DNA of 64,000 nt from Candidatus Poseidoniaceae archaeon (GCA_949373095.1 CASIBY010000003.1:171631-235630); one strand, 5' to 3'; shown: positions 1 to 64,000, counted from the stretch's first letter. The notes: generated by a model not told the origin, from the sequence alone. A program made the numbers and translations.

Positions 1-504
1 GTGTTGGCTGCAGCAAGTTCAACCGTTGGTGATTTGAAGTATCTCGACAAGGATCAATGGGCTGACCGTTTAGCAACCCTCGCTCACCACCCCTTGGCCA
101 TAGTACGGCGAAATCTTGTTCCAAACCTTAGGGAGTACATTGAGTATGACTCGACTGACGCAAGAGGACTTCTTCACCAACTTTGGTGTGATGGCGACGA
201 AGTCGTCCGAACCCGACTACGAGAACTACTGATTCGTATGGAGGAGGTTGACTCCGACCAGTTTGCCCAGCGAATAACAGGACTTTACGAGCACAAAGCC
301 GACCTTGAACCGCTGTGGGAAATCCTCACTCTCCGCCGCCCAGAGCGTTGCGAATCATGGAAGACATGGCTATCCCAAGGCGGCTCTCATCCTACCACGC
401 CACAGAAACAACTCCCCCAATCAACGTTGGAAGAACCAGGAGAGCTTCCGGAATTAGGTGCTGCACTCGATGTCCTTGACCAAGAACTTGGCTTCCTTGA
501 CTGA
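1..504 (+). CDS. HEAT-repeat-like protein, C-terminal part
   Basis: The reading frame is already open at the first base of the window, and the GTG found there is probably not the true start, so this is the 3' end of a longer gene. The visible 167 residues are helix-rich and show the paired-helix pattern of HEAT-like repeats (for example residues 25-50 and 55-80, with VRRNL and VRTRL at equivalent positions), followed by a proline- and glutamate-rich tail. HEAT repeats usually form protein-binding solenoids. No catalytic motif is visible. It ends directly against the stop of the convergent gene on the other strand, with no intergenic space. Confidence 0.55.
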   Translation: MLAAASSTVGDLKYLDKDQWADRLATLAHHPLAIVRRNLVPNLREYIEYDSTDARGLLHQLWCDGDEVVRTRLRELLIRMEEVDSDQFAQRITGLYEHKADLEPLWEILTLRRPERCESWKTWLSQGGSHPTTPQKQLPQSTLEEPGELPELGAALDVLDQELGFLD

Positions 505-924
505 TTACTCTTCTTCATCAAGAGCAAGAGGCCCTTTGGTAATTGACCAAACATAACATCCGTTAAACAGCGCAAGTGATCCGATCAGAGCAAGAATCAA
601 TCCAGCCGGCTCTGGAGCAACGCCATCGGCATCAAATAATGAGATCAAGCGAGTCACGACCAGGCAAGCCAGGCCGAAAACCACGACTGACAACCATGTG
701 TCTTCTGGAGTCTCCCATCTGTCAACAGTGGGGGCAATTCCAAATCGTCCAAATGTACGCTCATACCAAGCCAGATACAAACATGAAAGGCCCGCTAATC
801 CGAGGACGCCACGGCTAAATGAAGCGGAATCCCACGGCCCTGAAGGGGCAACATCGAGGAAGGTCTGTACCACAAGCACCGCCCCTGCTACCGTGAGGGA
901 AATTGAGACGGTTTTTGCCTCCAT
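505..924 (-). CDS. small four-helix membrane protein, unknown function
   Basis: This 139-residue protein has about four hydrophobic segments: roughly residues 5-22, 33-50, 75-92 and 103-122. It ends in an acidic tail (LDEEE). I start it at the ATG at 924. The frame stays open further upstream, but that extension is Arg/Cys-rich and unlike a membrane protein, and it would run into the divergent nucleotidyltransferase. The last helix followed by KGPLA resembles the tail of the membrane protein at 2826-3167, so the two may be distant relatives. I do not recognise a family. Confidence 0.6.
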   Translation of the reverse strand: MEAKTVSISLTVAGAVLVVQTFLDVAPSGPWDSASFSRGVLGLAGLSCLYLAWYERTFGRFGIAPTVDRWETPEDTWLSVVVFGLACLVVTRLISLFDADGVAPEPAGLILALIGSLALFNGCYVWSITKGPLALDEEE

Positions 925-976
925 GCTTCTTGCGTGGTGGGCCACGCTTGAAAGCCTGTGCCTTTGTCGCAGTACC

Positions 977-1840
977 ATGCAGCATGTTCGTGACGCTCTG
1001 ATTGTGGCCGGAGGCTTAGGCACTCGGATGTTCCCAGTAAGTGCTATTCAACCTAAGGAAACTCTCCCCCTTGTTGATGTTCCATTGCTAACACACTTGG
1101 TCATGGAAGCCAAGAATGCAGGAGCAACTCGTCTTCACATTATTCTCTCTCCTCGAAAAAACCTCGGAGATTTTCTTGCCGACCGTTCTGACCTAGCGTC
1201 TATGAGGCCCGAACTCGATGCAACTCTATTCAACATCACAAAAGATATCGAGGTGTTTACCCACATTCAACATGAAGCCAAGGGTATTGGAAATGCACTA
1301 CAGTGTGCTCTACATGCGGTTGAAGGGCCCATGCTGGTATTGCTTGGGGATAACGTTCTGATGGACACCCACAGCCCAACAACGGCCTTCGCCCCATCTA
1401 CTGCTTCACAGCGGTTGGTTGAACAATTCAACCAGCACGGTCAAGCAACCGTTGGATTGATGGAAGTCCCAGAGGACCAAGTGAGTCATTATGGGATTGT
1501 TTCCATGACTGAGAGCACCATCACCGGAATGGTTGAGAAACCGACCCTGGCTAAAGCACCAAGTCGTATGGCAATGTGTGGCCGATACGTATTCCCAGAC
1601 ACAACCCAAGTCCTGTTGGAAGAGTATTCGTATGAACGATATGGGGATTTGCAAACCATTGCTCTACAAGAGCATTGGATGAATGAAGGAACCCTTCATG
1701 GCGTTCTTCTGGATGAAATGCAATGGTATGATTCAGGCTCTCCACTTTTGTGGCTTCAGGCCCAAGTTGACCATGCACTACGCCGGCCGGAATATTCGGA
1801 AGCCATGCGCAACTGGCTTCAAGAGCGTTTGAAGGATTAA
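977..1840 (+). CDS. GalU-type sugar-1-phosphate nucleotidyltransferase
   Basis: It is predicted to make an NDP-sugar from a sugar-1-phosphate and an NTP, a supply step for glycans. The N-terminal Rossmann-like signature AGGLGTRMFP (residues 11-20) with Lys27 in PKETLP is the nucleotide-binding loop of the family. LGDN at 123-126 carries the metal-binding Asp, and VEKP follows further on. At 287 residues it has the normal length of bacterial GalU. The start is the ATG at 977, chosen because the motif begins 10 residues later; the frame is open 279 bases upstream only by chance. Its TAA stop shares bases with the stop of the convergent RNase H gene. The sugar and base specificity cannot be read from sequence. 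Confidence 0.8.
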   Translation: MQHVRDALIVAGGLGTRMFPVSAIQPKETLPLVDVPLLTHLVMEAKNAGATRLHIILSPRKNLGDFLADRSDLASMRPELDATLFNITKDIEVFTHIQHEAKGIGNALQCALHAVEGPMLVLLGDNVLMDTHSPTTAFAPSTASQRLVEQFNQHGQATVGLMEVPEDQVSHYGIVSMTESTITGMVEKPTLAKAPSRMAMCGRYVFPDTTQVLLEEYSYERYGDLQTIALQEHWMNEGTLHGVLLDEMQWYDSGSPLLWLQAQVDHALRRPEYSEAMRNWLQERLKD

Positions 1841-2385
1841 CGTTGCCCTGGTTTCCAAAAGGTGAGCGGCTCGGGTTGATCGCCCTGTGCTCGGCGTAGA
1901 GCGAGATGGTCAGCACGTTCGTTCCAGCGGTGACCCCGGTGTGCTCTCACATGCGCCCATGTCAGCGGCCGTAATCCTGCAACTTCTCTCCAGAGCAATT
2001 GCACTTGGCGAACCAATTCTTTGTTGGCTTTGGCTTTCCATGCTCCGCTAGCAAGGTTGCCTGCATATTGCGAGTCGGCACGAATCACAGCGGCCTCTTC
2101 ACCTCCCTCTACCAGAAGCCAACGGAGGGCTGCTGCAAACCCACACAACTCTGCCGTGTTGTTTGAACCCACTTCAGCCCCAATGAAACCTTCACCTTCA
2201 GGGTCAGTGATTACTCGGCCCGAGGTTTCTTCAACGATTTCACCGGTACCCCGGCCTAATCCCGAGTCGCCTTTGACAGCCACTAAGGCCCAAGCTGCAG
2301 GTGTTTCTGCGTCGACATTTTGGTTCCCAAGACAAGAGCCGTCAACATAGAGGCTCCAGATGGGAGATGTACTCAAACGGGTCAC
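1837..2385 (-). CDS. rnhA: ribonuclease HI family protein
   Basis: This enzyme is predicted to degrade the RNA strand of RNA-DNA hybrids. The four catalytic carboxylates are present: Asp15 (YVDGS), Glu79 (NNTAEL), Asp104 (RADSQYA) and Asp159 (NERADHLA). The motif TWAHVRAHRGHRWNERAD at about residues 142-159 is the diagnostic C-terminal block. The length (182) is slightly above the 155 of the bacterial enzyme because of an insert around residues 25-65. The start codon is GTG and overlaps the stop of gcvH upstream by four bases, so the two are probably co-transcribed and translationally coupled. Confidence 0.88.
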   Translation of the reverse strand: MTRLSTSPIWSLYVDGSCLGNQNVDAETPAAWALVAVKGDSGLGRGTGEIVEETSGRVITDPEGEGFIGAEVGSNNTAELCGFAAALRWLLVEGGEEAAVIRADSQYAGNLASGAWKAKANKELVRQVQLLWREVAGLRPLTWAHVRAHRGHRWNERADHLALRRAQGDQPEPLTFWKPGQR

Positions 2386-2765
2386 TCGCCGATTTCAGCC
2401 TTGTAACCAGCAGCGTCCATGAGTTCTGAGACGCCTTCTGGATTATCGAGTGTCATCTTGACAATCCAACCCTCGCCATAGGGAGAGGTGTTCATCAATT
2501 CAGGAGTGTCATCGAGGTCCATATTGACCGCTGTGATGGTTCCAGATAGCGGTGCGAAAATTGGAGATGCAGATTTGACAGATTCCACCACGGCAAATTC
2601 GCCCATGACGTCCATGACGTCACCTTCTGCAGGGAGTTCAATGTAGACAATATCGGTCAGCATTTCTTGAGCGTGGTCCGTGATTCCAATGGTGACGGTG
2701 TTTCCTTCAAGTTTCAACCATTCGTGTTCTTTGGTGTAGTACAGGTCTTCTGGGATTTCACTCAT
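2382..2765 (-). CDS. gcvH: glycine cleavage system H protein
   Basis: GcvH carries the lipoyl arm that shuttles the aminomethyl group between the P, T and L proteins of the glycine cleavage complex. The lipoylated lysine is Lys64 in VESVKSAS, the position expected of the family, and the N-terminal YYTKEHEW motif is intact. The length of 127 residues is standard. The P, T and L partners are not in this window. It is the first gene of a pair with the RNase H gene. The ATG at 2765 is unambiguous. Confidence 0.95.
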   Translation of the reverse strand: MSEIPEDLYYTKEHEWLKLEGNTVTIGITDHAQEMLTDIVYIELPAEGDVMDVMGEFAVVESVKSASPIFAPLSGTITAVNMDLDDTPELMNTSPYGEGWIVKMTLDNPEGVSELMDAAGYKAEIGE

Positions 2766-2825
2766 AGTGCTGCCTCAGTTTGCTGACGAGGAGGCCCCTC
2801 ATGAATGCACCGATTTCCAGTTTAT

Positions 2826-3167
2826 TCATTCTTCTTCATTCAACTCGCTGGTCAAAACCTTGGCTTCAAGTTCAGCCCACGCATTGGTAACCTCTTCTGA
2901 CCGTTGCACATCTTCGATATCATCCCTAACTCGAGCCGCCATTACCTCATCGCTTTCGTTGGAAAATTGCGAAGCAAGAGGGCCTTTTCCATTGGAAAGT
3001 TGCCAACCAAGGACCAAACATACCAAACCAACAATTGCAAAACCATGAATTGCGTTGATTGAAGACAATGATGAACGCTGATCTTGCATTGCAAAACCAA
3101 CGCCGAGTAGTAATCCCACGCCAACCCCCATCACGAGTCGGGAAACGGCAACTGCAGGGGGGTGCAT
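2826..3167 (-). CDS. small membrane protein with acidic C-terminal tail
   Basis: This 113-residue protein has two membrane segments (about residues 8-27 and 38-57) followed by a charged helical tail rich in Glu and Asp, ending NEEE. ATG codons at 3167 and 3131 are both possible starts. The sequence around the second helix and the following KGPLA motif resemble the end of the protein at 505-924. I do not recognise a family or function. Confidence 0.55.
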   Translation of the reverse strand: MHPPAVAVSRLVMGVGVGLLLGVGFAMQDQRSSLSSINAIHGFAIVGLVCLVLGWQLSNGKGPLASQFSNESDEVMAARVRDDIEDVQRSEEVTNAWAELEAKVLTSELNEEE

Positions 3168-3218
3168 GAACGTTCCAAGAACTTCTTACGGATGAATCAA
3201 CCGATGAGGTGGATATGC

Positions 3219-3800
3219 TCAGTAGGTTTCTCGCATCAACTTGTGAATCTTATATGGCAATAATGCCCGATTAACCGGAGTGACTTCAAGGATACGACCG
3301 TCGTCACGACGACGAATGTCTTGCAAGAGTGGATGGCGACTCTTTTTGTGAAGGGTTAGCAAGGTTGGCATGTCAACTTCTAAAGCGCTACGCACTGCGC
3401 TGACGAAGGCTTCCGACTCAACAGAGAACTTACCAATTTCGTCGATGACGAGAACTTCACAGTTGTGCTGGGCGTAATCAATCGCTGGAATGGCAACGCG
3501 GTTTAATTCTTCAATATCAATGCCGTACCCAAGAACTCGGAGGCGAGAATCGATGCTTTTGTGGGCGATAATACCCTCTTCTCCGGTAACAACGTCAATG
3601 ATCTTGTATCCTAGACGTTCTCCGTTTTCGAGTAGTGGTTCAGTTCGGAGACCGCCCAAAATTGGTTTTTCAACGGTCCCTCCCCGCATTTTTATCTCTC
3701 GCGTACGCTCATCCACAAGCATTTTGAGAACTTTTTCCATTACAGCGGACTTTCCACTCCGAGGCAAGCCAGTGATTCCGATTTTTGGATGAATGCCCAT
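3219..3800 (-). CDS. THEP1-type nucleoside-triphosphatase
   Basis: This is a P-loop NTPase of the THEP1 family (COG1618), which hydrolyses ATP and GTP; its cellular role is not established. The Walker A motif is GLPRSGKS at residues 11-18 and Walker B is LVIDEIGKF with Asp120-Glu121. The basic C-terminal part and the total of 193 residues fit archaeal members. A good TATA-like element lies about 50 bases upstream of the ATG, so the gene probably has its own promoter. Confidence 0.88.
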   Translation of the reverse strand: MGIHPKIGITGLPRSGKSAVMEKVLKMLVDERTREIKMRGGTVEKPILGGLRTEPLLENGERLGYKIIDVVTGEEGIIAHKSIDSRLRVLGYGIDIEELNRVAIPAIDYAQHNCEVLVIDEIGKFSVESEAFVSAVRSALEVDMPTLLTLHKKSRHPLLQDIRRRDDGRILEVTPVNRALLPYKIHKLMRETY

Positions 3801-3848
3801 TGAATTGCGTCCCCCGAAAGTCGTACAACCTTTTCCAACGGGTTATGT

Positions 3849-3859
3849 GATATAAAATC
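3849..3859 (-). promoter_or_regulatory. TATA-like promoter element for the THEP1 gene
   Basis: On the minus strand the element reads GATTTTATATC, close to the archaeal TATA-box consensus, in the 109-base gap upstream of the THEP1 ATG. Initiation about 25 bases downstream would give a leader of roughly 25-30 bases. This is a pattern match only. Confidence 0.45.
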
Positions 3860-3909
3860 TAGGGCTGCTAAGGTCCGTTTTCGGAAATTAAATTCGTAAA
3901 ATCATACAA

Positions 3910-5907
3910 TCAGTTGGTGACAGTGCTGATTTGCGGAAAAGCCTTAGGCAATTCCAACGGAAGCATCTCCAATTCGTAATTATTGACGTTATTGTTTGCA
4001 GCCCAGGCACGAGCCCACTCGTCAAGATCATCGTTGTTGAGGTGCTTACACAACCAATTCAGGCCAGATTCAAGGTTTTCATGCTCAGAAATGAGGCGGT
4101 CTTGTATTTCTTGATGGAGTTCAATGTGGTTTACACTGTTGCCCAGCACGCTTCCTTCGGGGATTACTGCCCACCGTAGTCGTCGCTCTTGGTGAGCGTT
4201 GACAATAGCTTGGCAGGCGAGTCGAGGGCCGAAACGAGGGTGATGGTCTCCAATCCACATAGCGAGTTGCCGTTCACTGGCGCGAGAAGGGATATCGGTT
4301 CTAAACGCAGGGTGGCGAATAAACACCTCTCCATCTTCAGTTTCGGAAAAGTGCACGCCGCGAATGAACGGACGACTGCGCTTTCCTTTGACCCATGTTT
4401 CTATGAATTTTGCATGAGCAGTTTGGTCAATTTCACCGACGCGAACACGAACCTGTCGTTCGTTGGTTGTTAGTGGGTGCGTTTCGTCGCTCAAGCGAGG
4501 GAGCAAGGCCAATCGGTCCAGAACCTCAAGAGTATACTTGCGCTCAATACGGTCCCTTGGGAGCCGTGGAACTGCCCATGTGTCCCGGGCCCACGAGGTC
4601 CATCGTTCATCTTTGAGTTCAAACACTGGGACCCGACTCGATAACCCTTCCCCGTCTCGGCGTAGGTCAGACCGAGTAATTGGCCCGTGTATCATGAGAT
4701 TGGTTCTGTCGCCGTTAGCTGTGATGCCCAAGACGACAACGCCTTGTGTCATCCCCGGGAAGAGCAAGTTTGCTTCTTCGATAGCCCATACCTGTGTCCA
4801 AGCGTGTTCCTTGACCAAGAGTTCTCGCAGAGGGTGAGAGGATTGCTCACGCAACAAACTGTCCGGAGCAACCATCCGCAATCGTCCACCGTTTTCCAGT
4901 ATCTGCAAACTGCGTTCAATGAACAGGCGGTAGAGGTTGACGTTGCCACGCATGGTTGAGAAACGGGGCTTGTTGTCGTCTTGGAGGGCGCGAAGTTGCT
5001 CTCCAAGTTCCTTGCGAAGACGGCTTCCGTCTTCCATTCCGCGGAATCGGTCTTTGATTCGGAGCCAAGGAGGATTGGTGAGGACCAATCGTGGTTGTTG
5101 TGACCACGGCCATTCACCTTGTAGTGCGTCACCTTGCTGGACCCCTTCATCAAGTAGGGTTTCCATTTCTTTTCGTGAAATTTTACCGGGGGTTTCCGGG
5201 CCGAAGCTGACCAATTCGTGTCGGATAGATTCGAGAAGTAGTCGGACCTTTGTGCTCTGAACCACCAAAGGATCGATATCAAGAAGTTGGATGTTGGCGA
5301 AGAAACGACGAGTATCCATCTTCTTAATTTCAGCATCTGCCTCATCGTGGGCGTCAGCGTGACGACGAATGAGGCGAGCATGGAACAAGCCACCGCCAGT
5401 TGCAGTATCGGCAACGGGGAGAGGGATGCCACTCAAGGTGCGTCGCCCTTCTTCGACCGCTGCCGCTTCGGCTTCATTGTCTACCTCATTTTCTTGAGAA
5501 GCCACGGGTAAATTGAGTTGCTCGACATGTTGTCTGAAGCCAGGAGGAAGATTGCTCATGAGGAAATTTGATTGTTGAACAGGTTTCTTAGGATTGATGA
5601 GAGTTTCACGCATTTCAGAGGCAATGACGGCGTCGGCCAAACGAGGTGGAGTTGGGTGAGCACCCCGAGGAGAGCGGCCATCGGACTCGGCATCGTGCCG
5701 AGCCAAAAGATGGTCGAGCACATGGCCCGGGTCGGTGAGAAGATTTGCCGGAAGTGTTGGCCAATCTTCAGGAAGGAGCGCGGCGATTGGTTGGAACGAT
5801 TTGAGGGACTGCTCCCATGTGCTGAGCCAGATGTCAATCTGTTTGTCGCGGTCAGCAAGACATCTATCTAGGCGTGCATACCATCCGCTGACTCCGTTTT
5901 GCATCAT
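3910..5907 (-). CDS. N6-adenine-type DNA methyltransferase with C-terminal recognition region
   Basis: This is predicted to transfer a methyl group from SAM to adenine in DNA. A degenerate motif I (DTATGGG, about residues 167-173) follows the N-terminal HPTPPRLADAVI block, which resembles motif X. LLDIDP (about 209-214) fits motif II, and NPPW (278-281) is the catalytic motif IV of amino-methyltransferases. The C-terminal 250 residues, including GNSVNHI, resemble the target-recognition part of Eco57I-like enzymes. The long insertion between motifs I and IV is unusual. No endonuclease or specificity gene is adjacent, so it appears to be an orphan. I prefer the ATG at 5907 to the GTG at 5916. 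Confidence 0.75.
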   Translation of the reverse strand: MMQNGVSGWYARLDRCLADRDKQIDIWLSTWEQSLKSFQPIAALLPEDWPTLPANLLTDPGHVLDHLLARHDAESDGRSPRGAHPTPPRLADAVIASEMRETLINPKKPVQQSNFLMSNLPPGFRQHVEQLNLPVASQENEVDNEAEAAAVEEGRRTLSGIPLPVADTATGGGLFHARLIRRHADAHDEADAEIKKMDTRRFFANIQLLDIDPLVVQSTKVRLLLESIRHELVSFGPETPGKISRKEMETLLDEGVQQGDALQGEWPWSQQPRLVLTNPPWLRIKDRFRGMEDGSRLRKELGEQLRALQDDNKPRFSTMRGNVNLYRLFIERSLQILENGGRLRMVAPDSLLREQSSHPLRELLVKEHAWTQVWAIEEANLLFPGMTQGVVVLGITANGDRTNLMIHGPITRSDLRRDGEGLSSRVPVFELKDERWTSWARDTWAVPRLPRDRIERKYTLEVLDRLALLPRLSDETHPLTTNERQVRVRVGEIDQTAHAKFIETWVKGKRSRPFIRGVHFSETEDGEVFIRHPAFRTDIPSRASERQLAMWIGDHHPRFGPRLACQAIVNAHQERRLRWAVIPEGSVLGNSVNHIELHQEIQDRLISEHENLESGLNWLCKHLNNDDLDEWARAWAANNNVNNYELEMLPLELPKAFPQISTVTN

Positions 5908-5984
5908 CCCCACCACTCCAAGCGGGTCGGCTTTCTATCTTTGAATGTGACTCTTCCTGCAATGCTCAAAATTTGCCGTTTTGC

Positions 5985-6401
5985 TCAGAGGATTTTAGAA
6001 AACTCTTGATACCAATTCCACCCATCTCCAACCCAATCAAGAAGGGAGGAAAGTTCTTCTTTATCGACATCTCCTGCTTTTGCAATTGCCTTCAGTGCCT
6101 TGATTTCTTTCGGGTCGTAACTCCCATCAATAGCAGCGACGAACGCAGCATCTCTAAGAATGAAACGAATTAAGCCCTGCTCTAAATCTATCAGAGATTG
6201 TTCAAGGGGGACGGGATGCTCAAATCCTGAACGGATGTCAACTCGGACTTCCGGATGAATCATACAACGTCCCATCATTGCTTCAATCACTGCGATTTCT
6301 TCCCGGACGAGTTCGCCGTCAGCTGCAGCAATGTAAACCAAAACCTCGGCATACCTGCGCAATTCTTGTGGTGAACGATGGCTCAAACCATCAGGGAACA
6401 T
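5985..6401 (-). CDS. TerB-like helical protein (copy 1)
   Basis: This 138-residue all-helical protein contains two acidic DG motifs, AAADGELVREE (about residues 30-40) and AIDGSYDPKEIKA (about 95-107). These match the pattern of TerB-fold proteins, where they bind metal. It lies four bases downstream of a second, similar gene (6405-6836), and both end with a WNWY/YRWMKE-type aromatic segment, so they look like an ancient tandem duplication. The function of TerB-like proteins outside tellurite-resistance clusters is unclear. Confidence 0.6.
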   Translation of the reverse strand: MFPDGLSHRSPQELRRYAEVLVYIAAADGELVREEIAVIEAMMGRCMIHPEVRVDIRSGFEHPVPLEQSLIDLEQGLIRFILRDAAFVAAIDGSYDPKEIKALKAIAKAGDVDKEELSSLLDWVGDGWNWYQEFSKIL

Positions 6402-6404
6402 GGT

Positions 6405-6836
6405 TCATTCCTCAAGGTTGTCCAAAATGTCGTAGCCTTCTTTCATCCACCTGTAACCAGCTACGGTCCAATTGAGCAGTTGGTCAACGGCATCTTCCTT
6501 GAGCCCTAGAAGTTCAGAAATATCCTCGAGTGCATCACGCTCATCCTCGTCAACATTTCCATCTGCTGCTGCCATCATGACAGCGTCACGCAGAGCGAGA
6601 CGACCGGCTTCTCCGGACAAATTCTCCATACACTCTTCAAGAGAAGGAGGATTTTTCAACTCATCCCGAATCATTTGACGTTGATTGGGCGAAAGTAGTG
6701 CTGTTCCGAGACGCTGTTCAAACATCGCCATCTCGTCAATGGTCAATTCGTCATCAATTCGAGCCATGTAAGCGAGAAGCCGTGCGTAGGCAAACCGTTG
6801 TTCCCGGGGTAATTTGTGAACCGTATCAGGTAGCAT
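6405..6836 (-). CDS. TerB-like helical protein (copy 2)
   Basis: This is a 143-residue helical protein with MARIDDELTIDE near the N-terminus and AAADGNVDEDERDAL near residue 100, the same paired acidic motifs as its neighbour at 5985-6401. It is upstream of that gene with a three-base gap, so the pair is very likely one transcript. I chose the ATG at 6836; an in-frame ATG at 6872 would add 12 residues. Divergent from it, starting at 6931, is a glutaredoxin. Confidence 0.6.
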   Translation of the reverse strand: MLPDTVHKLPREQRFAYARLLAYMARIDDELTIDEMAMFEQRLGTALLSPNQRQMIRDELKNPPSLEECMENLSGEAGRLALRDAVMMAAADGNVDEDERDALEDISELLGLKEDAVDQLLNWTVAGYRWMKEGYDILDNLEE

Positions 6837-6930
6837 TGGACTTATACGAACGCTTCTTCCCCAAGAACTCAACGGTTGGAAGCCCCTTAGGGAGGGCTAT
6901 CTTCAAACCTCATAGCCATCACCGAAGTCC

Positions 6931-7263
6931 GTGGGTGCCAAGGCCAAGCCAGACGTCGTCATTTGGACCAACAAGGGTTGTGGCGCCTGTGTTCGTGCAA
7001 AGCAGTTGTTTGAGAACAAGCAGGTCGAAGTAACCGAGCGACGGCTCAAGAGCTCCCCCTCTATTCAGCGTGCCTTTAGCATGGCTTCACGGGGTGCAAA
7101 AACAGTGCCACAGATTCTTATTGATGGGGCACTAGTTGGTGGATTTGACCATCTTCTGATTCTTGAAAAGTCAGGAGAATTGGACGTGATGCTTGGGCTA
7201 TCAGATTCACTTCCCGAACGATCGGCGTGGCAGAGGTTTCGCGCATGGGCTGGATTGGGTTAG
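6931..7263 (+). CDS. glutaredoxin-like thiol oxidoreductase
   Basis: This has a thioredoxin-fold glutaredoxin core. The redox motif is CGAC (Cys17 and Cys20), the cis-proline is Pro60 in TVPQI, and GG at 70-71 completes the glutathione-site signature (VGGFDHL). The length of 110 residues includes a C-terminal extension ending in a hydrophobic WAGLG. The start is GTG at 6931. It is divergently arranged with the TerB-like pair. Confidence 0.85.
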   Translation: MGAKAKPDVVIWTNKGCGACVRAKQLFENKQVEVTERRLKSSPSIQRAFSMASRGAKTVPQILIDGALVGGFDHLLILEKSGELDVMLGLSDSLPERSAWQRFRAWAGLG

Positions 7264-7308
7264 CATCCAAAGCAAGTCTTGAAAGACTTTGAAACATTCA
7301 GTTTATTC

Positions 7309-7671
7309 ATGGACCCTAGTATCAATGTGCTTGGAGGGCCACTCCAAACCTGTTCAAACGAGCCGCTGACCGGCTGGTATCGGGATGGTTGTTGCAATAC
7401 TGACTCAAACGACCGTGGCTCACACACAGTTTGCTGCGTTCTCAATGAAAATTTCCTTCAATTCGCAAAAGGGCAAGGAAATGATTTGATCACCCCCGTC
7501 CCAGAATTCAACTTTCCAGGGCTGAAGCCTGGTGACTCTTGGTGTGTTTGTGCTCGAACATGGCTTGATGCTGTAAATGCTGGACAAGCATGCCCGCTTG
7601 ATTTAGAAGCAACCCACGAGCATGCCCTCAAGGTCATTCCGCTTGGAGTTCTTGAGACTCATGCGGTCTGA
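7309..7671 (+). CDS. DUF2237 family protein
   Basis: The 120-residue product matches the conserved bacterial DUF2237 family (COG3651) almost end to end. It has NVLGGPLQTCS near the N-terminus, GWYRDGCCNT with a Cys-Cys pair, TPVPEFNFPGLKPGD in the middle, WCVCA, and LEATHEHAL near the end. The family's function is unknown. I start it at the ATG at 7309; a TTG 30 bases upstream is also in frame. Its stop overlaps the convergent GtrA gene by 13 bases. Confidence 0.85.
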   Translation: MDPSINVLGGPLQTCSNEPLTGWYRDGCCNTDSNDRGSHTVCCVLNENFLQFAKGQGNDLITPVPEFNFPGLKPGDSWCVCARTWLDAVNAGQACPLDLEATHEHALKVIPLGVLETHAV

Positions 7672-8096
7672 GCATTCGGGTCTTCATCTTTGTATTGGAA
7701 GACCAAAACTCGCATAGTGAGCCACACTACGAAGCCCCAAGCAAGCATGTTGAGTACCGACAACACCCTCAAGTTATTTGGGTACATTTCCGATAGCGCC
7801 CCGATGGTATAACTTGAGCCAACGAGGCTAAATAGATAGGTCGGAATTGAGGTTGCAAAGGTCCACTTCACCGGTTTTCTTGCGTCAAAGGTATAGGCGC
7901 GATGAACGAAATGCGCCATAACTCCAGTCAAGCCCCAAGCAGTTCCCCACAAGATACGAACATCCGTGTCCGTCAACGACCACAAGAACGCCTCCCAGAC
8001 AATAAAAAATGCAAGGCTGTTGAAGCTGCCCGCAATTCCAAATCGAAGTAAGGAACCTCGTGGTGCAAGGCGAGTTAGAACTGATACCTCAGCCAT
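7659..8096 (-). CDS. GtrA-like membrane protein
   Basis: This is a four-helix membrane protein of about 145 residues, with the GtrA-family pattern: LLRFGIAGSFNSLAFF in helix 1 and FVHRAYTFD in the loop after helix 2. GtrA proteins are thought to help move lipid-linked sugars or to assist glycosyltransferases at the membrane. The start at 8096 lies one base downstream of the UDP-sugar dehydrogenase stop, so it belongs to the NDP-sugar operon at 7659-9681. The frame is open upstream to 8165 but that would lie inside the dehydrogenase. Confidence 0.75.
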   Translation of the reverse strand: MAEVSVLTRLAPRGSLLRFGIAGSFNSLAFFIVWEAFLWSLTDTDVRILWGTAWGLTGVMAHFVHRAYTFDARKPVKWTFATSIPTYLFSLVGSSYTIGALSEMYPNNLRVLSVLNMLAWGFVVWLTMRVLVFQYKDEDPNAQTA

Positions 8097-8097
8097 A

Positions 8098-8922
8098 TCA
8101 ATCGTCGTTGGTGACAACATCACTTGGTTTGCCGGTAAGGATGCCTCGCAATTGTGCATTATCATGTTGAATCGCGTCCATGAGCGCGTATTTGACGCCC
8201 AATTCTTCAGCTAATACTCCAAGTGCCAGGCTGTCTTTTGGTAGGCACTTGCCTCCAAAGCCTCGCTTGAGCCCGAAAATAGGATCCAAGTGTGAAGGGC
8301 CGATAGGTTGAGCCTGTTCTGCAGTAATGATATCACGGATCCCATACCAATCTTCACCCATGGCTTCACAAATATCGTACAGTTGATTGGCGAAGGTCAC
8401 CTTGACTGCATAGAATGTATTCTTGGTATATTTCACCAATTCCGCTTGGGTTGGCGTGACATGGAACAACTGTTCTCTACGCAACACACCCGCTTCCTTG
8501 TGTTGTTCAAACACCCGCTTTACAACGTCTTCATGATGGGAGCCAACAACTAAAATATCTTGATTAGCAAAATCTTCCAAACGCTGACGTTCAACCAAGA
8601 ATTCCGGTGAATAAGCAATCTTCAGATGAGGATAACGCTCGTGATAGAGCTGCGTTGTTCCTGGAACAACTGTGCTCTTGATAACAGCAGTGAATCCTTC
8701 GGGGAGGGCGTCAAGGACTTCCTCAACAATCCGAGTATCGCAGGCTCCTGTTACGGGGTGTGGGGGCGTTGGTACAGCGATGTATGCGAAATCAACATGG
8801 CCAATAACGTCCTCAAGAGAAGTCCCTCGTGCAGGGTCGTGGATGAAGAGTTCATGGGCATCTGAAAAGCAATGCTCAATAGCGCCTCCGACCATGCCTG
8901 CTCCAATAATTCCAATTTTCAC
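8098..8922 (-). CDS. UDP-glucose/GDP-mannose dehydrogenase-like protein lacking the C-terminal domain
   Basis: The N-terminal NAD-binding motif [12 protein letters not shown] (residues 4-15) and the central-domain block [11 protein letters not shown] with catalytic Cys226 identify the UDP-sugar 6-dehydrogenase family. YSPEFLVE at 104-111 is also conserved. Full-length enzymes have about 400-440 residues. This one stops at 274, some 45 residues after the catalytic Cys, so the C-terminal nucleotide-sugar-binding domain is missing. The flanking genes continue the operon on both sides without remnants of that domain, so this looks like a naturally short form and not a recent break. Confidence 0.8.
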
Positions 8923-8934
8923 AACATCTCCTCC

Positions 8935-9681
8935 TTATCGGTGTGGGGTCGGGTCCAGCTTGCCTTCTTTAGCCATCAATGAGGCTTTCAGCAATGTATC
9001 TGGAGTACCACAGTCCACCCATGTTTCTTCGCCAACAGAAATCAATTCAGCCTCTTTGTCATTAACATAGATGCGGTTCACATCAGAAATCGATGTGTTT
9101 GTACCGTGGATGGCTTCGGCTTGGTCCAAATACGACCAAAATCGTTCATCAAAGAGATAAATTCCACCAATGGCAAGATTTGAGGGAGGGTTTTCGGGCT
9201 TCTCAACGATATCAATCACATTCTCATCTTCATCAAGAACACAAACGCCAAATGCTTCTGGATGTTCTTCTTCTCTCGCCATCAAGATACAACCTGGTGG
9301 TGTTTCAGCATTGGAGAAGTTCGCAACGATTTCATTCAATTCCATGGTAGTGATGTTATCTGAGAAATAGATCAACAAACGAACTTGGTCGTTATATGGG
9401 CGAGCTAGTTTCAGTGCTTCAGCAACGCCGCGAGGTTCTTCTTCGATGACATAATGAATTCGTTCTCCTTCAAGTCCTTGGCCAACGTGGCGGGTGATTT
9501 GCCCAATAAATTGGTTTGAAACGATGGTGATGTCCTTAATTCCAGCACGACGAATCGTGCCGAGAGCGTAATCGATGACAGGACGTTCATACAATGGAAG
9601 CATCGTCTTTTGAACATAGTGAGTGAAGGGATAGAGGCGACTTCCGTGGCCTCCGGCGATAAGAATGGCCTTTACCTCCAT
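8935..9681 (-). CDS. RmlA-type sugar-phosphate nucleotidyltransferase
   Basis: This is predicted to activate a sugar-1-phosphate as the NDP-sugar. GGHGSRLYPFT (residues 10-20) with Lys25 is the signature loop. YFSDN, near residue 108, carries the metal-binding Asp, VEKPENPP follows, and WVDCGTPD near the end is the product-site motif. The length is 248. It is the first gene of a three-gene operon with the short dehydrogenase and GtrA, which suggests formation of an oxidised or transferred sugar for surface glycans. The base and sugar cannot be assigned. Confidence 0.85.
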   Translation of the reverse strand: MEVKAILIAGGHGSRLYPFTHYVQKTMLPLYERPVIDYALGTIRRAGIKDITIVSNQFIGQITRHVGQGLEGERIHYVIEEEPRGVAEALKLARPYNDQVRLLIYFSDNITTMELNEIVANFSNAETPPGCILMAREEEHPEAFGVCVLDEDENVIDIVEKPENPPSNLAIGGIYLFDERFWSYLDQAEAIHGTNTSISDVNRIYVNDKEAELISVGEETWVDCGTPDTLLKASLMAKEGKLDPTPHR

Positions 9682-9726
9682 GAAGATACCACGAGGCGAC
9701 CCTGTATTGAAACTGCCCCACCTTGG

Positions 9727-10413
9727 TTATTGAGGATCGTCTGATTTCATCACTTCAGAAACGGCCCCGTCTTGGGCGTTTTTCTCGAACCATTCCGTTG
9801 CCACCAAGTCTCCTAAGCGCTCAACACCTGCTTCAATGAGGTCCGCATCCTCTGCTTCAGATATTTTCCATCGTTCTTCTGCTTGTTTTGCATACACAAG
9901 GTCAGCATCTCGCAAAAGATGTTCACTGTGTCGCAGAGGTCCTTCCAACCCTTCGTATTCTTTTTCATGAAGGGCGGGGTCCACACGCTCCCGTTTTTTG
10001 TTGAATTCATCCATGTTTTCGGACAGTGCAGGCCCCTTTTCATCACCACCACGACCTCTTATCTCCTCGGAGTTTGTGCGGTCCATGCCCGAAAATTTGG
10101 CAGCGATGAAGGCTTGATGGAGTCGTTCCATGGACTCGTCATCAACATCCAATTCAGAAAGCACATCCCAATCAAATTCGATTGCGTCAATAAATTTTAG
10201 GAGGCGTTCTTCGCTCTTAGAACGATGATTGCGCCGTAATCCTTCACTGGTTAATGTGATTGCCGCTGAGACGACACCGAAGTATTGCAGAGGTGGAGGT
10301 AAGAACAGTAAAACAGAAAATGTTCCAAGAAGAAAATTGCTCCCTTTCCACCGAAATAAAGAGGCGCTTTCATTGGCGAAGTAATCCGAAAACGGGTCAA
10401 GTTCGCTAGCCAA
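9727..10413 (-). CDS. membrane-anchored acidic coiled-coil protein, unknown
   Basis: This 228-residue protein has one or two hydrophobic segments at about residues 24-55, then a long, highly charged and mostly helical region. I see no recognised domain. The only plausible start is a TTG at 10413, nine bases after the stop of the upstream gene, so translation is probably coupled. It is one of four neighbouring unknown genes on this strand (9727-12099). Three of the four pair short membrane hairpins with soluble helical tails. Confidence 0.55.
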   Translation of the reverse strand: MASELDPFSDYFANESASLFRWKGSNFLLGTFSVLLFLPPPLQYFGVVSAAITLTSEGLRRNHRSKSEERLLKFIDAIEFDWDVLSELDVDDESMERLHQAFIAAKFSGMDRTNSEEIRGRGGDEKGPALSENMDEFNKKRERVDPALHEKEYEGLEGPLRHSEHLLRDADLVYAKQAEERWKISEAEDADLIEAGVERLGDLVATEWFEKNAQDGAVSEVMKSDDPQ

Positions 10414-10422
10414 ATTAAACCC

Positions 10423-10740
10423 TCACAAATCCAAGAGATTCTTCAGTCGCTCCATACACGCATCGTCAAATTCGGTATCTTCTTTCCATCCTAGCGCCTT
10501 AAGCCCCTGAAGTTGGCTTGAACGGATACTCGTGCTCATTCGTTCCACGGAGAACTGCATCAAGAGTCCAAAAATAAGGAAGGCTGCAAGTCCAAATTCC
10601 CATCTGGTGAGGGCCATAATCCCCAAGGCAAGAGCAATTCCAGTGATGCCAGCAACAATTGCTCGGTTTTTCATCCGAGATCGTGAGGCTGTAGCGTCAA
10701 GAATTCGACGAGCTCCTTCCTTCTTCGTCATGGCCGCCAT
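10423..10740 (-). CDS. small two-helix membrane protein, unknown
   Basis: The 105-residue product has a basic N-terminus, a membrane hairpin at about residues 25-65 and a C-terminal helix with the acidic motif TEFDDACMERLKNLL. That tail resembles the DDESMERLHQAF segment of the next protein in the operon (9727-10413), including the ME(R)L core, and suggests that the two share a short helical motif. ATGs at 10740 and 10731 are both possible starts. The function is unknown. Confidence 0.5.
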   Translation of the reverse strand: MAAMTKKEGARRILDATASRSRMKNRAIVAGITGIALALGIMALTRWEFGLAAFLIFGLLMQFSVERMSTSIRSSQLQGLKALGWKEDTEFDDACMERLKNLLDL

Positions 10741-10759
10741 GCCTAAGCCAAACCGCTGT

Positions 10760-11386
10760 TCAAGGTGAAGATACCGCTTCTCGCTTGAGCCATTCGTTGA
10801 TTTCCTTGAGTGCCTCTGTCCCCCTGTGCTGGGCTCTTACTTCTGAGGGGGGAGCGTTCATGTCTTGGACGAGCACACTATCTTGCATGGTGACATTCCC
10901 CCTAGGCTGCAGAGCAATTTGGTGGAGAAGATCTCCCATTGTTTGCTGCATGTTGGCGGTTTGTTCAGCCTGGAATGATAGCAGCCGTTCCATGCTTTCG
11001 AGAACAATGTTACTTCGTTCTTGACGGTTATCAAGGGCGCGTGAAGCAGCATCCATGGCCTCTTCTTGACGTTTGAGAAGTTCTCTAGCTGCTGGGCTTC
11101 CGACCGCATCTCGTCGACGGAGTTCTTCATTGGCGGTGTTGAGTTCTATGTGACGGCGCGTGAGGGCCGCTTCCAACCCGTCGATGTGGATGTTCGCTTC
11201 TCTAACAAGCCCTACCATTTCCCGATGGTTGCGGCGCATGGTTCGCATCTCACTATGATGGTGTGCAGCCTCTGAAAAAAAAGCCATCATAATGGAGAGG
11301 GCTAAAGCGAGTTGTGGGTGGAATAAAAATGCGGTAGCGGTGAACCATGTCAGTGTTGCAACCGAGAGCGAGCGTAGTATTCCCAT
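10760..11386 (-). CDS. membrane-anchored coiled-coil protein, unknown
   Basis: From the ATG at 11386 the product has 208 residues: a hydrophobic hairpin at about 5-40, then a long heptad-like helical region (about 45-150) with many Arg, Glu and Gln, and a C-terminal helix KEINEWLKREA. No enzymatic motif is visible. The frame is open to 11470, and an ATG at 11410 is an alternative start. It could be a scaffold or membrane-associated filament protein, but nothing in the sequence decides this. Confidence 0.5.
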   Translation of the reverse strand: MGILRSLSVATLTWFTATAFLFHPQLALALSIMMAFFSEAAHHHSEMRTMRRNHREMVGLVREANIHIDGLEAALTRRHIELNTANEELRRRDAVGSPAARELLKRQEEAMDAASRALDNRQERSNIVLESMERLLSFQAEQTANMQQTMGDLLHQIALQPRGNVTMQDSVLVQDMNAPPSEVRAQHRGTEALKEINEWLKREAVSSP

Positions 11387-11445
11387 ACAATATACTCTGT
11401 GCCCGGACATAAAGAGGATGTCTTGGGACTTATGCGGGACCCCAC

Positions 11446-12099
11446 TTATTGAGGGAATAAAATGAAGCAATTATCATCGATTTCAATCAACCCACCAATG
11501 GATAGGAGGTGGTCAAGAGCTTCATCAGTCTCGTCATCATCAATGTTGTATGAACGAGTTCCTTTGAAAATCGCTTCAAGGGTAGCAACCGGTTCACCAC
11601 TTGCCAGTTCAGCCTCTACGGTGATCAGTACGGTCTGACATGCAATTGCAAGTAGTGGGTCGTCGGTATTGTCATTCGGCATGAGGTCAATGAATACACT
11701 CGAAGGATGCGGTTCTTGTCCAAGATTTACTGGCTCAGCAGCCCGATTTGGTTCAACGGCTCGTTGTCCTAAACCTCTCAACGGATGTTCTTCGTTGATG
11801 TCAAAGCAGTCAAACAAATTTCTTTGGTATGGGTCATCCGCCCTATCCTCCCGAGTAACGCCTTCAATCCTACGGCCAAGGTCGTCTAATCGCTGAAGTC
11901 GTTGTTCAATGGCTAATTTCTCGTGCAGTAAATCCACAGTCAAGAGATCCATAGCATTGGCGGCTTGCTTCACAAGCCAATCATGGACGTTCCAATCTGG
12001 GTTGACGCCGAGCATCACATCTGCTAATTGGCGAACCTCAAGGGGCATGTCCTCAAGAGAGATACGGCTTTCTTGTTCCTTTTGTCCCTCATCCGCCAT
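11446..12099 (-). CDS. uncharacterised acidic protein, possible C-terminal winged-helix
   Basis: This is a soluble, acidic 217-residue protein. Residues 1-80 are helical. The middle (about 90-130) is rich in Pro, Asn and Asp. The last 60 residues (DETDEALDHLLSIGGLIEIDD and onward) look like a small helix-helix-strand unit such as a winged helix, which is only a resemblance. It is the promoter-proximal gene of the 9727-12099 group. No family is recognised. Confidence 0.5.
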   Translation of the reverse strand: MADEGQKEQESRISLEDMPLEVRQLADVMLGVNPDWNVHDWLVKQAANAMDLLTVDLLHEKLAIEQRLQRLDDLGRRIEGVTREDRADDPYQRNLFDCFDINEEHPLRGLGQRAVEPNRAAEPVNLGQEPHPSSVFIDLMPNDNTDDPLLAIACQTVLITVEAELASGEPVATLEAIFKGTRSYNIDDDETDEALDHLLSIGGLIEIDDNCFILFPQ

Positions 12100-12297
12100 G
12101 ACAGTCCTTCTGACATGACAGCCTATGAAGCATGCCCCTCATGATGAACCGCAATTTCCTATGGAGACCGTTTACAGTATCGGCAATCCCTGAATATTAG
12201 CGCGCCACAGGAAAGGAAGGTAAGCGTTTGGCCGCGCGCCCTATTGCCTTTTTTTCACGAGGGTATCGTTCATGTATGGGCGCCCTGTCCCGACATC

Positions 12298-13482
12298 ATG
12301 GGTGACCACCGCATTACAGTACTGCCGGGCGATGGAACTGGGCGCGAAGTTGCCTTGGAAGCCCAACGGATTCTTGATACAATTCAAGCAAATACGAATC
12401 ACGGCTTTGACCAAACGGTCATTCCGTGTGGCGGCCAGCACTACCTTACAACCGGAGAAGAATGGGCCCCCGGGTCATTTGAATTCTGCCGCGATGAAAC
12501 GGATGCAATCTTCCTTGGAGCCATTGGTCAACCAGGCGCTCTTTTACCAAACGGAGACCTCGCTGGCGGTTCAGTCATTCTCGGTCTTCGAAGCGGCTTG
12601 GATTTGTATGCTAATGTTCGACCTATCAAACTCTACGAAGGAGTACCTCACAAGATTCACGGCGGCTTCCGTCAAATTTGGGAGCCCGGCATGGTCGACA
12701 TGACCATTCTCCGCGAAAATACAGAAGGCCTCTACCATGCTCTTCTTCGCCGAAGTGCAGACCGCGCTCAAGGGCGCCCAGAATATGAGCCAGAACCCAT
12801 GACATTCCCTGGTTTAGAGGGTGAAGTAGCCTACGATCCACGTCCGATTTCACGAGCCGGCTCTCAACGATTGATTGAGATGGGCTTCGAGGTTGCGGCA
12901 ACTCGAAACGGTGCTCCAATCGATGGACAACGCCGCGTCTCATGCATTGACAAATCGAACGTTACCCGTGGATGCCAGTTGTTCCGGAGAACATTTGAAT
13001 CCATTGCAGAGAAGCACCCAGGCACAGAAGCCGACTACGGGTACATTGACGCATTCATGCAGTGGCTAACACGCTCACCTGAGCACTACGATGTCGTCGT
13101 AACATCCAACATGTTCGGAGATATTTCGACGGACTTAGGCGCCGTTCTGCAAGGAGGAATGGGCATGGCAGCATCCGGTAACATCGGTGACAAACATGCT
13201 TTCTTTGAACCCGTTCACGGTTCAGCTCCCAAGCACGCAGGCCTCAACAAGGTCAACCCCATTGCTTCCATCAATTCCATTCAGATGATGATGGACTACC
13301 TTGGTCGTAAAAACGGCGAAGATGAATTGATTGAAATCGCCCGTCTGATTGATGATAGCGTTGCAGACCACCTCCGAGAAGGAAAACTTGTCACATACGA
13401 CATCGGTGGAAGCGCTTCTTGTTCCGATGTCGGTACAGCTATCGCAGACCGTTTGACTCACAAGTTGAGCGAGCGTTTCTGA
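12298..13482 (+). CDS. beta-decarboxylating dehydrogenase (isopropylmalate/isocitrate dehydrogenase family)
   Basis: This oxidatively decarboxylates a 2-hydroxyacid such as 3-isopropylmalate, isocitrate or tartrate, with NAD(P) and a divalent metal. VLPGDGTGREV (residues 8-18), substrate arginines in LGLRSGLDLYANVRP (Arg98, Arg108), the NTEGLYHA motif around Tyr146, catalytic Lys219 (IDKSN), and metal ligands Asp251, Asp275 and Asp279 are all present. EPVHGSAPKHAG (304-315) is the cofactor loop. The length (394) is above typical LeuB (about 360). Without leuC/leuD or a citrate synthase nearby the substrate cannot be fixed. I use the ATG at 12298, directly before the first motif. Confidence 0.85.
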   Translation: MGDHRITVLPGDGTGREVALEAQRILDTIQANTNHGFDQTVIPCGGQHYLTTGEEWAPGSFEFCRDETDAIFLGAIGQPGALLPNGDLAGGSVILGLRSGLDLYANVRPIKLYEGVPHKIHGGFRQIWEPGMVDMTILRENTEGLYHALLRRSADRAQGRPEYEPEPMTFPGLEGEVAYDPRPISRAGSQRLIEMGFEVAATRNGAPIDGQRRVSCIDKSNVTRGCQLFRRTFESIAEKHPGTEADYGYIDAFMQWLTRSPEHYDVVVTSNMFGDISTDLGAVLQGGMGMAASGNIGDKHAFFEPVHGSAPKHAGLNKVNPIASINSIQMMMDYLGRKNGEDELIEIARLIDDSVADHLREGKLVTYDIGGSASCSDVGTAIADRLTHKLSERF

Positions 13483-13497
13483 CCTCAGAAACAACAT

Positions 13498-14247
13498 TCA
13501 CTCTTCTTTGAGTGTATTGAGCATCCATTCCAATGCACGGTCCAGCGTCGCATCGTTATCATAATGAGCATCCATGACAATTGAGGCCTTTTCATCCATC
13601 ATAGCGACCATGTTCTTCAACGCCCTTGACAATTCATCAACGATGGTAATGGTTCCCTCACGAGCCGACCGAGACCTAGGGTTCAAGTCGATCACAATGA
13701 CTGTTTTTCCCATTTCCATCAATGCTCTACAGCGGTCCCCGTCCTCGAGGGGAACAAGAATCACATCGCTGTCTAAGATACCTTCTTTGTGGCAGGCTGC
13801 CCGTGGACCTTTGAGTCCAGGTATGAGCGCATTCGGTGCATGTCCGAGGACTTCAACGTCCAATCCGAGGGCGGTTTTTCTCTCTGATATATGTCCAAGA
13901 ATCGCTTTCATACGTTCTGGAGTCCTGTAAAAAATATTGACTTCTAAAGGGCATCCAAGTGCGGAAGCCAGGATTAACATCTCATCACTAGCGAGCGCTG
14001 CAACGTTTCCGTTGACACTGAGAACAGTTCGCTGCCCCTGTATCATTGAAGCAAGAGCATGTCGCGTAGCATCAAGGGCGCTAGGAATGGTAACCTCGCC
14101 AAGCAGGTAGTCAAACGCTTCTCCACGACCGTGTGCAATCATTGCACTGCCGGCCAACATCCCTTTCTTTTCGGCTTCTTCTAAGCGATGTCTCATCAGT
14201 AATGAGGCATAACGTGGATGACTGGGGTCTGCCGCAATTTCATCCAT
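13498..14247 (-). CDS. 4-phosphopantoate-beta-alanine ligase (archaeal phosphopantothenate synthetase)
   Basis: In archaea this enzyme joins 4-phosphopantoate and beta-alanine with ATP to make 4'-phosphopantothenate, replacing bacterial PanC in CoA synthesis. The family pattern is clear: HPRYASLLMRHRL near the N-terminus, AHGRGEAFDYLLGE (about residues 38-51), VLSVNGNVAAL (about 75-85) and VNIFYRT (about 103-109). The length of 249 is standard. It is a strong archaeal marker. It lies nine bases downstream of nadC on the same strand, so CoA and NAD biosynthesis share a transcript here. Confidence 0.92.
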   Translation of the reverse strand: MDEIAADPSHPRYASLLMRHRLEEAEKKGMLAGSAMIAHGRGEAFDYLLGEVTIPSALDATRHALASMIQGQRTVLSVNGNVAALASDEMLILASALGCPLEVNIFYRTPERMKAILGHISERKTALGLDVEVLGHAPNALIPGLKGPRAACHKEGILDSDVILVPLEDGDRCRALMEMGKTVIVIDLNPRSRSAREGTITIVDELSRALKNMVAMMDEKASIVMDAHYDNDATLDRALEWMLNTLKEE

Positions 14248-14256
14248 GTCATCACC

Positions 14257-15198
14257 TTACAAGCCTTGAGCAAGCATACTGAGATCCATCGGGGTGACGC
14301 CCCGATTTATTGCGCTGGTTGAGACGACATCAAGCCCACATTCGCGCCACTCATCGAGCCCCTCGAAGGTAATTCCACCGCTTGCTTCCAAGACAACATG
14401 TTGACGGATTTCTTGGTCAATCATTTGTTCAGAAACAGATTTGCAAGCCTCTGGAGTAAAGTTGTCAAGCATGATGACGAGGCGGTCAATCCCTTCGGCT
14501 CTTCTTCCCGACCAGACCATAGCAGCCATCATCGCTTCTTTTTCGGTGCGAACCTCAACCTCTAGAAAAGCCCCAACTTCAGCCATATCTACTGTTTGCA
14601 AAAAGGCGACGAGGCGATGTTCATGCGAATCTAATTCTTGGTGCATGCTGGCAAGATCGTTTTCCTTGATCATGAGTGCGTCCGTTTTAGAGAGCCGATG
14701 TGATAGGCCACCGCCCATGTGCACGGCCCATTTGTCTAAGAGACCCCAAACCGTCTTGCGCGTGCAAGCGATCTGTTTGGGTGCGATGGCGGACCAACGC
14801 TTCGCATTGGTCGCAATTCCTGAAAGCTGACCCAACATGTTGAGAATTGGCCGTTCAATGATGAGAAGACTGTCTCGGTCTCCGGACAAACTGGCGATTT
14901 CATCACCTTCTGATACCCGTTTACCATCGCCTGCAAACCATGAGATGCGAACTGATGGCGCCCATATTTGGAGTATGTAATCAACAGCAGCACAACCGAC
15001 AATCAAACCATCTTGACGTGCAACGATTGTAGCATCAACCTGTTCTGACCGACTTGAAAGAGGCATATCGATGCCGTCGTCACCGACGATAGCACTGACC
15101 CAGCGGTCAATGCTTGCTAGCAGTTTACGACTTGCTCCGCCTTCTACTGTCCACAGTTTGTGTCCGCGGTCATGAGGCACAGGTTGCTCATCGGCCAT
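14257..15198 (-). CDS. nadC: nicotinate-nucleotide pyrophosphorylase (quinolinate phosphoribosyltransferase)
   Basis: NadC converts quinolinate and PRPP to nicotinate mononucleotide in de novo NAD synthesis. CTRKTVWGLLDKWAVHMGGG (about residues 145-164 from this start) matches the TRKT..R..KYAV..GGG block that binds PRPP and quinolinate, with Leu-Leu-Asp in place of the usual residues. MIKEND and LEASGGI are the later conserved motifs. The frame is open to an ATG at 15255, but that start would leave only 21 bases to the divergent neighbour and would cover a TATA-like stretch near 15245, so I prefer 15198 (313 residues). Confidence 0.88.
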   Translation of the reverse strand: MADEQPVPHDRGHKLWTVEGGASRKLLASIDRWVSAIVGDDGIDMPLSSRSEQVDATIVARQDGLIVGCAAVDYILQIWAPSVRISWFAGDGKRVSEGDEIASLSGDRDSLLIIERPILNMLGQLSGIATNAKRWSAIAPKQIACTRKTVWGLLDKWAVHMGGGLSHRLSKTDALMIKENDLASMHQELDSHEHRLVAFLQTVDMAEVGAFLEVEVRTEKEAMMAAMVWSGRRAEGIDRLVIMLDNFTPEACKSVSEQMIDQEIRQHVVLEASGGITFEGLDEWRECGLDVVSTSAINRGVTPMDLSMLAQGL

Positions 15199-15276
15199 GA
15201 ATGACGGAATGCGAACCTTCACTTCAAGCCAACCCTTGAGCGCATATCTTTTCACCTGCGACCTTGAGCCGATGGT

Positions 15277-16377
15277 ATGGCTCGAGTGACAGTGATTGGT
15301 GCGGGCCTTTCAGGACTCACGGCAGCCCTTTACGCCACAACGGCGGGTCATCATGTTGTGATTCTTGACCGTGGAGAACACCTTGGTGGGCGCGGCACCT
15401 CAGAATCTTTTGATGGAATTCCATTTGGATTTGGCCCCCACTTACTTCAGTCAAACGGCCCACTGGCCAAGGTTACAAAGAAAGTCAGTCGCTTGAAAAT
15501 GGTGCTTGGCACACTACGTTTGGACCGTCTACACGTCACTGGTGTCGGGCCACTTCGACCTCGGGGGAATGTCAAGCAAGCATCCCTTCTAAGGAGGGTG
15601 CTGAAGGCAAACGACCGGACACATCCTGCAGTCAGTGGAGCGCACCTCCTAGCCGATATGGGCGCTTTAGATGCCCATGCCTCCCGAGTTCAAGCGTTAC
15701 AAAAAGGAAAGTTATGCGTGGTTGGCGAGGGATGGTCCGGCGTTGTCGGACGAATGGCATCTGCACTGGATGAAGTTGGCGTGCTTATCGAAGCAGGTTG
15801 TGATGTAGTTTCAATTCAGAATGGAACGGTCTATCTTGCAGACAAGCGTGAATTAGAAACCGATGTGATCATTGTAGCATGCGGTTGGAAGCGAGCAAAA
15901 AAGTTACTCTCTCCGCACTGGCTTGGTAAAGAACCAGCCCTCCAACCAATCCTTGCAAGTACCGTTGATGCCGCTCTTTCTTCCCGGCCTTTGACACAGC
16001 GGCACGGAATCATTGACGAAGAAGGCGGTGTTGTTATTTTGGATTATGCCAACATCCAACCACGAATGAAGTTGGATGGAGCCTTCCTTTCTTCCGTGGC
16101 TTTTGAACGAGAAGGAGAGTCACACGAATCCCGTCTTCAGCGCCTAAATGAAGCACTCGACCATCATGCCCCAGGATGGCGAAACCATCTCATTCACGAG
16201 CGCCAACAACGGACAATTACCATCCAAACCTCCGGAGAAAAACCTGCATTTGACGCTCTATGTGGTGAAGGAATACTACTCGCAGGCGAATGGGTGGCTA
16301 GTATCCACGCTTTAGCAGACGCCGCAGCCCATACAGGTAAGGAGGCAGGTCAGCACGTATCATCCGCTCTTGATTGA
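15277..16377 (+). CDS. FAD-dependent oxidoreductase, phytoene desaturase/amine oxidase-like
   Basis: The N-terminal dinucleotide-binding motif is VIGAGLSGLTAAL (residues 6-18), followed by ILDRGEHLGGRGTS, the second glycine motif typical of phytoene-desaturase and amine-oxidase type flavoproteins. GEGILLAGEWVAS near the C-terminus is the FAD-contacting block. At 366 residues it is shorter than carotenoid desaturases (about 500), so the substrate-binding insert is reduced. The substrate is unknown. It is divergent from nadC and followed 33 bases later by the ExoIII gene. Confidence 0.75.
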   Translation: MARVTVIGAGLSGLTAALYATTAGHHVVILDRGEHLGGRGTSESFDGIPFGFGPHLLQSNGPLAKVTKKVSRLKMVLGTLRLDRLHVTGVGPLRPRGNVKQASLLRRVLKANDRTHPAVSGAHLLADMGALDAHASRVQALQKGKLCVVGEGWSGVVGRMASALDEVGVLIEAGCDVVSIQNGTVYLADKRELETDVIIVACGWKRAKKLLSPHWLGKEPALQPILASTVDAALSSRPLTQRHGIIDEEGGVVILDYANIQPRMKLDGAFLSSVAFEREGESHESRLQRLNEALDHHAPGWRNHLIHERQQRTITIQTSGEKPAFDALCGEGILLAGEWVASIHALADAAAHTGKEAGQHVSSALD

Positions 16378-16410
16378 ATCCTTATTCACTCCCGGCCCTA
16401 CGATTGAATC

Positions 16411-17190
16411 ATGCGCTTTGTTTCTTGGAACGTGAACGGATTACGTGCTGCCATCCGTAAAGGAATTGATTCCTATTTCGAAGAACTTGATGCAGACGTT
16501 ACGATGCTACAAGAAACAAGGACGTTAGAGGAACAACTCCCAAAGAACTGGAGCTGGCCAGAAGGCTGGCAAGTAACACTTCATCCAGCAGAAAAGAAGG
16601 GATATTCAGGAGTTGCAACGGCCACGAAACAACCTCATGCCGTTCTCCAAACCGGGCATGGTGGAAGTCAAGACCCACTCGATACAGAGGGGCGCGTGTT
16701 GGTCTGCGAAGTCAACGGGATCATTTGCATTAACACCTATCTTCCTAGCGGCTCGAACAAGGAAGAGCGCCAACGCTTCAAAGAAGAATGGATGGCGGAA
16801 TGGCGAACATTTCTCCGGCCATATCTTGAGGACAAACGTCCCGTTATTGTCTGTGGCGACCTCAATATAGCCCATACAGAAGACGATATTTGGAACCCGA
16901 AGGGCAATGCGAAATCTTCGGGATTCCTCCCCCATGAGCGAGCATGGTTTACGGATTTACTCAACGATGGATGGACCGATGCATTTCGTCACATCGCCGG
17001 CGAAGGCAACAAACTCTACTCCTGGTGGTCAAACCGTGGTCAAGCACGAGTCAAAGACCGTGGATGGCGAATTGATTACTTTCTTCTCAACGAGTCGGCA
17101 ACTCGAGCCTTGAAAGACTGTTTTATCGTTCGCCAGGGTGGAATTGACGTCTCAGACCATGCACCCGTTGTTTTGGACCTGGAGTTTTGA
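16411..17190 (+). CDS. xthA: exodeoxyribonuclease III / AP endonuclease
   Basis: This is a base-excision repair enzyme that cuts 5' of abasic sites and trims 3' ends. It has the complete exonuclease-endonuclease-phosphatase fold motifs: WNVNGLRA (Asn7), LQETR (catalytic Glu35), GDLNIAH (Asp and Asn), WRIDYFL and the terminal SDHAPV with catalytic Asp-His. The length of 259 is normal for ExoIII. It ends six bases before the stop of the convergent DCC-family gene. Confidence 0.95.
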   Translation: MRFVSWNVNGLRAAIRKGIDSYFEELDADVTMLQETRTLEEQLPKNWSWPEGWQVTLHPAEKKGYSGVATATKQPHAVLQTGHGGSQDPLDTEGRVLVCEVNGIICINTYLPSGSNKEERQRFKEEWMAEWRTFLRPYLEDKRPVIVCGDLNIAHTEDDIWNPKGNAKSSGFLPHERAWFTDLLNDGWTDAFRHIAGEGNKLYSWWSNRGQARVKDRGWRIDYFLLNESATRALKDCFIVRQGGIDVSDHAPVVLDLEF

Positions 17191-17195
17191 ACAAC

Positions 17196-17546
17196 TCATC
17201 TGTTTGACAATCGGTGACGATACCGCGAGAGAAGACGATACACTCCATCTCGTAGTGGTAGCGGAAAGAGCCATGCAAATGGATACCAGATTGTGTAATA
17301 CCAACGCATGTAGAGCAACAATCTGATGCTTGCTGCTGAGCGAATAAAAGGCCGACCTGCCCTGATGAGGTACATGGAATCGGCTTCTTTGATCGATTCG
17401 GAAAAACCTTCAATGAATTTCACACCTTCTTCCGAATCAATGCCGTAGATTTGTAGTTGGCTCTTCTTCGAACGACGTTTATTCAGGAGTTTTGCCAGAC
17501 GGTTACACAGAACACAGTTAGCATCAATCAAGAGGATATCAGGCAC
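17196..17546 (-). CDS. DCC family (DUF393) thiol-disulfide protein
   Basis: This short 116-residue protein opens with LLIDANCVLCNRLAKLL, the DxxCxxC signature that gives the DCC family its name. It also keeps the conserved SAASIRLLLYM segment and a hydrophobic WYPFAWLFPLP helix. DCC proteins are thioredoxin-fold proteins of unknown physiological role. The start codon is GTG at 17546. It lies 13 bases downstream of the Pcc1 gene and probably shares its transcript. Confidence 0.8.
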   Translation of the reverse strand: MPDILLIDANCVLCNRLAKLLNKRRSKKSQLQIYGIDSEEGVKFIEGFSESIKEADSMYLIRAGRPFIRSAASIRLLLYMRWYYTIWYPFAWLFPLPLRDGVYRLLSRYRHRLSNR

Positions 17547-17559
17547 ATTTACCGCCTCG

Positions 17560-17781
17560 TCAATCCTCGTTTTCTACGGTGTCAAAAGACACGAGTAGAG
17601 CGTCAACCGTATCACGCAGTTGTTGCAAATCGTTCTCAACAACAAGAACAGTAAGGATGACCGTATCATGTTCTGCATTAGACTTGATTTCACATGCATA
17701 CGGGCTAGCTAACTCAACCAAGCGGTGAGCGGTTTCAAGGTCACCAGTCCAAGTCAGGGTCATTTCGTGGCGTTCCGCCAT
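17560..17781 (-). CDS. pcc1: KEOPS complex Pcc1-like subunit
   Basis: Pcc1 is the small dimerising subunit of KEOPS, which together with Kae1, Bud32 and Cgi121 installs t6A on ANN-decoding tRNAs. The 73-residue product has the family's strand-helix-strand-strand-helix pattern: MTLTWTGDLETAHRLVELASP, then VILTVLVVENDLQQLRDTVDALL, whose LQQLRDTVDALL matches the conserved C-terminal helix. The assignment rests on pattern and size, since such small proteins diverge strongly. A second t6A gene, tsaC, lies at 53466. Confidence 0.7.
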   Translation of the reverse strand: MAERHEMTLTWTGDLETAHRLVELASPYACEIKSNAEHDTVILTVLVVENDLQQLRDTVDALLVSFDTVENED

Positions 17782-17829
17782 AGCAAGGTCTTGGGGTGGG
17801 CTGATATGAGGCTAATCCCCCCACTGTTC

Positions 17830-19236
17830 ATGGCCCAACCGCCCGAGGACCCCTTTGTCGTCGCCGGGAGCGGTGGTGTAGTTCTGGGGGAGGCTCGTAC
17901 CAACCACGAGGGCCGTCACGCCTTGCTTTTGATTCGGGGAGAAGAAGACACGTCGGAATTTGAGGCGTTAGTGGCTACGATGGGCATTTTGATCGTCGAA
18001 AAAATTAACCAAAAAGGCAATTCAGATCCTCGTAGTTACTTTGGAAAGGGGCGTCTTCAAGATGTTGCCGACGAGCGAAAAAGTGCTATCAAAGAACATC
18101 CATGGGGGAAGGTAGACCTCGTTCTTATTCACACCAATGCAACACCTCGCCAACTGGTCAACATCAGTCAGACTATCGGCCTCGAACTTTGGGACCGAGT
18201 CCGCCTCTTGTTGTCGCTTTTCACGTCACATGCATCCTCAGTTGAGGCCAGAACGCAGGTTCGAATTGCCCAGTTACAATCCGACCGAACTGTTCTGCGT
18301 GAACTCATGCATCAGCAAACCACCGGAGAGCGAGCAGGATACGGTGGCGGCGGTGTAACGGCACTCCAAAATGTTCTTGCGAACGTTGGCCGAGAATTAG
18401 CAAACCTGCGCCGAAGGCAAACCAGACAAACCAATGCTCAGCGAGAACACCGACGCCAACGGGTCCGCAGTGGGGCAGTTACGGTAGGTTTAATCGGTTA
18501 TACAAACGCTGGAAAATCGTCCCTTTTCCGCCTCTTGTCAGGGAAAAAAGTACTTGTTGAAGACCAATTATTTTCCACCTTAGAGACCACAGTGGGGCGT
18601 ATGGAAGATAGCCCTCGCGTTCTTCTTGCAGATACCATTGGATTTATTGATAACATACCAAACGCTACTCTATCGGCATTTAAAGCAACTCTCGCTGAAG
18701 CGTTAGAAGCCGATTTGACTTTAGTTTTGGCTGATGCCTCTGACTCCCCCCTCGAACTCGAACGAAAACTCCTCACCACCCGACGGGAAGTGTTTGAACG
18801 GCTCTACGGTGAACCGGTGGACGATGAGTTTCCATGGAATGATGCTATGGACCCATACCATCATTCGATGCAAGTCGTTTTGACGAAAATTGACGAAGCA
18901 GACGAGCATATGCTCGACGAAGCCCATGCAACTGTAGCAGGGCTAGGCTTTCCCCCGGCACTCGGTATTTCAGCACACTCTGGCGTTGGAATTGATGCGC
19001 TGAAGGCATCCATACTCCGCCATTTGTTTGGTTCGCCTTCAATGGTTCACGTTCACCCATCCATGGACAATACCGGTGATGCTGTTGAGCGGATTGTTTC
19101 AGATATCTATGACCAAGGCATGGTGACTTCAAACGAGCGGGACCCAAACGGAACGGTTTCGCTCACCGTGTGGCTCACTCATGCGGCTCTTGAGAAATTA
19201 AAGGCTCGGTGGAACGAGCGCATTGAAGTCAAGTAG
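17830..19236 (+). CDS. hflX: HflX GTPase
   Basis: HflX is a ribosome-associated GTPase that splits stalled ribosomes in bacteria and binds the large subunit in archaea. The N-terminal HflX domain contains SYFGKGRLQDV and the glycine-rich GERAGYGGGGV linker. The G domain follows, with G1 GYTNAGKSS, G3 DTIGFIDNIP and G4 TKID. The C-terminal region has SAHSGVGI (G5-like). The length is 468 residues from the ATG at 17830; an ATG at 17806 would add eight. It is divergent from pcc1. Confidence 0.93.
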   Translation: MAQPPEDPFVVAGSGGVVLGEARTNHEGRHALLLIRGEEDTSEFEALVATMGILIVEKINQKGNSDPRSYFGKGRLQDVADERKSAIKEHPWGKVDLVLIHTNATPRQLVNISQTIGLELWDRVRLLLSLFTSHASSVEARTQVRIAQLQSDRTVLRELMHQQTTGERAGYGGGGVTALQNVLANVGRELANLRRRQTRQTNAQREHRRQRVRSGAVTVGLIGYTNAGKSSLFRLLSGKKVLVEDQLFSTLETTVGRMEDSPRVLLADTIGFIDNIPNATLSAFKATLAEALEADLTLVLADASDSPLELERKLLTTRREVFERLYGEPVDDEFPWNDAMDPYHHSMQVVLTKIDEADEHMLDEAHATVAGLGFPPALGISAHSGVGIDALKASILRHLFGSPSMVHVHPSMDNTGDAVERIVSDIYDQGMVTSNERDPNGTVSLTVWLTHAALEKLKARWNERIEVK

Positions 19237-19256
19237 GGCCACCTCTACCGTAGAAC

Positions 19257-20144
19257 ATGGCGGATGAGACAGGGGAAGAAGCCCCGTATCTCGACGAAAT
19301 GATCAAAGAAACGCCGCTCTTGTTTGCATCCTCCGGTGCTGTATTGACGATTGAAGACCCAAATCTACATCCTATGGGGCGAGCAACAGCAGTCTTCCTG
19401 TTGTTTATCTGCGCTCTTGGTTTTCTCAACGGCCTGGATTTCGCCTCTCCCGATGACGGTTTGATTCGGCCAGATGAATTCGTCTATCGCTTGGCCCAGA
19501 GCGCACCAGCCGAAACAGCCACTTTCCGCGGTTCGGTCATGGATGAGTCAGGTCAACCACTTTCTGGAGCGACCGTTTACCTCTCATGGCTAGACCGAGG
19601 CACTCAAACATGGCTCTCGATGGAAAACACGACTGGTGAAAATGGAGGCTTTGAGTTTGAAAACCTCACCCCTGGACTGATTCGTACCGACATTATCGTG
19701 GAGCGAGATGGTCATCGGGATGTTTACTCGAACCGTGTCCTTCTCTCACCTCCAGCATTGATTGAACCGATCGGTTTCACTACCCTTTCATTCAACGTGC
19801 CTTCGTCCGAAACCTTCGCTAAGCAACCCTGTGAAGACCCAGATGTGACCGATTGTGAGATTCGCGAAATTGATATGACTCCGACACAAATGGACCATCC
19901 TTTGATGGATCCGAGTGCTTCTGCAACCTACGTATTGGTTGGATTTGGATTCATGGGGCTCGCACTTATTGCAGCAGGATTCAGTATCTGGGCTCTAAAA
20001 AACGGCTCCCTCGGGTTATTGAGGACCTCTGCAGGCCTTTCCGTGTTTACAATGGGTCACTATTACTCAGCCTGTATTCTTGGATTGCTAGCCTTTGTGC
20101 TCACGTTCGCCATCCCTCGGCGACGTATTCCATTGACCGATTGA
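19257..20144 (+). CDS. membrane protein with carboxypeptidase-regulatory-like domain
   Basis: This 295-residue protein has a membrane segment at about residues 43-60, then an extracytoplasmic region with FRGSVMDESGQPLSGATVYLSW (about 90-111), the characteristic start of a carboxypeptidase-regulatory-like or transthyretin-like beta-sandwich. Two or three further helices follow at about 220-290. The beta-sandwich is a binding or stalk module with no known catalysis. It lies 20 bases after hflX on the same strand. The function is unknown. Confidence 0.65.
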   Translation: MADETGEEAPYLDEMIKETPLLFASSGAVLTIEDPNLHPMGRATAVFLLFICALGFLNGLDFASPDDGLIRPDEFVYRLAQSAPAETATFRGSVMDESGQPLSGATVYLSWLDRGTQTWLSMENTTGENGGFEFENLTPGLIRTDIIVERDGHRDVYSNRVLLSPPALIEPIGFTTLSFNVPSSETFAKQPCEDPDVTDCEIREIDMTPTQMDHPLMDPSASATYVLVGFGFMGLALIAAGFSIWALKNGSLGLLRTSAGLSVFTMGHYYSACILGLLAFVLTFAIPRRRIPLTD

Positions 20145-20152
20145 ATCGGGAG

Positions 20153-20650
20153 TCAACAAATCCAGTTGACCTTTCCTGAGTCAACATCGTAAATTGCGCC
20201 TCGTACCTTGACGTCATTCTTCAACAAGGGGTTTGCGAGCAGGGTCGCAACATCTCGGCGCAACTTTTCCTCTTGATTCTCAATCATTCTTGGCTCAAAT
20301 GTGGAGAAATCAAGGCCGCTTAGGCGCGCCAAAGTTTCCTTGACATCGGCTATACTCAAACTGGCCATCGCACAGCGAGTGTGGGCCATGATGACGATGT
20401 TATCACAATCAAGAAGATAGCTCCCAAGGACGATATCACGTTCAACTTCAGGGTTTAATTGAGCACCTGCGTTTCGGATGACTTTCATATCGCCAACTTC
20501 CAAACCCAAAACAGCATGCGGGACGATGCGAGAGTCCATGCAAGTCAGCAATAAAAGGTGGACACCAGCCCTTCCGGGGACATCATGAGCGTCAAAGGAT
20601 TTGACATAGGCATCGTTGGAATCGCTGAGTTGATCGGTGAACGAAGTCAT
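20153..20650 (-). CDS. beta-class carbonic anhydrase
   Basis: It interconverts CO2 and bicarbonate. The zinc ligands are Cys37 (LTCMDSR), His90 and Cys93 (AHTRC), and the Asp39-Arg41 dyad of the active site is intact. The 165-residue length fits the small clade of beta enzymes found in archaea and actinobacteria. I start it at the ATG at 20650; upstream codons to 20707 are open but not family-like. It is divergent from the beta-propeller gene, with a 128-base intergenic region that should hold both promoters. Confidence 0.9.
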   Translation of the reverse strand: MTSFTDQLSDSNDAYVKSFDAHDVPGRAGVHLLLLTCMDSRIVPHAVLGLEVGDMKVIRNAGAQLNPEVERDIVLGSYLLDCDNIVIMAHTRCAMASLSIADVKETLARLSGLDFSTFEPRMIENQEEKLRRDVATLLANPLLKNDVKVRGAIYDVDSGKVNWIC

Positions 20651-20778
20651 GGTGCTCAATCCCCAACGCACGCAGGTAGCATTTTGTTCTTGTCCGTCGT
20701 TCTTCATTTAGGATGGAATCTCAATTATTCTAATCAATCAAGCGACCTCCTTATGGCGGAGAACTTCTCGCTTCAAGC

Positions 20779-21861
20779 ATGGACCTCAGAGGCGCTACTT
20801 GGATGGTACGCTCTCTCGGCGAAAGTGTTTCAATGGTCAACGTCATGGAAAACGGAGACGTCTTTGCAGGAGGATGGGACGGCCATCTGATTCGTTGGGA
20901 CGAGGAAGGAAACATCCTATGGACCGCTCAAACTGGAAACAGAATCAGCGCTATTGCGGTGAGCGACCAAGTGGTTGTGGTGACCAGCGGATTACATCTT
21001 GTTGCTTTGGACTCCCACACGGGCGAACAGCATTGGAAGGTCGCCCTTGAGGGAAGTGCTGACGATGTACGATGGTGGAACGGCAGTCTTCTAGCGGTCT
21101 CATCTGTTTATGATATCGAGCACAACGATTTCATTGAGTCTGCCCTTTGGAAGTTTAATGTGAATGGTGAATGTCTTTGGGTAGAGCGAATGGATGAACG
21201 GCCTTGGTCTGTACTTGAACTCGGTGAACAGCGTTATGCAGGCCTTGGTAGGCCTCGCTGCGGGTGGCTAACACTCTCCGATGAACCCCCGTTTGAACAT
21301 CACCTACCTCCTACTTCGTATCCGGTCATGAGCGGCGTATCGGGGCGAGAGCGTCTTCTGTTCGGTCAAACTGATGGTTCGATTGTGGACCACAAAGCCA
21401 ACGTTTTGAGTACTGAATCAGGAGCGGTTGAACATCTTAGTATGCTTTCACAAGGCTTTGCAGCGTCTACCGATGCAGGGCATCTTTCTGTTCGTAACGA
21501 CGATGGAAAATTGCAATGGGAATCCAAAGGAGACCCAATTACTGCACAAGTTAGCGGGCTCCTCGCAGAGGAGAAGAGCCTTTTCTGGGTCGCCCGGTCT
21601 TCAGAACTAAACGGTCAACTATCGGTTCATGATTCATCTGACGGATCCCTTCTCGCCAGTACATCACTTTCTCGTGTTCGAAGTATTTCCAGTACCGATA
21701 CAAGGACAGCAGTTGGATGCGACGATGGGGAAGTACTTGTGTGGGATTCAGCCCTTCTCGCACGGCGAATGAATCAAGAAAGTAGTTCAAATAACGAGCC
21801 GGTTGATGACCGAAAAGCTGCACTGCAAGCTAAACTCCTTGCACTGCGCCAATCCAAGTAA
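20779..21861 (+). CDS. beta-propeller (PQQ/WD40-like) protein
   Basis: This 360-residue cytoplasmic-looking protein is built from repeated short strands with the pattern G-D-G-x-x-x-x-W-D and GxxLW (GWDGHLIRWDEEGNILW, DSHTGEQHWKV, NDDGKLQWESKG, CDDGEVLVWDSAL). That is about six or seven propeller blades, ending in a basic helical tail (RKAALQAKLLALRQSK). There is no signal peptide. Propellers of this kind are protein-binding platforms; the partner is unknown. An ATG at 20803 is an alternative start. Confidence 0.7.
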   Translation: MDLRGATWMVRSLGESVSMVNVMENGDVFAGGWDGHLIRWDEEGNILWTAQTGNRISAIAVSDQVVVVTSGLHLVALDSHTGEQHWKVALEGSADDVRWWNGSLLAVSSVYDIEHNDFIESALWKFNVNGECLWVERMDERPWSVLELGEQRYAGLGRPRCGWLTLSDEPPFEHHLPPTSYPVMSGVSGRERLLFGQTDGSIVDHKANVLSTESGAVEHLSMLSQGFAASTDAGHLSVRNDDGKLQWESKGDPITAQVSGLLAEEKSLFWVARSSELNGQLSVHDSSDGSLLASTSLSRVRSISSTDTRTAVGCDDGEVLVWDSALLARRMNQESSSNNEPVDDRKAALQAKLLALRQSK

Positions 21862-21887
21862 TCCACTTAACGAAACATTCTGTTTGT

Positions 21888-22520
21888 TCAATCGTCTGCT
21901 TGCTCTTCATCATGAGGGGTATATGTCCACACTTTTGTCGTAATGAGGGCTAGTGCTAAAATCTTCAAACCATCCCACAAAAGGAATGGTTTAGTTCCTA
22001 CATTAAAGGCGAGTTCTAGTGACCAATCCAACGAGTGTGCAAGCCACAAGGTTCCAAAGACATAAACTGGAATCATAGCCAACGTCCAACAGATCAGTTG
22101 AGATTTCAAATCAGCATGTCCGGCCCTTCTAGAGCGGTCCAAACCTTCGGCGACTAAAGCCGATGCAATGGGAAATGACAACAAGTAACCTCCTTTGTAA
22201 AACAGAGCGCCTTCGCTGAAAAGGTAATCTCCTCCACCCGCAAAGACAGGTAGGCCTATTGCACCAAGAACGACATACAGACTTCCTGCTGCGAAAGCAT
22301 CGTTACGCCTTAGATAGACTCCTGTGGCCATGACTGCAAAAGTCTGCAGCGTGAATTCAACCGGAGAAATACGAGGGATGAGGATTGCAAATTGAGCGCA
22401 GAGGGCAATAAGGGCTGTGAAAAATCCGATTGCAATCACGCGTTCAAGCGCAGTCATGCGGTTTGAACTCAAGTCAAGGTGCCATTGTTGAGGTCTTTTC
22501 CATGCGATATGCTGAAACAT
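21888..22520 (-). CDS. bioY: BioY-family biotin transporter S component
   Basis: BioY is the biotin-binding membrane subunit of ECF-type transporters, and some forms act alone. The 210-residue protein has about six hydrophobic helices and the family motifs TLQTFAVMATGVYL (about residues 57-70), LYVVLGAIGLPVFAGG (about 81-96) and YKGGYLLSFPIAS (about 108-120). No ATPase (BioM/EcfA) or EcfT gene is adjacent, so the energising module must be elsewhere or absent. Uptake implies dependence on external biotin. Confidence 0.88.
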   Translation of the reverse strand: MFQHIAWKRPQQWHLDLSSNRMTALERVIAIGFFTALIALCAQFAILIPRISPVEFTLQTFAVMATGVYLRRNDAFAAGSLYVVLGAIGLPVFAGGGDYLFSEGALFYKGGYLLSFPIASALVAEGLDRSRRAGHADLKSQLICWTLAMIPVYVFGTLWLAHSLDWSLELAFNVGTKPFLLWDGLKILALALITTKVWTYTPHDEEQADD

Positions 22521-22840
22521 ATTTGTCCCACGGTCAGAGCCTCTTTAGTCATTCCATCGTTTTAGAAGCCTTCACACTCACTTGTCAGCCCGAGAGGTGT
22601 ATTTCACAAAAAGAGAAACGCCTCACAGGCTACAGCATAAACAAATTTCAACCTCAGTGAGTCTTTCACAACGGTAGCGTTAGCATTGACCCACTGAAAG
22701 CCCGTCGTATTGCATAAGAAATGCAGTGGGGTTTAGGATACACCCTTTGCTTACCCAAACTCGATAATATGATAGAATTACAATACATACCTCCATACAT
22801 ACGCAACCACGCTTAATTATCACTCGCTAATGGGGCAATC
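22521..22840. other. intergenic region between bioY and the duplicated-module gene
   Basis: I see no gene in these 320 bases. The bioY-proximal part should hold its promoter. A weak inverted repeat pairs 22594-22600 with 22618-22624 (GAGGTGT with ACGCCTC). Before the next gene the sequence becomes AT-rich (about 22770-22800) with ATAATATGATA-type TATA candidates and two copies of CATAC close together. The compositional shift marks the start of the AT-rich stretch that runs to about 26.1 kb. Confidence 0.4.
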
Positions 22841-23656
22841 ATGAGCAATAAAGTGAACAAGACGATTTCTATTGATGCAAGACTGAATGGTATAGCCAAA
22901 GAAATGCCGAACTTTTCTGGTTTCGTTCAACATTGTATCGTGACTTATACAGAAGGAAATATCGAAATTGATTGGAAGCAAATCAACACTCAATCAAAGA
23001 ACGGCAATGACGATGGTGAAAGCAAAAAAAAGAAAACAATTTCTATTGACGAAAAACTCAATGAAGTCACCAAAGAGATGCCTAATTTTTCAGGTTTCGT
23101 TCAACATTGTATCGTCGATTATACAGAAGGAAATATCGAAATTGATTGGGAGGAAATCAACACTCAATCAAATGAAGAAAAGAAAAGGACGCAATTTGGC
23201 GTTAATGAATTCGGATATGCAAATAAAATGGTGTACAATGGAGTTGGAGGTTCTCGAGAAGAGAGAGGACGTTTTGCAGGATTTATACCACGAACCTGTG
23301 CTCTTTTAATCGACTTGTTGCTGATTAGTGTCCCAAGTATACTCTTGAGTCTCGCAGGGATTTCTTCCGATGTATTGTTCGTAATTGTTGGTTTGGTTTA
23401 CCCTGTTCTCTTCAATGCCTCATCATGGCAAGCAACACCAGGAAAACGCCTCTTCGGGTTGGTTGTTACAGACTATGACGGAAACAGAATCTCAAAGAAG
23501 AAAGCACTCAAACGACATGCTTTGATTTTTCTGATAATAATTACGTTTGGATTCGGATATTTAGCACAACTTTGGACAGATCACAAGCAAACAAACCAAG
23601 ATCTCATCGCTCGAACCTTAGTTGTGAAGAAAGGCATGGACAACTGGGCTCAATGA
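22841..23656 (+). CDS. RDD-family membrane protein with two tandem ribbon-helix-helix-like modules
   Basis: The 271-residue product has two parts. Residues 7-53 and 65-111 are near-identical copies of a module with the layout strand (TISID), helix (ARLNGIAKEMP), turn NFS and second helix (GFVQHCIV), resembling a ribbon-helix-helix unit, followed by EGNIEIDW. From about residue 145 there is an RDD domain: RFAGFIPRTCALLIDLLLI, TPGKRLFGLVVTD and about three membrane helices. The copies sit 58 residues apart. The RHH reading is by pattern only; if right, the protein would tether a DNA- or protein-binding dimeriser to the membrane. Confidence 0.65.
   Translation: MSNKVNKTISIDARLNGIAKEMPNFSGFVQHCIVTYTEGNIEIDWKQINTQSKNGNDDGESKKKKTISIDEKLNEVTKEMPNFSGFVQHCIVDYTEGNIEIDWEEINTQSNEEKKRTQFGVNEFGYANKMVYNGVGGSREERGRFAGFIPRTCALLIDLLLISVPSILLSLAGISSDVLFVIVGLVYPVLFNASSWQATPGKRLFGLVVTDYDGNRISKKKALKRHALIFLIIITFGFGYLAQLWTDHKQTNQDLIARTLVVKKGMDNWAQ
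22859..23172 (+). repeat. tandem intragenic duplication, two 140-bp copies
   Basis: Copy A is 22859-22998 and copy B is 23033-23172, offset by exactly 174 bases. The 86 bases at the end of each copy (22913-22998 against 23087-23172) differ at only about six positions. The 34-base spacer encodes a Lys-rich linker. Such high identity, including at silent positions, indicates a recent duplication or ongoing gene conversion. Confidence 0.9.
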
Positions 23657-23767
23657 TTTTTCAAATGGAACCGATGCAAAGGGGACCCCACTGATTAGAT
23701 GGGTGAGGCAGAGGGTACCGCTTGCCAACGCTTTGAACATTCAAAAAGAGCATCAGAGATGCAGTAA

Positions 23768-24646
23768 TTACTCAGTTTCTTCGATAGAGGGTCGTTCTTT
23801 TTGAGTGAATAAAACTCCTGAATGAAGGACTGCTGAACCTAGGCAGCCAGCGAGTATGAACAGAATTGCCCCCGAAATCCCTGGGCTGGCGATTGCAACG
23901 CGCAAAATGACCGTAGAGAGGATGAACCCAGTGTTGCGGGCCAAGTGCGAGAACTCGGTGATGTGATGATAAGAGACCAGCAAAATCAGGATGTCGGCCA
24001 TGATCAACACAGTGAAAAAGTCGAGGAAGAAAATTGTGCGGTTCGTGGTTCCGTCTCCCTCAAATACGTTGTAGGTCCATGTTGAAAGAGAGTACATGGC
24101 CGTTAGGATGTACAACACAAGCAGTAAGATTGCAAGCTGCTTTTTCTGCGAAATAAACCTCTCCAACCCTTCACTATCGTTGGTCATTGAACTCGGTTCA
24201 CGCTTGGCCCTGCTGAAGAACAAGGCAGTGTAAAAGAGAATCAAAAAGGCCAAGCATTCCACTGCTAGGGTCATGATACTTTCATCGACGGTTGAACTGA
24301 CTGAAGCGTCAATATCGGACAACCTCTTCAGAATATCTCTGACAACCAGCAACGTAATGATTTCAAATTGCTTTCCGATAGAATTGGTGAACGAGTCTGG
24401 AATGGTACGTATCAGTTCGTAGACTTCGTAAGCCAAGAAAATGGAGAAGGGGGTGTACAACGCATCAAGGTAGGAATCAAACAATTTACTGGTTTGTGAA
24501 CTGAAATCAATCAGAGAAAGCTGGTAAAGCAAGCACAACAACAAGTGAAGCAAGAAACCAGCAATTGCGGTTCGAACGCAAAGTGTCCGGAGCGCTTCGT
24601 TTGCTCTATGACCAAGAATACGGTCGAACAGTGTAGCGACTTGCAT
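23768..24646 (-). CDS. six-helix membrane protein, unknown
   Basis: The 292-residue product has about six to seven hydrophobic segments: roughly residues 25-47, 60-80, 125-145, 170-190, 205-230 and 245-285. Loops are charged, and residues 148-165 are Ser/Glu-rich. There is no motif I can attach to a transporter or enzyme family. It lies alone in the AT-rich 22.5-26.1 kb stretch with more than 100 bases on either side. Confidence 0.6.
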   Translation of the reverse strand: MQVATLFDRILGHRANEALRTLCVRTAIAGFLLHLLLCLLYQLSLIDFSSQTSKLFDSYLDALYTPFSIFLAYEVYELIRTIPDSFTNSIGKQFEIITLLVVRDILKRLSDIDASVSSTVDESIMTLAVECLAFLILFYTALFFSRAKREPSSMTNDSEGLERFISQKKQLAILLLVLYILTAMYSLSTWTYNVFEGDGTTNRTIFFLDFFTVLIMADILILLVSYHHITEFSHLARNTGFILSTVILRVAIASPGISGAILFILAGCLGSAVLHSGVLFTQKERPSIEETE

Positions 24647-24993
24647 AGCCCAAATTTGAATGGTTCATTGAAATAGGTGCGTTCTCGTCCGTAAGCATCT
24701 TAATTCTTATTAATATGAAATGAAATTACCAACAGCAACACCTTGAGAGGGTGACTTCCTTTCATCAAAAGATCCAACCTCCAAACTTTAAAGTTGTTAC
24801 AACTAAAGAGCTCAGAGACAACCCGTTTGAGCACAAATTGCTCAGGTATTGACAGGATGGACTATCGCATCATTACCATCGCCAATTATTTCGATGTATT
24901 CTCCTAGGAACTTCCTTGCATGGAGAGCTTATGCGTTCAACCTTGGGATAAATAAGAAAAATAAATCTCCCAGCGCAAACAAGTCCTAGAATA
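24647..24993. other. AT-rich intergenic region with hairpin and possible gene remnant
   Basis: There is no intact gene in these 347 bases. An imperfect inverted repeat spans 24786-24808 (CTTT-AA-AGTTGT and ACAACT-AAAG). On the minus strand 24842-24934 reads as a codon-like open stretch without a start, encoding a peptide that contains FLGEYIEIIGDG and ends in a stop; it may be the tail of a lost gene. Otherwise it is low-complexity, AT-rich sequence. Confidence 0.35.
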
Positions 24994-25890
24994 TTATTTT
25001 CTGCCTAATCGAGGAATAAGAGCAGGAGTGTTATCTCTATATTTTTGATATTCTATATCATCTCCCCACTTTTCTAAAGCTCGTTTATCCAGTATTGGAA
25101 TTCCACTGATTTTCGTTAAGAGGATATAGATGAATATGGGCGAAATCCAAGCAACTCTTTCTAGACCTGTAAAGCAAGATATTCCAAAGAAGGCGATTCC
25201 AGTCCACAGAAGAATTTCTCCCAAATAGTTGGGATGTCTAGAGTAAGACCACAAACCACTTTCTATCCATTTACCCTGATTATTAGATTCTGAATTGAAT
25301 ACTGTTTTTTGGTAATCTGCTACGGCCTCAATACCAAATCCTAGTATCCATATCAACAATCCTACACCATCCCATATCTCTAAATCGGGCGCTGAATCCG
25401 CTTGAGTATTGATTACAATAACTGCTATCATTGTCAGAAAAACCCACAATCCTTGAAGAGTCCATGGTACAAGAAATCGGATAGGCGATGTTTTGAGTTG
25501 GTCAAATCGTCCATCTTTTCCAGTTCGATGAATACGAAGATAAAGAAAACCGGACAGGCGCAACGACCAGATGACAACGAGTAAACTTACGATTAATTCT
25601 CTCAGACTTGGAAGTTCGGACTGTGATCCTGCCCAAAGGCTGAATGCTACTACTGTGAGATACGTTAAGCCACCCGTTAAATCATAGAAGCGTTCAGTTT
25701 TTCCGATAGATGCAGGAATCCATACTATCCATTGTATGCCGATACAAATCACTGCACAATATAGTACAGCAGAGTACCCATTCAAAATGACTGAGTTATT
25801 TCCAACAGCACCAACCATCAAAACGACAATGATGAACACGGTAGTTACAACGATTGTTGTTAATCGCAAATCTTGACGACCAGAATCCAT
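24994..25890 (-). CDS. DUF1295 / steroid 5-alpha-reductase-like membrane protein
   Basis: This integral membrane protein of 298 residues has about seven helices. The family hallmark SRHPNYLGEILLW (about residues 218-230) and the terminal EYQKYRDNTPALIPRL place it in the DUF1295 group, related to NADPH-dependent steroid 5-alpha reductases and isoprenylcysteine methyltransferases. LRLSGFLYLRIHRTGKDGRFD is also typical. The lipid substrate is unknown. I use the ATG at 25890; a GTG nine bases upstream is in frame. Its codon use is AT-rich compared with most of the window. Confidence 0.82.
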   Translation of the reverse strand: MDSGRQDLRLTTIVVTTVFIIVVLMVGAVGNNSVILNGYSAVLYCAVICIGIQWIVWIPASIGKTERFYDLTGGLTYLTVVAFSLWAGSQSELPSLRELIVSLLVVIWSLRLSGFLYLRIHRTGKDGRFDQLKTSPIRFLVPWTLQGLWVFLTMIAVIVINTQADSAPDLEIWDGVGLLIWILGFGIEAVADYQKTVFNSESNNQGKWIESGLWSYSRHPNYLGEILLWTGIAFFGISCFTGLERVAWISPIFIYILLTKISGIPILDKRALEKWGDDIEYQKYRDNTPALIPRLGRK

Positions 25891-26120
25891 TGCTAACACT
25901 CATTCTAGCCATCATATTGTTAATAATTCTGCTTCTCAATTTAAGCAATGGGCCTTGCCATACGCTATGTACTGATAAAACGTTTAACTAGCAATAAGAA
26001 ATAGGAGTAGCCCGATAAATATCCCGAAATATTCTAAATCGAGCAGATAACTCACTTTGAATTCAAACAGAATACAACGATGCCTACAATTTTCTCTTAG
26101 AAACGATGGCAGACTGTCGC

Positions 26121-27513
26121 TCAGGAAGAGCCAGTCATGTCTTCTGGGCGAACCCACTGGTCAAATTCATCGTTGGTCAAAAATCCAAGTTCTAATGCCG
26201 ACTCACGAAGAGTTGTACCCTTTTCGTGAGCGTTCTTTGCAATTTTTGCCGATTTATCGTATCCAATATGGTTGTTAAGAGCCGTAACCAGCATGAGTGA
26301 GTTTTCAAGATTGGATTGAATGTTGGCTCGAACCGGCTCCAGTCCTTCCACGCAGCGAGTTCGGAAGGTACGGCAAGCATCGGTCAGTAGGTCAACTGAA
26401 TGCAAGAAATTGTGAATCATCATCGGTTTGAAGACGTTCAACTCAAAGTTTCCTTGACTTCCCCCAATGGTTATTGCGGTATGGTTGCCCATTACTTGAC
26501 AGCAAACCATCGTCAAAGCTTCTGATTGAGTTGGATTGACTTTACCCGGCATGATGGATGAACCTGGCTCGTTTGCTGGGAGTGCAAGTTCACCAAGACC
26601 ACATCGAGGGCCAGACCCGAGCCACCGAACATCGTTGGCGATTTTCATTAACGATACTGCTAGAGTATTCAATGCCCCAGATGCAGCAACTATGGCGTCA
26701 TGAGCAGCAAGTTGTGCAAATTTGTTCTCTGCTGAACAAAAGGTCAAGCCGGTGATGTTGGCGATTTCATCAGCAACCATTTGTGCAAAGAGCGGGTGAG
26801 CGTTGAGTCCAGTTCCAACAGCGGTCCCTCCAAGCGCCAATTCAAAGAGGTCATCCAATGCAAAATCCAATCGTCGCAAATCGGCATCTAACTGAGCGAC
26901 CCATCCTGACGCCTCTTGGCCTAGGGTGAGGGGTACGGCGTCCATCAGAGTGTGTTCTGCCGATCTTGACAATATCCGCCCAAGCCTTGGCTTTAGCGTC
27001 CAATGCATCGCGTAGGGCGCGGACGCTCGGTAACAAGCGATGAGTGAAGCCCTCAGCACCTGCAATGTGCATTGCGGTGGGGAATGTATCGTTCGAAGAT
27101 TGACCGCGATTGACGTGATCGTTTGGATGGACAGGATGCTTTGAACCCATTTCGCCTCCAGCGATTTCAATGGCGCGGTTCGCAATGACCTCATTGGAAT
27201 TCATGTTCGATTGTGTGCCGCTTCCGGTCTGCCAGACGCGCAGTGGGAAGTGGTCGTTGAGATGCCCATCAATGACTTCTTGAGCAGCTGCAATGACGAG
27301 GTCGCCAACTTGAGGGTCAAGTTGCTCGAGGGCAACATTTGTTTTTGCTGCTGCCTGCTTGAGAATACCAAACGCACGAACAACGCCAACAGGCATGGTG
27401 TCGTCTCCGATATCAAAGTTCAACAGTGAACGAGCCGTCTGACATCCGTAGTATCGGTCAACAGGCACTTCGAGTTCGCCCATCGTGTCCTTCTCAATTC
27501 GCATCTCGCCCAT
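26121..27513 (-). CDS. fumC: class II fumarate hydratase, frameshifted by one extra base
   Basis: FumC hydrates fumarate to malate in the TCA cycle. The N-terminal part (27513 down to about 26950) carries [14 protein letters not shown] and [13 protein letters not shown]. The C-terminal part, in another frame, begins [12 protein letters not shown] and carries the signature [14 protein letters not shown]. The two meet exactly at KIGRTH/LMDAVP, where one extra base (26949, T on the coding strand) breaks the frame. Without it the gene encodes 463 residues, the standard length, with every conserved block intact. Read literally, neither half would be active. A sequence error or very recent mutation is more likely than an old pseudogene. 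Confidence 0.88.
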
Positions 27514-27556
27514 ACCATAATGCTGGAACGGCCATCCTAAGAAGATAAGTGACGCA

Positions 27557-28723
27557 TTAAATCGTTTTCAAGAGCCGAAGCGTTGCACTTTCTCCTTGAG
27601 ATAGACCCTGCATTTTCCGTTCCAACTCAACATTCTCCCATGCGGTTCCAAGAGCACCTTTCATCCACGCCTCCATGAACCATGGATGGATATACGACGA
27701 GCGACATACCGCACGAGTGTTGCCTAAATCACTCGCCACGGTGTCAATAACCGCAAGCATCACTTTGCTACGTTGCGCTTCTGATTCAGGAACTTCCCAT
27801 TCACCCTCGCTCCAGATATTGCCGATTGATTCAACATCAGGCATAGCCTTCAGCCATTTCTTCATGGCTTGTGGAGTTTGCACCTTTGATAGGAATGCGA
27901 GTCGTTCAGCACAACGGGAGGTTGCAGCCCAAGTACGGAAATTTTTTGCTGTAAATCCTTCACCACTACTTTCCCGAATGTATTGGTTGATGTGTTCTGC
28001 TTTGAGGTCCACCTCATTTCCGGCTTCTGAAATGTACATGAATAAATCAGCGTCCTTTGCTCCGAGACGATTTGTACGCAAAATGAGGTCAACCAAATAA
28101 TCATCTTCAATTTTGATTTCCCAGTCCTTGTTGGATTTCCCAGTGAACGTGAAAATAACATCGTGTTTACCCTCCGCCTCATCTCCTCGGATGTGCTTAA
28201 CGTGCATTGATTTCAGCGTTGTGAGTCCATAGGATTCATTCAAGCGAGCATATTCATCACTACCGACGCGAATATTGTGGAGGTCCATGAGTCGAACCAC
28301 GAGCGCAGAAACGGTCTCAAGCGACATCGTTTTTCCTCCTAAATCCCGTTCAATTTGCCTTCGAAGGCGGGGTAATTGGGATGCGAAATAGACGACATCG
28401 TCGTACTTCATTTCAGCGGTTATTTCGACCCAATCCGGATGGTAGCGGTACTGAAGTCGACCCTTTGTATCCTTCCCAGTGGCTTGAATGTGACCTCTCG
28501 GGTTTGGGCAAATCCAAACATCAACCCAGCCAGGCGGGAGAGCCATAGAATTCCAACGCACTACGATGTCTTCTTCTGTTATTGGGTCGCCATTGGACGA
28601 GAAATAATTCCACTCGTATTCTCCCTCCGCCTCAGAGCCATTTTGACGGGTTACACCTCGCAACGAGGGGTCGCTCCTTACCAATGTAGCACGGCGAAGT
28701 GCTTCACTTGCGTCAACCGCCAT
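27557..28723 (-). CDS. DNA topoisomerase IB (bacterial/poxvirus type)
   Basis: This type IB topoisomerase relaxes supercoils through a 3'-phosphotyrosine nick. The N-terminal domain has [22 protein letters not shown] and [11 protein letters not shown]. The catalytic domain has the first arginine block ([18 protein letters not shown]), the hairpin lysine in [19 protein letters not shown] with the second arginine, and nucleophile Tyr344 in VCRSSYIHP. The length of 388 is slightly above bacterial forms (about 350). This form differs from the eukaryote-type TopIB of Thaumarchaeota, so it was probably acquired from bacteria. It is 43 bases upstream of fumC. Confidence 0.9.
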
Positions 28724-28801
28724 AGGTCGGCCTTTCCTTATGAGTCAAGAACCTACGGGCTGTATTCAATCAGCGGCGTGTTCTTTTGGAGAGCAGGTTA
28801 T

Positions 28802-29284
28802 TCATTCAATGACAGAGCAGCGGATGATTTGCTGAGGTTGTGCTGGGCGGTCACCGGGTAGCTTGACGCATCCCTCGATTACTTTGACAATGTCCATGCC
28901 TTCAGAAACTTCACCAAATACAGCGTGATTTCCATTTAGCCAAGGTGTAGCGACGGTGGTTAAGAAAAACTGGGACCCTCCGGTGTTACGGCCAGCATTT
29001 GCCATTGAGAGCACTCCTGGTTTGTCATGCTTGAGGGCGAGGGCGGAGGGTTCGCAAGGAATTTTCCAGCCAGGGCCGCCGGTTCCAGCACTTCGGGCGT
29101 TTGGATCTTTGGAATGTGGACAGCCACCTTGAATCATGAAGTCTTCAATGACGCGGTGAAAGTGGAGGCCATCGTAATGCCCCATGTTAACGAGTTTGAC
29201 AAAATTAGCAACTGTATCGGGTGCGCTGCCGTGAAATAGGTCAATCGTAATGTTTCCTGCACTGGTTTCCATGAGAACTTGCAT
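28802..29284 (-). CDS. cyclophilin-type peptidyl-prolyl isomerase
   Basis: It catalyses cis-trans isomerisation of peptidyl-proline bonds. The active-site blocks are present: HFHRVIEDFMIQGG (catalytic Arg about residue 44), MANAGRNTGGSQFFL and NGNHAVFGEV, although the usual Trp-Leu-Asp-Gly is WLNGNH. The 160-residue single-domain form with no signal peptide suggests a cytosolic enzyme. It is divergent from the glutathione peroxidase gene, with an 88-base shared promoter region. Confidence 0.93.
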   Translation of the reverse strand: MQVLMETSAGNITIDLFHGSAPDTVANFVKLVNMGHYDGLHFHRVIEDFMIQGGCPHSKDPNARSAGTGGPGWKIPCEPSALALKHDKPGVLSMANAGRNTGGSQFFLTTVATPWLNGNHAVFGEVSEGMDIVKVIEGCVKLPGDRPAQPQQIIRCSVIE

Positions 29285-29372
29285 GGCTGGACCACAAGGC
29301 GGCGATTCAAGAGGCTTTGGATGGACTAGGAATGAACCACATCTTCATAATGCCCTCGCTGGAGGGTAAATT

Positions 29373-29825
29373 ATGCCCGAAGCACTTGATATCAACATTA
29401 CCACAATGGAAGGAACACATACAACTCTACGAGAACTTGGCGGAACCCGCTGGCTTGTTGTCAACGTTGCGAGTGCATGCGGAGCAACTCCACAATACAA
29501 AGGACTCCAAGACATCCACGCAGGAAATGATGACATAACCGTAGTCGGTTTTCCCTGCAATCAGTTCGGGGCACAAGAGCCCGGAACCAACGCTGAAATT
29601 TGTGAATTTACGGCTGAAAAGTACGACGTATCCTTCCCACTCATGGCGAAGGTCAATGTCAAAGGAGAAGGTAAAACAGGCCTCTATTCCATTCTGAGTG
29701 AAGTCGCTGACGCAGATGGGTATTCAGGTGATATTCGCTGGAATTTTGAGAAGTTCCTCATCGAAGCAGATGGAACCATCCAACGTTTTTCCACCCGCAT
29801 CACGCCTGAGAGCATCTCACTTTGA
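29373..29825 (+). CDS. glutathione peroxidase-family thiol peroxidase (Cys type)
   Basis: It reduces hydroperoxides, probably with thioredoxin or glutaredoxin as donor. The catalytic residue is Cys36 in NVASACGATPQY, replacing the selenocysteine of animal enzymes. GFPCNQFGAQEPG (about 59-71) and RWNFEKFLI supply the conserved Gln, Trp and Asn of the active site. The length of 150 residues is normal for bacterial forms. It is followed 40 bases later by the PIN-TPR gene, with a hairpin in the gap. Confidence 0.92.
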   Translation: MPEALDINITTMEGTHTTLRELGGTRWLVVNVASACGATPQYKGLQDIHAGNDDITVVGFPCNQFGAQEPGTNAEICEFTAEKYDVSFPLMAKVNVKGEGKTGLYSILSEVADADGYSGDIRWNFEKFLIEADGTIQRFSTRITPESISL

Positions 29826-29862
29826 AGCAGTAAGAACCATGCCCTTACTGCTGAAGCAGTAA
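29826..29862 (+). repeat. hairpin plus direct repeat between the peroxidase and PIN-TPR genes
   Basis: AGCAGTAAG (29826-29834) pairs perfectly with CTTACTGCT (29844-29852) across a nine-base loop. A third copy, AGCAGTAA (29855-29862), follows directly before the ATG at 29865. The 3' arm could therefore pair with either the upstream or the downstream copy, giving two alternative structures, one of which would occlude the start codon region. Confidence 0.6.
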
Positions 29863-29864
29863 CC

Positions 29865-31409
29865 ATGAGCCAAGCATGGGTTGTTGATTCAAACTGTTTT
29901 ATCCACTTGGGGCAAAAAGGAAAAGAGAAGGTCGTTGAAGACCTTAAGTCTGCCCTAAACGGTGCGAAATTACTCATTACGCCGGGCGTAAAAGACGAGG
30001 TCGCCACGGTTAGCATGCGTAAAATATCCGGGCGTCCAAACCTTCTGGTGTTGTTTGACACTTTGTTACATTCCACTCCTGTTGAGGAAGAAGATGTCCG
30101 CAAACTGGCAACCAAGATTGGTGAACGAGCGGCTCCCCAAGACGTAGATCTATCGCTGATGGTTCTTGCAGACCAGTTGGGTAGCGACGGAGCAGAAGTG
30201 ATTCTCGTTTCGGATGATTTCAAAATGACGACCACCGCTGAAACTGCAGATCTCGCCTTCACTACATGCCCCCCATCGACATTCATTGAACGACTCATCG
30301 AAGGGGGTGTTGAGGAGGGGAGAGATGAACGATTACGCAGCTTATCTCGACAGGTAAGGGCGTCCGAAATGAAGTATGCTATTAGCCGACGAGACGAATA
30401 CGACGTGCAGAAAAAACTGACGTGGATGGTAGATTCACTGCTCGCATCTGCCCACACTATGGCGGAAGAACATGAATCGGATGAGGTTGAGGTTGATGAA
30501 AGCCGATTGATTGCTGACTTGACTCGTACCATTCGCGGTTACGACATCAAGTCTAAGCGACTTGAAGCCCTTGGAAACCTCCCAGCAATCTGCCAACCCG
30601 TTCAACGTTTGGACCAACATCTTTCTTCACTGCGTACATCTGCTGAAGATAACATACCTGCGACTCTAAGAGCGACCAAGACCCTTCTTACCGATGTCAT
30701 GGAACAGGTCGGTTTGGGTCTCGCTCCCCTCGATGAGGCCAAAGCAGAAATCGCACACAGAGCGATGGCCGGGAGTTTACTTCGTACAGAATCCGCCCTA
30801 GGCGTTTTGGAAGGGATGGAAGGAGAAATGGAACAGGCCCGTAACCATCTTGTTCGTGCACTCCATCTTGCAACTCTTGTCGACGACGTGGACTCAGAGC
30901 GCAAAGCAATGCGTAGATTAGGAGTTTTAGCCCTCTACGCCGGTAACCTTCAGCGTTCGTTTGACCTGCTTGCAGCAGCGACCAACCAACCCACATCAAA
31001 TCCCGCTGACACCCTACCTTCACTTGTTCTTTCAGCCATCGTTGCTATGCTGCTTGAACAAGGGGCTGATGCCCAAGAGCGCGTTGAACATGCAGCATCT
31101 ATCCTTTCCGAATCTCCACTTGAAGGAGCGGACGCATTAGATAGGTTGGGCAGTATTTTACTCGCGATCGACCGTCCAGATTTAGCCGTCGAATTGTTTG
31201 ATGAAGCAATGGAACTCGCACTTATTGGAAACGACGAAATGAGACTTGAATCCATAGCCCATCGTTTACTTCAGGCCGAAACAGCGCTAGGAGTGAGTGA
31301 ACATGACGATGCATCTTCGCTACGGATGCTACTTGACGGACTCACCTCAGGTAACCAAGGCGAAAGCAAGACCAAAGCAATGAGTCAAGTCTCAACAAGC
31401 GATGCTTAA
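29865..31409 (+). CDS. PIN-domain protein with C-terminal TPR-like repeats
   Basis: The N-terminal 130 residues look like a PIN nuclease domain: Asp8 in VVDSNCF, Glu45 in GVKDEVA, Asp93/Asp95 in PQDVDLSLMVLA, and VSDDFKM (Asp117, Asp118). This carboxylate set would bind metal for RNA cleavage. Residues 170-290 are charged and helical. About 290-490 form TPR-like helical pairs rich in Ala and Leu (MEQARNHLVRALHLATL, PDLAVELFDEAMELAL). At 514 residues it is much larger than toxin-type PIN proteins, and no antitoxin-like gene is adjacent. An RNA-processing or decay role is inferred. Confidence 0.7.
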   Translation: MSQAWVVDSNCFIHLGQKGKEKVVEDLKSALNGAKLLITPGVKDEVATVSMRKISGRPNLLVLFDTLLHSTPVEEEDVRKLATKIGERAAPQDVDLSLMVLADQLGSDGAEVILVSDDFKMTTTAETADLAFTTCPPSTFIERLIEGGVEEGRDERLRSLSRQVRASEMKYAISRRDEYDVQKKLTWMVDSLLASAHTMAEEHESDEVEVDESRLIADLTRTIRGYDIKSKRLEALGNLPAICQPVQRLDQHLSSLRTSAEDNIPATLRATKTLLTDVMEQVGLGLAPLDEAKAEIAHRAMAGSLLRTESALGVLEGMEGEMEQARNHLVRALHLATLVDDVDSERKAMRRLGVLALYAGNLQRSFDLLAAATNQPTSNPADTLPSLVLSAIVAMLLEQGADAQERVEHAASILSESPLEGADALDRLGSILLAIDRPDLAVELFDEAMELALIGNDEMRLESIAHRLLQAETALGVSEHDDASSLRMLLDGLTSGNQGESKTKAMSQVSTSDA

Positions 31410-31418
31410 CGAGGTGTT

Positions 31419-33066
31419 TCACTCAAGAGGGGCGGGTGCTGACGCATTAACTGCAGGTGAAACTCCAGCCTCGTACCGCTTGAAGTTGTCATTGAACATT
31501 TCAGCCAATTTGTTTGCAGTAGCATCGTAAGCATCACCATCAGTCCACGTTGTCCGTGGCTGGAGAACTTCAGAAGGTACGCCTGGGCAACTGGTTGGGA
31601 CTTCAAACCCAAACCGACCGTCAGTGATGTACTCAACAGCGTCCAAATCTCCGTCAAGCGCAGCGTTGAGCATGGCTCGTGTGTACTTGATTTTCATCCT
31701 GTTTCCTTCGCCGTAAGCGCCACCGGACCAGCCGGTATTGATGAGCCAAGCCGTGGAGCCATGTTCTGCCATTTTGTCGGACAAAAGGTCAGCATAAACA
31801 CCGGGGTGCATGGGCATGAAAGGTTCTCCAAAGCAGGCGGAGAAGGTAGCTTGTGGTTCTTTGACTCCGATCTCCGTTCCAGCAACTTTAGCCGTGTAGC
31901 CCGAGATGAAATGGTATGCAGCCTGAGAAGGGGTTAGCCGTGAGATTGGAGGCAGTACTCCGAAGGCATCACACGTGAGGAAAATCACATTTTGAGGGTG
32001 ACCGCCCTTTGAGTCGCCAGTTCGGTTTTCGATAAATTCAATCGGATAAGACCCGCGGGTATTTTGGGTCTTTGAGGTGTCATGGAAGTCTGGGACGCCT
32101 TCTCCGTTCAATACCACATTCTCCAAGACCGTTCCAAATCGGCGCGTCGTTCCAAAGATAGCAGGCTCGTCTTCTTCGGAAAGGTCAATGAGTTTTGCAT
32201 AACATCCTCCTTCAAAATTGAACACACCATTGGAGCCCCAGCCGTGCTCATCGTCTCCAATGAGGGCTCGCTTAGGGTCTGCAGATAGAGGTTGTTTTTC
32301 CAGTTCCAGAAAGTCCAAAGAAAATCGCTGTGTTCTCTCCGGTTGTGTTTGCAGAGCAGTGCATTGGGAGAATGCCTTTCTTCGGAAGAATGAGGTTCAT
32401 GACAGAGAAGATGGACTTCTTGATTTCTCCAGCATAGCGTGTTCCACCGATGATGACTTCCTTAGCAGCGTAGTTCACGATAACGAAACACTGCGAGTTC
32501 AGCCCGTCTTGTTCTGCATCTGCTTCGAAATGAGGCGCGTGGAGGACGGTGAATTCAGGGGTATGATCGGCCATTTGGGCTTCATCGGGCCGAATGAACA
32601 TGTTGCGTGCGAAGGTGTTGTGCCATGCGTTATGGTTGATAACGCGGATAGGTAGAGCTTCTGAGAAGTCTGCACCACAATACAGGTCTTGTACGAAAAG
32701 AGCGTCTTGGGCAGAGAGGTAGTCCACTACCTTTGCACGCATTCGCTCGAAGGTTTCGAGATTGGTAGAGACGTTAACCTCGCCCCAGTTAATGTCGTCA
32801 GTGACGGTTGCTTCGTCAACGATGAATTTGTCGTTCGGGGACCGACCTGTACGCTCCCCTGTTTCGGTTACCAAAGCACCGTGAGCGCTCAAGTTTCCTT
32901 CGCTGCGAGATACTGCGAGGTTGATTAAATCGCCAGCAGCGAGGTTCCAATAAACCTCTCCTGATGGTGTAATGCCGTATTTTCCGAGGTCCCCTGAAGG
33001 GGTGCCGTGGACGCCGCCCATGCCGACCGTTTCTGCCGCCCCTCTTTGTCCCTTTTGGCTGTTCAT
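31419..33066 (-). CDS. pckA: ATP-dependent phosphoenolpyruvate carboxykinase, frameshifted by one extra base
   Basis: PckA converts oxaloacetate and ATP to PEP, CO2 and ADP for gluconeogenesis. The N-terminal part has [12 protein letters not shown] and [12 protein letters not shown] and runs to the P-loop GLSGTGKTT (residues 251-259). The downstream part, in another frame, starts [17 protein letters not shown] and continues through [21 protein letters not shown] and NTGWSGG. The halves meet inside the conserved KTT/LSADPKR segment, where one extra base (32289) shifts the frame. Corrected, it encodes 548 residues, the normal length. Catalytic residues are intact on both sides. I use the ATG at 33066; one at 33114 is in frame. 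Confidence 0.88.
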
Positions 33067-33210
33067 TCCTCTTCTCCAAGCATTTCTTCTTAACTTCCAG
33101 TACTCGGGTTTCAAAAAACCATGACGCCATAACGGCGAAGTACGACGGTTTGGACCATTTGCCGATTAAACAACGGTCATATTCAAGGCGGCGAGGCCTC
33201 ACCAAGTCTC

Positions 33211-36200
33211 ATGGACGACCAAAGCGGAACCCGAACGGGTCCTGCAGGTGAGGATGAAGTCTTGCGCAAGAAGGAGTTTGGACGCGCACGTGGCATGAAC
33301 CTCGGGGCGTTTATGGTGGCTTCTGATGACTCAGAGAACACGGAACAACTTCCGGCTGAGGGTGAGGCGTCTGCGGAAAAAGAAGTTGATGCTGCAGTTG
33401 GAACATTAAACGAAATCTTCACCACTGATTCAGAACCGGTTAACGACGAAGAAACGGTAGACTCTGTTACTCAAATAGCGATACACGCCGAACAGCAGAT
33501 CAGCCGTGTCATGATGGTGATGATGGTCCTCATTTGGACCGCCATCGGAGCCTTGGTAGGAACTGTCTTCCCCCCTCTTCTCAGCGCAGCAGGTCTTCTT
33601 GCAATGGCGATATTTGGTTTCGGCTTGGGTGAGCGCTGGATTCCGCGTCCATCTATGCATCTTCTGGGAATAACGTGGGTCATTATCTCAATGAAGTTGC
33701 TTTACGGATTAGCACTTGACGCTTGGAGCTGGGGTTGGTTTGATTCCAGTCCAATAGGAAGTAGCGAAACTCTCGGCATTGTGATGTTGGCCCTAGTAGG
33801 TCTCAACGTTGCAGTTGCCTTCCGTCACGATGAGGACGCTATCGCAGCGCAATCTGCCTTGGTCCTCTTCGCAGTAGGGAGTTCCGCAGGAGCCGTCTAT
33901 GGGGGGGCAGGAGTTGCAATCTTCATTCTTCTGGCTATGGCGCTCATGCACGTGCTGGCATTGTTGCGGTCTTCGGGAAATTTGGCCAGCCTTGGCATAT
34001 CGATCTCCTACCTTTGGGTGGGTGTTCACGCGCTATCAGATGATTGGACCATACTATCTTTGACGTTGATCCCTATTGAGAACGACCTCACTCTCTTCCT
34101 TCTTTTGGCGGTCGTTAGTGCAGCAAATGCGGCCATGGCAGCAGTGTTTGTTCACCATGAAAATTGGCTCAGTTCCGCAGCCAACGCACTTGGGTTGGGC
34201 AAACCCGGCCTTTGGGCGGTATCCGTATCCATTGGAATGATCGGCGCTCTCATGGCCATTGCAGCTCACCGGTCAGAAACAGGATATGCGCTCGCCCAAT
34301 TGATGCTCCTCGCCACAGCGTTCAGTGCCTCTTACCTTGTGGTTCGTGGCGTTTCTTGGACGAGATTGATGCCGTATCTCCTCGGCCCTACGCCGTTTTT
34401 ACTTGCTGGATTGGCCTTGATGGTTACGGGAACTGTATCCATAGATTGGCCGTTTGGCCTTGAAGCATACTCTATTTTTGCTTCGTTAATGGCTGCATTA
34501 ACCGTCATGGTTCTTCTGCAACATCAGACCAGTGTTTCCGACCATGTGCTCTGGGTTGGAGGCATTGCGGTTGTTATCCTCCTCACCTTACTGATTCCTG
34601 CGGAGGGCGGTGGAACGAATTCGAGAATCCTTCTTGCTACACAAGGAATTGTATGGTTGGGACTCGCGGGGCTTGCACTGCTTCGCCGCTCTCCAAGCAT
34701 TGCAGGAGTCGCCGTTCTGACGCCTTACCTTTGGTTGCTCGTCTTTGCCACAGACTTCGAATCACGCCTTGTTAGTTCGGACCTGCTCCCTATCGTTCTT
34801 GCAGAACAAGATGTTGCGATTTGGATGGCTCTGTTGGTGGTCCAACAGGTAGGCGTGAACATATCTCTTGGCAGTTCAAATCTCAATCTTGCAGGGCGTC
34901 TTGGTGGCTTCTCTGAAATCAGTGCCCGACTTCGAGATTCCAAAGCATTGAACCTCTGGAACATTAGTTTCGTACTCGCCGTGCTGACCTTCGTTTCAAT
35001 GGCCCGTCCACAGAGCCTTACTGGGATTGGACTCTTTGGAGGCATGTCACTGCTGATCTTGTCCCATGCATTCCTCGTGCTCCAAGACGTTCACAGAGGA
35101 AAACCACGAACCCTGTTTACCGTGTGGTGCGTTGCGGCCATTGCCCTTTCGTGGAAATTCGGTCAAGAAGCGATTTGGGCTCTGATTCTCGTTCTTGCAA
35201 GCAGCCTTCTTCTCCTCGCAGCAGAGCGACGTCAAAGAGAAGGCAGGACAAAGGAAGAGTTGGAACAATTAGAGGCCCTCCCTGGACGATTGCTCACCCT
35301 ACACCTTGGCATCATTACCGCCTTGTTCCTCATCATTGGACTTGAGCCTCAGCGGCAAGCTGTTCTGACCGGTCAAGACGGATGGCTGAATGAAGTCGAT
35401 AATCTTCGCATGCTAACAGTTCTTGGAGGGATATCTTTGGTCATCTACATGAATCGGATTATGAAAATCGAATCGCTTCTCACCCCTACTGTAGGTGCGC
35501 TTGGATTGTTGATTGGCATGGCCTTAGCAGGTCAAGGGATGGACCAAGTAGAAATCCAACTTGCAGCATTGATTCTCTTCGTTGTCACCGGCGCTTACTT
35601 GGCTCTTCAAGGAGAAGTGAGGTCAGGATTGAAAGCACTTGCAGCCCAAGAACAACGCCGTGAAGAATTTGATGCAAAACGAGAACGCCTCCGACATTTA
35701 GTTGCTGATGATGGGGCTGCAGATACGACCACCTCAGTTCAGCTCAAGCACCTTGATGCAGAGATGTTACGTCTTGCAGAAGCCCAACGAAAGCGGTCCA
35801 AACGAACTGATACGGGCGCGGCAGACGACCTCATAGTGGGGGATATTCATTACCGCCCGATCATCATTCTCATGTTCCTCGGCGTGGCATTCCTAGGTGC
35901 TGCTTGGGTTTCTTTTGCAACAGGCGGTGGGCTGCAAGCCCTAATGTTCAGCGCTGTTCTTTCGGTTCTCATGGTCGGCCTCTCTCGCTTGCGTGCGAAT
36001 TCTATCGGGTTACGACTCCCAGACATTGCTGGGGTAGAGTCTCCAATTGCGTTTTGCATGACAGGCTTGGTAGTCGTTCATCTTGCTGGACGTATGACGA
36101 CCGGCGTCCTTGATGGAGAAGATGCGCTCCATCTCTTTGTTCTCATGGGTGCACTTGGCGTTCTTGGCGGCATGGGGTTGATTGGGCGCAACGACCTAGG

Positions 36201-37035
36201 ACTCCGATTACCAAGTGCACTTGAAGCAGTAGTTGCTCTCTTTGCTGTTGACCGAATCCTTGCGCTCGTAGTTGGCGGGCAAGTTCCTGTTCCTTTTTCC
36301 TTCAATCCCTTAGATGGAGATACCATGCAGTGGGTTTTGCCTTTGGTCGGAATTGAACTTGTTGTTCTTGCTCTGGTTCTGCTGTTTGACTGGGTCGAAG
36401 GTGAGCGCCTCCGAAGAGACCTTGACGACCATCGGGGCGCCTTGGGTCGCAGTGCATGGCTCGGTTGCTGTGTTCTCCTTTCCTTTGGCCCCGCCAGTCT
36501 CGTTGTTGTTCTCTTTGCGGCTCGGCGAAGCATCGCCTGGGCACAGCCTGCTGTAATGCTGGCCGTAATTGCAGCTCTTCCGTTTGCACTCCAATCGTTG
36601 AACCCATGGGCCCTTACCCCGTCTGGAATCACACTCGCCCCAGCCTTTTCAGCCTCTATTGTTGGGATTGGATGCATGATTTGGACCGCTTACATTGTCG
36701 TCAAAGAGCATGGCTCCTGGCTCTCAAGTGCATTATGGGGTGTCCACATCATGCTTTATCCAGCAGCCTTGCTTGGCCAATCGCTTCCTTTGATGGTGTT
36801 TGCAGGTCTAGCAGCATCCGTGACAGCGTGGATTTCTGGAATTTTCACTCTTCGTAAGTCATGGCGTGTAATCGGCGCAGTTGATTTGGGCATTGCATGG
36901 CTCTTTGCTGCGGTCTCGTTTGTTGCAGGTGCTCAAGTTGAATACCTTCTCGCAATGTTGGCTTCTTCGGCAATACTGCTCTTCGCAGTAACAGCATTGA
37001 CCCAAGGACGTCAAGAAGCACTTGCAAACGATTGA
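33211..37035 (+). CDS. giant polytopic membrane protein (1274 residues), unknown
   Basis: After an acidic, soluble N-terminus of about 100 residues, the protein alternates hydrophobic segments almost without pause, roughly 30 in total. They are interrupted once, at about residues 800-880, by a charged helical segment rich in Arg, Glu and Lys (LAAQEQRREEFDAKRERLR and onward) that would lie in the cytoplasm. There are few long loops and no recognised transporter, polymerase or glycosyltransferase motif. The layout recalls very large bacterial membrane proteins such as DUF2339, but I cannot confirm homology. It is divergent from pckA and ends three bases before the glmM-like stop. Confidence 0.65.
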   Translation: MDDQSGTRTGPAGEDEVLRKKEFGRARGMNLGAFMVASDDSENTEQLPAEGEASAEKEVDAAVGTLNEIFTTDSEPVNDEETVDSVTQIAIHAEQQISRVMMVMMVLIWTAIGALVGTVFPPLLSAAGLLAMAIFGFGLGERWIPRPSMHLLGITWVIISMKLLYGLALDAWSWGWFDSSPIGSSETLGIVMLALVGLNVAVAFRHDEDAIAAQSALVLFAVGSSAGAVYGGAGVAIFILLAMALMHVLALLRSSGNLASLGISISYLWVGVHALSDDWTILSLTLIPIENDLTLFLLLAVVSAANAAMAAVFVHHENWLSSAANALGLGKPGLWAVSVSIGMIGALMAIAAHRSETGYALAQLMLLATAFSASYLVVRGVSWTRLMPYLLGPTPFLLAGLALMVTGTVSIDWPFGLEAYSIFASLMAALTVMVLLQHQTSVSDHVLWVGGIAVVILLTLLIPAEGGGTNSRILLATQGIVWLGLAGLALLRRSPSIAGVAVLTPYLWLLVFATDFESRLVSSDLLPIVLAEQDVAIWMALLVVQQVGVNISLGSSNLNLAGRLGGFSEISARLRDSKALNLWNISFVLAVLTFVSMARPQSLTGIGLFGGMSLLILSHAFLVLQDVHRGKPRTLFTVWCVAAIALSWKFGQEAIWALILVLASSLLLLAAERRQREGRTKEELEQLEALPGRLLTLHLGIITALFLIIGLEPQRQAVLTGQDGWLNEVDNLRMLTVLGGISLVIYMNRIMKIESLLTPTVGALGLLIGMALAGQGMDQVEIQLAALILFVVTGAYLALQGEVRSGLKALAAQEQRREEFDAKRERLRHLVADDGAADTTTSVQLKHLDAEMLRLAEAQRKRSKRTDTGAADDLIVGDIHYRPIIILMFLGVAFLGAAWVSFATGGGLQALMFSAVLSVLMVGLSRLRANSIGLRLPDIAGVESPIAFCMTGLVVVHLAGRMTTGVLDGEDALHLFVLMGALGVLGGMGLIGRNDLGLRLPSALEAVVALFAVDRILALVVGGQVPVPFSFNPLDGDTMQWVLPLVGIELVVLALVLLFDWVEGERLRRDLDDHRGALGRSAWLGCCVLLSFGPASLVVVLFAARRSIAWAQPAVMLAVIAALPFALQSLNPWALTPSGITLAPAFSASIVGIGCMIWTAYIVVKEHGSWLSSALWGVHIMLYPAALLGQSLPLMVFAGLAASVTAWISGIFTLRKSWRVIGAVDLGIAWLFAAVSFVAGAQVEYLLAMLASSAILLFAVTALTQGRQEALAND

Positions 37036-37038
37036 GCG

Positions 37039-38667
37039 TCACTGGAGAGCCTTAGACAACAGGCCCTCAATGTCTTCTAGCAAGGGAAGAAACTTCTCAG
37101 AACTCAGTTCTGGTGAAAGACGCAAAGAAAGACTGGTCTTCGCTTGAGTCCCGCTGTTACGTATTCCAAATGAAAGCGTACCTTCCAAACCTTCACCGTG
37201 AACAAGAAGAAGATTTTCTTCTCCCTCAATTGTTCTGGTTCCGGCCTTGATTCCATTGTGCTTGAGCGCCGTTAGGATCTTCTCGGAAACGGTTGCTTGC
37301 AATGTATTCCCTCGCTGCCAGCGTTCTCTGTGGCTCTCTTTAACCGATGTTCTTCGCTTCCATCCGCGATTAAATGAACGGGGATTGGACTCATCTTGAG
37401 CCAGCAAAAAGGCACACAGTGAAGCAGCGCCATCGCCGACGAGACTCCACTCGCCATCATGATTCGAATGAGATGCTGGCATGACCAGATGCCCTGAATC
37501 TTCAACTCCGAGCCGTAATGGCATGGAATCGCTATGAATCAATCCGTCAGGGTGGCGTAATCCAACCGAAAGCCAACGGTCTCCAACAGCCGTTTCAAGG
37601 CATACAGTCTTGGGATGGAATTGTGAAACGAATCCTGTTAATGCAACGTCGGATTCGATACTCGCTGCAAAACGCCACGCTCCTTGTTCTTGCCCCGCTT
37701 CGATGAGCATTGCAGCCATGGCATCTCCGTCAATCACTTTGTAACCCTCATCGGTTGCCTCAATTAGTAAACACCGGTCACCATCGCCATCCAAAGCAGC
37801 TCCAACAAGAGTTCCAGCCTCGGCTGAGTTCAGACTCGAAAGGAGCGCATGTGGAGATGAAGCCGCTTCTTCAACAGTCCATGTTTGAGTTGGAGAGAAA
37901 TCACCGGCACCACAATTTGCATTGAGGGCAATTGCATTATCACTTACTTCCCGAGTTTCAATACCACGCATTGTGAGAAAGTTTGCGAGCCATGAAGCTC
38001 CGGCGCCATGAGCGCAATCAAGATGGAAGGGTGAAGCGATTCTTCCGTTTTGAACCGAAGCGCTACACCCCCCAAAGACACCTTCAAAATCATCCCAGCG
38101 TCGTTCAAGCCATGTTTGGTGGAAGGTCTCAGCCCAATTATCAGCCATCCTAAGTGCGGGTTCACTGAGTCGTTTTTGTTCATCCAAGTTGACCTCCCGC
38201 TCCTCACTTGCGAGTGCAAACAAGGTCCGACTGATCTCCTGTTCCTGCAGCGGAGTCGTCTTGAAACCATGAGCGTCGAAGACCTTGATTCCAGAATCTG
38301 AAACAGGATTGTGACTTGCGGTGATCATGCACCCCATTCTCGCGTTGTTGTGTAAAACTGCAGCGTGAAGTGTTGGAGTAGCACATAATCCAATGTGAAT
38401 CACTTCACTTCCGCTGAGTTGGAGGCCAAGCGTAAGCGCCTCAACGATAGCTTCGTTGTGAGGTCTATCGTCCCATCCGACAACTACAGTTTGCCCGTTC
38501 CCGGGGAATAGAGATTGAACGTGACTCAATGCTTCGCCCAAGACTCGCATCAGAGAAGGATGGAGCGTTCTATGCTCGGTAAGAGCCAAAATTGCATCTT
38601 CTTCATCCAGATGTTCAAGCGAGGTTTCTCCCCGAATTCCATCGGTTCCAAAATAAGAAAATGTCAT
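37039..38667 (-). CDS. glmM: phosphoglucosamine/phosphomannomutase family protein
   Basis: This is an alpha-D-phosphohexomutase that moves phosphate between C6 and C1 of a hexose. FGTDGIRG near the N-terminus is typical of GlmM. The phosphoserine loop is TASHNPVSDSGIKVF, the metal loop DGDGDR lies in ALDGDGDRCLLIE, and GIRNSGTQAKTSL near the end is the phosphate-binding loop. At 542 residues it is about 90 longer than GlmM, with inserts around 160-230 and 400-440. It follows an acetyltransferase resembling the GlmU C-terminus, which supports the UDP-GlcNAc pathway; the sugar remains inferred. Confidence 0.82.
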   Translation of the reverse strand: MTFSYFGTDGIRGETSLEHLDEEDAILALTEHRTLHPSLMRVLGEALSHVQSLFPGNGQTVVVGWDDRPHNEAIVEALTLGLQLSGSEVIHIGLCATPTLHAAVLHNNARMGCMITASHNPVSDSGIKVFDAHGFKTTPLQEQEISRTLFALASEEREVNLDEQKRLSEPALRMADNWAETFHQTWLERRWDDFEGVFGGCSASVQNGRIASPFHLDCAHGAGASWLANFLTMRGIETREVSDNAIALNANCGAGDFSPTQTWTVEEAASSPHALLSSLNSAEAGTLVGAALDGDGDRCLLIEATDEGYKVIDGDAMAAMLIEAGQEQGAWRFAASIESDVALTGFVSQFHPKTVCLETAVGDRWLSVGLRHPDGLIHSDSMPLRLGVEDSGHLVMPASHSNHDGEWSLVGDGAASLCAFLLAQDESNPRSFNRGWKRRTSVKESHRERWQRGNTLQATVSEKILTALKHNGIKAGTRTIEGEENLLLVHGEGLEGTLSFGIRNSGTQAKTSLSLRLSPELSSEKFLPLLEDIEGLLSKALQ

Positions 38668-38677
38668 ACGAACCACC

Positions 38678-39382
38678 TCAGCGATGTTCAACGTCAGAGC
38701 CGTGGATTCCGGTAACGGTTACGTTAGGCCATACCACATTGTTACAGCCCAAAACGACACCTGGGTTGGTGACACTGTTGCATCCGAGAGCACACCCCTC
38801 TCCCAAGATGGCACCAAATTTCCTCAAGCCGCTACCAATTCTCTTTCCGTCAATACGGACATGGACTTCCTTCCCGTCGTTTCGTAAATTGCTCAGTTTT
38901 GTCCCAGCGCCAAGATTGACGTCAGCCCCAAGAATTGAATCACCTACATAGTTGAAGTGCGGTGCTTTTGCTCCAGGCAGAAGAACGGAATGCTTTGTCT
39001 CGGTTGAATGGCCGACAACTGCGCCAGAGCATATCCATGAAAACTCACGAACGTAAGCCCCACTACGGACCACTGCATGAGGTCCAATATAGCACGGGCC
39101 GATGATGTAAGCACCAGCCTCAACCGTTGCGGTAGCATCGATGATGATCCCTTCACCAGCCGTAAAGAATCCAGGATTCTCACAATCGATGGTTCCAGAA
39201 AGTTGGTTCATTTGGGATTTAATTCCCATTGAATGAGCCGGGTCAAGAATCCGCCAAGCTGGTTCATCAGTTGGAAACTGAGGGACTGCTCCGTCCTCAG
39301 TACCCTTGAAGGATGGAAACAATACATCCGGTTGTGTTGAGGATGGCCAGTTCATGTGTTGGGGCACGAAGCCCCTCGGCAT
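38678..39382 (-). CDS. left-handed beta-helix acyltransferase, GlmU C-terminal-like
   Basis: The 234-residue protein contains hexapeptide repeats (ATATVEAGAYIIGPCYIGPHAVVRSGAYV in register) forming a left-handed beta-helix. HFNYVGDSILGADVNLGAGT matches the GlmU acetyltransferase active-site region, where His and Tyr contact the amino sugar. The nucleotidyltransferase half of GlmU is absent, so this is a stand-alone acetyltransferase-like subunit. It lies 10 bases upstream of the GlmM-like gene. An ATG at 39355 is an alternative start. Confidence 0.78.
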   Translation of the reverse strand: MPRGFVPQHMNWPSSTQPDVLFPSFKGTEDGAVPQFPTDEPAWRILDPAHSMGIKSQMNQLSGTIDCENPGFFTAGEGIIIDATATVEAGAYIIGPCYIGPHAVVRSGAYVREFSWICSGAVVGHSTETKHSVLLPGAKAPHFNYVGDSILGADVNLGAGTKLSNLRNDGKEVHVRIDGKRIGSGLRKFGAILGEGCALGCNSVTNPGVVLGCNNVVWPNVTVTGIHGSDVEHR

Positions 39383-39394
39383 GAATGTGGTGCT

Positions 39395-39649
39395 TCAACA
39401 GGCGGCGAGGTGATAGATTCGCTTTCCTGTTGAGGAATCCAGATGAAATTCAATCAGTTCGGAGAGATGACGTGGAATAAACAATCCAACCTTTCTGGTT
39501 GTCAAGCCATGATTTCGCATTTTCCGATCGTTTGACAGGAAGCTGACAATATCCGCCGCAGATGCGCCGGGTGTTGCACTAACGTAATCGATGATTTCGT
39601 TCTTTAATCGTTCCAGTCGAGCCTTTTTTTGTGAGCCTTTTCCTCGCAT
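39395..39649 (-). CDS. small winged-helix DNA-binding protein
   Basis: The 84-residue basic product has a helix-turn-helix core: LERLKNEIIDYVSATPGASAADIVSFLS, then LTTRKVGLFIPRHL, then a wing-like FHLDSSTGKRIYHL. This is the shape of small archaeal winged-helix regulators. It is the first gene of the operon with the hexapeptide acyltransferase and GlmM-like mutase, so it may regulate amino-sugar synthesis. I start it at the ATG at 39649; the ORF is open to 39688. Confidence 0.6.
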   Translation of the reverse strand: MRGKGSQKKARLERLKNEIIDYVSATPGASAADIVSFLSNDRKMRNHGLTTRKVGLFIPRHLSELIEFHLDSSTGKRIYHLAAC

Positions 39650-39846
39650 TGTATTCTCATATTGTACTAGGTTGAGGAAGTACATCAACGGTCGTTGGGT
39701 TCGCCCGGGGGTCCCATCATTTCTTTATTCAAAACGACCGATTTTTATTCAGTTAAGGTTTGAAATTATCTGCCCTTTGAAAAAACAAGGGCCCCAAAAG
39801 CCTCCTTCATCATGCTTGGAGAAATTTGTGCGAAAGGCCTGTTGCA

Positions 39847-39923
39847 TGGTGGGCGATGCAGGATTCGAACCCGCGTCGACGGGTTCGAAGCCCGTCAGGA
39901 TATCCAAGCTACCCCAATCGCCC
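39847..39923 (-). tRNA. tRNA-Arg (anticodon UCG), CCA encoded
   Basis: On the minus strand GGGCGAT pairs with ATCGCCC as the seven-base acceptor stem. The anticodon arm is ACGGG-CTTCGAA-CCCGT with anticodon TCG (39886-39888 on the plus strand), and the T arm is GCGGG-TTCGAAT-CCTGC. The D-loop contains GGA, giving A20, an arginine identity element. The discriminator is A, and CCA is encoded at 39847-39849. No intron is visible. It would read CGA codons and perhaps other CGN codons. Confidence 0.93.
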
Positions 39924-39978
39924 TTGTCTCCCCGAGATGCCCACCCCTCTTCAATAAGGCGGGTACCTTGGAAAGAGC

Positions 39979-40392
39979 ATGGCGCGCAAATTACCGTGTA
40001 TCCCAACGGGATGTTCTGCGTGTTGTCGGGAGACAACGATGCCAATTACCAAGGCCGAAGCTGCTCGTCTTGCTCGCAGAACTGGAATGCAAGTACCAGA
40101 TTTTGCGGTAGACATTAACGGGGCGCTAACCCTTCTGAATCAATCTTCAACTCGTGCATGTGTGTTTCTGTTAACCGATTCAGCAGACATGAATGCCGAA
40201 GGCTTGTGTTCGGTTTATGAAATTCGCCCTAAAGGATGCAGAACCTATCCTTATGTCCTCGATGAACGTGACGAAGCCATCCTGGACAAGGGATGCCCAC
40301 ATAGGGAACAATTCCCAAGCCCCCCCGACGATATGGCGTTCACACTCCTCAATCTTGAGGAACGTATCTTGCAAGAAGGATCAGACGACTGA
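39979..40392 (+). CDS. YkgJ-family cysteine-cluster protein
   Basis: This small 137-residue protein has the YkgJ metal-cluster cysteine pattern: CIPTGCSACC near the N-terminus, CSVYEIRPKGCRTYPY in the middle and a later CPHREQF. These cysteines are thought to bind zinc or an iron-sulfur cluster. The physiological role of the family is unknown. Its 3' end overlaps the convergent methyltransferase gene by 44 bases. Confidence 0.85.
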   Translation: MARKLPCIPTGCSACCRETTMPITKAEAARLARRTGMQVPDFAVDINGALTLLNQSSTRACVFLLTDSADMNAEGLCSVYEIRPKGCRTYPYVLDERDEAILDKGCPHREQFPSPPDDMAFTLLNLEERILQEGSDD

Positions 40393-41494
40393 GGCTCTTG
40401 TGAACGTGCTCAACATGCGCGGATTTCGGGGTCCATCCACACGATTCTAGCAAGAGAAGAAGTTCAGGCCAAGACCCGCTTAGCAATTCAACCTCTTCAT
40501 CTAATGCTACCGGAAGGTTTGGGCGCTCACCCATTGGTTTAATCGGTAGAATGAGAACAAAACCAGCACCGTCTGAAGCCACATCATACGAACTCTCCAG
40601 CGTTGCTTTTAGCAAGGATTGAGATTCCATACTTCCTTGGGAGTTTCTACCGTAAGGCGGGTCAAGAACAAATCCAGAAACGCTTCCGCGCCAGTCCTCG
40701 GGCAGAGCGTCACCGAGCCTCGTAGCATCTCCTCTTTCAATAGAACAAGTGGGGTGCTCATCTTTTCCATGTGCCCAGGCAAGGTTCCTTCTTGCTCCTT
40801 CAACCATCTCTGAATGAATATCAATTCCTATGCCGTCCCGGCCACTTAACGATGCTTCGATAACAAATCCCCCAGTGCCGGTCATAGGGTCAACAATGGG
40901 ACCTGTTCCTAGCGGTCCTGCAGCAAGATTCACTGCAAGCCGTGCAAGGCGAGGGTCAAGGCTTACCGGTTTGAAAAAAGGACGCTCAGCAGCTCGACGT
41001 TCTCCACTTCCAAAGGATGCGTTCCCACCGCCTTCCATCCAACCGCATGCGATTGAGGAAGAGGTGCCGTCTGCAATGAGGGCGAGCGTATAATCGGGAG
41101 TCTCAAGGTCAATGTCGTATTCTGCCCGAACCATGATGCTTCCAATTTTCCCAGCGAGAGCACTGGTACTTAGGCCAGAGATTTTTCCTTCCTGACGCCA
41201 GGGTTTAACGGCTACAGAACCACTGACTGGGTGCTGGATGAGATACGCCTCCACCGTAGAAAGAAATGCAGGCTCATCATCATTCCACGGATGAATAAAT
41301 CCGTCTTCGAGAAAGCACTGAAGCCCACTCGCGATGCGGAGTGCTTCATTGCGTTGAGGCGGTGTTGTGCCGTCGACGAAGATCCATCGTTGTGATGCTG
41401 TTGGGCGTCGGCTTGCTCTGGGTAGGAGCGCACCCAATTCCGCAGAAGCGAGGGCAGGATGCCATCCCCGAAGACACGCCAAGTGTTCGCCCAT
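40349..41494 (-). CDS. Trm11/TrmG10-type tRNA guanosine N2-methyltransferase
   Basis: It is predicted to methylate N2 of G10 in tRNA. The N-terminal half is a THUMP-like RNA-binding region (about residues 50-160). The C-terminal Rossmann methyltransferase has SAM motif DPMTGTGGFVIEA (about 203-215), GIDIHSEMVEGA and the amino-methylation motif DPPYGR. The length of 381 fits archaeal members (about 330-380). It overlaps the YkgJ gene tail to tail. Confidence 0.87.
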   Translation of the reverse strand: MGEHLACLRGWHPALASAELGALLPRASRRPTASQRWIFVDGTTPPQRNEALRIASGLQCFLEDGFIHPWNDDEPAFLSTVEAYLIQHPVSGSVAVKPWRQEGKISGLSTSALAGKIGSIMVRAEYDIDLETPDYTLALIADGTSSSIACGWMEGGGNASFGSGERRAAERPFFKPVSLDPRLARLAVNLAAGPLGTGPIVDPMTGTGGFVIEASLSGRDGIGIDIHSEMVEGARRNLAWAHGKDEHPTCSIERGDATRLGDALPEDWRGSVSGFVLDPPYGRNSQGSMESQSLLKATLESSYDVASDGAGFVLILPIKPMGERPNLPVALDEEVELLSGSWPELLLLLESCGWTPKSAHVEHVHKSLSRLILLARYVPQD

Positions 41495-41570
41495 GGCCCT
41501 GCCTGTGGCTTTGACTTCTTGATGCTCTCGCAGGCCAACCCCTACATAGGGTGACCCGCTGCTTCTTTAC

Positions 41571-42599
41571 ATGGGCTGTAATTTGAAGGATTTAGCGCCG
41601 GCTGAAACCATCATCCTGTCCGAACTAGCGGGAAAAAAGGTAGGTATTGACGCCTTCCTCACCGCCTTCCAATTCCTCACTACAATGCGTGACCGCTCTC
41701 CTGAAGGTGACGGTCTCCCACTTCGCGATGCAAACGGGAATCCGGTGTCTCACCTGATGGGGTTCCTCCACCGAACCACAACCTTGTTGAGTATTGGAAT
41801 TAAACCTGTTTTCGTCTTTGATGGTGATTCGCCCGAATTGAAAGAAGAAGAACTTGCGCAGCGTCGTGCTCGTCGCGAAGAAGCTGAACGCATTCACATT
41901 GAGGCTCTTGAAGCTGGAGACTTTCCTCTCGCCCAAAAAATGGCGCAACGCATCGTTCATTATTCTCCACAGATGGTTGAAGAAACACAACAGTTACTGG
42001 ACCTCCTTGGAGTCCCGTGGGTGACGGCAGCAGCAGAAGGGGAAGCCCAAGCAGCAGTCATGGCTGCAAAAGGGCAACTTGACGTGGTCGCAACCCAAGA
42101 TTGGGATGCCTTGCTGTACGGTTCACCCGTACTTGTTCGTAATTTGATGGACGATGGAACAAAGCGTTACGGACGAATCATTAACGCTCAGCAAATCAAT
42201 CTTGAATCCATGTTGGAAGAACAAGATTTGTCTCGAGAGCAGCTTGTTGATTTGGCAATTATGATCGGTACTGATTTCCACCCGGGTATCAAGGGTATCG
42301 GGCCAAAGACGGGCCTGAAATTGATTCGCGAATACAAGACGTTGGAAGCTGTTTGTGAAGAGAAAGGCAAAGAATTACCAGAACGTCTTGATGAGATAAG
42401 GCAAATTTTCCTCAACCATCCCGTGGTTGATGTTGACGATGACCGCTTGGTCCAGGGCGACGTTGACCGTAAGGGACTGGTGAAGTTCTTGCAAGAAGAT
42501 CGCCAATTTAGCCAGCGAAGGATGGATCAAGCCTTTGAGAAATTAACCCAAGCAGGCCTTCTTCGCGGAGCAGGTCAAACCTCGCTGTTTTCCTTCTGA
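41571..42599 (+). CDS. fen: flap endonuclease 1
   Basis: FEN-1 removes 5' flaps in lagging-strand maturation and long-patch repair. The N and I nuclease regions are intact: VGIDAFLTAFQF, KPVFVFDGDSPELK, AAAEGEAQAAVMA, ATQDWDALLYGSP and IGTDFHPGIKGIGPKTGLKLI (helix-hairpin-helix). The C-terminus QTSLFSF is a PCNA-interacting PIP box. The length of 342 is typical of archaea. Its last 25 bases overlap the convergent CoA-transferase gene. Confidence 0.96.
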   Translation: MGCNLKDLAPAETIILSELAGKKVGIDAFLTAFQFLTTMRDRSPEGDGLPLRDANGNPVSHLMGFLHRTTTLLSIGIKPVFVFDGDSPELKEEELAQRRARREEAERIHIEALEAGDFPLAQKMAQRIVHYSPQMVEETQQLLDLLGVPWVTAAAEGEAQAAVMAAKGQLDVVATQDWDALLYGSPVLVRNLMDDGTKRYGRIINAQQINLESMLEEQDLSREQLVDLAIMIGTDFHPGIKGIGPKTGLKLIREYKTLEAVCEEKGKELPERLDEIRQIFLNHPVVDVDDDRLVQGDVDRKGLVKFLQEDRQFSQRRMDQAFEKLTQAGLLRGAGQTSLFSF

Positions 42600-43618
42600 T
42601 GAAATCTCAGTGGACTTGCTAGGACTTCTACGTCGTCAACAGTCACAACTGCTCCTCGGGCAATGGACTGCGTGTCGTTGAGTGCCTCGTTTACCGTGTT
42701 GACCGGCGCACAGGGGATTCCCGCAAGCATCGATTCCAATTCCTCTCTGGAATGAACAGCAATGTGTTTCTGAACCATGGCTTCCACAGCATCACGCTTT
42801 GCAATCCGCACACTGTTCTCCTGCCAGTTATCTGGAGCATTGAGTGCAAGAGCCTCATTCAAAATGTTCCACTGTCCTGTGGACCCAACGCCAATAGCAA
42901 ACCATCCGTCATTCGCTTCGAAGACACGATAAGGCACAAGATTTGGGTGAGCGGTCCCCATTCGCCGAGGCGTATCGCCCGCTAGGGCATTGTGGCCTTG
43001 ATTGACCAGGGCTGCTAGGGCAGTATCCCACAAAGAGATATCAATTCGTGAACCTTCACCGGTTCGCTCCCTATGGTAGAGAGCTGCAAGAATTGAACTG
43101 ACAGCATTCATTCCTGTCATGACATCTATCCATGCAACACCGACCTTTGCGGGTGGGCCATCTGCATCTCCAGTGATTGACATAATTCCCGACCTCGCTT
43201 GCATGGTGAGGTCAAATGCGGGCTCATCGCGTCGCGGGCCGTTCTGCCCATATCCCGAAATGCTGCAAAGAATGACTCCCTTTGGGACTGGGCCAAGGTG
43301 CCGCTCAAATGTTCCCGGCCTGAAATTTTCAATCACTATATCAGACTGGGAGATCAGAGATCGAAGACGGACTCGGTCTTCCTTGATGTTGCCTGACTGA
43401 ATGTCCTTTCCTCGATTGCACGACAGAAAATAAGACGCAACGAGTTCACCGTTGAATCCTTTCTGGAAGGGGGGGCCCCATTCTCGCGTATCGTCACCCC
43501 ATGGGGCTTCGATTTTCGTGACGTTTGCTCCGAGATCCCCAAGCGACTGGGCCGCATAAGGGCCTGCAAGAATTCTGGAAAGATCAAGAACGCGTATACC
43601 TTCAAGTGGGCGAAGCAT
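42575..43618 (-). CDS. CaiB/BaiF family (class III) CoA transferase
   Basis: It moves CoA between an acyl-CoA and a free acid. The N-terminal LEGIRVLDLSRILAGPYAAQSLGDLGA block, VIENFRPGTFE and SGYGQNGPRRDEPAFDLTMQARSG, which contains the catalytic Asp, are diagnostic of the family. At 347 residues it is slightly short of the usual 400. The substrate is not inferable. I start it at the ATG at 43618, just before the conserved block. Confidence 0.88.
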   Translation of the reverse strand: MLRPLEGIRVLDLSRILAGPYAAQSLGDLGANVTKIEAPWGDDTREWGPPFQKGFNGELVASYFLSCNRGKDIQSGNIKEDRVRLRSLISQSDIVIENFRPGTFERHLGPVPKGVILCSISGYGQNGPRRDEPAFDLTMQARSGIMSITGDADGPPAKVGVAWIDVMTGMNAVSSILAALYHRERTGEGSRIDISLWDTALAALVNQGHNALAGDTPRRMGTAHPNLVPYRVFEANDGWFAIGVGSTGQWNILNEALALNAPDNWQENSVRIAKRDAVEAMVQKHIAVHSREELESMLAGIPCAPVNTVNEALNDTQSIARGAVVTVDDVEVLASPLRFHQKENSEV

Positions 43619-43706
43619 GAGCAGGGCTCGTGCGTGTTTCAAATGAACATATCCACTAAGGGGCGTTGTTCGAAGGGCATCATTGCCCTGTCAGATTTGA
43701 ACGAAC

Positions 43707-43883
43707 TCAGTTCTTGTCTGCTTGGACTTGCTTGCGCACGTCCTGTGCAGTGTTCTTTGCTGTCTGCATGGCCTTGCGAACGCGAGTACCTGCAGCGGAG
43801 TTTCCTTTGTCATGCTTTGTAGCATCACCAAGGGAATCGGTCAAATCGTCAATCATCTTCTGTACCATAGCCTCAACGGACAT
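43707..43883 (-). CDS. histone H1-like Hc1-family small basic protein
   Basis: This 58-residue reading frame was found by translating the gap between the CoA transferase and AceE genes. It starts MSVEAMVQKMIDDLTDSLGD, continues with the core DKGNSAAGTRVRKAMQ and ends QVQADKN. The DKGN-x-AAGTRxRKAMQ core matches the bacterial histone H1-like Hc1 family of small DNA-associated proteins (for example in Bacteroidetes). The ATG at 43883 and a TGA stop frame it exactly. If the assignment is right, it is a bacterial-type chromatin protein in an archaeon. Confidence 0.75.
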   Translation of the reverse strand: MSVEAMVQKMIDDLTDSLGDATKHDKGNSAAGTRVRKAMQTAKNTAQDVRKQVQADKN

Positions 43884-44012
43884 AAAGCCGGCTCGGAAAG
43901 TCGGTTCTTATGTATTGCCGTGGGATATCATGAGTATTGGCTCCTAATGAGGCATTTGGCTTCTTCCAGCAGTGGGGATTAATTCGGAGGTGCTAGAACA
44001 GTCAACTTTTCC

Positions 44013-44030
44013 GAGGGGTTGAAAACCCTC
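44013..44030 (+). promoter_or_regulatory. short hairpin upstream of aceE
   Basis: GAGGG (44013-44017) and CCCTC (44026-44030) can pair around an eight-base loop, about 30 bases before the GTG start of aceE. It could be a leader structure or the terminator of nothing visible. The stretch 43884-44061 contains no other gene; a GGGGGA run precedes the GTG by about seven bases and may serve as a ribosome-binding site. Confidence 0.35.
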
Positions 44031-44061
44031 ACCATTGAGCATACCCTAAGGGGGACATCAA

Positions 44062-46731
44062 GTGGGCTTTACTCGACGTTCAACACAACCAGACCCAGAC
44101 CCTGTTTCAACACGAGAATGGATGGATTCCATTCGGGCAGTCAAGGAACAGCTTGGTGAAGAAGAAGCACGACGCCTTCTTCACGCTACTTTAGAGGCTG
44201 CTCGTGAGGCAGGAGTCGACGTTGACGTCGTCAATACGCCATATCTAAACAGCATCCATCCTGATGATCAGGGCACCTATCCTGGAGACCTAGACCTCGA
44301 AGAACGCCTTCATGGAATTCTACGATGGAACGCTATGATGTTGGTAACCCGTGGAAACAAGTATTTTGAAGGAATCGGCGGCCATATTTCCACCTATGCT
44401 TCTGCGTCCCATGCTTGGGAAGTCGGATTCAATCATTTCTTCCGAGGTAAAGACGGGGACGGCTCTGGCGACCACCTCTACTGGCAAGGGCATGCTTCTC
44501 CTGGAATTTATGCACGTGCGTGGCTCGAAGGACGCCTTACTCTGGAAAACATGGAACAATTCCGACAAGAAGTCGCCGGCGGAGGCCTCTCTTCCTACCC
44601 CCATCCTCGCTTGATGCCTGATTTCTGGGAATTTCCTTCAGTGAGCATGGGGCTTGGTGCAATGACGGCAATCCATCAGGCCCGCTTTAATCGCTATCTC
44701 GAAGACCGAGGCCTTGTCACTACGGCAAACTCCAGAGTTTGGTACACCATGGGTGATGGAGAATCCGATGAGCCAGAATCCCTTTCCCAACTATCTCTTG
44801 CAGGAAGAGAAGGGTTGGATAACATTGTCATGACGATGAATTGCAACCTCCAACGTCTTGACGGACCAGTGCGAGGAAACTCAAAGATTGTGCAAGAACT
44901 CGAAGGACGATTCCGTGGCTCTGGCTGGAACGTAATCAAGGTTCTTTGGGGCAGTTCTTGGGACGACCTTTTTGCTCGGGACTCAGCAGGATTGTTGGCG
45001 TCTCGTCTCGCTTCGCTCGTTGATGGAGATGAACAGCGGATCATGACTGCTGACGGCGCTATAATTCGCAAAGAACTGTTCAATACTGATGGATTGAGCA
45101 ATCTTGTTTCTCATCTTAGCGACGATGACCTTGTTGACTTGTGCGCTGATGTTGGTGGACACGATTTCGTCAAGCTCCATGCTGCATATGCGCAGGCTTC
45201 TGCTCACAAAGGCCAGCCGACCGTCGTCATCATTCGAACCATCAAAGGATATGGACTCGGGCCAGCCTTTGCAGGACGAAACACGACCCACCAAAAGAAG
45301 AAGGCTGGCATGGAAACGATGCAGTTCATGCGAGATGACCTCGGGCTTTCCTTCACGGACAGTGATTTGGAATCATATCCGTACGTTCTTCCCGAAGATG
45401 TTCCCGACCTGGTTGCTTATGCAAAGGAACGTCGAACTGCACTTGACGGTTTCATGCCTTCAAGAACCGTTCCCGATGAAACCATCACCCTTCCCGCAGA
45501 GCAAGCATATGCAGGTTTTGATGAAGGCACGAAAGGGACATCTGAAGTCTCTACGACCATGGCTTTCGTCAGAGTGCTTCGCTCCCTCATGAAGGACAAA
45601 GATTTCGGTGAGCGTGTTGTGCCTATCATTCCTGATGAAGCGCGTACCTTCGGTATGGACCCGTTGTTCTCTGAATTTGGAATTTATCATCCAGAGGGGC
45701 AATTGTACAAACCCGTCGACCACAAGGTATTGATGAAGTACAAAGAATCCGAACAGGGACAACTGTTGGAAGAAGGAATCAATGAAGCCGGAGCGACCTC
45801 GACCTTCATCGCCTCAGCGACTTCCTACGCAACTCACCATTACCCCACAATACCGTTCTACACCTTCTATTCCATGTTTGGATTCCAGCGGGTTGCGGAC
45901 TTGATTTGGTCGGCTGCAGATCAGCGCGCTCGAGGCTTCCTCATGGGAGCCACATCGGGTCGCACGACCCTCAATGGAGAAGGATTGCAACATCAAGACG
46001 GTCATTCGTTACTCATGGCGCACACCAATCCTGCCGTTCGTGCCTGGGACCCAGCATTTGCTTACGAGTTGGCCACCATCATCCGTCACGGAATCGATGA
46101 AATGTATGCCCAAAATAAGGACGTCATTCACTACATTGCGGTTTACAATGAAAATTATCCGATGCCCCCGAAGCCAAAAGGCGTGGACGAAGGAATCGTG
46201 CGGGGAATGTATCTGTTGCGCGGTGCTCCAAAGGGCGAGGGCCCTGTAGTTCGCCTCGTCGGTTCAGGGCCGATTATGGTTCAAGTGTTGGACGCAGTTG
46301 AGAAGTTGGAAACCTTTGGCGTCCGATGTGAGATTTATTCTGCCACCTCCTACGGAGAAATGCGTCGTGAGGGGCTTGAATGTGACCGATGGAATCGTCT
46401 TCATCCGAGCGAGGAAGCCCGAAAACCGTGGATTGAGGACCTTCTTTCAGAATCTCTCCCAACCATTGCAGTTTCAGATAATATGGCAGCAGTCCCTGAC
46501 ATGATTCGTCAATGGGTGAACGGGCATTACACTGTTTTGGGAACGGACGGATTTGGGCGTTCGGACACTCGCGAGGCCCTTCGTCGCTTCTTTGAAATTG
46601 ACGGTGCAGCAATCGCTCTTGCTGCTCTTTCGTCCCTGGTAAGAGACGGTTCAATCGAAGCCAAAGTGTACTCAAAAGCAGAGAAAAATTTCGGTATTTC
46701 AACTGAACGAAACGACATTACTGAATTGTGA
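44062..46731 (+). CDS. aceE: pyruvate dehydrogenase E1 component, homodimeric AceE type
   Basis: E1 decarboxylates pyruvate with thiamine diphosphate and acetylates the lipoyl arm of E2. The TPP motif is GDGESDEP (residues 231-238) closing with NCN (260-262), exactly as in bacterial AceE. HISTYASASHAWEVGFNHFF and GEGLQHQDGHS are other conserved blocks. The length of 889 matches E. coli AceE (887). Archaea usually use pyruvate:ferredoxin oxidoreductase, so this is a bacterial-type enzyme, probably acquired. E2 and E3 are not nearby. The start codon is GTG. Confidence 0.95.
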   Translation: MGFTRRSTQPDPDPVSTREWMDSIRAVKEQLGEEEARRLLHATLEAAREAGVDVDVVNTPYLNSIHPDDQGTYPGDLDLEERLHGILRWNAMMLVTRGNKYFEGIGGHISTYASASHAWEVGFNHFFRGKDGDGSGDHLYWQGHASPGIYARAWLEGRLTLENMEQFRQEVAGGGLSSYPHPRLMPDFWEFPSVSMGLGAMTAIHQARFNRYLEDRGLVTTANSRVWYTMGDGESDEPESLSQLSLAGREGLDNIVMTMNCNLQRLDGPVRGNSKIVQELEGRFRGSGWNVIKVLWGSSWDDLFARDSAGLLASRLASLVDGDEQRIMTADGAIIRKELFNTDGLSNLVSHLSDDDLVDLCADVGGHDFVKLHAAYAQASAHKGQPTVVIIRTIKGYGLGPAFAGRNTTHQKKKAGMETMQFMRDDLGLSFTDSDLESYPYVLPEDVPDLVAYAKERRTALDGFMPSRTVPDETITLPAEQAYAGFDEGTKGTSEVSTTMAFVRVLRSLMKDKDFGERVVPIIPDEARTFGMDPLFSEFGIYHPEGQLYKPVDHKVLMKYKESEQGQLLEEGINEAGATSTFIASATSYATHHYPTIPFYTFYSMFGFQRVADLIWSAADQRARGFLMGATSGRTTLNGEGLQHQDGHSLLMAHTNPAVRAWDPAFAYELATIIRHGIDEMYAQNKDVIHYIAVYNENYPMPPKPKGVDEGIVRGMYLLRGAPKGEGPVVRLVGSGPIMVQVLDAVEKLETFGVRCEIYSATSYGEMRREGLECDRWNRLHPSEEARKPWIEDLLSESLPTIAVSDNMAAVPDMIRQWVNGHYTVLGTDGFGRSDTREALRRFFEIDGAAIALAALSSLVRDGSIEAKVYSKAEKNFGISTERNDITEL

Positions 46732-46737
46732 TGGGGT

Positions 46738-46756
46738 GCAAAAAACGCTATTTTGC
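46738..46756 (+). terminator. possible hairpin after aceE
   Basis: GCAAAA (46738-46743) pairs with TTTTGC (46751-46756) around a seven-base loop in the 36-base gap between the aceE stop and the convergent deacetylase stop. It is weak in GC content but well placed to end transcription from both sides. This is position and symmetry only. Confidence 0.35.
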
Positions 46757-46767
46757 GTCAATGCGAG

Positions 46768-47550
46768 TTATGCCTGAGGCGGTCTCCATGTACCTGCTTC
46801 TTTTGCAAAATCAAGAAGATGACAATAGAGCGTGACCAGGTTTACTCGTTGGTTGCTCACTTCAAACGCTTCATCTTCTTGTAGGGGGATAGGTGCGTTA
46901 TTCCAAGCCTTTTTTGCTATGAGCGAAAGAGGAAAACGGAACAGAGCTGGACCCGTTACTGGTAAGCCAAGCCTTGTGTTCCACGGACGTTCGATCACTC
47001 CTGCTAGAAACATCGCTGAGGTAACGGATTTCCATGAGTTGCCGCCCGTTTTATGACGCACCAGCCAAGAGGGGTTGACCGAGGAATCAACTGTATATCC
47101 GTGGTCGGCCAATACTTGGGCCATCCACGGGGCGACGTATCCGTTTGGGGCTCGGAAAAACGGTCGAAACGAAGGGCCAGCTGCCTGTTGAATAAGGGCG
47201 GTGGATGTTGTTAACATTGCACTGAAACCTTCAACGTCTTCGCCCCAAGCCGACCATGAGCGATGACTGTGGCCGTGACACCCTACGGTGAGTCGCTCAC
47301 CAAAGGTGGCGAGAAGACCATTAAAAAGAGAACAAAAAACATCATTTTCAAGTAAGTCAGTGATCAAAAAAAGAGTCACAGCATAATCGTGACTTGCCAT
47401 CCAACTCCGGAATCCTTCAATGCCAAGGACGTACTCAGGAGAGAGTTCTGTGTTGGAATTGAGGAACTGTTTCTTGCTCCTTGTGGGGTGGCCTTGGTAT
47501 TGAGGCAGATGCCGAAAATCATCACTGTCTACGGTGTACCATGTCCTCAT
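46768..47550 (-). CDS. polysaccharide deacetylase-like protein
   Basis: This is a NodB-homology-type carbohydrate esterase. TVDSDDF near the N-terminus gives the catalytic Asp and metal Asp, GCHGHSH (about residues 89-95) supplies the metal His residues, and FFRAPNGYVAPW (about 129-140) holds the conserved Arg-Pro. The length is 260, with no signal peptide, so it probably acts on lipid-linked or cytoplasmic sugars. Its ATG overlaps the stop of the GNAT gene by four bases. Confidence 0.82.
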   Translation of the reverse strand: MRTWYTVDSDDFRHLPQYQGHPTRSKKQFLNSNTELSPEYVLGIEGFRSWMASHDYAVTLFLITDLLENDVFCSLFNGLLATFGERLTVGCHGHSHRSWSAWGEDVEGFSAMLTTSTALIQQAAGPSFRPFFRAPNGYVAPWMAQVLADHGYTVDSSVNPSWLVRHKTGGNSWKSVTSAMFLAGVIERPWNTRLGLPVTGPALFRFPLSLIAKKAWNNAPIPLQEDEAFEVSNQRVNLVTLYCHLLDFAKEAGTWRPPQA

Positions 47551-48122
47551 GGTGCCTCACCACGCCCAATATCGACGAGGTGAAGATGATGGGGGACGGT
47601 CCGTTCGTTGAATTCGATTCCAATAAATTGTTCAAGCCGTTCACCGTTCCAGCGGTTGCAAATTGCACTGGCGGTAGCTAATCCTGCTTCATTGTGCGGA
47701 TGAACTGCAATTTCCACGACAACTCCATCTCCACGATGCTTTAACCAATCAAACACAGCATCTACGCAAAGAGTTGCAATGCCTTGCTTTTGATGGTCTT
47801 TGCGAACCCAGTACCCAAGATTGTATTTGGCATGCAAAGATTGTAATTCATCTCCTAATCCGAGCAATCCGATGAATTTCTTAGTTTCAGCCTGATGGAT
47901 GGACCAGAAATGGAGTTGGTCTGTTCCATTTTGCGCTTGAATGTCAAAAAGCATGTCGCGAAGTTGACGGCGGATATCCTCGGTGGGGTTAAGCCATGGA
48001 AGTGCGGTTTGAGCGGCTACTGGATCTTCATGATATGTCTCAAGAAGGTCCGTCAAAATATTGTTTTTTGCAGGATTGAGGATGATGCCATTTTCCAAGC
48101 GCAGTGTTGGTGTCTGAGTCAT
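47547..48122 (-). CDS. GNAT family N-acetyltransferase (RimJ-like)
   Basis: The 191-residue protein has the acetyl-CoA fold seen in RimJ/RimL-type enzymes: WSIHQAETKKFIGLLGL, LGYWVRKDHQKQGIATLCVDAVFDWL (with the QxGxxT-like pyrophosphate loop near residue 115) and HPHNEAGLATASAI. It overlaps the deacetylase gene by four bases, so the two are co-translated; a deacetylase and an acetyltransferase in one operon suggest N-acyl exchange on an amino sugar. I use the ATG at 48122. Confidence 0.8.
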   Translation of the reverse strand: MTQTPTLRLENGIILNPAKNNILTDLLETYHEDPVAAQTALPWLNPTEDIRRQLRDMLFDIQAQNGTDQLHFWSIHQAETKKFIGLLGLGDELQSLHAKYNLGYWVRKDHQKQGIATLCVDAVFDWLKHRGDGVVVEIAVHPHNEAGLATASAICNRWNGERLEQFIGIEFNERTVPHHLHLVDIGRGEAP

Positions 48123-48131
48123 TTCATTCAC

Positions 48132-49280
48132 CTAACCGAGCAGTTGAGACCGTGCCTGAAGAACTTGAGGATTATTGGGGTGGACATATGCGGCCATATC
48201 AAGCGTCCACTTCACATGGTCGTGACGTCCCAAGTGTTGCATAAGGACCGAGATGTGCAACAGCATATTCAGGTTTTCATGAAGATGCGGTCCAAGCGTG
48301 TCGAGCGTTGTCGCCGCCTCGTTCATTCGCCCGTGCTTGATGTGTTCCATCGCTTCTACCACTTCTTGGTACACGCGGTGGTCATCCCATGCTTCACCTT
48401 GAGGCCAAGGCCATATGCGATTGTTATCAATCGGGGGTGCGGGCGTTTGTTCCTGAGGTTGTGCGGAGGGAGGTGCTTCAATCGGTTGAGCAACTTCATC
48501 ATCATCCGGTAAATCGGGAAGAGCGCTTTCTTGGCTCTGAGGGGCTTGAGCAACAGGAGTTCCTTCGGCTGTTGGGGCATGTAGCGGTTGCTCCGTTTGG
48601 ATGTCAGAGGGCAACTCTGGGGTAGAAGTGACTTCAGTTTCCATGGCCGTTGCTTGAGCAAGAGAGGAATGTACTGGCTCTTCGTCAGGAAGGTCAGGTA
48701 GGTCGGGGGTTACATCTCCAGCATTTGGGCCGACACTTCCCAGCAGGTCGTCGTCATTCGCTGTTGGTGTAGATGGAGAGTACAAGCCCCCTTTGCCGGT
48801 ATGGATAGGCTCTGCAACTTCTGCAAAGGGGTCTGTCTTTTCGATTTCAAACATGACCGAAGCAGTTGGAGCATCGCTGGGTTGCAATTCAACCTCTTCC
48901 TCTTCCTCGCTGGAAACGGTTTCGGAAAGGGTAGGGCCGTCTCCCTCAATGAATTGAAACGCCTCAGGAATTTCTTCTCCGTCTTCGTTGGTTTCAGTGG
49001 TGGCGAGTTCGTACTGGTCGACGTCAACGGTAACATCCTCAAGCGATAGCACGGCTTCAACTACCTCGCCTGCCTCATCAAGAATCTCATTGTCCCCGAG
49101 AAGAAGACTCATGATTTCTTCGCCTGTTGCAGTAGGTTCAGCCATCGGCTGTTCCCGGGCAGATTTGTTGAGGGAGTAATAGCACTGAGCGCATGTTTCA
49201 GCCCCTTCCTCATTCAGATATCCGCAATAGGGGCAAGGCTGACCATCGGTCACCTTCTCCTTCTTTTTGCGACCGAACAT
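48132..49280 (-). CDS. zinc-ribbon protein with acidic disordered linker and TPR-like C-terminus
   Basis: The N-terminus holds a four-cysteine zinc ribbon (CPYCGYLNEEGAETCAQC, residues 16-33). It is followed by about 240 residues rich in Glu, Asp, Pro and Thr with no predicted fold, including repeated PDLPDDDE and PDLPDEEP motifs. The last 90 residues (VYQEVVEAMEHIKHGRMNEAATTL and onward) form TPR-like helices. Such proteins often recruit partners through the tail. It is the first gene of the minus-strand run that includes GNAT and deacetylase, and is divergent from the UPF1-like helicase. The function is unknown. Confidence 0.65.
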   Translation of the reverse strand: MFGRKKKEKVTDGQPCPYCGYLNEEGAETCAQCYYSLNKSAREQPMAEPTATGEEIMSLLLGDNEILDEAGEVVEAVLSLEDVTVDVDQYELATTETNEDGEEIPEAFQFIEGDGPTLSETVSSEEEEEVELQPSDAPTASVMFEIEKTDPFAEVAEPIHTGKGGLYSPSTPTANDDDLLGSVGPNAGDVTPDLPDLPDEEPVHSSLAQATAMETEVTSTPELPSDIQTEQPLHAPTAEGTPVAQAPQSQESALPDLPDDDEVAQPIEAPPSAQPQEQTPAPPIDNNRIWPWPQGEAWDDHRVYQEVVEAMEHIKHGRMNEAATTLDTLGPHLHENLNMLLHISVLMQHLGRHDHVKWTLDMAAYVHPNNPQVLQARSQLLG

Positions 49281-49320
49281 CTACTCACCCAGTCATCGGC
49301 TGTACAATCTTGGTTTAAGA

Positions 49321-51408
49321 ATGCGGGTTTCCCGATTAACCAACGCATCATTCCAGAGGCATATGCTGATGAAGCGAGGCGACTTGGTTGTCGTCATGGG
49401 GCGCAAAGGTTCAGTGCATCGGATGAACAATGCGGCAATGCCGGATGTTCCGATGGCTAAGGGAGAGCCCATGCCTGATCGTTGGCGGAAAAGTCAGGAC
49501 CACTTTCAACGTTTTACAGAGCTCATCAAACAAGAATTGGACGATGAAACTCAACTGGTCGAAGAACGGTGGAAAACCTGGACTAAACAGCGTTTGGTCG
49601 TTGCTGGAGTGGCAATTTTTGATCTCAGTGCAAGACCACAGGGCCGCTTCTTTGGCGACGATATTATCGTGTTTGAAACACAGCGTGGTGACCGAATGCC
49701 GAACCATCGGTTTGGGCCGGGTGACATCGTGTTGATTTCTCGTTCCAGGCCATGGGGGGAGAAAGTCGTAGAAGGCGTTGTTCTGGACCGCGGTCCAACA
49801 CGCATACGAATTGTGGTTAAGGAACGGCCTAAAGATGTCAAGAAAGGTGGATGGCGCTTGGATCGCGGGGCAAACCGTGTAGCCCATGACCGAATGCATG
49901 AGGCCCTCATCGGCTTCCATTCAACCGAAGGTGAAAGCGGCACCGTGCTAAGAGACCTTCTCCTAGCGAATGTTTTGGATGTCAATGAAAGTGCTTCACT
50001 CCCTCCAGATATTCGGGGAAAACCTTCCCTTCGGGCTCCTCGACCGAATGTTTCCCACCTCAACGCCTCGCAACAACAGGCCATCGAGTTGGGTCTTTCT
50101 CAACGCTTGACGCTCATTCAAGGCCCACCTGGGACCGGAAAAACCTACACTGCCGTCCATCTTCTCAATACTATGGCCCATTTGGGCAGCGGCCCGTTAT
50201 TGGCTACTGCCGAGTCCAATGTTGCCGTAGATAATTTGCTCGAAGGCCTCCTTGATTTAGGCGTCAAAGCCTTGCGCATAGGCCGTCCTGTAAAAGTCCG
50301 AGAAGCGCTGCGAGATGCAACGCTTGACGCTCTTGTTGAACAGCACCCGATGCAAGAGGAACTCGCCTTTCTTCATGATGAACAACGGCAACTTCGCAAG
50401 GCACTCCCTTCATTGAGGGGGAAAGAAAAAGGGTTGATGCACAAAGATATCAGTATTAATCAACGAGAAATACGGCGCCTTGAGACCAATATGATGGCGA
50501 GTATTTTGGATGAAGCAGAAGTGATTTGTGCTACGACTATCGGATGTGGTCACAGATTATTGGAGTCCAGAAAATTCCCAATAGTTCTCATGGATGAGGC
50601 CACTCAGGCCAGTGAGCCCAGTGCATTGGTTCCTATTGTGAAGGGATGCAGGCAATTGATTCTCGTTGGTGACCATCAACAACTGCCGCCAACGGTGATC
50701 AGTCGACGTGCTGAGCAGGGTGGGTTAAATCGGTCACTTTTCGAACGATTAATTGCTTGCGAGCTTACTTCCACGATGCTTACGACACAATACCGAATGC
50801 ATCCGGTCATGCGCGAGTACCCGAGCGCCCGATTTTACGAGAACAGACTGGAAGATGGATGCGCATCTGCGGACCGCCCAGCTCCGGCAGGATTTTTATG
50901 GCCGGATTGGGATCGTCCAATGGCCTTCATACCGATAGAGGGAGCGGAAGTCCAAGATGAGGAAGGAAAAAGCCGATCCAATCCCGATGAAGCGGCAAAA
51001 GTCATTGGCATCGTCGATGAATTGCTTGCTATGGGCGATATTCAAGCCAGTGAAATAGGAATCGTCACTCCGTATAATGGACAAGTCCGACTGCTCTCCT
51101 CATTGTTTGAACAAGCAGGTGGATTGGAACCTGGTCAGCGTTATAGCGGCTTAGAGATCAAGAGTGTTGATGGCTATCAAGGGCGAGAAAAAGACGTCAT
51201 TGTATTTTCCACCGTACGTGCTAACGACGCAGGTGAAATTGGTTTCTTGTCCGACCATCGTCGCCTCAATGTTGCAATTACGAGGGCAAAGCGTGGCCTA
51301 ATTGTTCTGGGCCATCCTACTACACTACGTCACGACCCAACTTGGCGGGCATATTTGGATTGGGCCGATGAGAGTGGATTATTTGCTTGGCATCTGACGC
51401 ACAGTTAG
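49321..51408 (+). CDS. UPF1/DNA2-like superfamily 1 helicase
   Basis: This SF1B-type helicase has Walker A GPPGTGKTYTAVHL, motif Ia ATAESNVAVDNLLEGL, motif II DEATQASEPSAL, motif III LVGDHQQLPPTV, motif IV TTQYRMHPVM, motif V SVDGYQGREKDVI and motif VI NVAITRAKRGLIVLG. The N-terminal 200 residues form a beta-rich domain (RFGPGDIVLISR) like the 1B domain of UPF1 and IGHMBP2. It likely acts on RNA or DNA 5'-to-3'. The start is uncertain: ATGs at 49321, 49363, 49369 and 49396 are all in frame. It overlaps the divergent zinc-ribbon gene only if started further upstream. Confidence 0.9.
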   Translation: MRVSRLTNASFQRHMLMKRGDLVVVMGRKGSVHRMNNAAMPDVPMAKGEPMPDRWRKSQDHFQRFTELIKQELDDETQLVEERWKTWTKQRLVVAGVAIFDLSARPQGRFFGDDIIVFETQRGDRMPNHRFGPGDIVLISRSRPWGEKVVEGVVLDRGPTRIRIVVKERPKDVKKGGWRLDRGANRVAHDRMHEALIGFHSTEGESGTVLRDLLLANVLDVNESASLPPDIRGKPSLRAPRPNVSHLNASQQQAIELGLSQRLTLIQGPPGTGKTYTAVHLLNTMAHLGSGPLLATAESNVAVDNLLEGLLDLGVKALRIGRPVKVREALRDATLDALVEQHPMQEELAFLHDEQRQLRKALPSLRGKEKGLMHKDISINQREIRRLETNMMASILDEAEVICATTIGCGHRLLESRKFPIVLMDEATQASEPSALVPIVKGCRQLILVGDHQQLPPTVISRRAEQGGLNRSLFERLIACELTSTMLTTQYRMHPVMREYPSARFYENRLEDGCASADRPAPAGFLWPDWDRPMAFIPIEGAEVQDEEGKSRSNPDEAAKVIGIVDELLAMGDIQASEIGIVTPYNGQVRLLSSLFEQAGGLEPGQRYSGLEIKSVDGYQGREKDVIVFSTVRANDAGEIGFLSDHRRLNVAITRAKRGLIVLGHPTTLRHDPTWRAYLDWADESGLFAWHLTHS

Positions 51409-51446
51409 AAGCGCAAATTGACAAAGGAGAACCCACGCCTAAGACC

Positions 51447-52013
51447 ATGGCCGACAGTCCTATCACGATGGTTCAGGGAGGCGGAACGCTCGCTCAAACC
51501 GTTTTGGCTTCAGCACCAGAAGGAATGCTCATTGCTCCAGCATGGAAACGGGTTGCAGCGTTTATGCTCGATGTTGTGCTGATTAGCGTGGTCCTCTCAT
51601 TTGCTACTGGAGGACGACTTCTAGCTGCCCTGTTCAACATGAGTCTCCTTACCGCCGATGTAAGGACAGGGGCCTTTTTCGTTTTGAATTGGTTTGTGTT
51701 TCTTTCTTCTTTTTATCTCTATTTCAAGTACACCGGACAAACCATCGGGAGGTCACTTGCCCAACGCGGATTTCGCATCGCCATTGTTCATGACAATGGA
51801 ACGCTGCTTGAGCAACACCACTGGGGTCCACGAGCCATGGCCAAACTGATTTACCTCATTCCTGCTGTAGGATGGCTGTATTTCGGTCTTCGTGATGCTT
51901 ACAATGCCCAATCGTCAAAAGAAGAATATCGGACCAAGGTTGACCTCAAACACCATACTGTTGCGGCTGTAGATTGGTCCTTGCCGTCCGAAACTCGTTT
52001 CGGTCTTCGCTGA
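51447..52013 (+). CDS. RDD-family membrane protein
   Basis: The 188-residue protein has an RDD domain: PAWKRVAAFMLDVVLIS (the Arg and Asp of the signature), two more helices at about 75-115, and YTGQTIGRSLAQRGFRIAIVHDNG, typical of the loop after helix 2. A fourth helix (LIYLIPAVGWLYFGL) precedes a soluble tail. I start it at the ATG at 51447; upstream codons overlap the helicase. RDD proteins may be transporters or membrane organisers. A second RDD protein lies at 22841. Confidence 0.75.
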   Translation: MADSPITMVQGGGTLAQTVLASAPEGMLIAPAWKRVAAFMLDVVLISVVLSFATGGRLLAALFNMSLLTADVRTGAFFVLNWFVFLSSFYLYFKYTGQTIGRSLAQRGFRIAIVHDNGTLLEQHHWGPRAMAKLIYLIPAVGWLYFGLRDAYNAQSSKEEYRTKVDLKHHTVAAVDWSLPSETRFGLR

Positions 52014-52078
52014 ATTTTATCAATTTCAAGCATGCTATTGAAGTACAGCCACCTCTCAGTAGTGGTTGGTGAGAATGT

Positions 52079-52975
52079 ATGAGCGATGACCACAGCGCCC
52101 GAGCAGGTTCCCTGAATACTTCCCTTCAATCGGTTTCAATGGAGATTGATGATGATGATGAAGATATCATCATGGTCGTTGTAGAATTGACAAACGAATC
52201 TGCCATTCCAGTTGGGGGGTTATCTGCCGCTCTCGTGAGCGACAAAGGTCAACGGTTCGACCCCATCGACGGGATTAGTTCGATTGGACCTGGCTTAACT
52301 CGACAATTTAAGTTTGAAGCGTCTATTGATTCCGGTGAATGGACGTTTGAATTCAACGGAGGCGGCCATGCGATCTCGTTAGGCCCATATGCTGCAGATT
52401 TTGAATTTCAAGCTGACCAGGGCCGGAAGGTTGGCAACGCGATCGGTTCGAGTCTGTTCAGTGGAGCATTCGATAACCACCTAGATGACTTTGGTTCTAC
52501 AGAAGAACGTGGAATTATTGATGCTGGAACCATCGCGATGACTTCGTATTTTGGTGAAAACAGTGAAGGTGGGTCGACAAAGGTTGTCCTTGGCGAAGCA
52601 GGCAATGTAGAGGAAGAAGACGGACCTCGCAAACCGCCGTGGCAGAGCGAAAAGCCCACTGCTGCGGAGCCAGCAACGCCTCCTGCTACCAGCCCCGACC
52701 CGCTTCTTGCACCACTCACTCCACTGGCATCTGTAACACCACCAGTTGCCGAGCCTACTCCTGAGGCTGTAACTCCGCTTCAACCGCTCACAGTATCCGA
52801 GCCTGTGGAAGAACCAACACCCGCTCCAAAACCCGCCCCCAAGACAGCAGCAACCCCACCACCTCTCCCCACCTCTTCGAAAGCAACTTCTGGCCCTCCT
52901 AGCGGTCCACCGTCCGGTTCTCCTAGCGGTCCACCCTCCGGTCCTCCAAGCGGTCCACCTTCCGGCTCCTCCTAG
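52079..52975 (+). CDS. beta-sandwich protein with Pro-rich linker and GPPS-repeat tail, frameshifted in the repeat
   Basis: Residues 1-110 look like a beta-sandwich (EDIIMVVVELTNESAIPVGGLSAALVSD and onward), resembling an Ig-like or interaction domain. About residues 195-270 are a Pro/Ala/Thr-rich linker. The protein then enters GPPS tetrapeptide repeats, and the frame stops at 52975. The DNA repeat runs on well past this stop. Removing one base at 52966/52967 keeps the GPPS frame open to a TGA at 53172-53174, giving about 364 residues ending SGRPSRPDEL. The product is probably longer than the literal frame, unless slippage in the repeat truncates it in this strain. There is no signal peptide. 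Confidence 0.7.
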   Translation: MSDDHSARAGSLNTSLQSVSMEIDDDDEDIIMVVVELTNESAIPVGGLSAALVSDKGQRFDPIDGISSIGPGLTRQFKFEASIDSGEWTFEFNGGGHAISLGPYAADFEFQADQGRKVGNAIGSSLFSGAFDNHLDDFGSTEERGIIDAGTIAMTSYFGENSEGGSTKVVLGEAGNVEEEDGPRKPPWQSEKPTAAEPATPPATSPDPLLAPLTPLASVTPPVAEPTPEAVTPLQPLTVSEPVEEPTPAPKPAPKTAATPPPLPTSSKATSGPPSGPPSGSPSGPPSGPPSGPPSGSS

Positions 52976-53156
52976 CGGTCCACCTTCCGGTCCACCTTCC
53001 GGTCCTCCTAGCGGTCCACCTTCCGGTCCACCTTCCGGTCCTCCTAGCGGTCCACCGTCCGGTCCTCCTAGCGGTCCACCGTCCGGTCCTCCTAGCGGTC
53101 CACCGTCCGGTCCTCCTAGCGGTCCACCGTCCGGCCCTCCTAGCGGCCGACCGTCT
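52892..53156 (+). repeat. coding minisatellite of 12-bp units (Gly-Pro-Pro-Ser)
   Basis: About 22 units of the type GGTCCTCCTAGC or GGTCCACCGTCC alternate in 24-bp pairs. Units near the centre (about 53015-53130) are identical, while those at both ends carry substitutions. This is the usual sign of expansion and contraction in the middle of a tandem array. One unit contains a one-base insertion. Confidence 0.95.
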
Positions 53157-53183
53157 CGCCCTGATGAGCTCTGAGGTGATTAT

Positions 53184-53456
53184 GTGTCAGACGGATTTGC
53201 AATGGAACTTTGCGGCAACCAATTGGCCTGGAAAATTGTCCCAGAAGGCATTGATTCGGTGAATTTAGACAACGTAGGTTCTGCAATAGAGGCTTCAGGA
53301 TACATTGTCGAGGTCCGTTCAATGTTGTGTTGGACATTCACTGGTCCTTGTGACTTGACACTCTATCCTAGTGGAAAACTGTTGGTGAAATCGAAAGACA
53401 GAGAACTGGCCAATAATGTCGCTCGTCTTCATGTGACGCAGTGGGCTCTATCGTGA
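53184..53456 (+). CDS. small conserved-looking protein of unknown function
   Basis: This product of up to 90 residues has mixed strands and helices: GNQLAWKIVPEG, IVEVRSMLCWTFTG, CDLTLYPSGKLLVKSKDRELANNVARLHV. The shape (several beta strands, then one helix) is that of a small alpha/beta unit, and SGKLLVKSKDRELA recalls repeat-type DNA-binding folds such as the TBP half-fold, but I would not assign it. GTG at 53184 and ATG at 53202 are possible starts. It sits between the repeat protein and tsaC and is probably co-transcribed with both. Confidence 0.5.
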   Translation: MSDGFAMELCGNQLAWKIVPEGIDSVNLDNVGSAIEASGYIVEVRSMLCWTFTGPCDLTLYPSGKLLVKSKDRELANNVARLHVTQWALS

Positions 53457-53465
53457 GGGGACTCC

Positions 53466-54062
53466 ATGATCGGTGAACAAACGCTTCATCATCTTCGTAA
53501 CAACGGTGTCGTCGCCTATCCTACTAGCACACTTCCTGGATTGGCCTGTATGCCTACGGCGGAAGGGTTGGATGCACTTTTCACTCTAAAAAACAGACCC
53601 CGAGACAAACCCGTCAGCCTTGGAGTTCTTTCGTTAGAACAAGCCTCAACACTCGTTCATGTTGATGCTGAGATTCGTGAATTGGAAGCCTCTTTTCCGA
53701 AAGGGGGACTGACATTTATTCTCCTAGCACAGACTCCTCTAGACGAACGCCTTGGTGGTTCATTTGTGGCAGTTCGGTGTCTTGCGAACCCAATCGCTCG
53801 TGAGTTGGTTGCCGCAGTAGGACCGATTACAGCTACCAGTGCGAATGAATCAGGTGAAGAACCTCAAATGACATCAGAAGATGCAGGAGCTGAACTTGGC
53901 CTCATGCCGTTCGCAATTCTTGAGGGGGATTGCCCGGGTGGTTTGGGCAGTACAATCATCAAAGTAACAGATGGCGGAGATGCTGGCCGGGTGGTAACTG
54001 TTATGAGAGAGGGCGTTGTACCTAGACATGAAGTGGTTGAATGGTGGAAGAATCGCAACTGA
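53466..54062 (+). CDS. tsaC: TsaC/Sua5/YrdC threonylcarbamoyl-AMP synthase
   Basis: It makes threonylcarbamoyl-AMP from threonine, bicarbonate and ATP, the precursor used by KEOPS to form t6A37. VVAYPTSTLPGLAC, LKNRPRDKPVSLGVL (the KxR..KP signature) and ITATSANESGE are diagnostic. The 198-residue single-domain form is the short TsaC type. It overlaps the methionine aminopeptidase gene by 22 bases, so translation is coupled. The Pcc1 subunit that uses its product is at 17560. Confidence 0.92.
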   Translation: MIGEQTLHHLRNNGVVAYPTSTLPGLACMPTAEGLDALFTLKNRPRDKPVSLGVLSLEQASTLVHVDAEIRELEASFPKGGLTFILLAQTPLDERLGGSFVAVRCLANPIARELVAAVGPITATSANESGEEPQMTSEDAGAELGLMPFAILEGDCPGGLGSTIIKVTDGGDAGRVVTVMREGVVPRHEVVEWWKNRN

Positions 54063-55054
54063 AGTATTGGCGGGATGCAGGCCATGTTGCTCGCCGAACC
54101 TTGGAAGCCATGAAACTCGAATTGCAACCTGGTAAAACCTTTCATGAAATTATTGAATCTGCAGAACGCTTCATTCATCGGCACGGTGGAAAGCCTGCAT
54201 TTCCAGCAACAATTGCAGTGAACGACATGGCGGCACACTTCACTACGAATCACCTCATCGATGGTGTTGACGGATGGGATAACGACAATGTTTTGTCAAA
54301 TGGCGATTTGGTCAAAATTGATTTTGGAGTTCACATCAAAGGACACATCGGCGACAACGCTCTGACCATGGAAATCGGAAATTCAAACAACCACACTGAA
54401 CAAATTAAGGCTGCAAAAGAGGCTCGTGACGCAGCAGTTGAGATGCTTCATCCTGGAACGCCCTGGTACAAAGTTGGACAAGCTGCTGCTCAACCCTCTC
54501 TTGACGCAGGATTCCAACCGATTCGTAATCTATGCGGTCACCAACTCAAGCCTTGGGAACTTCACGCAGGAGTTTCTGTTCCATCCTATGCTTGTGGCAA
54601 AGACAATCAAGGATTTAGGGGGGTAGTCGAAGAGGGTTCCATTTACGCCGTAGAGCCGTTTAATACCACGGGGCCTTCAGGTATGATCGAGAACATTGGC
54701 TCTCCTCATTCTTCAAACATTTATCGCGTAACCGGACTTACCACGTCCAAGAAAGCGAGAGCCAAAAATCAGCTAAAGCCTCTTGGTGCCCAAATGGCTC
54801 GAAATTTCGAGGAGCGTTACTCAACACTTCCTTTTGCTGAACGCTGGGCCTTCCCTATGCTCAAGAAACCCTTCCCCGATGCTGATGAAGTTAGCCTTCA
54901 AAGCAAATGGAATGCACTCGTCAAGAAACTGATCAGCATACGCTTCTTGGAAACATATCATGTACTCCGTTGTAAGGACGGAGGCAACATTGCTCAATTC
55001 GAACACACGGTGCATGTTACCTCGGGTGGGCCTGAAATTTTGACCGTAGAATGA
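54041..55054 (+). CDS. map: methionine aminopeptidase, type II
   Basis: It removes the initiator methionine from nascent proteins. The five metal ligands are present: Asp94 (KIDFGVH), Asp105 (IGDNA), His167 (LCGHQL), Glu205 (YAVEPF) and Glu321 (QFEHTV). The roughly 65-residue insertion after His167 is the mark of type II enzymes of archaea and eukaryotes. The length of 337 is a little above archaeal forms (about 295), mostly through inserts in the last third. It shares a transcript with tsaC. Confidence 0.95.
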   Translation: MVEESQLKYWRDAGHVARRTLEAMKLELQPGKTFHEIIESAERFIHRHGGKPAFPATIAVNDMAAHFTTNHLIDGVDGWDNDNVLSNGDLVKIDFGVHIKGHIGDNALTMEIGNSNNHTEQIKAAKEARDAAVEMLHPGTPWYKVGQAAAQPSLDAGFQPIRNLCGHQLKPWELHAGVSVPSYACGKDNQGFRGVVEEGSIYAVEPFNTTGPSGMIENIGSPHSSNIYRVTGLTTSKKARAKNQLKPLGAQMARNFEERYSTLPFAERWAFPMLKKPFPDADEVSLQSKWNALVKKLISIRFLETYHVLRCKDGGNIAQFEHTVHVTSGGPEILTVE

Positions 55055-55413
55055 CGTTTAAACCACGGATTCCCCTTCAAAAACCAATATAAACCGTGAA
55101 ATCATGGGGTTACATGAACAGGGCTGTTGAAGTTCTCGTTTGAGTGCATCCCATCCCCTCCGCGTTTCTCTCACCCTGTTCACCTTTACTTCACCAATAG
55201 CCGTCAGGCTAGTTTCGTTATTTTCGCGGAAACCTAAGTCCTACAAATCATATGCTCCACTCGCTTGGCGCGGAAAACACCAAAAAGTAACATTTGAAGA
55301 AACCCCCTTTTTTGCTATTTTTAGGCTTCTACGCGAATTAAATAGACAATATTGTTTAATATGACGACGGCTGTGGTATCGTTACCCCCCGAAAGGGGAA
55401 GGAGGACAAAAAT
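55055..55413 (+). promoter_or_regulatory. pilin promoter and structured leader
   Basis: No gene is seen in this 359-base gap. TTTAATAT at 55355-55362 is a TATA-box candidate, which would place the transcript start near 55385. There the sequence forms a hairpin, CCCC-GAAA-GGGG (55387-55398), closed by a GNRA-type tetraloop, directly followed by GGAGG (55401-55405) nine bases before the ATG. The mRNA would thus begin with a hairpin and a strong Shine-Dalgarno, unlike the SD-less starts of most genes here. The rest of the gap is AT-rich without clear structure. Confidence 0.6.
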
Positions 55414-55929
55414 ATGAAAAATGAAAACCAAAATGAAGAAGCTGTCAGCCCAGTTATCGCTACCATCTTGATGGTCGCAATCACTGTTGTACTGGCTGGT
55501 GTGCTGTACGTATGGGCTAGCTCCCTTGCTGAAGGCAACACCGACGGAAACCTGACCTTGTACGTCTTTGACGGAGAGGACGCCAGTGGTGCACCAAGTG
55601 CAGCAACTGACGACAACCTTATCCGCATGTCAATGACCAAGGGAGAAAACATCAACTGGGCCAACCTAAAGGTCCAAATTGAAGTTGACAACGCTGCACC
55701 TGTTACCTGTGACAACCCAGGACAGGACTCTGGCGCTGTTTGCTTGTTGGTGCCTTTCGAAGGTGATGGCGGCCAATTCTGGTCTGTTGGTGACGGTGTT
55801 ACCATCCAAGAGAGCGGACAAGACCTTTGCGCTACTTCGTGTACCATTGACGTTGCCATCACGGACACCCGTGAAGGAACTGTCATTGACAACACCAACA
55901 ACGTTCAAGCAGAAGCAGACCAAGCTTGA
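55414..55929 (+). CDS. archaeal type IV pilin-like protein
   Basis: The 171-residue precursor has a short polar leader (MKNENQNEEA), then VSPVIATILMVAITVVLAGVLYVWA, the conserved hydrophobic segment of archaeal type IV pilins (residues 11-35). A Gly/Asp/Asn-rich, acidic domain with four Cys follows (CDNPG, CLLV, CATSC), which would lie outside the cell and could form disulfides. The prepilin peptidase and assembly ATPase are not in the window. Strong leader and terminator signals around the gene suggest high expression as a monocistronic mRNA. Confidence 0.9.
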   Translation: MKNENQNEEAVSPVIATILMVAITVVLAGVLYVWASSLAEGNTDGNLTLYVFDGEDASGAPSAATDDNLIRMSMTKGENINWANLKVQIEVDNAAPVTCDNPGQDSGAVCLLVPFEGDGGQFWSVGDGVTIQESGQDLCATSCTIDVAITDTREGTVIDNTNNVQAEADQA

Positions 55930-55968
55930 AGCTGGTCTAAGCCCTTAGGGCAACTGTAAGGACACTTC

Positions 55969-55988
55969 CACGTTTGATCACAAACGTG
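55969..55988 (+). terminator. upstream hairpin of a tandem pair after the pilin
   Basis: CACGTTTG (55969-55976) and CAAACGTG (55981-55988) form a perfect eight-base stem with loop ATCA. It is about 40 bases after the pilin stop and seven bases before the larger terminator hairpin. It may protect the mRNA 3' end or contribute to termination. Confidence 0.55.
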
Positions 55989-55994
55989 AACATC

Positions 55995-56033
55995 GCCTCC
56001 TCGTTGACTTCGGTCGGCGAGGAGGCCTTTTTT
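55995..56033 (+). terminator. strong stem-loop with T-tract ending the pilin transcript
   Basis: GCCTCCTCG (55995-56003) pairs perfectly with CGAGGAGGC (56018-56026) and is followed by a run of six T at 56028-56033, the layout of an intrinsic terminator. Archaeal termination depends mostly on the T-tract, so the stem may mainly stabilise the transcript. It overlaps the stop of the convergent glycosyltransferase gene at 56032. Confidence 0.8.
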
Positions 56034-57264
56034 AATTTTCAAATTCAACAATCATCGCTTCTCTAACATCGGCGTGTTGCTGCCACATGTGCAAAGAACG
56101 CCCACGTGCAGATGTGACCAGTGAGCGCATGAGTAGTTCCATGCTAGAGAGCCATTGGCCAAGTAACGAAAGTGGCCCTGAGGTTTTTCCACTCCGAGCA
56201 CGCCACCACAATCCAAGCATGATCGCTTCCATGGTGAATAGACCCATGTGGAGAGAGTTTGCGAGCGTAAAGGTAGCAGGCCAGCCGTAAAGACCGATAA
56301 AGCCCCAGCGCAATAACGCACTTATCGAGGCGATTCCAACTGCGAGAGGAGCGGTAATGTGAAAATGGAATTGGCGCTTCATGATTTTACTGAATACTCC
56401 ATGACGCCCACCTGCCCCATCCTTCCTTCTTCGAACCAACAGGCGCTGAAGTCCTTGCGCCCTTCGTATTTTTTGCCGACGTTGCTCGCTTGGTAGTTCA
56501 GGAGCAGCATCGTAAAACACAGCTTGGTCATCAACGATGACCCGCCACCCTTGGCAGCGAATTGCAGTAGCGATTTGTGCGTCGTCTGCATTTGCAGTCG
56601 CGTTGAGTTCACCAACGGGCAGCGTCTTTTTCCGCCACATCATGCATGAACCTTCCAAAAAGGGAGTACTATCAACGTAGGACTCCGAAACGCGCATGTT
56701 TTCCCACATTGCCCGGTGTCCAAGTTCCTCTTCCCGAGCGTTCGTTCTCTGAGGTAGAGCCCCCACTGCACCGATCATAGGGTCAGAAAACCAATCCATC
56801 AATCGTCTTAGAACGCCTCGACCAAGTCGGGCATCTGCGTCAGTCATACAGACCAAGCCATCGTTCGTATCTTGGTTGAGGTGATTGAGTGCACGGATGA
56901 CGGCTGAAGTTTTTCCTTCACGCTGTTCCATAACCAATACTTCTGATGTTGTAAATGCATTAGGATGGCCTTCGAGCCATTTTTTCGCTAACTCAACGGT
57001 TCTATCATCCGAGGCCGAGTCGATGAGGAGTAGCGAGCAGGAAGCCGACTGTTTGGCCAAATCATCAAGTTTTTTCTCAATGATTCTCGCTTCATTCCAC
57101 ACCGGCAAGAGTACTGTGAGCGGTATTTCCTCTTCAGAGGGTTGAGGAACGTGTGTTTCTGCATGCTCAACCGTCCATTTGTGCATGTTCCATCGGTGCA
57201 ACCCGAACGGTACGATGGCAGCCAGTAAAGCAACGCCTTCTACAACGGCTGGTATGACGACCAT
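56032..57264 (-). CDS. membrane glycosyltransferase, GT2 family
   Basis: This processive-type GT2 protein starts with a hydrophobic segment (residues 1-22) and continues with VLLPVWNEARIIEKKLDDL, LLIDSASDDRTVELA, the DAD motif in MTDADARLGRGVLRRL and the acceptor-side block QRRQKIRRAQGLQRLL. Two or three helices follow at about 300-375. The length is 410. I use the ATG at 57264, because starting at 57387 would overlap the divergent transferase by 18 bases and put a charged stretch before the first helix. The sugar donor is unknown. Confidence 0.82.
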   Translation of the reverse strand: MVVIPAVVEGVALLAAIVPFGLHRWNMHKWTVEHAETHVPQPSEEEIPLTVLLPVWNEARIIEKKLDDLAKQSASCSLLLIDSASDDRTVELAKKWLEGHPNAFTTSEVLVMEQREGKTSAVIRALNHLNQDTNDGLVCMTDADARLGRGVLRRLMDWFSDPMIGAVGALPQRTNAREEELGHRAMWENMRVSESYVDSTPFLEGSCMMWRKKTLPVGELNATANADDAQIATAIRCQGWRVIVDDQAVFYDAAPELPSEQRRQKIRRAQGLQRLLVRRRKDGAGGRHGVFSKIMKRQFHFHITAPLAVGIASISALLRWGFIGLYGWPATFTLANSLHMGLFTMEAIMLGLWWRARSGKTSGPLSLLGQWLSSMELLMRSLVTSARGRSLHMWQQHADVREAMIVEFEN

Positions 57265-57369
57265 GATGGCTTGAATGCACCTCTGCCCTTGATATCTCCC
57301 CTTCTTTATTGGCGTCTTTACGGTATTTTGAGCCGTTAGGTCTTCATCCGATGACCAACTGGCCCAACC

Positions 57370-58350
57370 ATGCCTAAGGTCCTCCATATCGGTCCTTGTG
57401 ACTCACCTGGAGGCATGGCGAATGTCATGCGAACACTGGCTGAGTATCCCCCTGAAGGATGGGATGCGGACTTGCTTTCATCTCATGTTGTTGGCTCTCC
57501 TTGGGCGAAGTGGCGAGCCTATCGCCGCGCACGAAGCGCTTTGTCAAAAATGCTGAGTGATGAAAATCGTCGGCCAGATATCGTTCATCTTCACACCGCT
57601 GCTGACTGGTCTTGGTGGCGCAAGACTAAATTTCTCAAACTTACTCATAAAAAGAATGTAGGATGCGTTATACACATACATTCCGGTAGATTTGATTCAT
57701 GGCTAGAAAATAAATCTAGAATATTCAAACAGAATGTAAGATTAATTCTTTCAGGTAATAACACTAAAGTGGTTGTCCTTTCTAAAACCTGGACGAAATT
57801 ACTCGAGAAAGATTTGGGGGATTTAATCGCGATTTCTAATCCATTGAATCCGAAATACAATCAAATTGAGAGGAAGAACACTCAGAATCATCTCTTATTG
57901 TTAGGTCGAAAAGATCCTGTGAAGGGGCATAGTTTTGCTGTAACTGTTGCCCTTGAATTGAAGAAAACGTTTCCTGACCTTGTGATGACTATGACAGGCG
58001 TGGAGGAATCTGATAAGGATTGGATTAAGGCGAGAGGATGGGTTACAGAAAAAGAAAAACTGGAACTATTGAGTGCTGCGAGCGTCCTCTTGTTACCATC
58101 TAAATTTGAGGGACAACCAATGGTGGCAATAGAGGCCTTGGCGAGCGGATTACCGGTTGTCGCAGATTCCCGCCTGCATTCGCTACCTATGGAAGTGATT
58201 CATGCAGGACCAAGCATAGAATCGTGGTGTGAGGTTGTGACCAAAGCACTTGAACATCCACAATCGGTTGATTTTAACTGCAGTAGTTTCGATGTTAGAG
58301 CAATTGGAAAGAAGTGGAAAAGCGTTTATGATTCATTGATTAACCCTTGA
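57370..58350 (+). CDS. GT-B fold glycosyltransferase (GT4-like)
   Basis: The 326-residue product has an N-terminal half with GPCDSPGGMANVMRTL and DIVHLHTAADWSWW, and a C-terminal nucleotide-binding half with LLLLGRKDPVKGHSF and the EX7E-type region SKFEGQPMVAIEALASGLPVV, typical of GT4. Base composition changes within the gene: the first 250 bases are GC-rich like the core genome, the rest is AT-rich. It overlaps the 3' end of the convergent transferase by 25 bases. Confidence 0.85.
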   Translation: MPKVLHIGPCDSPGGMANVMRTLAEYPPEGWDADLLSSHVVGSPWAKWRAYRRARSALSKMLSDENRRPDIVHLHTAADWSWWRKTKFLKLTHKKNVGCVIHIHSGRFDSWLENKSRIFKQNVRLILSGNNTKVVVLSKTWTKLLEKDLGDLIAISNPLNPKYNQIERKNTQNHLLLLGRKDPVKGHSFAVTVALELKKTFPDLVMTMTGVEESDKDWIKARGWVTEKEKLELLSAASVLLLPSKFEGQPMVAIEALASGLPVVADSRLHSLPMEVIHAGPSIESWCEVVTKALEHPQSVDFNCSSFDVRAIGKKWKSVYDSLINP

Positions 58351-59441
58351 ATCGCGAGGTCCAATTCAGCGACGCTTCCGTCCCATGAGTAATGTTCTTC
58401 GGCAAATAATCTTGCACGATTTGACAATGAACTGAGTTCTTTGAAACGGAATTGTGTCAACCATTCAATGCTCTTCTTGTGAAATTCTTGTTGCGGAAAG
58501 AGCTTCATCCACTCCATTTCATTGTTGGATACTTGGTGGCCTGCGTGCTTGATCCCTAATATTAGAAGACCAGATGCTAGGTATTCGCTTCTTTTTAGAG
58601 GACTGGCGATTTTCCAAACCTTAGATTCTGGCATTGGAAGAAGTCCAATGTGTTGTAATGAAAGTATTTTCGCAACCTTGGCATGCTCCATCCTTGGGTG
58701 AACTTCCATCCAATTGAATTTTTGTTCCATAGTTTTGAGGGCCTGATACGCATCACCTTCTCCGATGAGTGTGAGTTTCGAAGCGACACCATTTGAATTC
58801 AATTTCTGGACCAACATTGGAAGAGATAAAACTCCTCTGTGTTTATCAAGACGCCCATGATATACTAAACGCCAACCATCGCTCAACTTATTTTCATCCA
58901 CCTTATTAAAAAGCTGGAGATCTACACCTGCTGGCAACACGTGAATAGACGAAGATTGGATTGCGAATCTATCCTGAATGAATTTTGAATGTAAATTTGA
59001 AACGACACATCCCCGTAAAATAGTCTGATTTTCTACCAATTTCCATGACTTTTTCCATTCTCTCCACTGAATACGAGCCAAGAAAGACACATCTGCGGGA
59101 GGTGAACGATCCATGAGAATCATGGGCCATCCAAACGATAAGAGGAGGGGTGCGACTCTTGAGGCTATTTGCCAGTCTAATATCACTGCATCGACATCGG
59201 ATGGGTTGTGTTCTTTGAACCACTGAACTGCGGCGCGAGCTAAACTAATCGCCTTCAGCCCCCTTATCGATGATTGTTCCAATTCGATGTGCTTCCATTG
59301 GCTTGAAGAAGTGTTTAGAGGTGATTTAGGCCCTAAAACTGTAACAGAATGGCCTTTCAAAACCAATCCCTCAGCCAATGCAACAGTTGTCGTAGAACAT
59401 AAATCACCGATTTGGCGCACGGTAACCCAGTAAATTTTCAT
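58326..59441 (-). CDS. GT-B fold glycosyltransferase (GT4-like)
   Basis: This 371-residue protein has a GT4-type layout: an N-terminal glycine-containing acceptor domain (VALAEGLVLKGHSVTVLGPKS), then LVYHGRLDKHRGVLSLPML and ESKVWKIASPLKRSEYLASGLLILG in the donor domain, with the Glu-containing element partly degenerate. It lies four bases after the epimerase stop, so the two are one operon. The AT-rich codon use resembles that of its neighbours and not the core genes. Confidence 0.8.
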   Translation of the reverse strand: MKIYWVTVRQIGDLCSTTTVALAEGLVLKGHSVTVLGPKSPLNTSSSQWKHIELEQSSIRGLKAISLARAAVQWFKEHNPSDVDAVILDWQIASRVAPLLLSFGWPMILMDRSPPADVSFLARIQWREWKKSWKLVENQTILRGCVVSNLHSKFIQDRFAIQSSSIHVLPAGVDLQLFNKVDENKLSDGWRLVYHGRLDKHRGVLSLPMLVQKLNSNGVASKLTLIGEGDAYQALKTMEQKFNWMEVHPRMEHAKVAKILSLQHIGLLPMPESKVWKIASPLKRSEYLASGLLILGIKHAGHQVSNNEMEWMKLFPQQEFHKKSIEWLTQFRFKELSSLSNRARLFAEEHYSWDGSVAELDLAIQGLINES

Positions 59442-59445
59442 GAGA

Positions 59446-60373
59446 TCACTGTCCGTTTGTCAGCCTTGTAAGTTTCAAAATAGAATCTTCAAAATTAAAT
59501 TCTGGCTTCCATGATATCATTGAGCGTAAACGCCCATTACTTCCACATGAATGGAAAATGTCACCTTCTCTTGGTTCTTCAAACAGGCAGTTTATCTCTT
59601 GGTTTGTTTTGTTCAGACCCTTGGTAATAATGCTCACAATATCCAAGATTGAATGCTCTTTTTCTGTACAAACATTAGCTACGGAGTAGACATATGGAGC
59701 GTCCAACTCAAGTAATTTGATTATCGCTCCCGCAACATCATCCACATGTATGAAGTCCCTTGTCTGTTTCCCACTGCCATAAATGGTTGGATTTTTCCCT
59801 TGAATCATTAAATCTAAAAATTTTGGAATCACTGAAGCATACGAATTGTCTGCACTTTGGCCCGGTCCGTACACATTGAAAAATCGGAGCGCAATGCTGT
59901 TTAATCCTAAATTTCGAAACAGATCGACTTGATTTTCATTTTCCCATTTACTTTCAGCGTAGGGGGATATACAATCCCCCGCAGCATCTTCTTTTAGGGG
60001 CAACGAAGCAACCCTCCCATAAACGGCAGCGCTGGACGCAACAATCACTTTATCCACACCAAATTTACGTGATGCTTCAAGAATGATTTGAGTTCCTTCA
60101 ACGTTTATGCTATGGGTTTTTTCAGGATCGGCGAAAGAATCAGGTACTGAAATTTGCGCCGCTAGATGGACAACTGCCTCACATCCACTAAGAATGTCCT
60201 CGACCGTACCTTTGTCTCGAACATCACCCTGTATGAACTTGATTTTCGGGTGGATTTGTGGATGTTGAGCAACAAGATCCAATATATGAACATCCCAACC
60301 TGCGTGTGCAGCTGTGTTCGCAACATGTGCGCCAATGAACCCAGCCCCCTCCCGTGATGAGTACTTTCGCCAT
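59446..60373 (-). CDS. NAD-dependent sugar epimerase/dehydratase, frameshifted near the N-terminus
   Basis: This is an extended short-chain dehydrogenase of the GalE/RmlB group. HLAAQISVPDSF, SSAAVYG, SPYAESKWENE (catalytic Tyr and Lys), RFFNVYGPGQ and TRDFIHVDDVA are conserved. Read literally, the frame opens at 60282 and lacks the NAD-binding start. Upstream, from an ATG at 60371-60373, the sequence encodes MAKVLITGG and, after removing one C from the run at 60345-60349, AGFIGAHVANTAAHAGWDVHI, which completes the Rossmann motif. The corrected length is 308 residues, standard for the family. The indel lies in a homopolymer, a common place for sequencing error. Confidence 0.85.
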
Positions 60374-60423
60374 ACTTCAGCGTCAGCTCTTTCCCATCTT
60401 AGGTTTTCTAGACAAATGATCTC

Positions 60424-61842
60424 ATGAACGGGCGAAAATCAAAGTCCATGTTGCACACCGGTTGGACTGTAGGAGGATACGCCATGGTCACTAGTTTGAT
60501 GAGACGATGGAAAATACGTCGCCTCTATAATCGAAAACGATGGAGGCATGCTCGGCGGTTATGTGAACATGAATTGGAAACCCAAAATCATGATTTTGCG
60601 ACCGACATAATCGTTCGCTCACTCTATAATGAAGGTCTTTGGAAGCCATTGATCGACTTCACTGAACAATACCCTCGAGCTGATTACAAGATTTACGCTC
60701 AAAAGGCCCAGAGAAAATTAAACCAAGCACGCGAGGAAGCCGAAGGCATTCCAGAGCCGAAGAACAAGAAGCCGTGGAACGTGTCAGATTTGCTATCTAA
60801 TTGGACTCAAGAAGAAAATCGCTTGTGGCTTCGCCACCCATGGGGTTGGGCGCATTGGGACATGCCTGAAGGTTACTTGCTGAACGATACCCATCCGGCT
60901 CTGCTCCATTTGGCACTCGAAGTTCTCCTGTTTCCATGGGTACCTGAAACCAAACATTGGGTTGTTGAGCAACGGATGCCAGGGGCGAACAATTCGCTCT
61001 CTTATTCAGGAGGGGTTGATTCAACCGCTGCCATGTTGTTGCTGCCTAAGGACACCATTTTGGCTTACCATGAGCGAAATTTCACATCAATGTTGAACCA
61101 TTCTCTTCCTCATTCGACCTTTGAGGCTATTGAGAAGCGAACCGGCCGATCGATTCTTTGCATTCCTTCAAATCATGAAAAGATTCGAACTCATCATGAG
61201 TTGCAAACAGGCTTTTCATCCGCCAATGCAGCATGTGTGCATCTTATCCTCCTTGCTGATCATCTCGATCTCTGCTCAATTTCATTTGGTACGGTCATCG
61301 AGAATACTTGGTTGGAAAAAGGACTCAAGTTTCGGGAATTTCAAAATTCCTATTATTGGAACCATTGGCCTAAGAAGTTCGAGAAAGCCGGGTTATCCTA
61401 TGTTTTGCCCATCAATCACATTTCTGAAGCTGGCGCATTGAAGATTTGTAACCAGAGCGTGTTCGCCGATGTTGTTAATTCGTGCCTTCGAGGGAATGGA
61501 GATCGCTGGTGTGGGACTTGTTGGAAGTGTTTTCACAAGAATGGGCCGCTTGGGCGAGAGATTGACGCAACAAGCAAAGAGATTTCCACCTACCTCAACA
61601 AGAAACCACTTCGTACGGCGCAACATGCATTGTGGGCATTAAAAATTCAAAATTTAGAACACCTTGCTCCTCACCTGATTGAACACATTGCAGACGACTT
61701 ATCATGGTGGGACAAGGCATACGAACCAGGCCTGAACCTGATCGAAGAACCATTGAGGTCCATTGTCAGGGAGAAAACCGAATCCTACCTTGAATGGATG
61801 GCCGAACCTTATGCGTTGTTGAATGTTGACTTGGACATGTGA
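60424..61842 (+). CDS. QueC-like PP-loop ATPase with long N-terminal extension
   Basis: The 472-residue product has an N-terminal helical region (about 1-185) of unknown role. A PP-loop nucleotide-binding motif follows, SYSGGVDSTAAMLLLP, with SGGVDS at 195-200. A cysteine set Cys354-x8-Cys363-x2-Cys366-x2-Cys369 (SCLRGNGDRWCGTCWKC) follows, the spacing of the zinc site in QueC (7-cyano-7-deazaguanine synthase). True QueC is about 230 residues and sits with queD/queE. Here the neighbours are glycosyltransferases, so the enzyme more likely activates a carboxylate or amide on a surface-glycan precursor. A partial paralog begins at 63217. Confidence 0.7.
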   Translation: MNGRKSKSMLHTGWTVGGYAMVTSLMRRWKIRRLYNRKRWRHARRLCEHELETQNHDFATDIIVRSLYNEGLWKPLIDFTEQYPRADYKIYAQKAQRKLNQAREEAEGIPEPKNKKPWNVSDLLSNWTQEENRLWLRHPWGWAHWDMPEGYLLNDTHPALLHLALEVLLFPWVPETKHWVVEQRMPGANNSLSYSGGVDSTAAMLLLPKDTILAYHERNFTSMLNHSLPHSTFEAIEKRTGRSILCIPSNHEKIRTHHELQTGFSSANAACVHLILLADHLDLCSISFGTVIENTWLEKGLKFREFQNSYYWNHWPKKFEKAGLSYVLPINHISEAGALKICNQSVFADVVNSCLRGNGDRWCGTCWKCFHKNGPLGREIDATSKEISTYLNKKPLRTAQHALWALKIQNLEHLAPHLIEHIADDLSWWDKAYEPGLNLIEEPLRSIVREKTESYLEWMAEPYALLNVDLDM

Positions 61843-63227
61843 AACCTCCAAACAAACCTTTGCTACGTTCTCGTTGCCCAAACATCAAGAAGTCAAGAGG
61901 TCAGGCGCTAGATATGGATGAGGCGGACCAGTTTGAGGCATCATCCTCAATAGGGCCGTCCGAAGAATCGCTTCGAAAGAAAGTCAAACGGTTGGAGCGA
62001 GAACAACGCCGCCTTCGAAACACCGTTTCTTTTCAACTCGGTTTCCATCTTACTAGGGCTGTTCGGCGACCGTGGCGGCTATTTGCCCTACCGATAACGT
62101 TCCCGCTGTTGGCGTTCAAACTCGGGTTGCAACGCCTTGGCAAGCGTCCACTGATGCTTTCTGATTCGGTTGTTGTCGAGGACTTTGCCGAGAGAAAACA
62201 CAGTATCGTTCTCTTTCCTACAAACGGTGTTGGGTTCGGCCATTTCACACGGATGTATGCCGTCGCTCGCGCACTACGAAAGGCCGACCCAGATCTTGAA
62301 ATCGTGTTTTTCACGCCTATGCCCACCCTCCATGTGCTATACAATGAGAAGTTCCCAACTTACCATCTCGCAGGAGGTTACATGCATAAGGACATGACTG
62401 CTTCTCAATGGAATGGGTTGGTTGAAGACATGCTGCATTTAGTGTTTGAGACCCATCGGCCAAAATGGTTCATGTTTGACGGTGCTTTTCCCTACCGTGG
62501 AATGCTAAACGCCATCGCCTCTCAGCCCACCATGGAAAAGTGGTGGATGAAGCGCGGTTCAATGAAGTCAAGCACGTCTACTCCTGTCGACAGTGCTTCT
62601 TTCTTTGAGGGGGTTATCGTGCCGAGCGAAGGTAAAGCGGTGAACTCAGACGCGGGCCAACACATCGTGCCGCCCATCCGAGTCATGGACTTTGAAGACG
62701 TTTGGGACCGAGCCTACGCCCGCTCCCGCTTGTCGGTGCCCGATGACGCCAAAGTCGTCTACGTTCAACTGGGCGCAGGGCGTATTAACGACATTGAAGG
62801 GGTGTTAAATCGGGTGCTTGAGGGGCTGTTTTCACACGAAAATGTCCACGTGGTGCTTGGGGAATCCATGTTGGGAGAGCGTCTTGACGTGCACCACGAG
62901 CGTCTGCGCGTGATTCGTGATTACCCCAATTCGCTTTACATCGAAGGCTTTGATGCGGCCGTTCAGGCCGGCGGCTACAATTCCTATCAGGAGATGCGTA
63001 CATTTGGGGTGCCCACCTTGTTCATTCCCAACACCGATACGGGCATGGACGATCAAGTCAAGCGATGCCAGCAAGCCGAAGAAGAGGGGTGGGGGTTGGT
63101 TGTCTTGGAGCCGCATGTAGCGGCTCTTGGGCAAGGAATTGAGAAATTGCTCACCATTTATCCACCCCCAATAGACCCTGAAGTCAACGGCTCGAACAAT
63201 GTCGCTCATCTCTTGCTTAACTCTTAA
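61839..63227 (+). CDS. MurG-like GT-B glycosyltransferase
   Basis: After a charged, coiled-coil-like N-terminus (about residues 40-65) and a short hydrophobic stretch (about 80-100), the 462-residue protein shows FPTNGVGFGHFTRMYAVARAL, a glycine-His motif like that of MurG and UDP-glucuronosyltransferases. A C-terminal donor domain follows, with YVQLGAGRIND, GFDAAVQAGGYNSYQEMRTFGVPTLFIPN and a Gln-rich QVKRCQQAEE. Archaea have no murein, so the acceptor is another lipid-linked glycan. The GTG at 61839 overlaps the PP-loop gene stop; an ATG at 61914 is an alternative. Its last third is clearly GC-richer than its neighbours. Confidence 0.75.
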   Translation: MKPPNKPLLRSRCPNIKKSRGQALDMDEADQFEASSSIGPSEESLRKKVKRLEREQRRLRNTVSFQLGFHLTRAVRRPWRLFALPITFPLLAFKLGLQRLGKRPLMLSDSVVVEDFAERKHSIVLFPTNGVGFGHFTRMYAVARALRKADPDLEIVFFTPMPTLHVLYNEKFPTYHLAGGYMHKDMTASQWNGLVEDMLHLVFETHRPKWFMFDGAFPYRGMLNAIASQPTMEKWWMKRGSMKSSTSTPVDSASFFEGVIVPSEGKAVNSDAGQHIVPPIRVMDFEDVWDRAYARSRLSVPDDAKVVYVQLGAGRINDIEGVLNRVLEGLFSHENVHVVLGESMLGERLDVHHERLRVIRDYPNSLYIEGFDAAVQAGGYNSYQEMRTFGVPTLFIPNTDTGMDDQVKRCQQAEEEGWGLVVLEPHVAALGQGIEKLLTIYPPPIDPEVNGSNNVAHLLLNS

Positions 63228-64000
63228 GCAAGGTCATTAATGTGTGTACGTTTTTTCGGTGTTGAGGCGTATTGAGATGTTCTGTGAAATCTTGTTCAAT
63301 CATTCGCCATTGATCTGCCTCTTTCATTTCTGGGAGATAGGTTCTCAATTGCTCGAGAACATGCAACCTGTACTTAGGAGGGACCAGGTTTATCGCCGGT
63401 GGATAAAATGCATCAAGGTGCTTTAGTGAATATGTTGAAGCAACTAGGCGGTTGAACAACACATCGAGCGTTGGACCCCGCTTAATTTTATTCAACGCCC
63501 ACCCCAACACATTTTCGTGAGAGATGAATTCTGCAGAGAGTTTGCTCACAACTTCTTTTGATTGAAGGGATTTTAGGAATTGGTGTTCACTGAAATCCGT
63601 TTGATTGATGCCGTGTTCAATCAATTGCTTTCGAAAACACTTCCAGCAATTGTCGCAGGTTTGAGGCCAATCACCGCGTATACAAGAACGGGCCATTCCT
63701 CTGTAGGGCGAGCGATGAACGATGGTACTCGTGCCGACTTCGCTCACGCCTGCTACGGGCAAGAACAACGGCAAACCAGCGGCTGAGAACAAAGGGGCCC
63801 AAACTTTGTAATGGGGTGACTCAATATAATCGCGAGATCTTTCGTGCCCAATTCGATAGGCCGATTCCATCACGGTGCCAAATCCAACGGAATCAAACTG
63901 AAAGTGGGAGGCAAGAGCCAAGACCGGAATCCCCGTCGCCAAATCTGTTGGAAACCCAACAGGGTTCCGAATGAATTCAACATCCGTGCTGATAGCGATG
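63217..64000 (-). CDS. QueC-like PP-loop protein, partial (5' end outside the window)
   Basis: The frame is open to the last base of the window and must begin beyond it. The visible 260 residues align with the C-terminal half of the protein at 60424-61842: GFGTVMESAYRIG against SFGTVIENTWLEK, LPVAGVSEVG against LPINHISEAG, and the zinc-type set C-x8-C-x2-C-x2-C (SCIRGDWPQTCDNCWKC). The PP-loop itself would lie upstream and is not seen. It converges on the MurG-like gene with an 11-base overlap, so the two paralogs face each other across that transferase. Confidence 0.7.
   Translation of the reverse strand, partial: IAISTDVEFIRNPVGFPTDLATGIPVLALASHFQFDSVGFGTVMESAYRIGHERSRDYIESPHYKVWAPLFSAAGLPLFLPVAGVSEVGTSTIVHRSPYRGMARSCIRGDWPQTCDNCWKCFRKQLIEHGINQTDFSEHQFLKSLQSKEVVSKLSAEFISHENVLGWALNKIKRGPTLDVLFNRLVASTYSLKHLDAFYPPAINLVPPKYRLHVLEQLRTYLPEMKEADQWRMIEQDFTEHLNTPQHRKNVHTLMTLLKS

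Follow-up and report, generated by a model that had tools for sequence, protein, structure and literature searches.

PP-loop enzymes adenylate a carboxylate, amide or lactam oxygen, and a nucleophile then displaces AMP. One of them, QueC, carries the catalytic motifs YxQxHxxE, VPxRN and YPDC, and a 2026 survey names tRNA, defence and cofactor offshoots of its family alongside NASAT (PMC13329287). For QatC, the proposed reaction links the carboxylate of a deazaguanine to the N-terminus of a protein (PMC13329287). NASAT, which the same survey places in the QueC superfamily (PMC13329287), has a PP-loop and a zinc tetracysteine and is encoded in O-antigen loci (PMC10607449). A known type of uronamide synthase is represented by WbpS, which is of the AsnB type (PMC7468200).

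The DNA analysed here (the window) is a stretch of 64,000 nucleotides, C3:171631-235630, from a Candidatus Poseidoniaceae genome of 1.87 Mb in 26 contigs with a completeness of 82%. Poseidoniales are, to our knowledge, abundant surface-ocean archaea with no cultured representatives. An earlier note, made from the sequence of the window, had described two genes near its end (Table 1) as a QueC-like pair that brackets a MurG-like transferase, and had suggested that they carry out an undescribed ATP-dependent amidation or related step on a sugar or lipid carrier in a surface-glycan locus.

A PP-loop and a cysteine knuckle in DUF6395 proteins

Both proteins belong to Pfam family DUF6395 (PF19932), with scores (Table 1) well beyond the gathering cut-off of 25 bits. 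Pfam gives this family no functional assignment. No mention of DUF6395 was found in the literature searched, nor does the 2026 QueC survey mention it (PMC13329287). The PF19932 model spans approximately the last 150–170 residues, comprising the knuckle and the C-terminal helices, and the PP-loop lies outside it. Because the model covers only the C-terminal half, the PP-loop/zinc architecture is hidden in annotation.

Table 1 Features of the glycan locus in window coordinates
Feature	Position	Strand	Length	Remarks
GT2 glycosyltransferase	56032..57387	-		Profile search
GT4 glycosyltransferase	57370..58350	+		Profile search
GT4-like glycosyltransferase	58326..59441	-		Profile search
SDR epimerase, GalE/TviC-like	59446..60282	-		Divergent from clade A gene
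DUF6395 protein, clade A	60424..61842	+	472 aa	PF19932, 70.8 bits; N-terminal helical region, PP-loop ATP-pyrophosphatase domain, four-Cys knuckle, helical C-terminal region
PP-loop SGGVDS of clade A gene	61006..61023	+
C-x8-C-x2-C-x2-C metal knuckle of clade A gene, CLRGNGDRWCGTCWKC	61483..61530	+
GT28/MurG-like glycosyltransferase	61839..63227	+	462 aa	Conserved DUF6395 partner
DUF6395 protein, clade B	63217..63999	-	C-terminal 260 residues	PF19932, 151.1 bits
C-x8-C-x2-C-x2-C metal knuckle of clade B gene, CIRGDWPQTCDNCWKC	63637..63684	-

We collected 78 relatives, all of which match PF19932 at E ≤ 0.01. The four cysteines are invariant in the alignment (78/78), and the PP-loop is present in 77. 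The first two cysteines are separated by x8 in 64 of the 78 sequences and by x9 in the rest. Given this invariance, and since composition-preserving shuffles produced the knuckle spacing in 0 of 15,600 cases, a chance occurrence is excluded. Invariant columns also include G197, D199, S200, A202, R218, E252, R255, G263 and S353, together with a cluster around the knuckle (C354, R356, C363, C366, W367, K368, C369, F370 and K372). The distance from PP-loop to knuckle is mostly 156–160 residues, versus 176–177 in Bacillota QueC.

The clade B gene, truncated by the window edge, was completed on adjoining contig sequence (C3:234850-236226) as a frame of about 460 amino acids, and its PP-loop, SGGMDS, was read from contig C3 just past the edge. 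Both elements that the earlier note had pointed out, a PP-loop and a four-cysteine site of the QueC zinc type, are located in both genes, with the same cysteine spacing. It is well supported that these proteins are PP-loop ATP-pyrophosphatases; the knuckle is probably a structural metal site, and the metal is presumably zinc.

Structural models support the fold class

An AlphaFold2 model of the clade A protein (pLDDT 93.7) finds QueC (3bl5) as its best PDB match in Foldseek, with a probability of 1.00, an E value of 0.004 and a TM score of 0.65 on the target. For clade B, a protein 96% identical to that of the window was modelled (pLDDT 90.7), and the best match is GMP synthase, an aminating PP-loop enzyme, followed by MnmA/TrmU, TilS, TtuA and LarE. 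Neither model has a PDB match passing E 0.001. From model and motif together, the predicted assignment to the PP-loop ATP-pyrophosphatase fold class is firm for both proteins. The narrower label ‘QueC-like’ would derive mainly from the knuckle and from one of the two models.

In sequence searches of the PDB, the one DUF6395 match was to argininosuccinate synthase, marginal and confined to the PP-loop, and the GT28 protein gave nothing meaningful. Profile–profile comparison of DUF6395 was uninformative, yielding short PP-loop matches to GuaA, NadE, ThiI, LarE and Poseidoniales QueC, and the sole stretch aligned with Bacillota QueC was the knuckle region.

The list of structural matches also bears on a reading in which the four cysteines hold an iron–sulfur cluster and sulfur is inserted into a sugar (as a thioamide or thiocarboxylate), in the manner of LarE, TtuA and MnmA relatives. 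MnmA, TtuA and LarE are indeed among the matches of the clade B model, but the cysteines match the QueC zinc site in spacing and position, and the recurrent neighbours include no recognised sulfur-carrier gene, such that we consider sulfur insertion very improbable.

DUF6395 is distinct from QueC, QatC and NASAT

The QueC profile PF06508 matches neither window protein, and it finds weak matches in only 4 of the 78 relatives (best E 0.0014). Each of the three catalytic motifs of QueC is present in 0 of 78. By comparison, 13 of 13 Poseidoniales QueC proteins carry all three. Of 60 Poseidoniales genomes, 58 have matches to PF06508, and almost every such match is a strong, full-length QueC located away from DUF6395; in a genome assembled as one contig, the two genes are far apart (1.28 Mb versus 2.05 Mb). 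The only PF06508 match in the window’s own genome is GuaA, and we put the missing queC down to the incompleteness of this assembly.

Judged from homology clusters, and for selected neighbours from profile searches, the surroundings are glycan genes rather than a queD, queE, queF or tgt neighbourhood, in keeping with the earlier view that the pair has no deazaguanine link. Profile, motifs and neighbourhood together led us to reject a QueC role. That DUF6395 proteins are QueC paralogs in archaeosine or defence metabolism of deazaguanines is favoured only by the shared PP-loop and knuckle spacing, and the failed profile and motifs, the true QueC elsewhere in relatives, the PADLOC result below and the glycan neighbours make it extremely improbable. 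The description of the pair as QueC-like holds for the best fold match of the clade A protein, but not for profile, catalytic motifs or the clade B model, which matches GMP synthase, MnmA and TilS.

PADLOC profiles, including those for QatC and Cap9, matched none of the 78 members, and the C(x)19CGxCxxRR knuckle of QatC is absent from DUF6395. A defence role of the QatC/Cap9 kind was rejected for lack of any PADLOC match.

The NASAT profile TIGR03573 does not match the window proteins up to E = 1, and the NASAT motif CxxC-Xn-[GN]xCxxC upstream of the PP-loop was found in 0 of 78 sequences. Profile and motif thereby rule out membership of NASAT/WbpG. A related possibility is that DUF6395 nevertheless turns a sugar N-acetyl group into an acetamidine, as NASAT/WbpG does. 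In its favour, NASAT is a PP-loop enzyme with a zinc tetracysteine, resides in O-antigen loci and falls in the QueC superfamily (PMC10607449, PMC13329287). However, in addition to the profile and motif results, NASAT exceeds its cut-off in only 1 of 97 relatives, a genome without DUF6395, and this reading is quite unlikely.

A conserved GT28 partner

The transferase between the two genes had been called MurG-like. The window protein scores 13.8 bits against Glyco_tran_28_C (cut-off 22) and 10 bits against MurG proper (TIGR01133, equivalog cut-off 250). It is 37–39% identical to Bacillota homologs above the Glyco_tran_28_C cut-off; the homologs L073 and L067, at 37–38% identity, reach 42 and 48 bits. 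The clade A gene overlaps the GT28 gene by 4 bp, and the GT28 and clade B genes are convergent with an 11-bp overlap.

This arrangement recurs in surface-glycan loci. Among 97 relatives, the GT28 gene is present in 18 of 24 genomes with DUF6395 versus 2 of 73 without (p = 1e-12), a figure that overstates the sample size in that related MAGs are not independent. In most genomes that have DUF6395 but lack GT28, the contig carrying DUF6395 is short or ends close to it, and GT28 is present in 26 of the 27 loci that span 15 kb or more. Clade A genes have GT28 downstream on the same strand in 17 of 20 cases with a downstream gene, and clade B genes are convergent with it in 24 of 27 cases with a downstream neighbour. 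These data show a tight partnership between DUF6395 and GT28 in a conserved arrangement.

Surface-glycan neighbourhoods

We surveyed the neighbourhoods of 76 named loci plus that of the window’s genome, and found glycan genes with no deazaguanine clustering. An additional 16 DUF6395 members, unassigned to A or B, have similar neighbours. Of the loci of at least 15 kb, 23 of 27 contain a nucleotide-sugar dehydrogenase (UGD) and 20 of 27 contain Wzm/Wzt. The dehydrogenase is found in 19 of 24 genomes with DUF6395 versus 20 of 73 without (p = 1e-5, or 0.003 within the family), an association that is weaker than that of GT28, is partly phylogenetic and is subject to the same overstatement of sample size.

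Upstream of clade A genes, a divergent SDR epimerase is present in 20 of 27 cases. Upstream of clade B, the neighbour is an SDR epimerase (13) or WecB (9) in 22 of 28 cases with a gene upstream; the WecB of the window’s own locus passes the equivalog cut-off, and one clade B-adjacent SDR scores best to TviC, the UDP-GlcNAcA C4-epimerase. A dehydrogenase combined with WecB or TviC-like epimerases constitutes a route to N-acetylhexosaminuronic acids. The SDR epimerase upstream of the clade A gene has an N-terminus that is out of frame in this assembly.

The window’s contig ends after Wzt/Wzm. Contig C11 begins with UGD fragments and probably holds the continuation of the locus. The genome has a second locus, parallel to this one, on contig C5, with A, GT28, methyltransferase-like, GT28-like and C genes followed by Wzt/Wzm. 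Its flanks are rearranged and have 66–74% DNA identity to those of the window, and it stems either from an ancient duplication or from a relative binned together with this genome. An AsnB-type amidotransferase is also present in five DUF6395 loci, and in Nonomuraea a lone DUF6395 gene has no obvious glycan genes nearby. Overall, a surface-glycan role for DUF6395 is well supported.

Evolution and spread

The family tree separates clade B (the type at 63217, including Bacillota and Actinomycetota sequences) from a clade of A (the type at 60424) plus C types, with 100% support on each side by a quick method (SH-aLRT only). Because of this split, the A/B pair is not a recent tandem duplicate, and the two appear from their sequences to be ancient paralogs flanking the GT28 transferase. 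C-type proteins are fused to a glycosyltransferase. Across the family such fusions occur in both orders, with the glycosyltransferase N-terminal in the archaeal C types and, as read from sequence, C-terminal in Glycomyces.

Bacillota sequences are nested among archaeal B sequences, and their genes form compact cassettes: UGD-GT28-DUF6395 in Alkalithermobacter, and UGD-GT28-GT28-DUF6395 on one strand of a Priestia megaterium plasmid. In Oceanirhabdus and Halobacillus, DUF6395 comes after a methyltransferase-GT28 fusion, and UGD adjoins or belongs to the same locus; DUF6395 and UGD are adjacent in Oceanirhabdus. The family is rare in Bacillota, since among 399 sampled genomes only the centre genome had DUF6395 above the cut-off. 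In IMG/VR, two contigs that seem to come from the same virus, each about 222 kb long, encode DUF6395, UGD and a TviC-like epimerase in one run without GT28, and there was no DUF6395 match among the phage records searched. Four records, L051 (labelled Deltaproteobacteria), L058 (Opitutia), L098 and L100 (both Gammaproteobacteria), appear to be Poseidoniales under a wrong label and were excluded as bacterial evidence.

Proposed reaction

We propose that DUF6395 carries out ATP-dependent amidation of a glycan uronic acid, and assign this reading a probability of roughly 0.45. It is favoured because uronic-acid genes recur, because of PP-loop chemistry and because of conserved basic residues: the invariant R218, R255, R356, K368 and K372 would fit an anionic (phosphorylated or carboxylated) substrate. 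The confident models with PP-loop enzymes as best matches, the GT28 partnership, the compact cassettes and the glycosyltransferase fusions also count in its favour. Because the recurring genes make N-acetylhexosaminuronic acids, the C6 carboxylate is the obvious acceptor. DUF6395 would adenylate this carboxylate, either on a UDP-sugar or on a lipid-linked glycan just after GT28 transfer, and an amine, most simply ammonia, would displace AMP to yield a uronamide, a course that parallels the first QueC half-reaction. Clades A and B may act on two different uronate residues. We infer the carboxylate target, the amide product and the assignment of one residue to each clade.

Several observations temper this proposal. 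Because uronic-acid genes are common in glycan loci, the linkage speaks to context and not to the reaction. No dedicated ammonia-supplying partner was seen in most loci, and the five loci with an AsnB-type enzyme count against amidation, as DUF6395 might act otherwise there; the lone gene in Nonomuraea also counts against it. The amidation step of the earlier note gains strength from the linked uronic-acid genes, but steps of this kind have precedents: the uronamide product in WbpS and the enzyme type in NASAT/WbpG. The catalytic steps here are putative.

The amine may instead be organic (an amino acid, polyamine, amino sugar or protein), making DUF6395 an amide ligase that acts on the uronate carboxylate. 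Methanococcal N-glycans offer an example, in which threonine is amide-linked to ManNAcA. WecB beside clade B implies this same sugar, and the reaction proposed for QatC, with its protein N-terminus as acceptor (PMC13329287), is of the same kind. The fold does not separate ammonia from larger amines, yet no consistent amine-activating or carrier gene adjoins DUF6395, and we view an organic amine as unlikely. A wider formulation, which we regard as doubtful, is that DUF6395 constitutes a hitherto unrecognised family of PP-loop/zinc glycan carboxylate ligases, dedicated to GT28. On glycans of the cell surface and on those encoded by viruses, they would join uronic acids by amide bonds to amines, which may be amino acids or protein, and they would spread as a cassette among archaea, bacteria and viruses.

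These findings provide a Pfam family of unassigned function with a testable function and a specific partner transferase, and the cassette also occurs in cultured Bacillota, where it can be tested. If uronate amidation is correct, surface sugars would be amidated by a second route that uses a PP-loop enzyme, and the variable surface glycan of Poseidoniales could contain uronic acids whose charge is neutralised by amidation.

Comparison with known systems

Like QueC (3BL5), DUF6395 has a PP-loop with C-x8-C-x2-C-x2-C after it, and the ATP-dependent amidation of a carboxylate by QueC serves as its model chemistry. It differs in lacking profile membership and the QueC catalytic motifs, in having extra N- and C-terminal regions, and in residing among glycan rather than deazaguanine genes. 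With QatC and Cap9, which are anti-phage relatives of QueC, it shares a repurposed QueC-like fold. The NASAT/WbpG/WbuX enzymes (TIGR03573; PDB 8WEX) likewise combine a PP-loop with a zinc tetracysteine in surface-glycan loci, and ATP-dependent amidation of a sugar is proposed for both groups. In NASAT, however, the cysteines precede the PP-loop as CxxC..CxxC and the target is an N-acetyl group. WbpS and other AsnB-type synthases have an N-terminal glutaminase domain, whereas DUF6395 proteins show DUF6395 alone in Pfam, where neither glutamine amidotransferase nor Asn synthase domains were found; even so, both enzyme types likely produce a surface-glycan uronamide.

A second glycan locus and the split epimerase gene

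The genome bin carries a second, parallel glycan locus on another contig (C5), which we compared with positions 52000-64000 of the window. Flanking genes of the two loci have diverged to 66-74% DNA identity and are rearranged, and the C5 locus represents either an old duplication or a mixture of strains or species. In the window, the N-terminus of the SDR epimerase (MAKVLITGG..AGFIGAHV) is split between two frames, while the same N-terminus is unbroken in the closely related locus L040. Either the assembly is at fault here or the gene has recently undergone a frameshift.

Features of the window and compared loci
Feature	Coordinates	Remark
Parallel glycan locus	L010 = C5:228000-245999	
Conserved methyltransferase-like protein, ~175 aa	L010:11056-11577 and homologs	12 loci
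Epimerase N-terminus, two frames	window 60282-60390	
Distant PP-loop-like protein, GGG[LI]DS	L011:65-1180	knuckle absent; close to glycan locus
Low-complexity repeat array	L011:1204-1736	end of contig C5
Distant PP-loop-like protein, GGG[LI]DS	L079:11181-12404	variant knuckle; close to glycan locus
DUF6395, short nucleotide-sugar dehydrogenase, TviC-like epimerase; single run	L153:4695-7607	putative viral IMG/VR contig, 223 kb

The methyltransferase-like gene frequently lies between the gene for the MurG-like transferase (GT28) and that for the glycosyltransferase-fused (C-type) DUF6395 protein. Its product has no Pfam match for the L010 copy and no NCBIfam match for the L086 copy. Apparent glycosyltransferases and sulfotransferases surround the DUF6395 run of the putative viral contig.

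Possible relatives of DUF6395, record labels and QueC

The two distant PP-loop-like proteins possibly constitute a fourth, diverged clade. Poseidoniales-type loci also occur in records labelled Deltaproteobacteria, Opitutia and Gammaproteobacteria (L051, L058, L098 and L100). L098 is near-identical to Poseidoniales locus L097, and the genome of L051 contains a Poseidoniales-type QueC. These four records are probably mislabelled or contaminated.

The four-cysteine zinc motif is described as a hallmark of QueC, yet it is absent from Poseidoniales QueC (13 of 13 examined; set L116-L135, L139 and L140), which retains the PP-loop and the YxQxHxxE, VPxRN and YPDC motifs.
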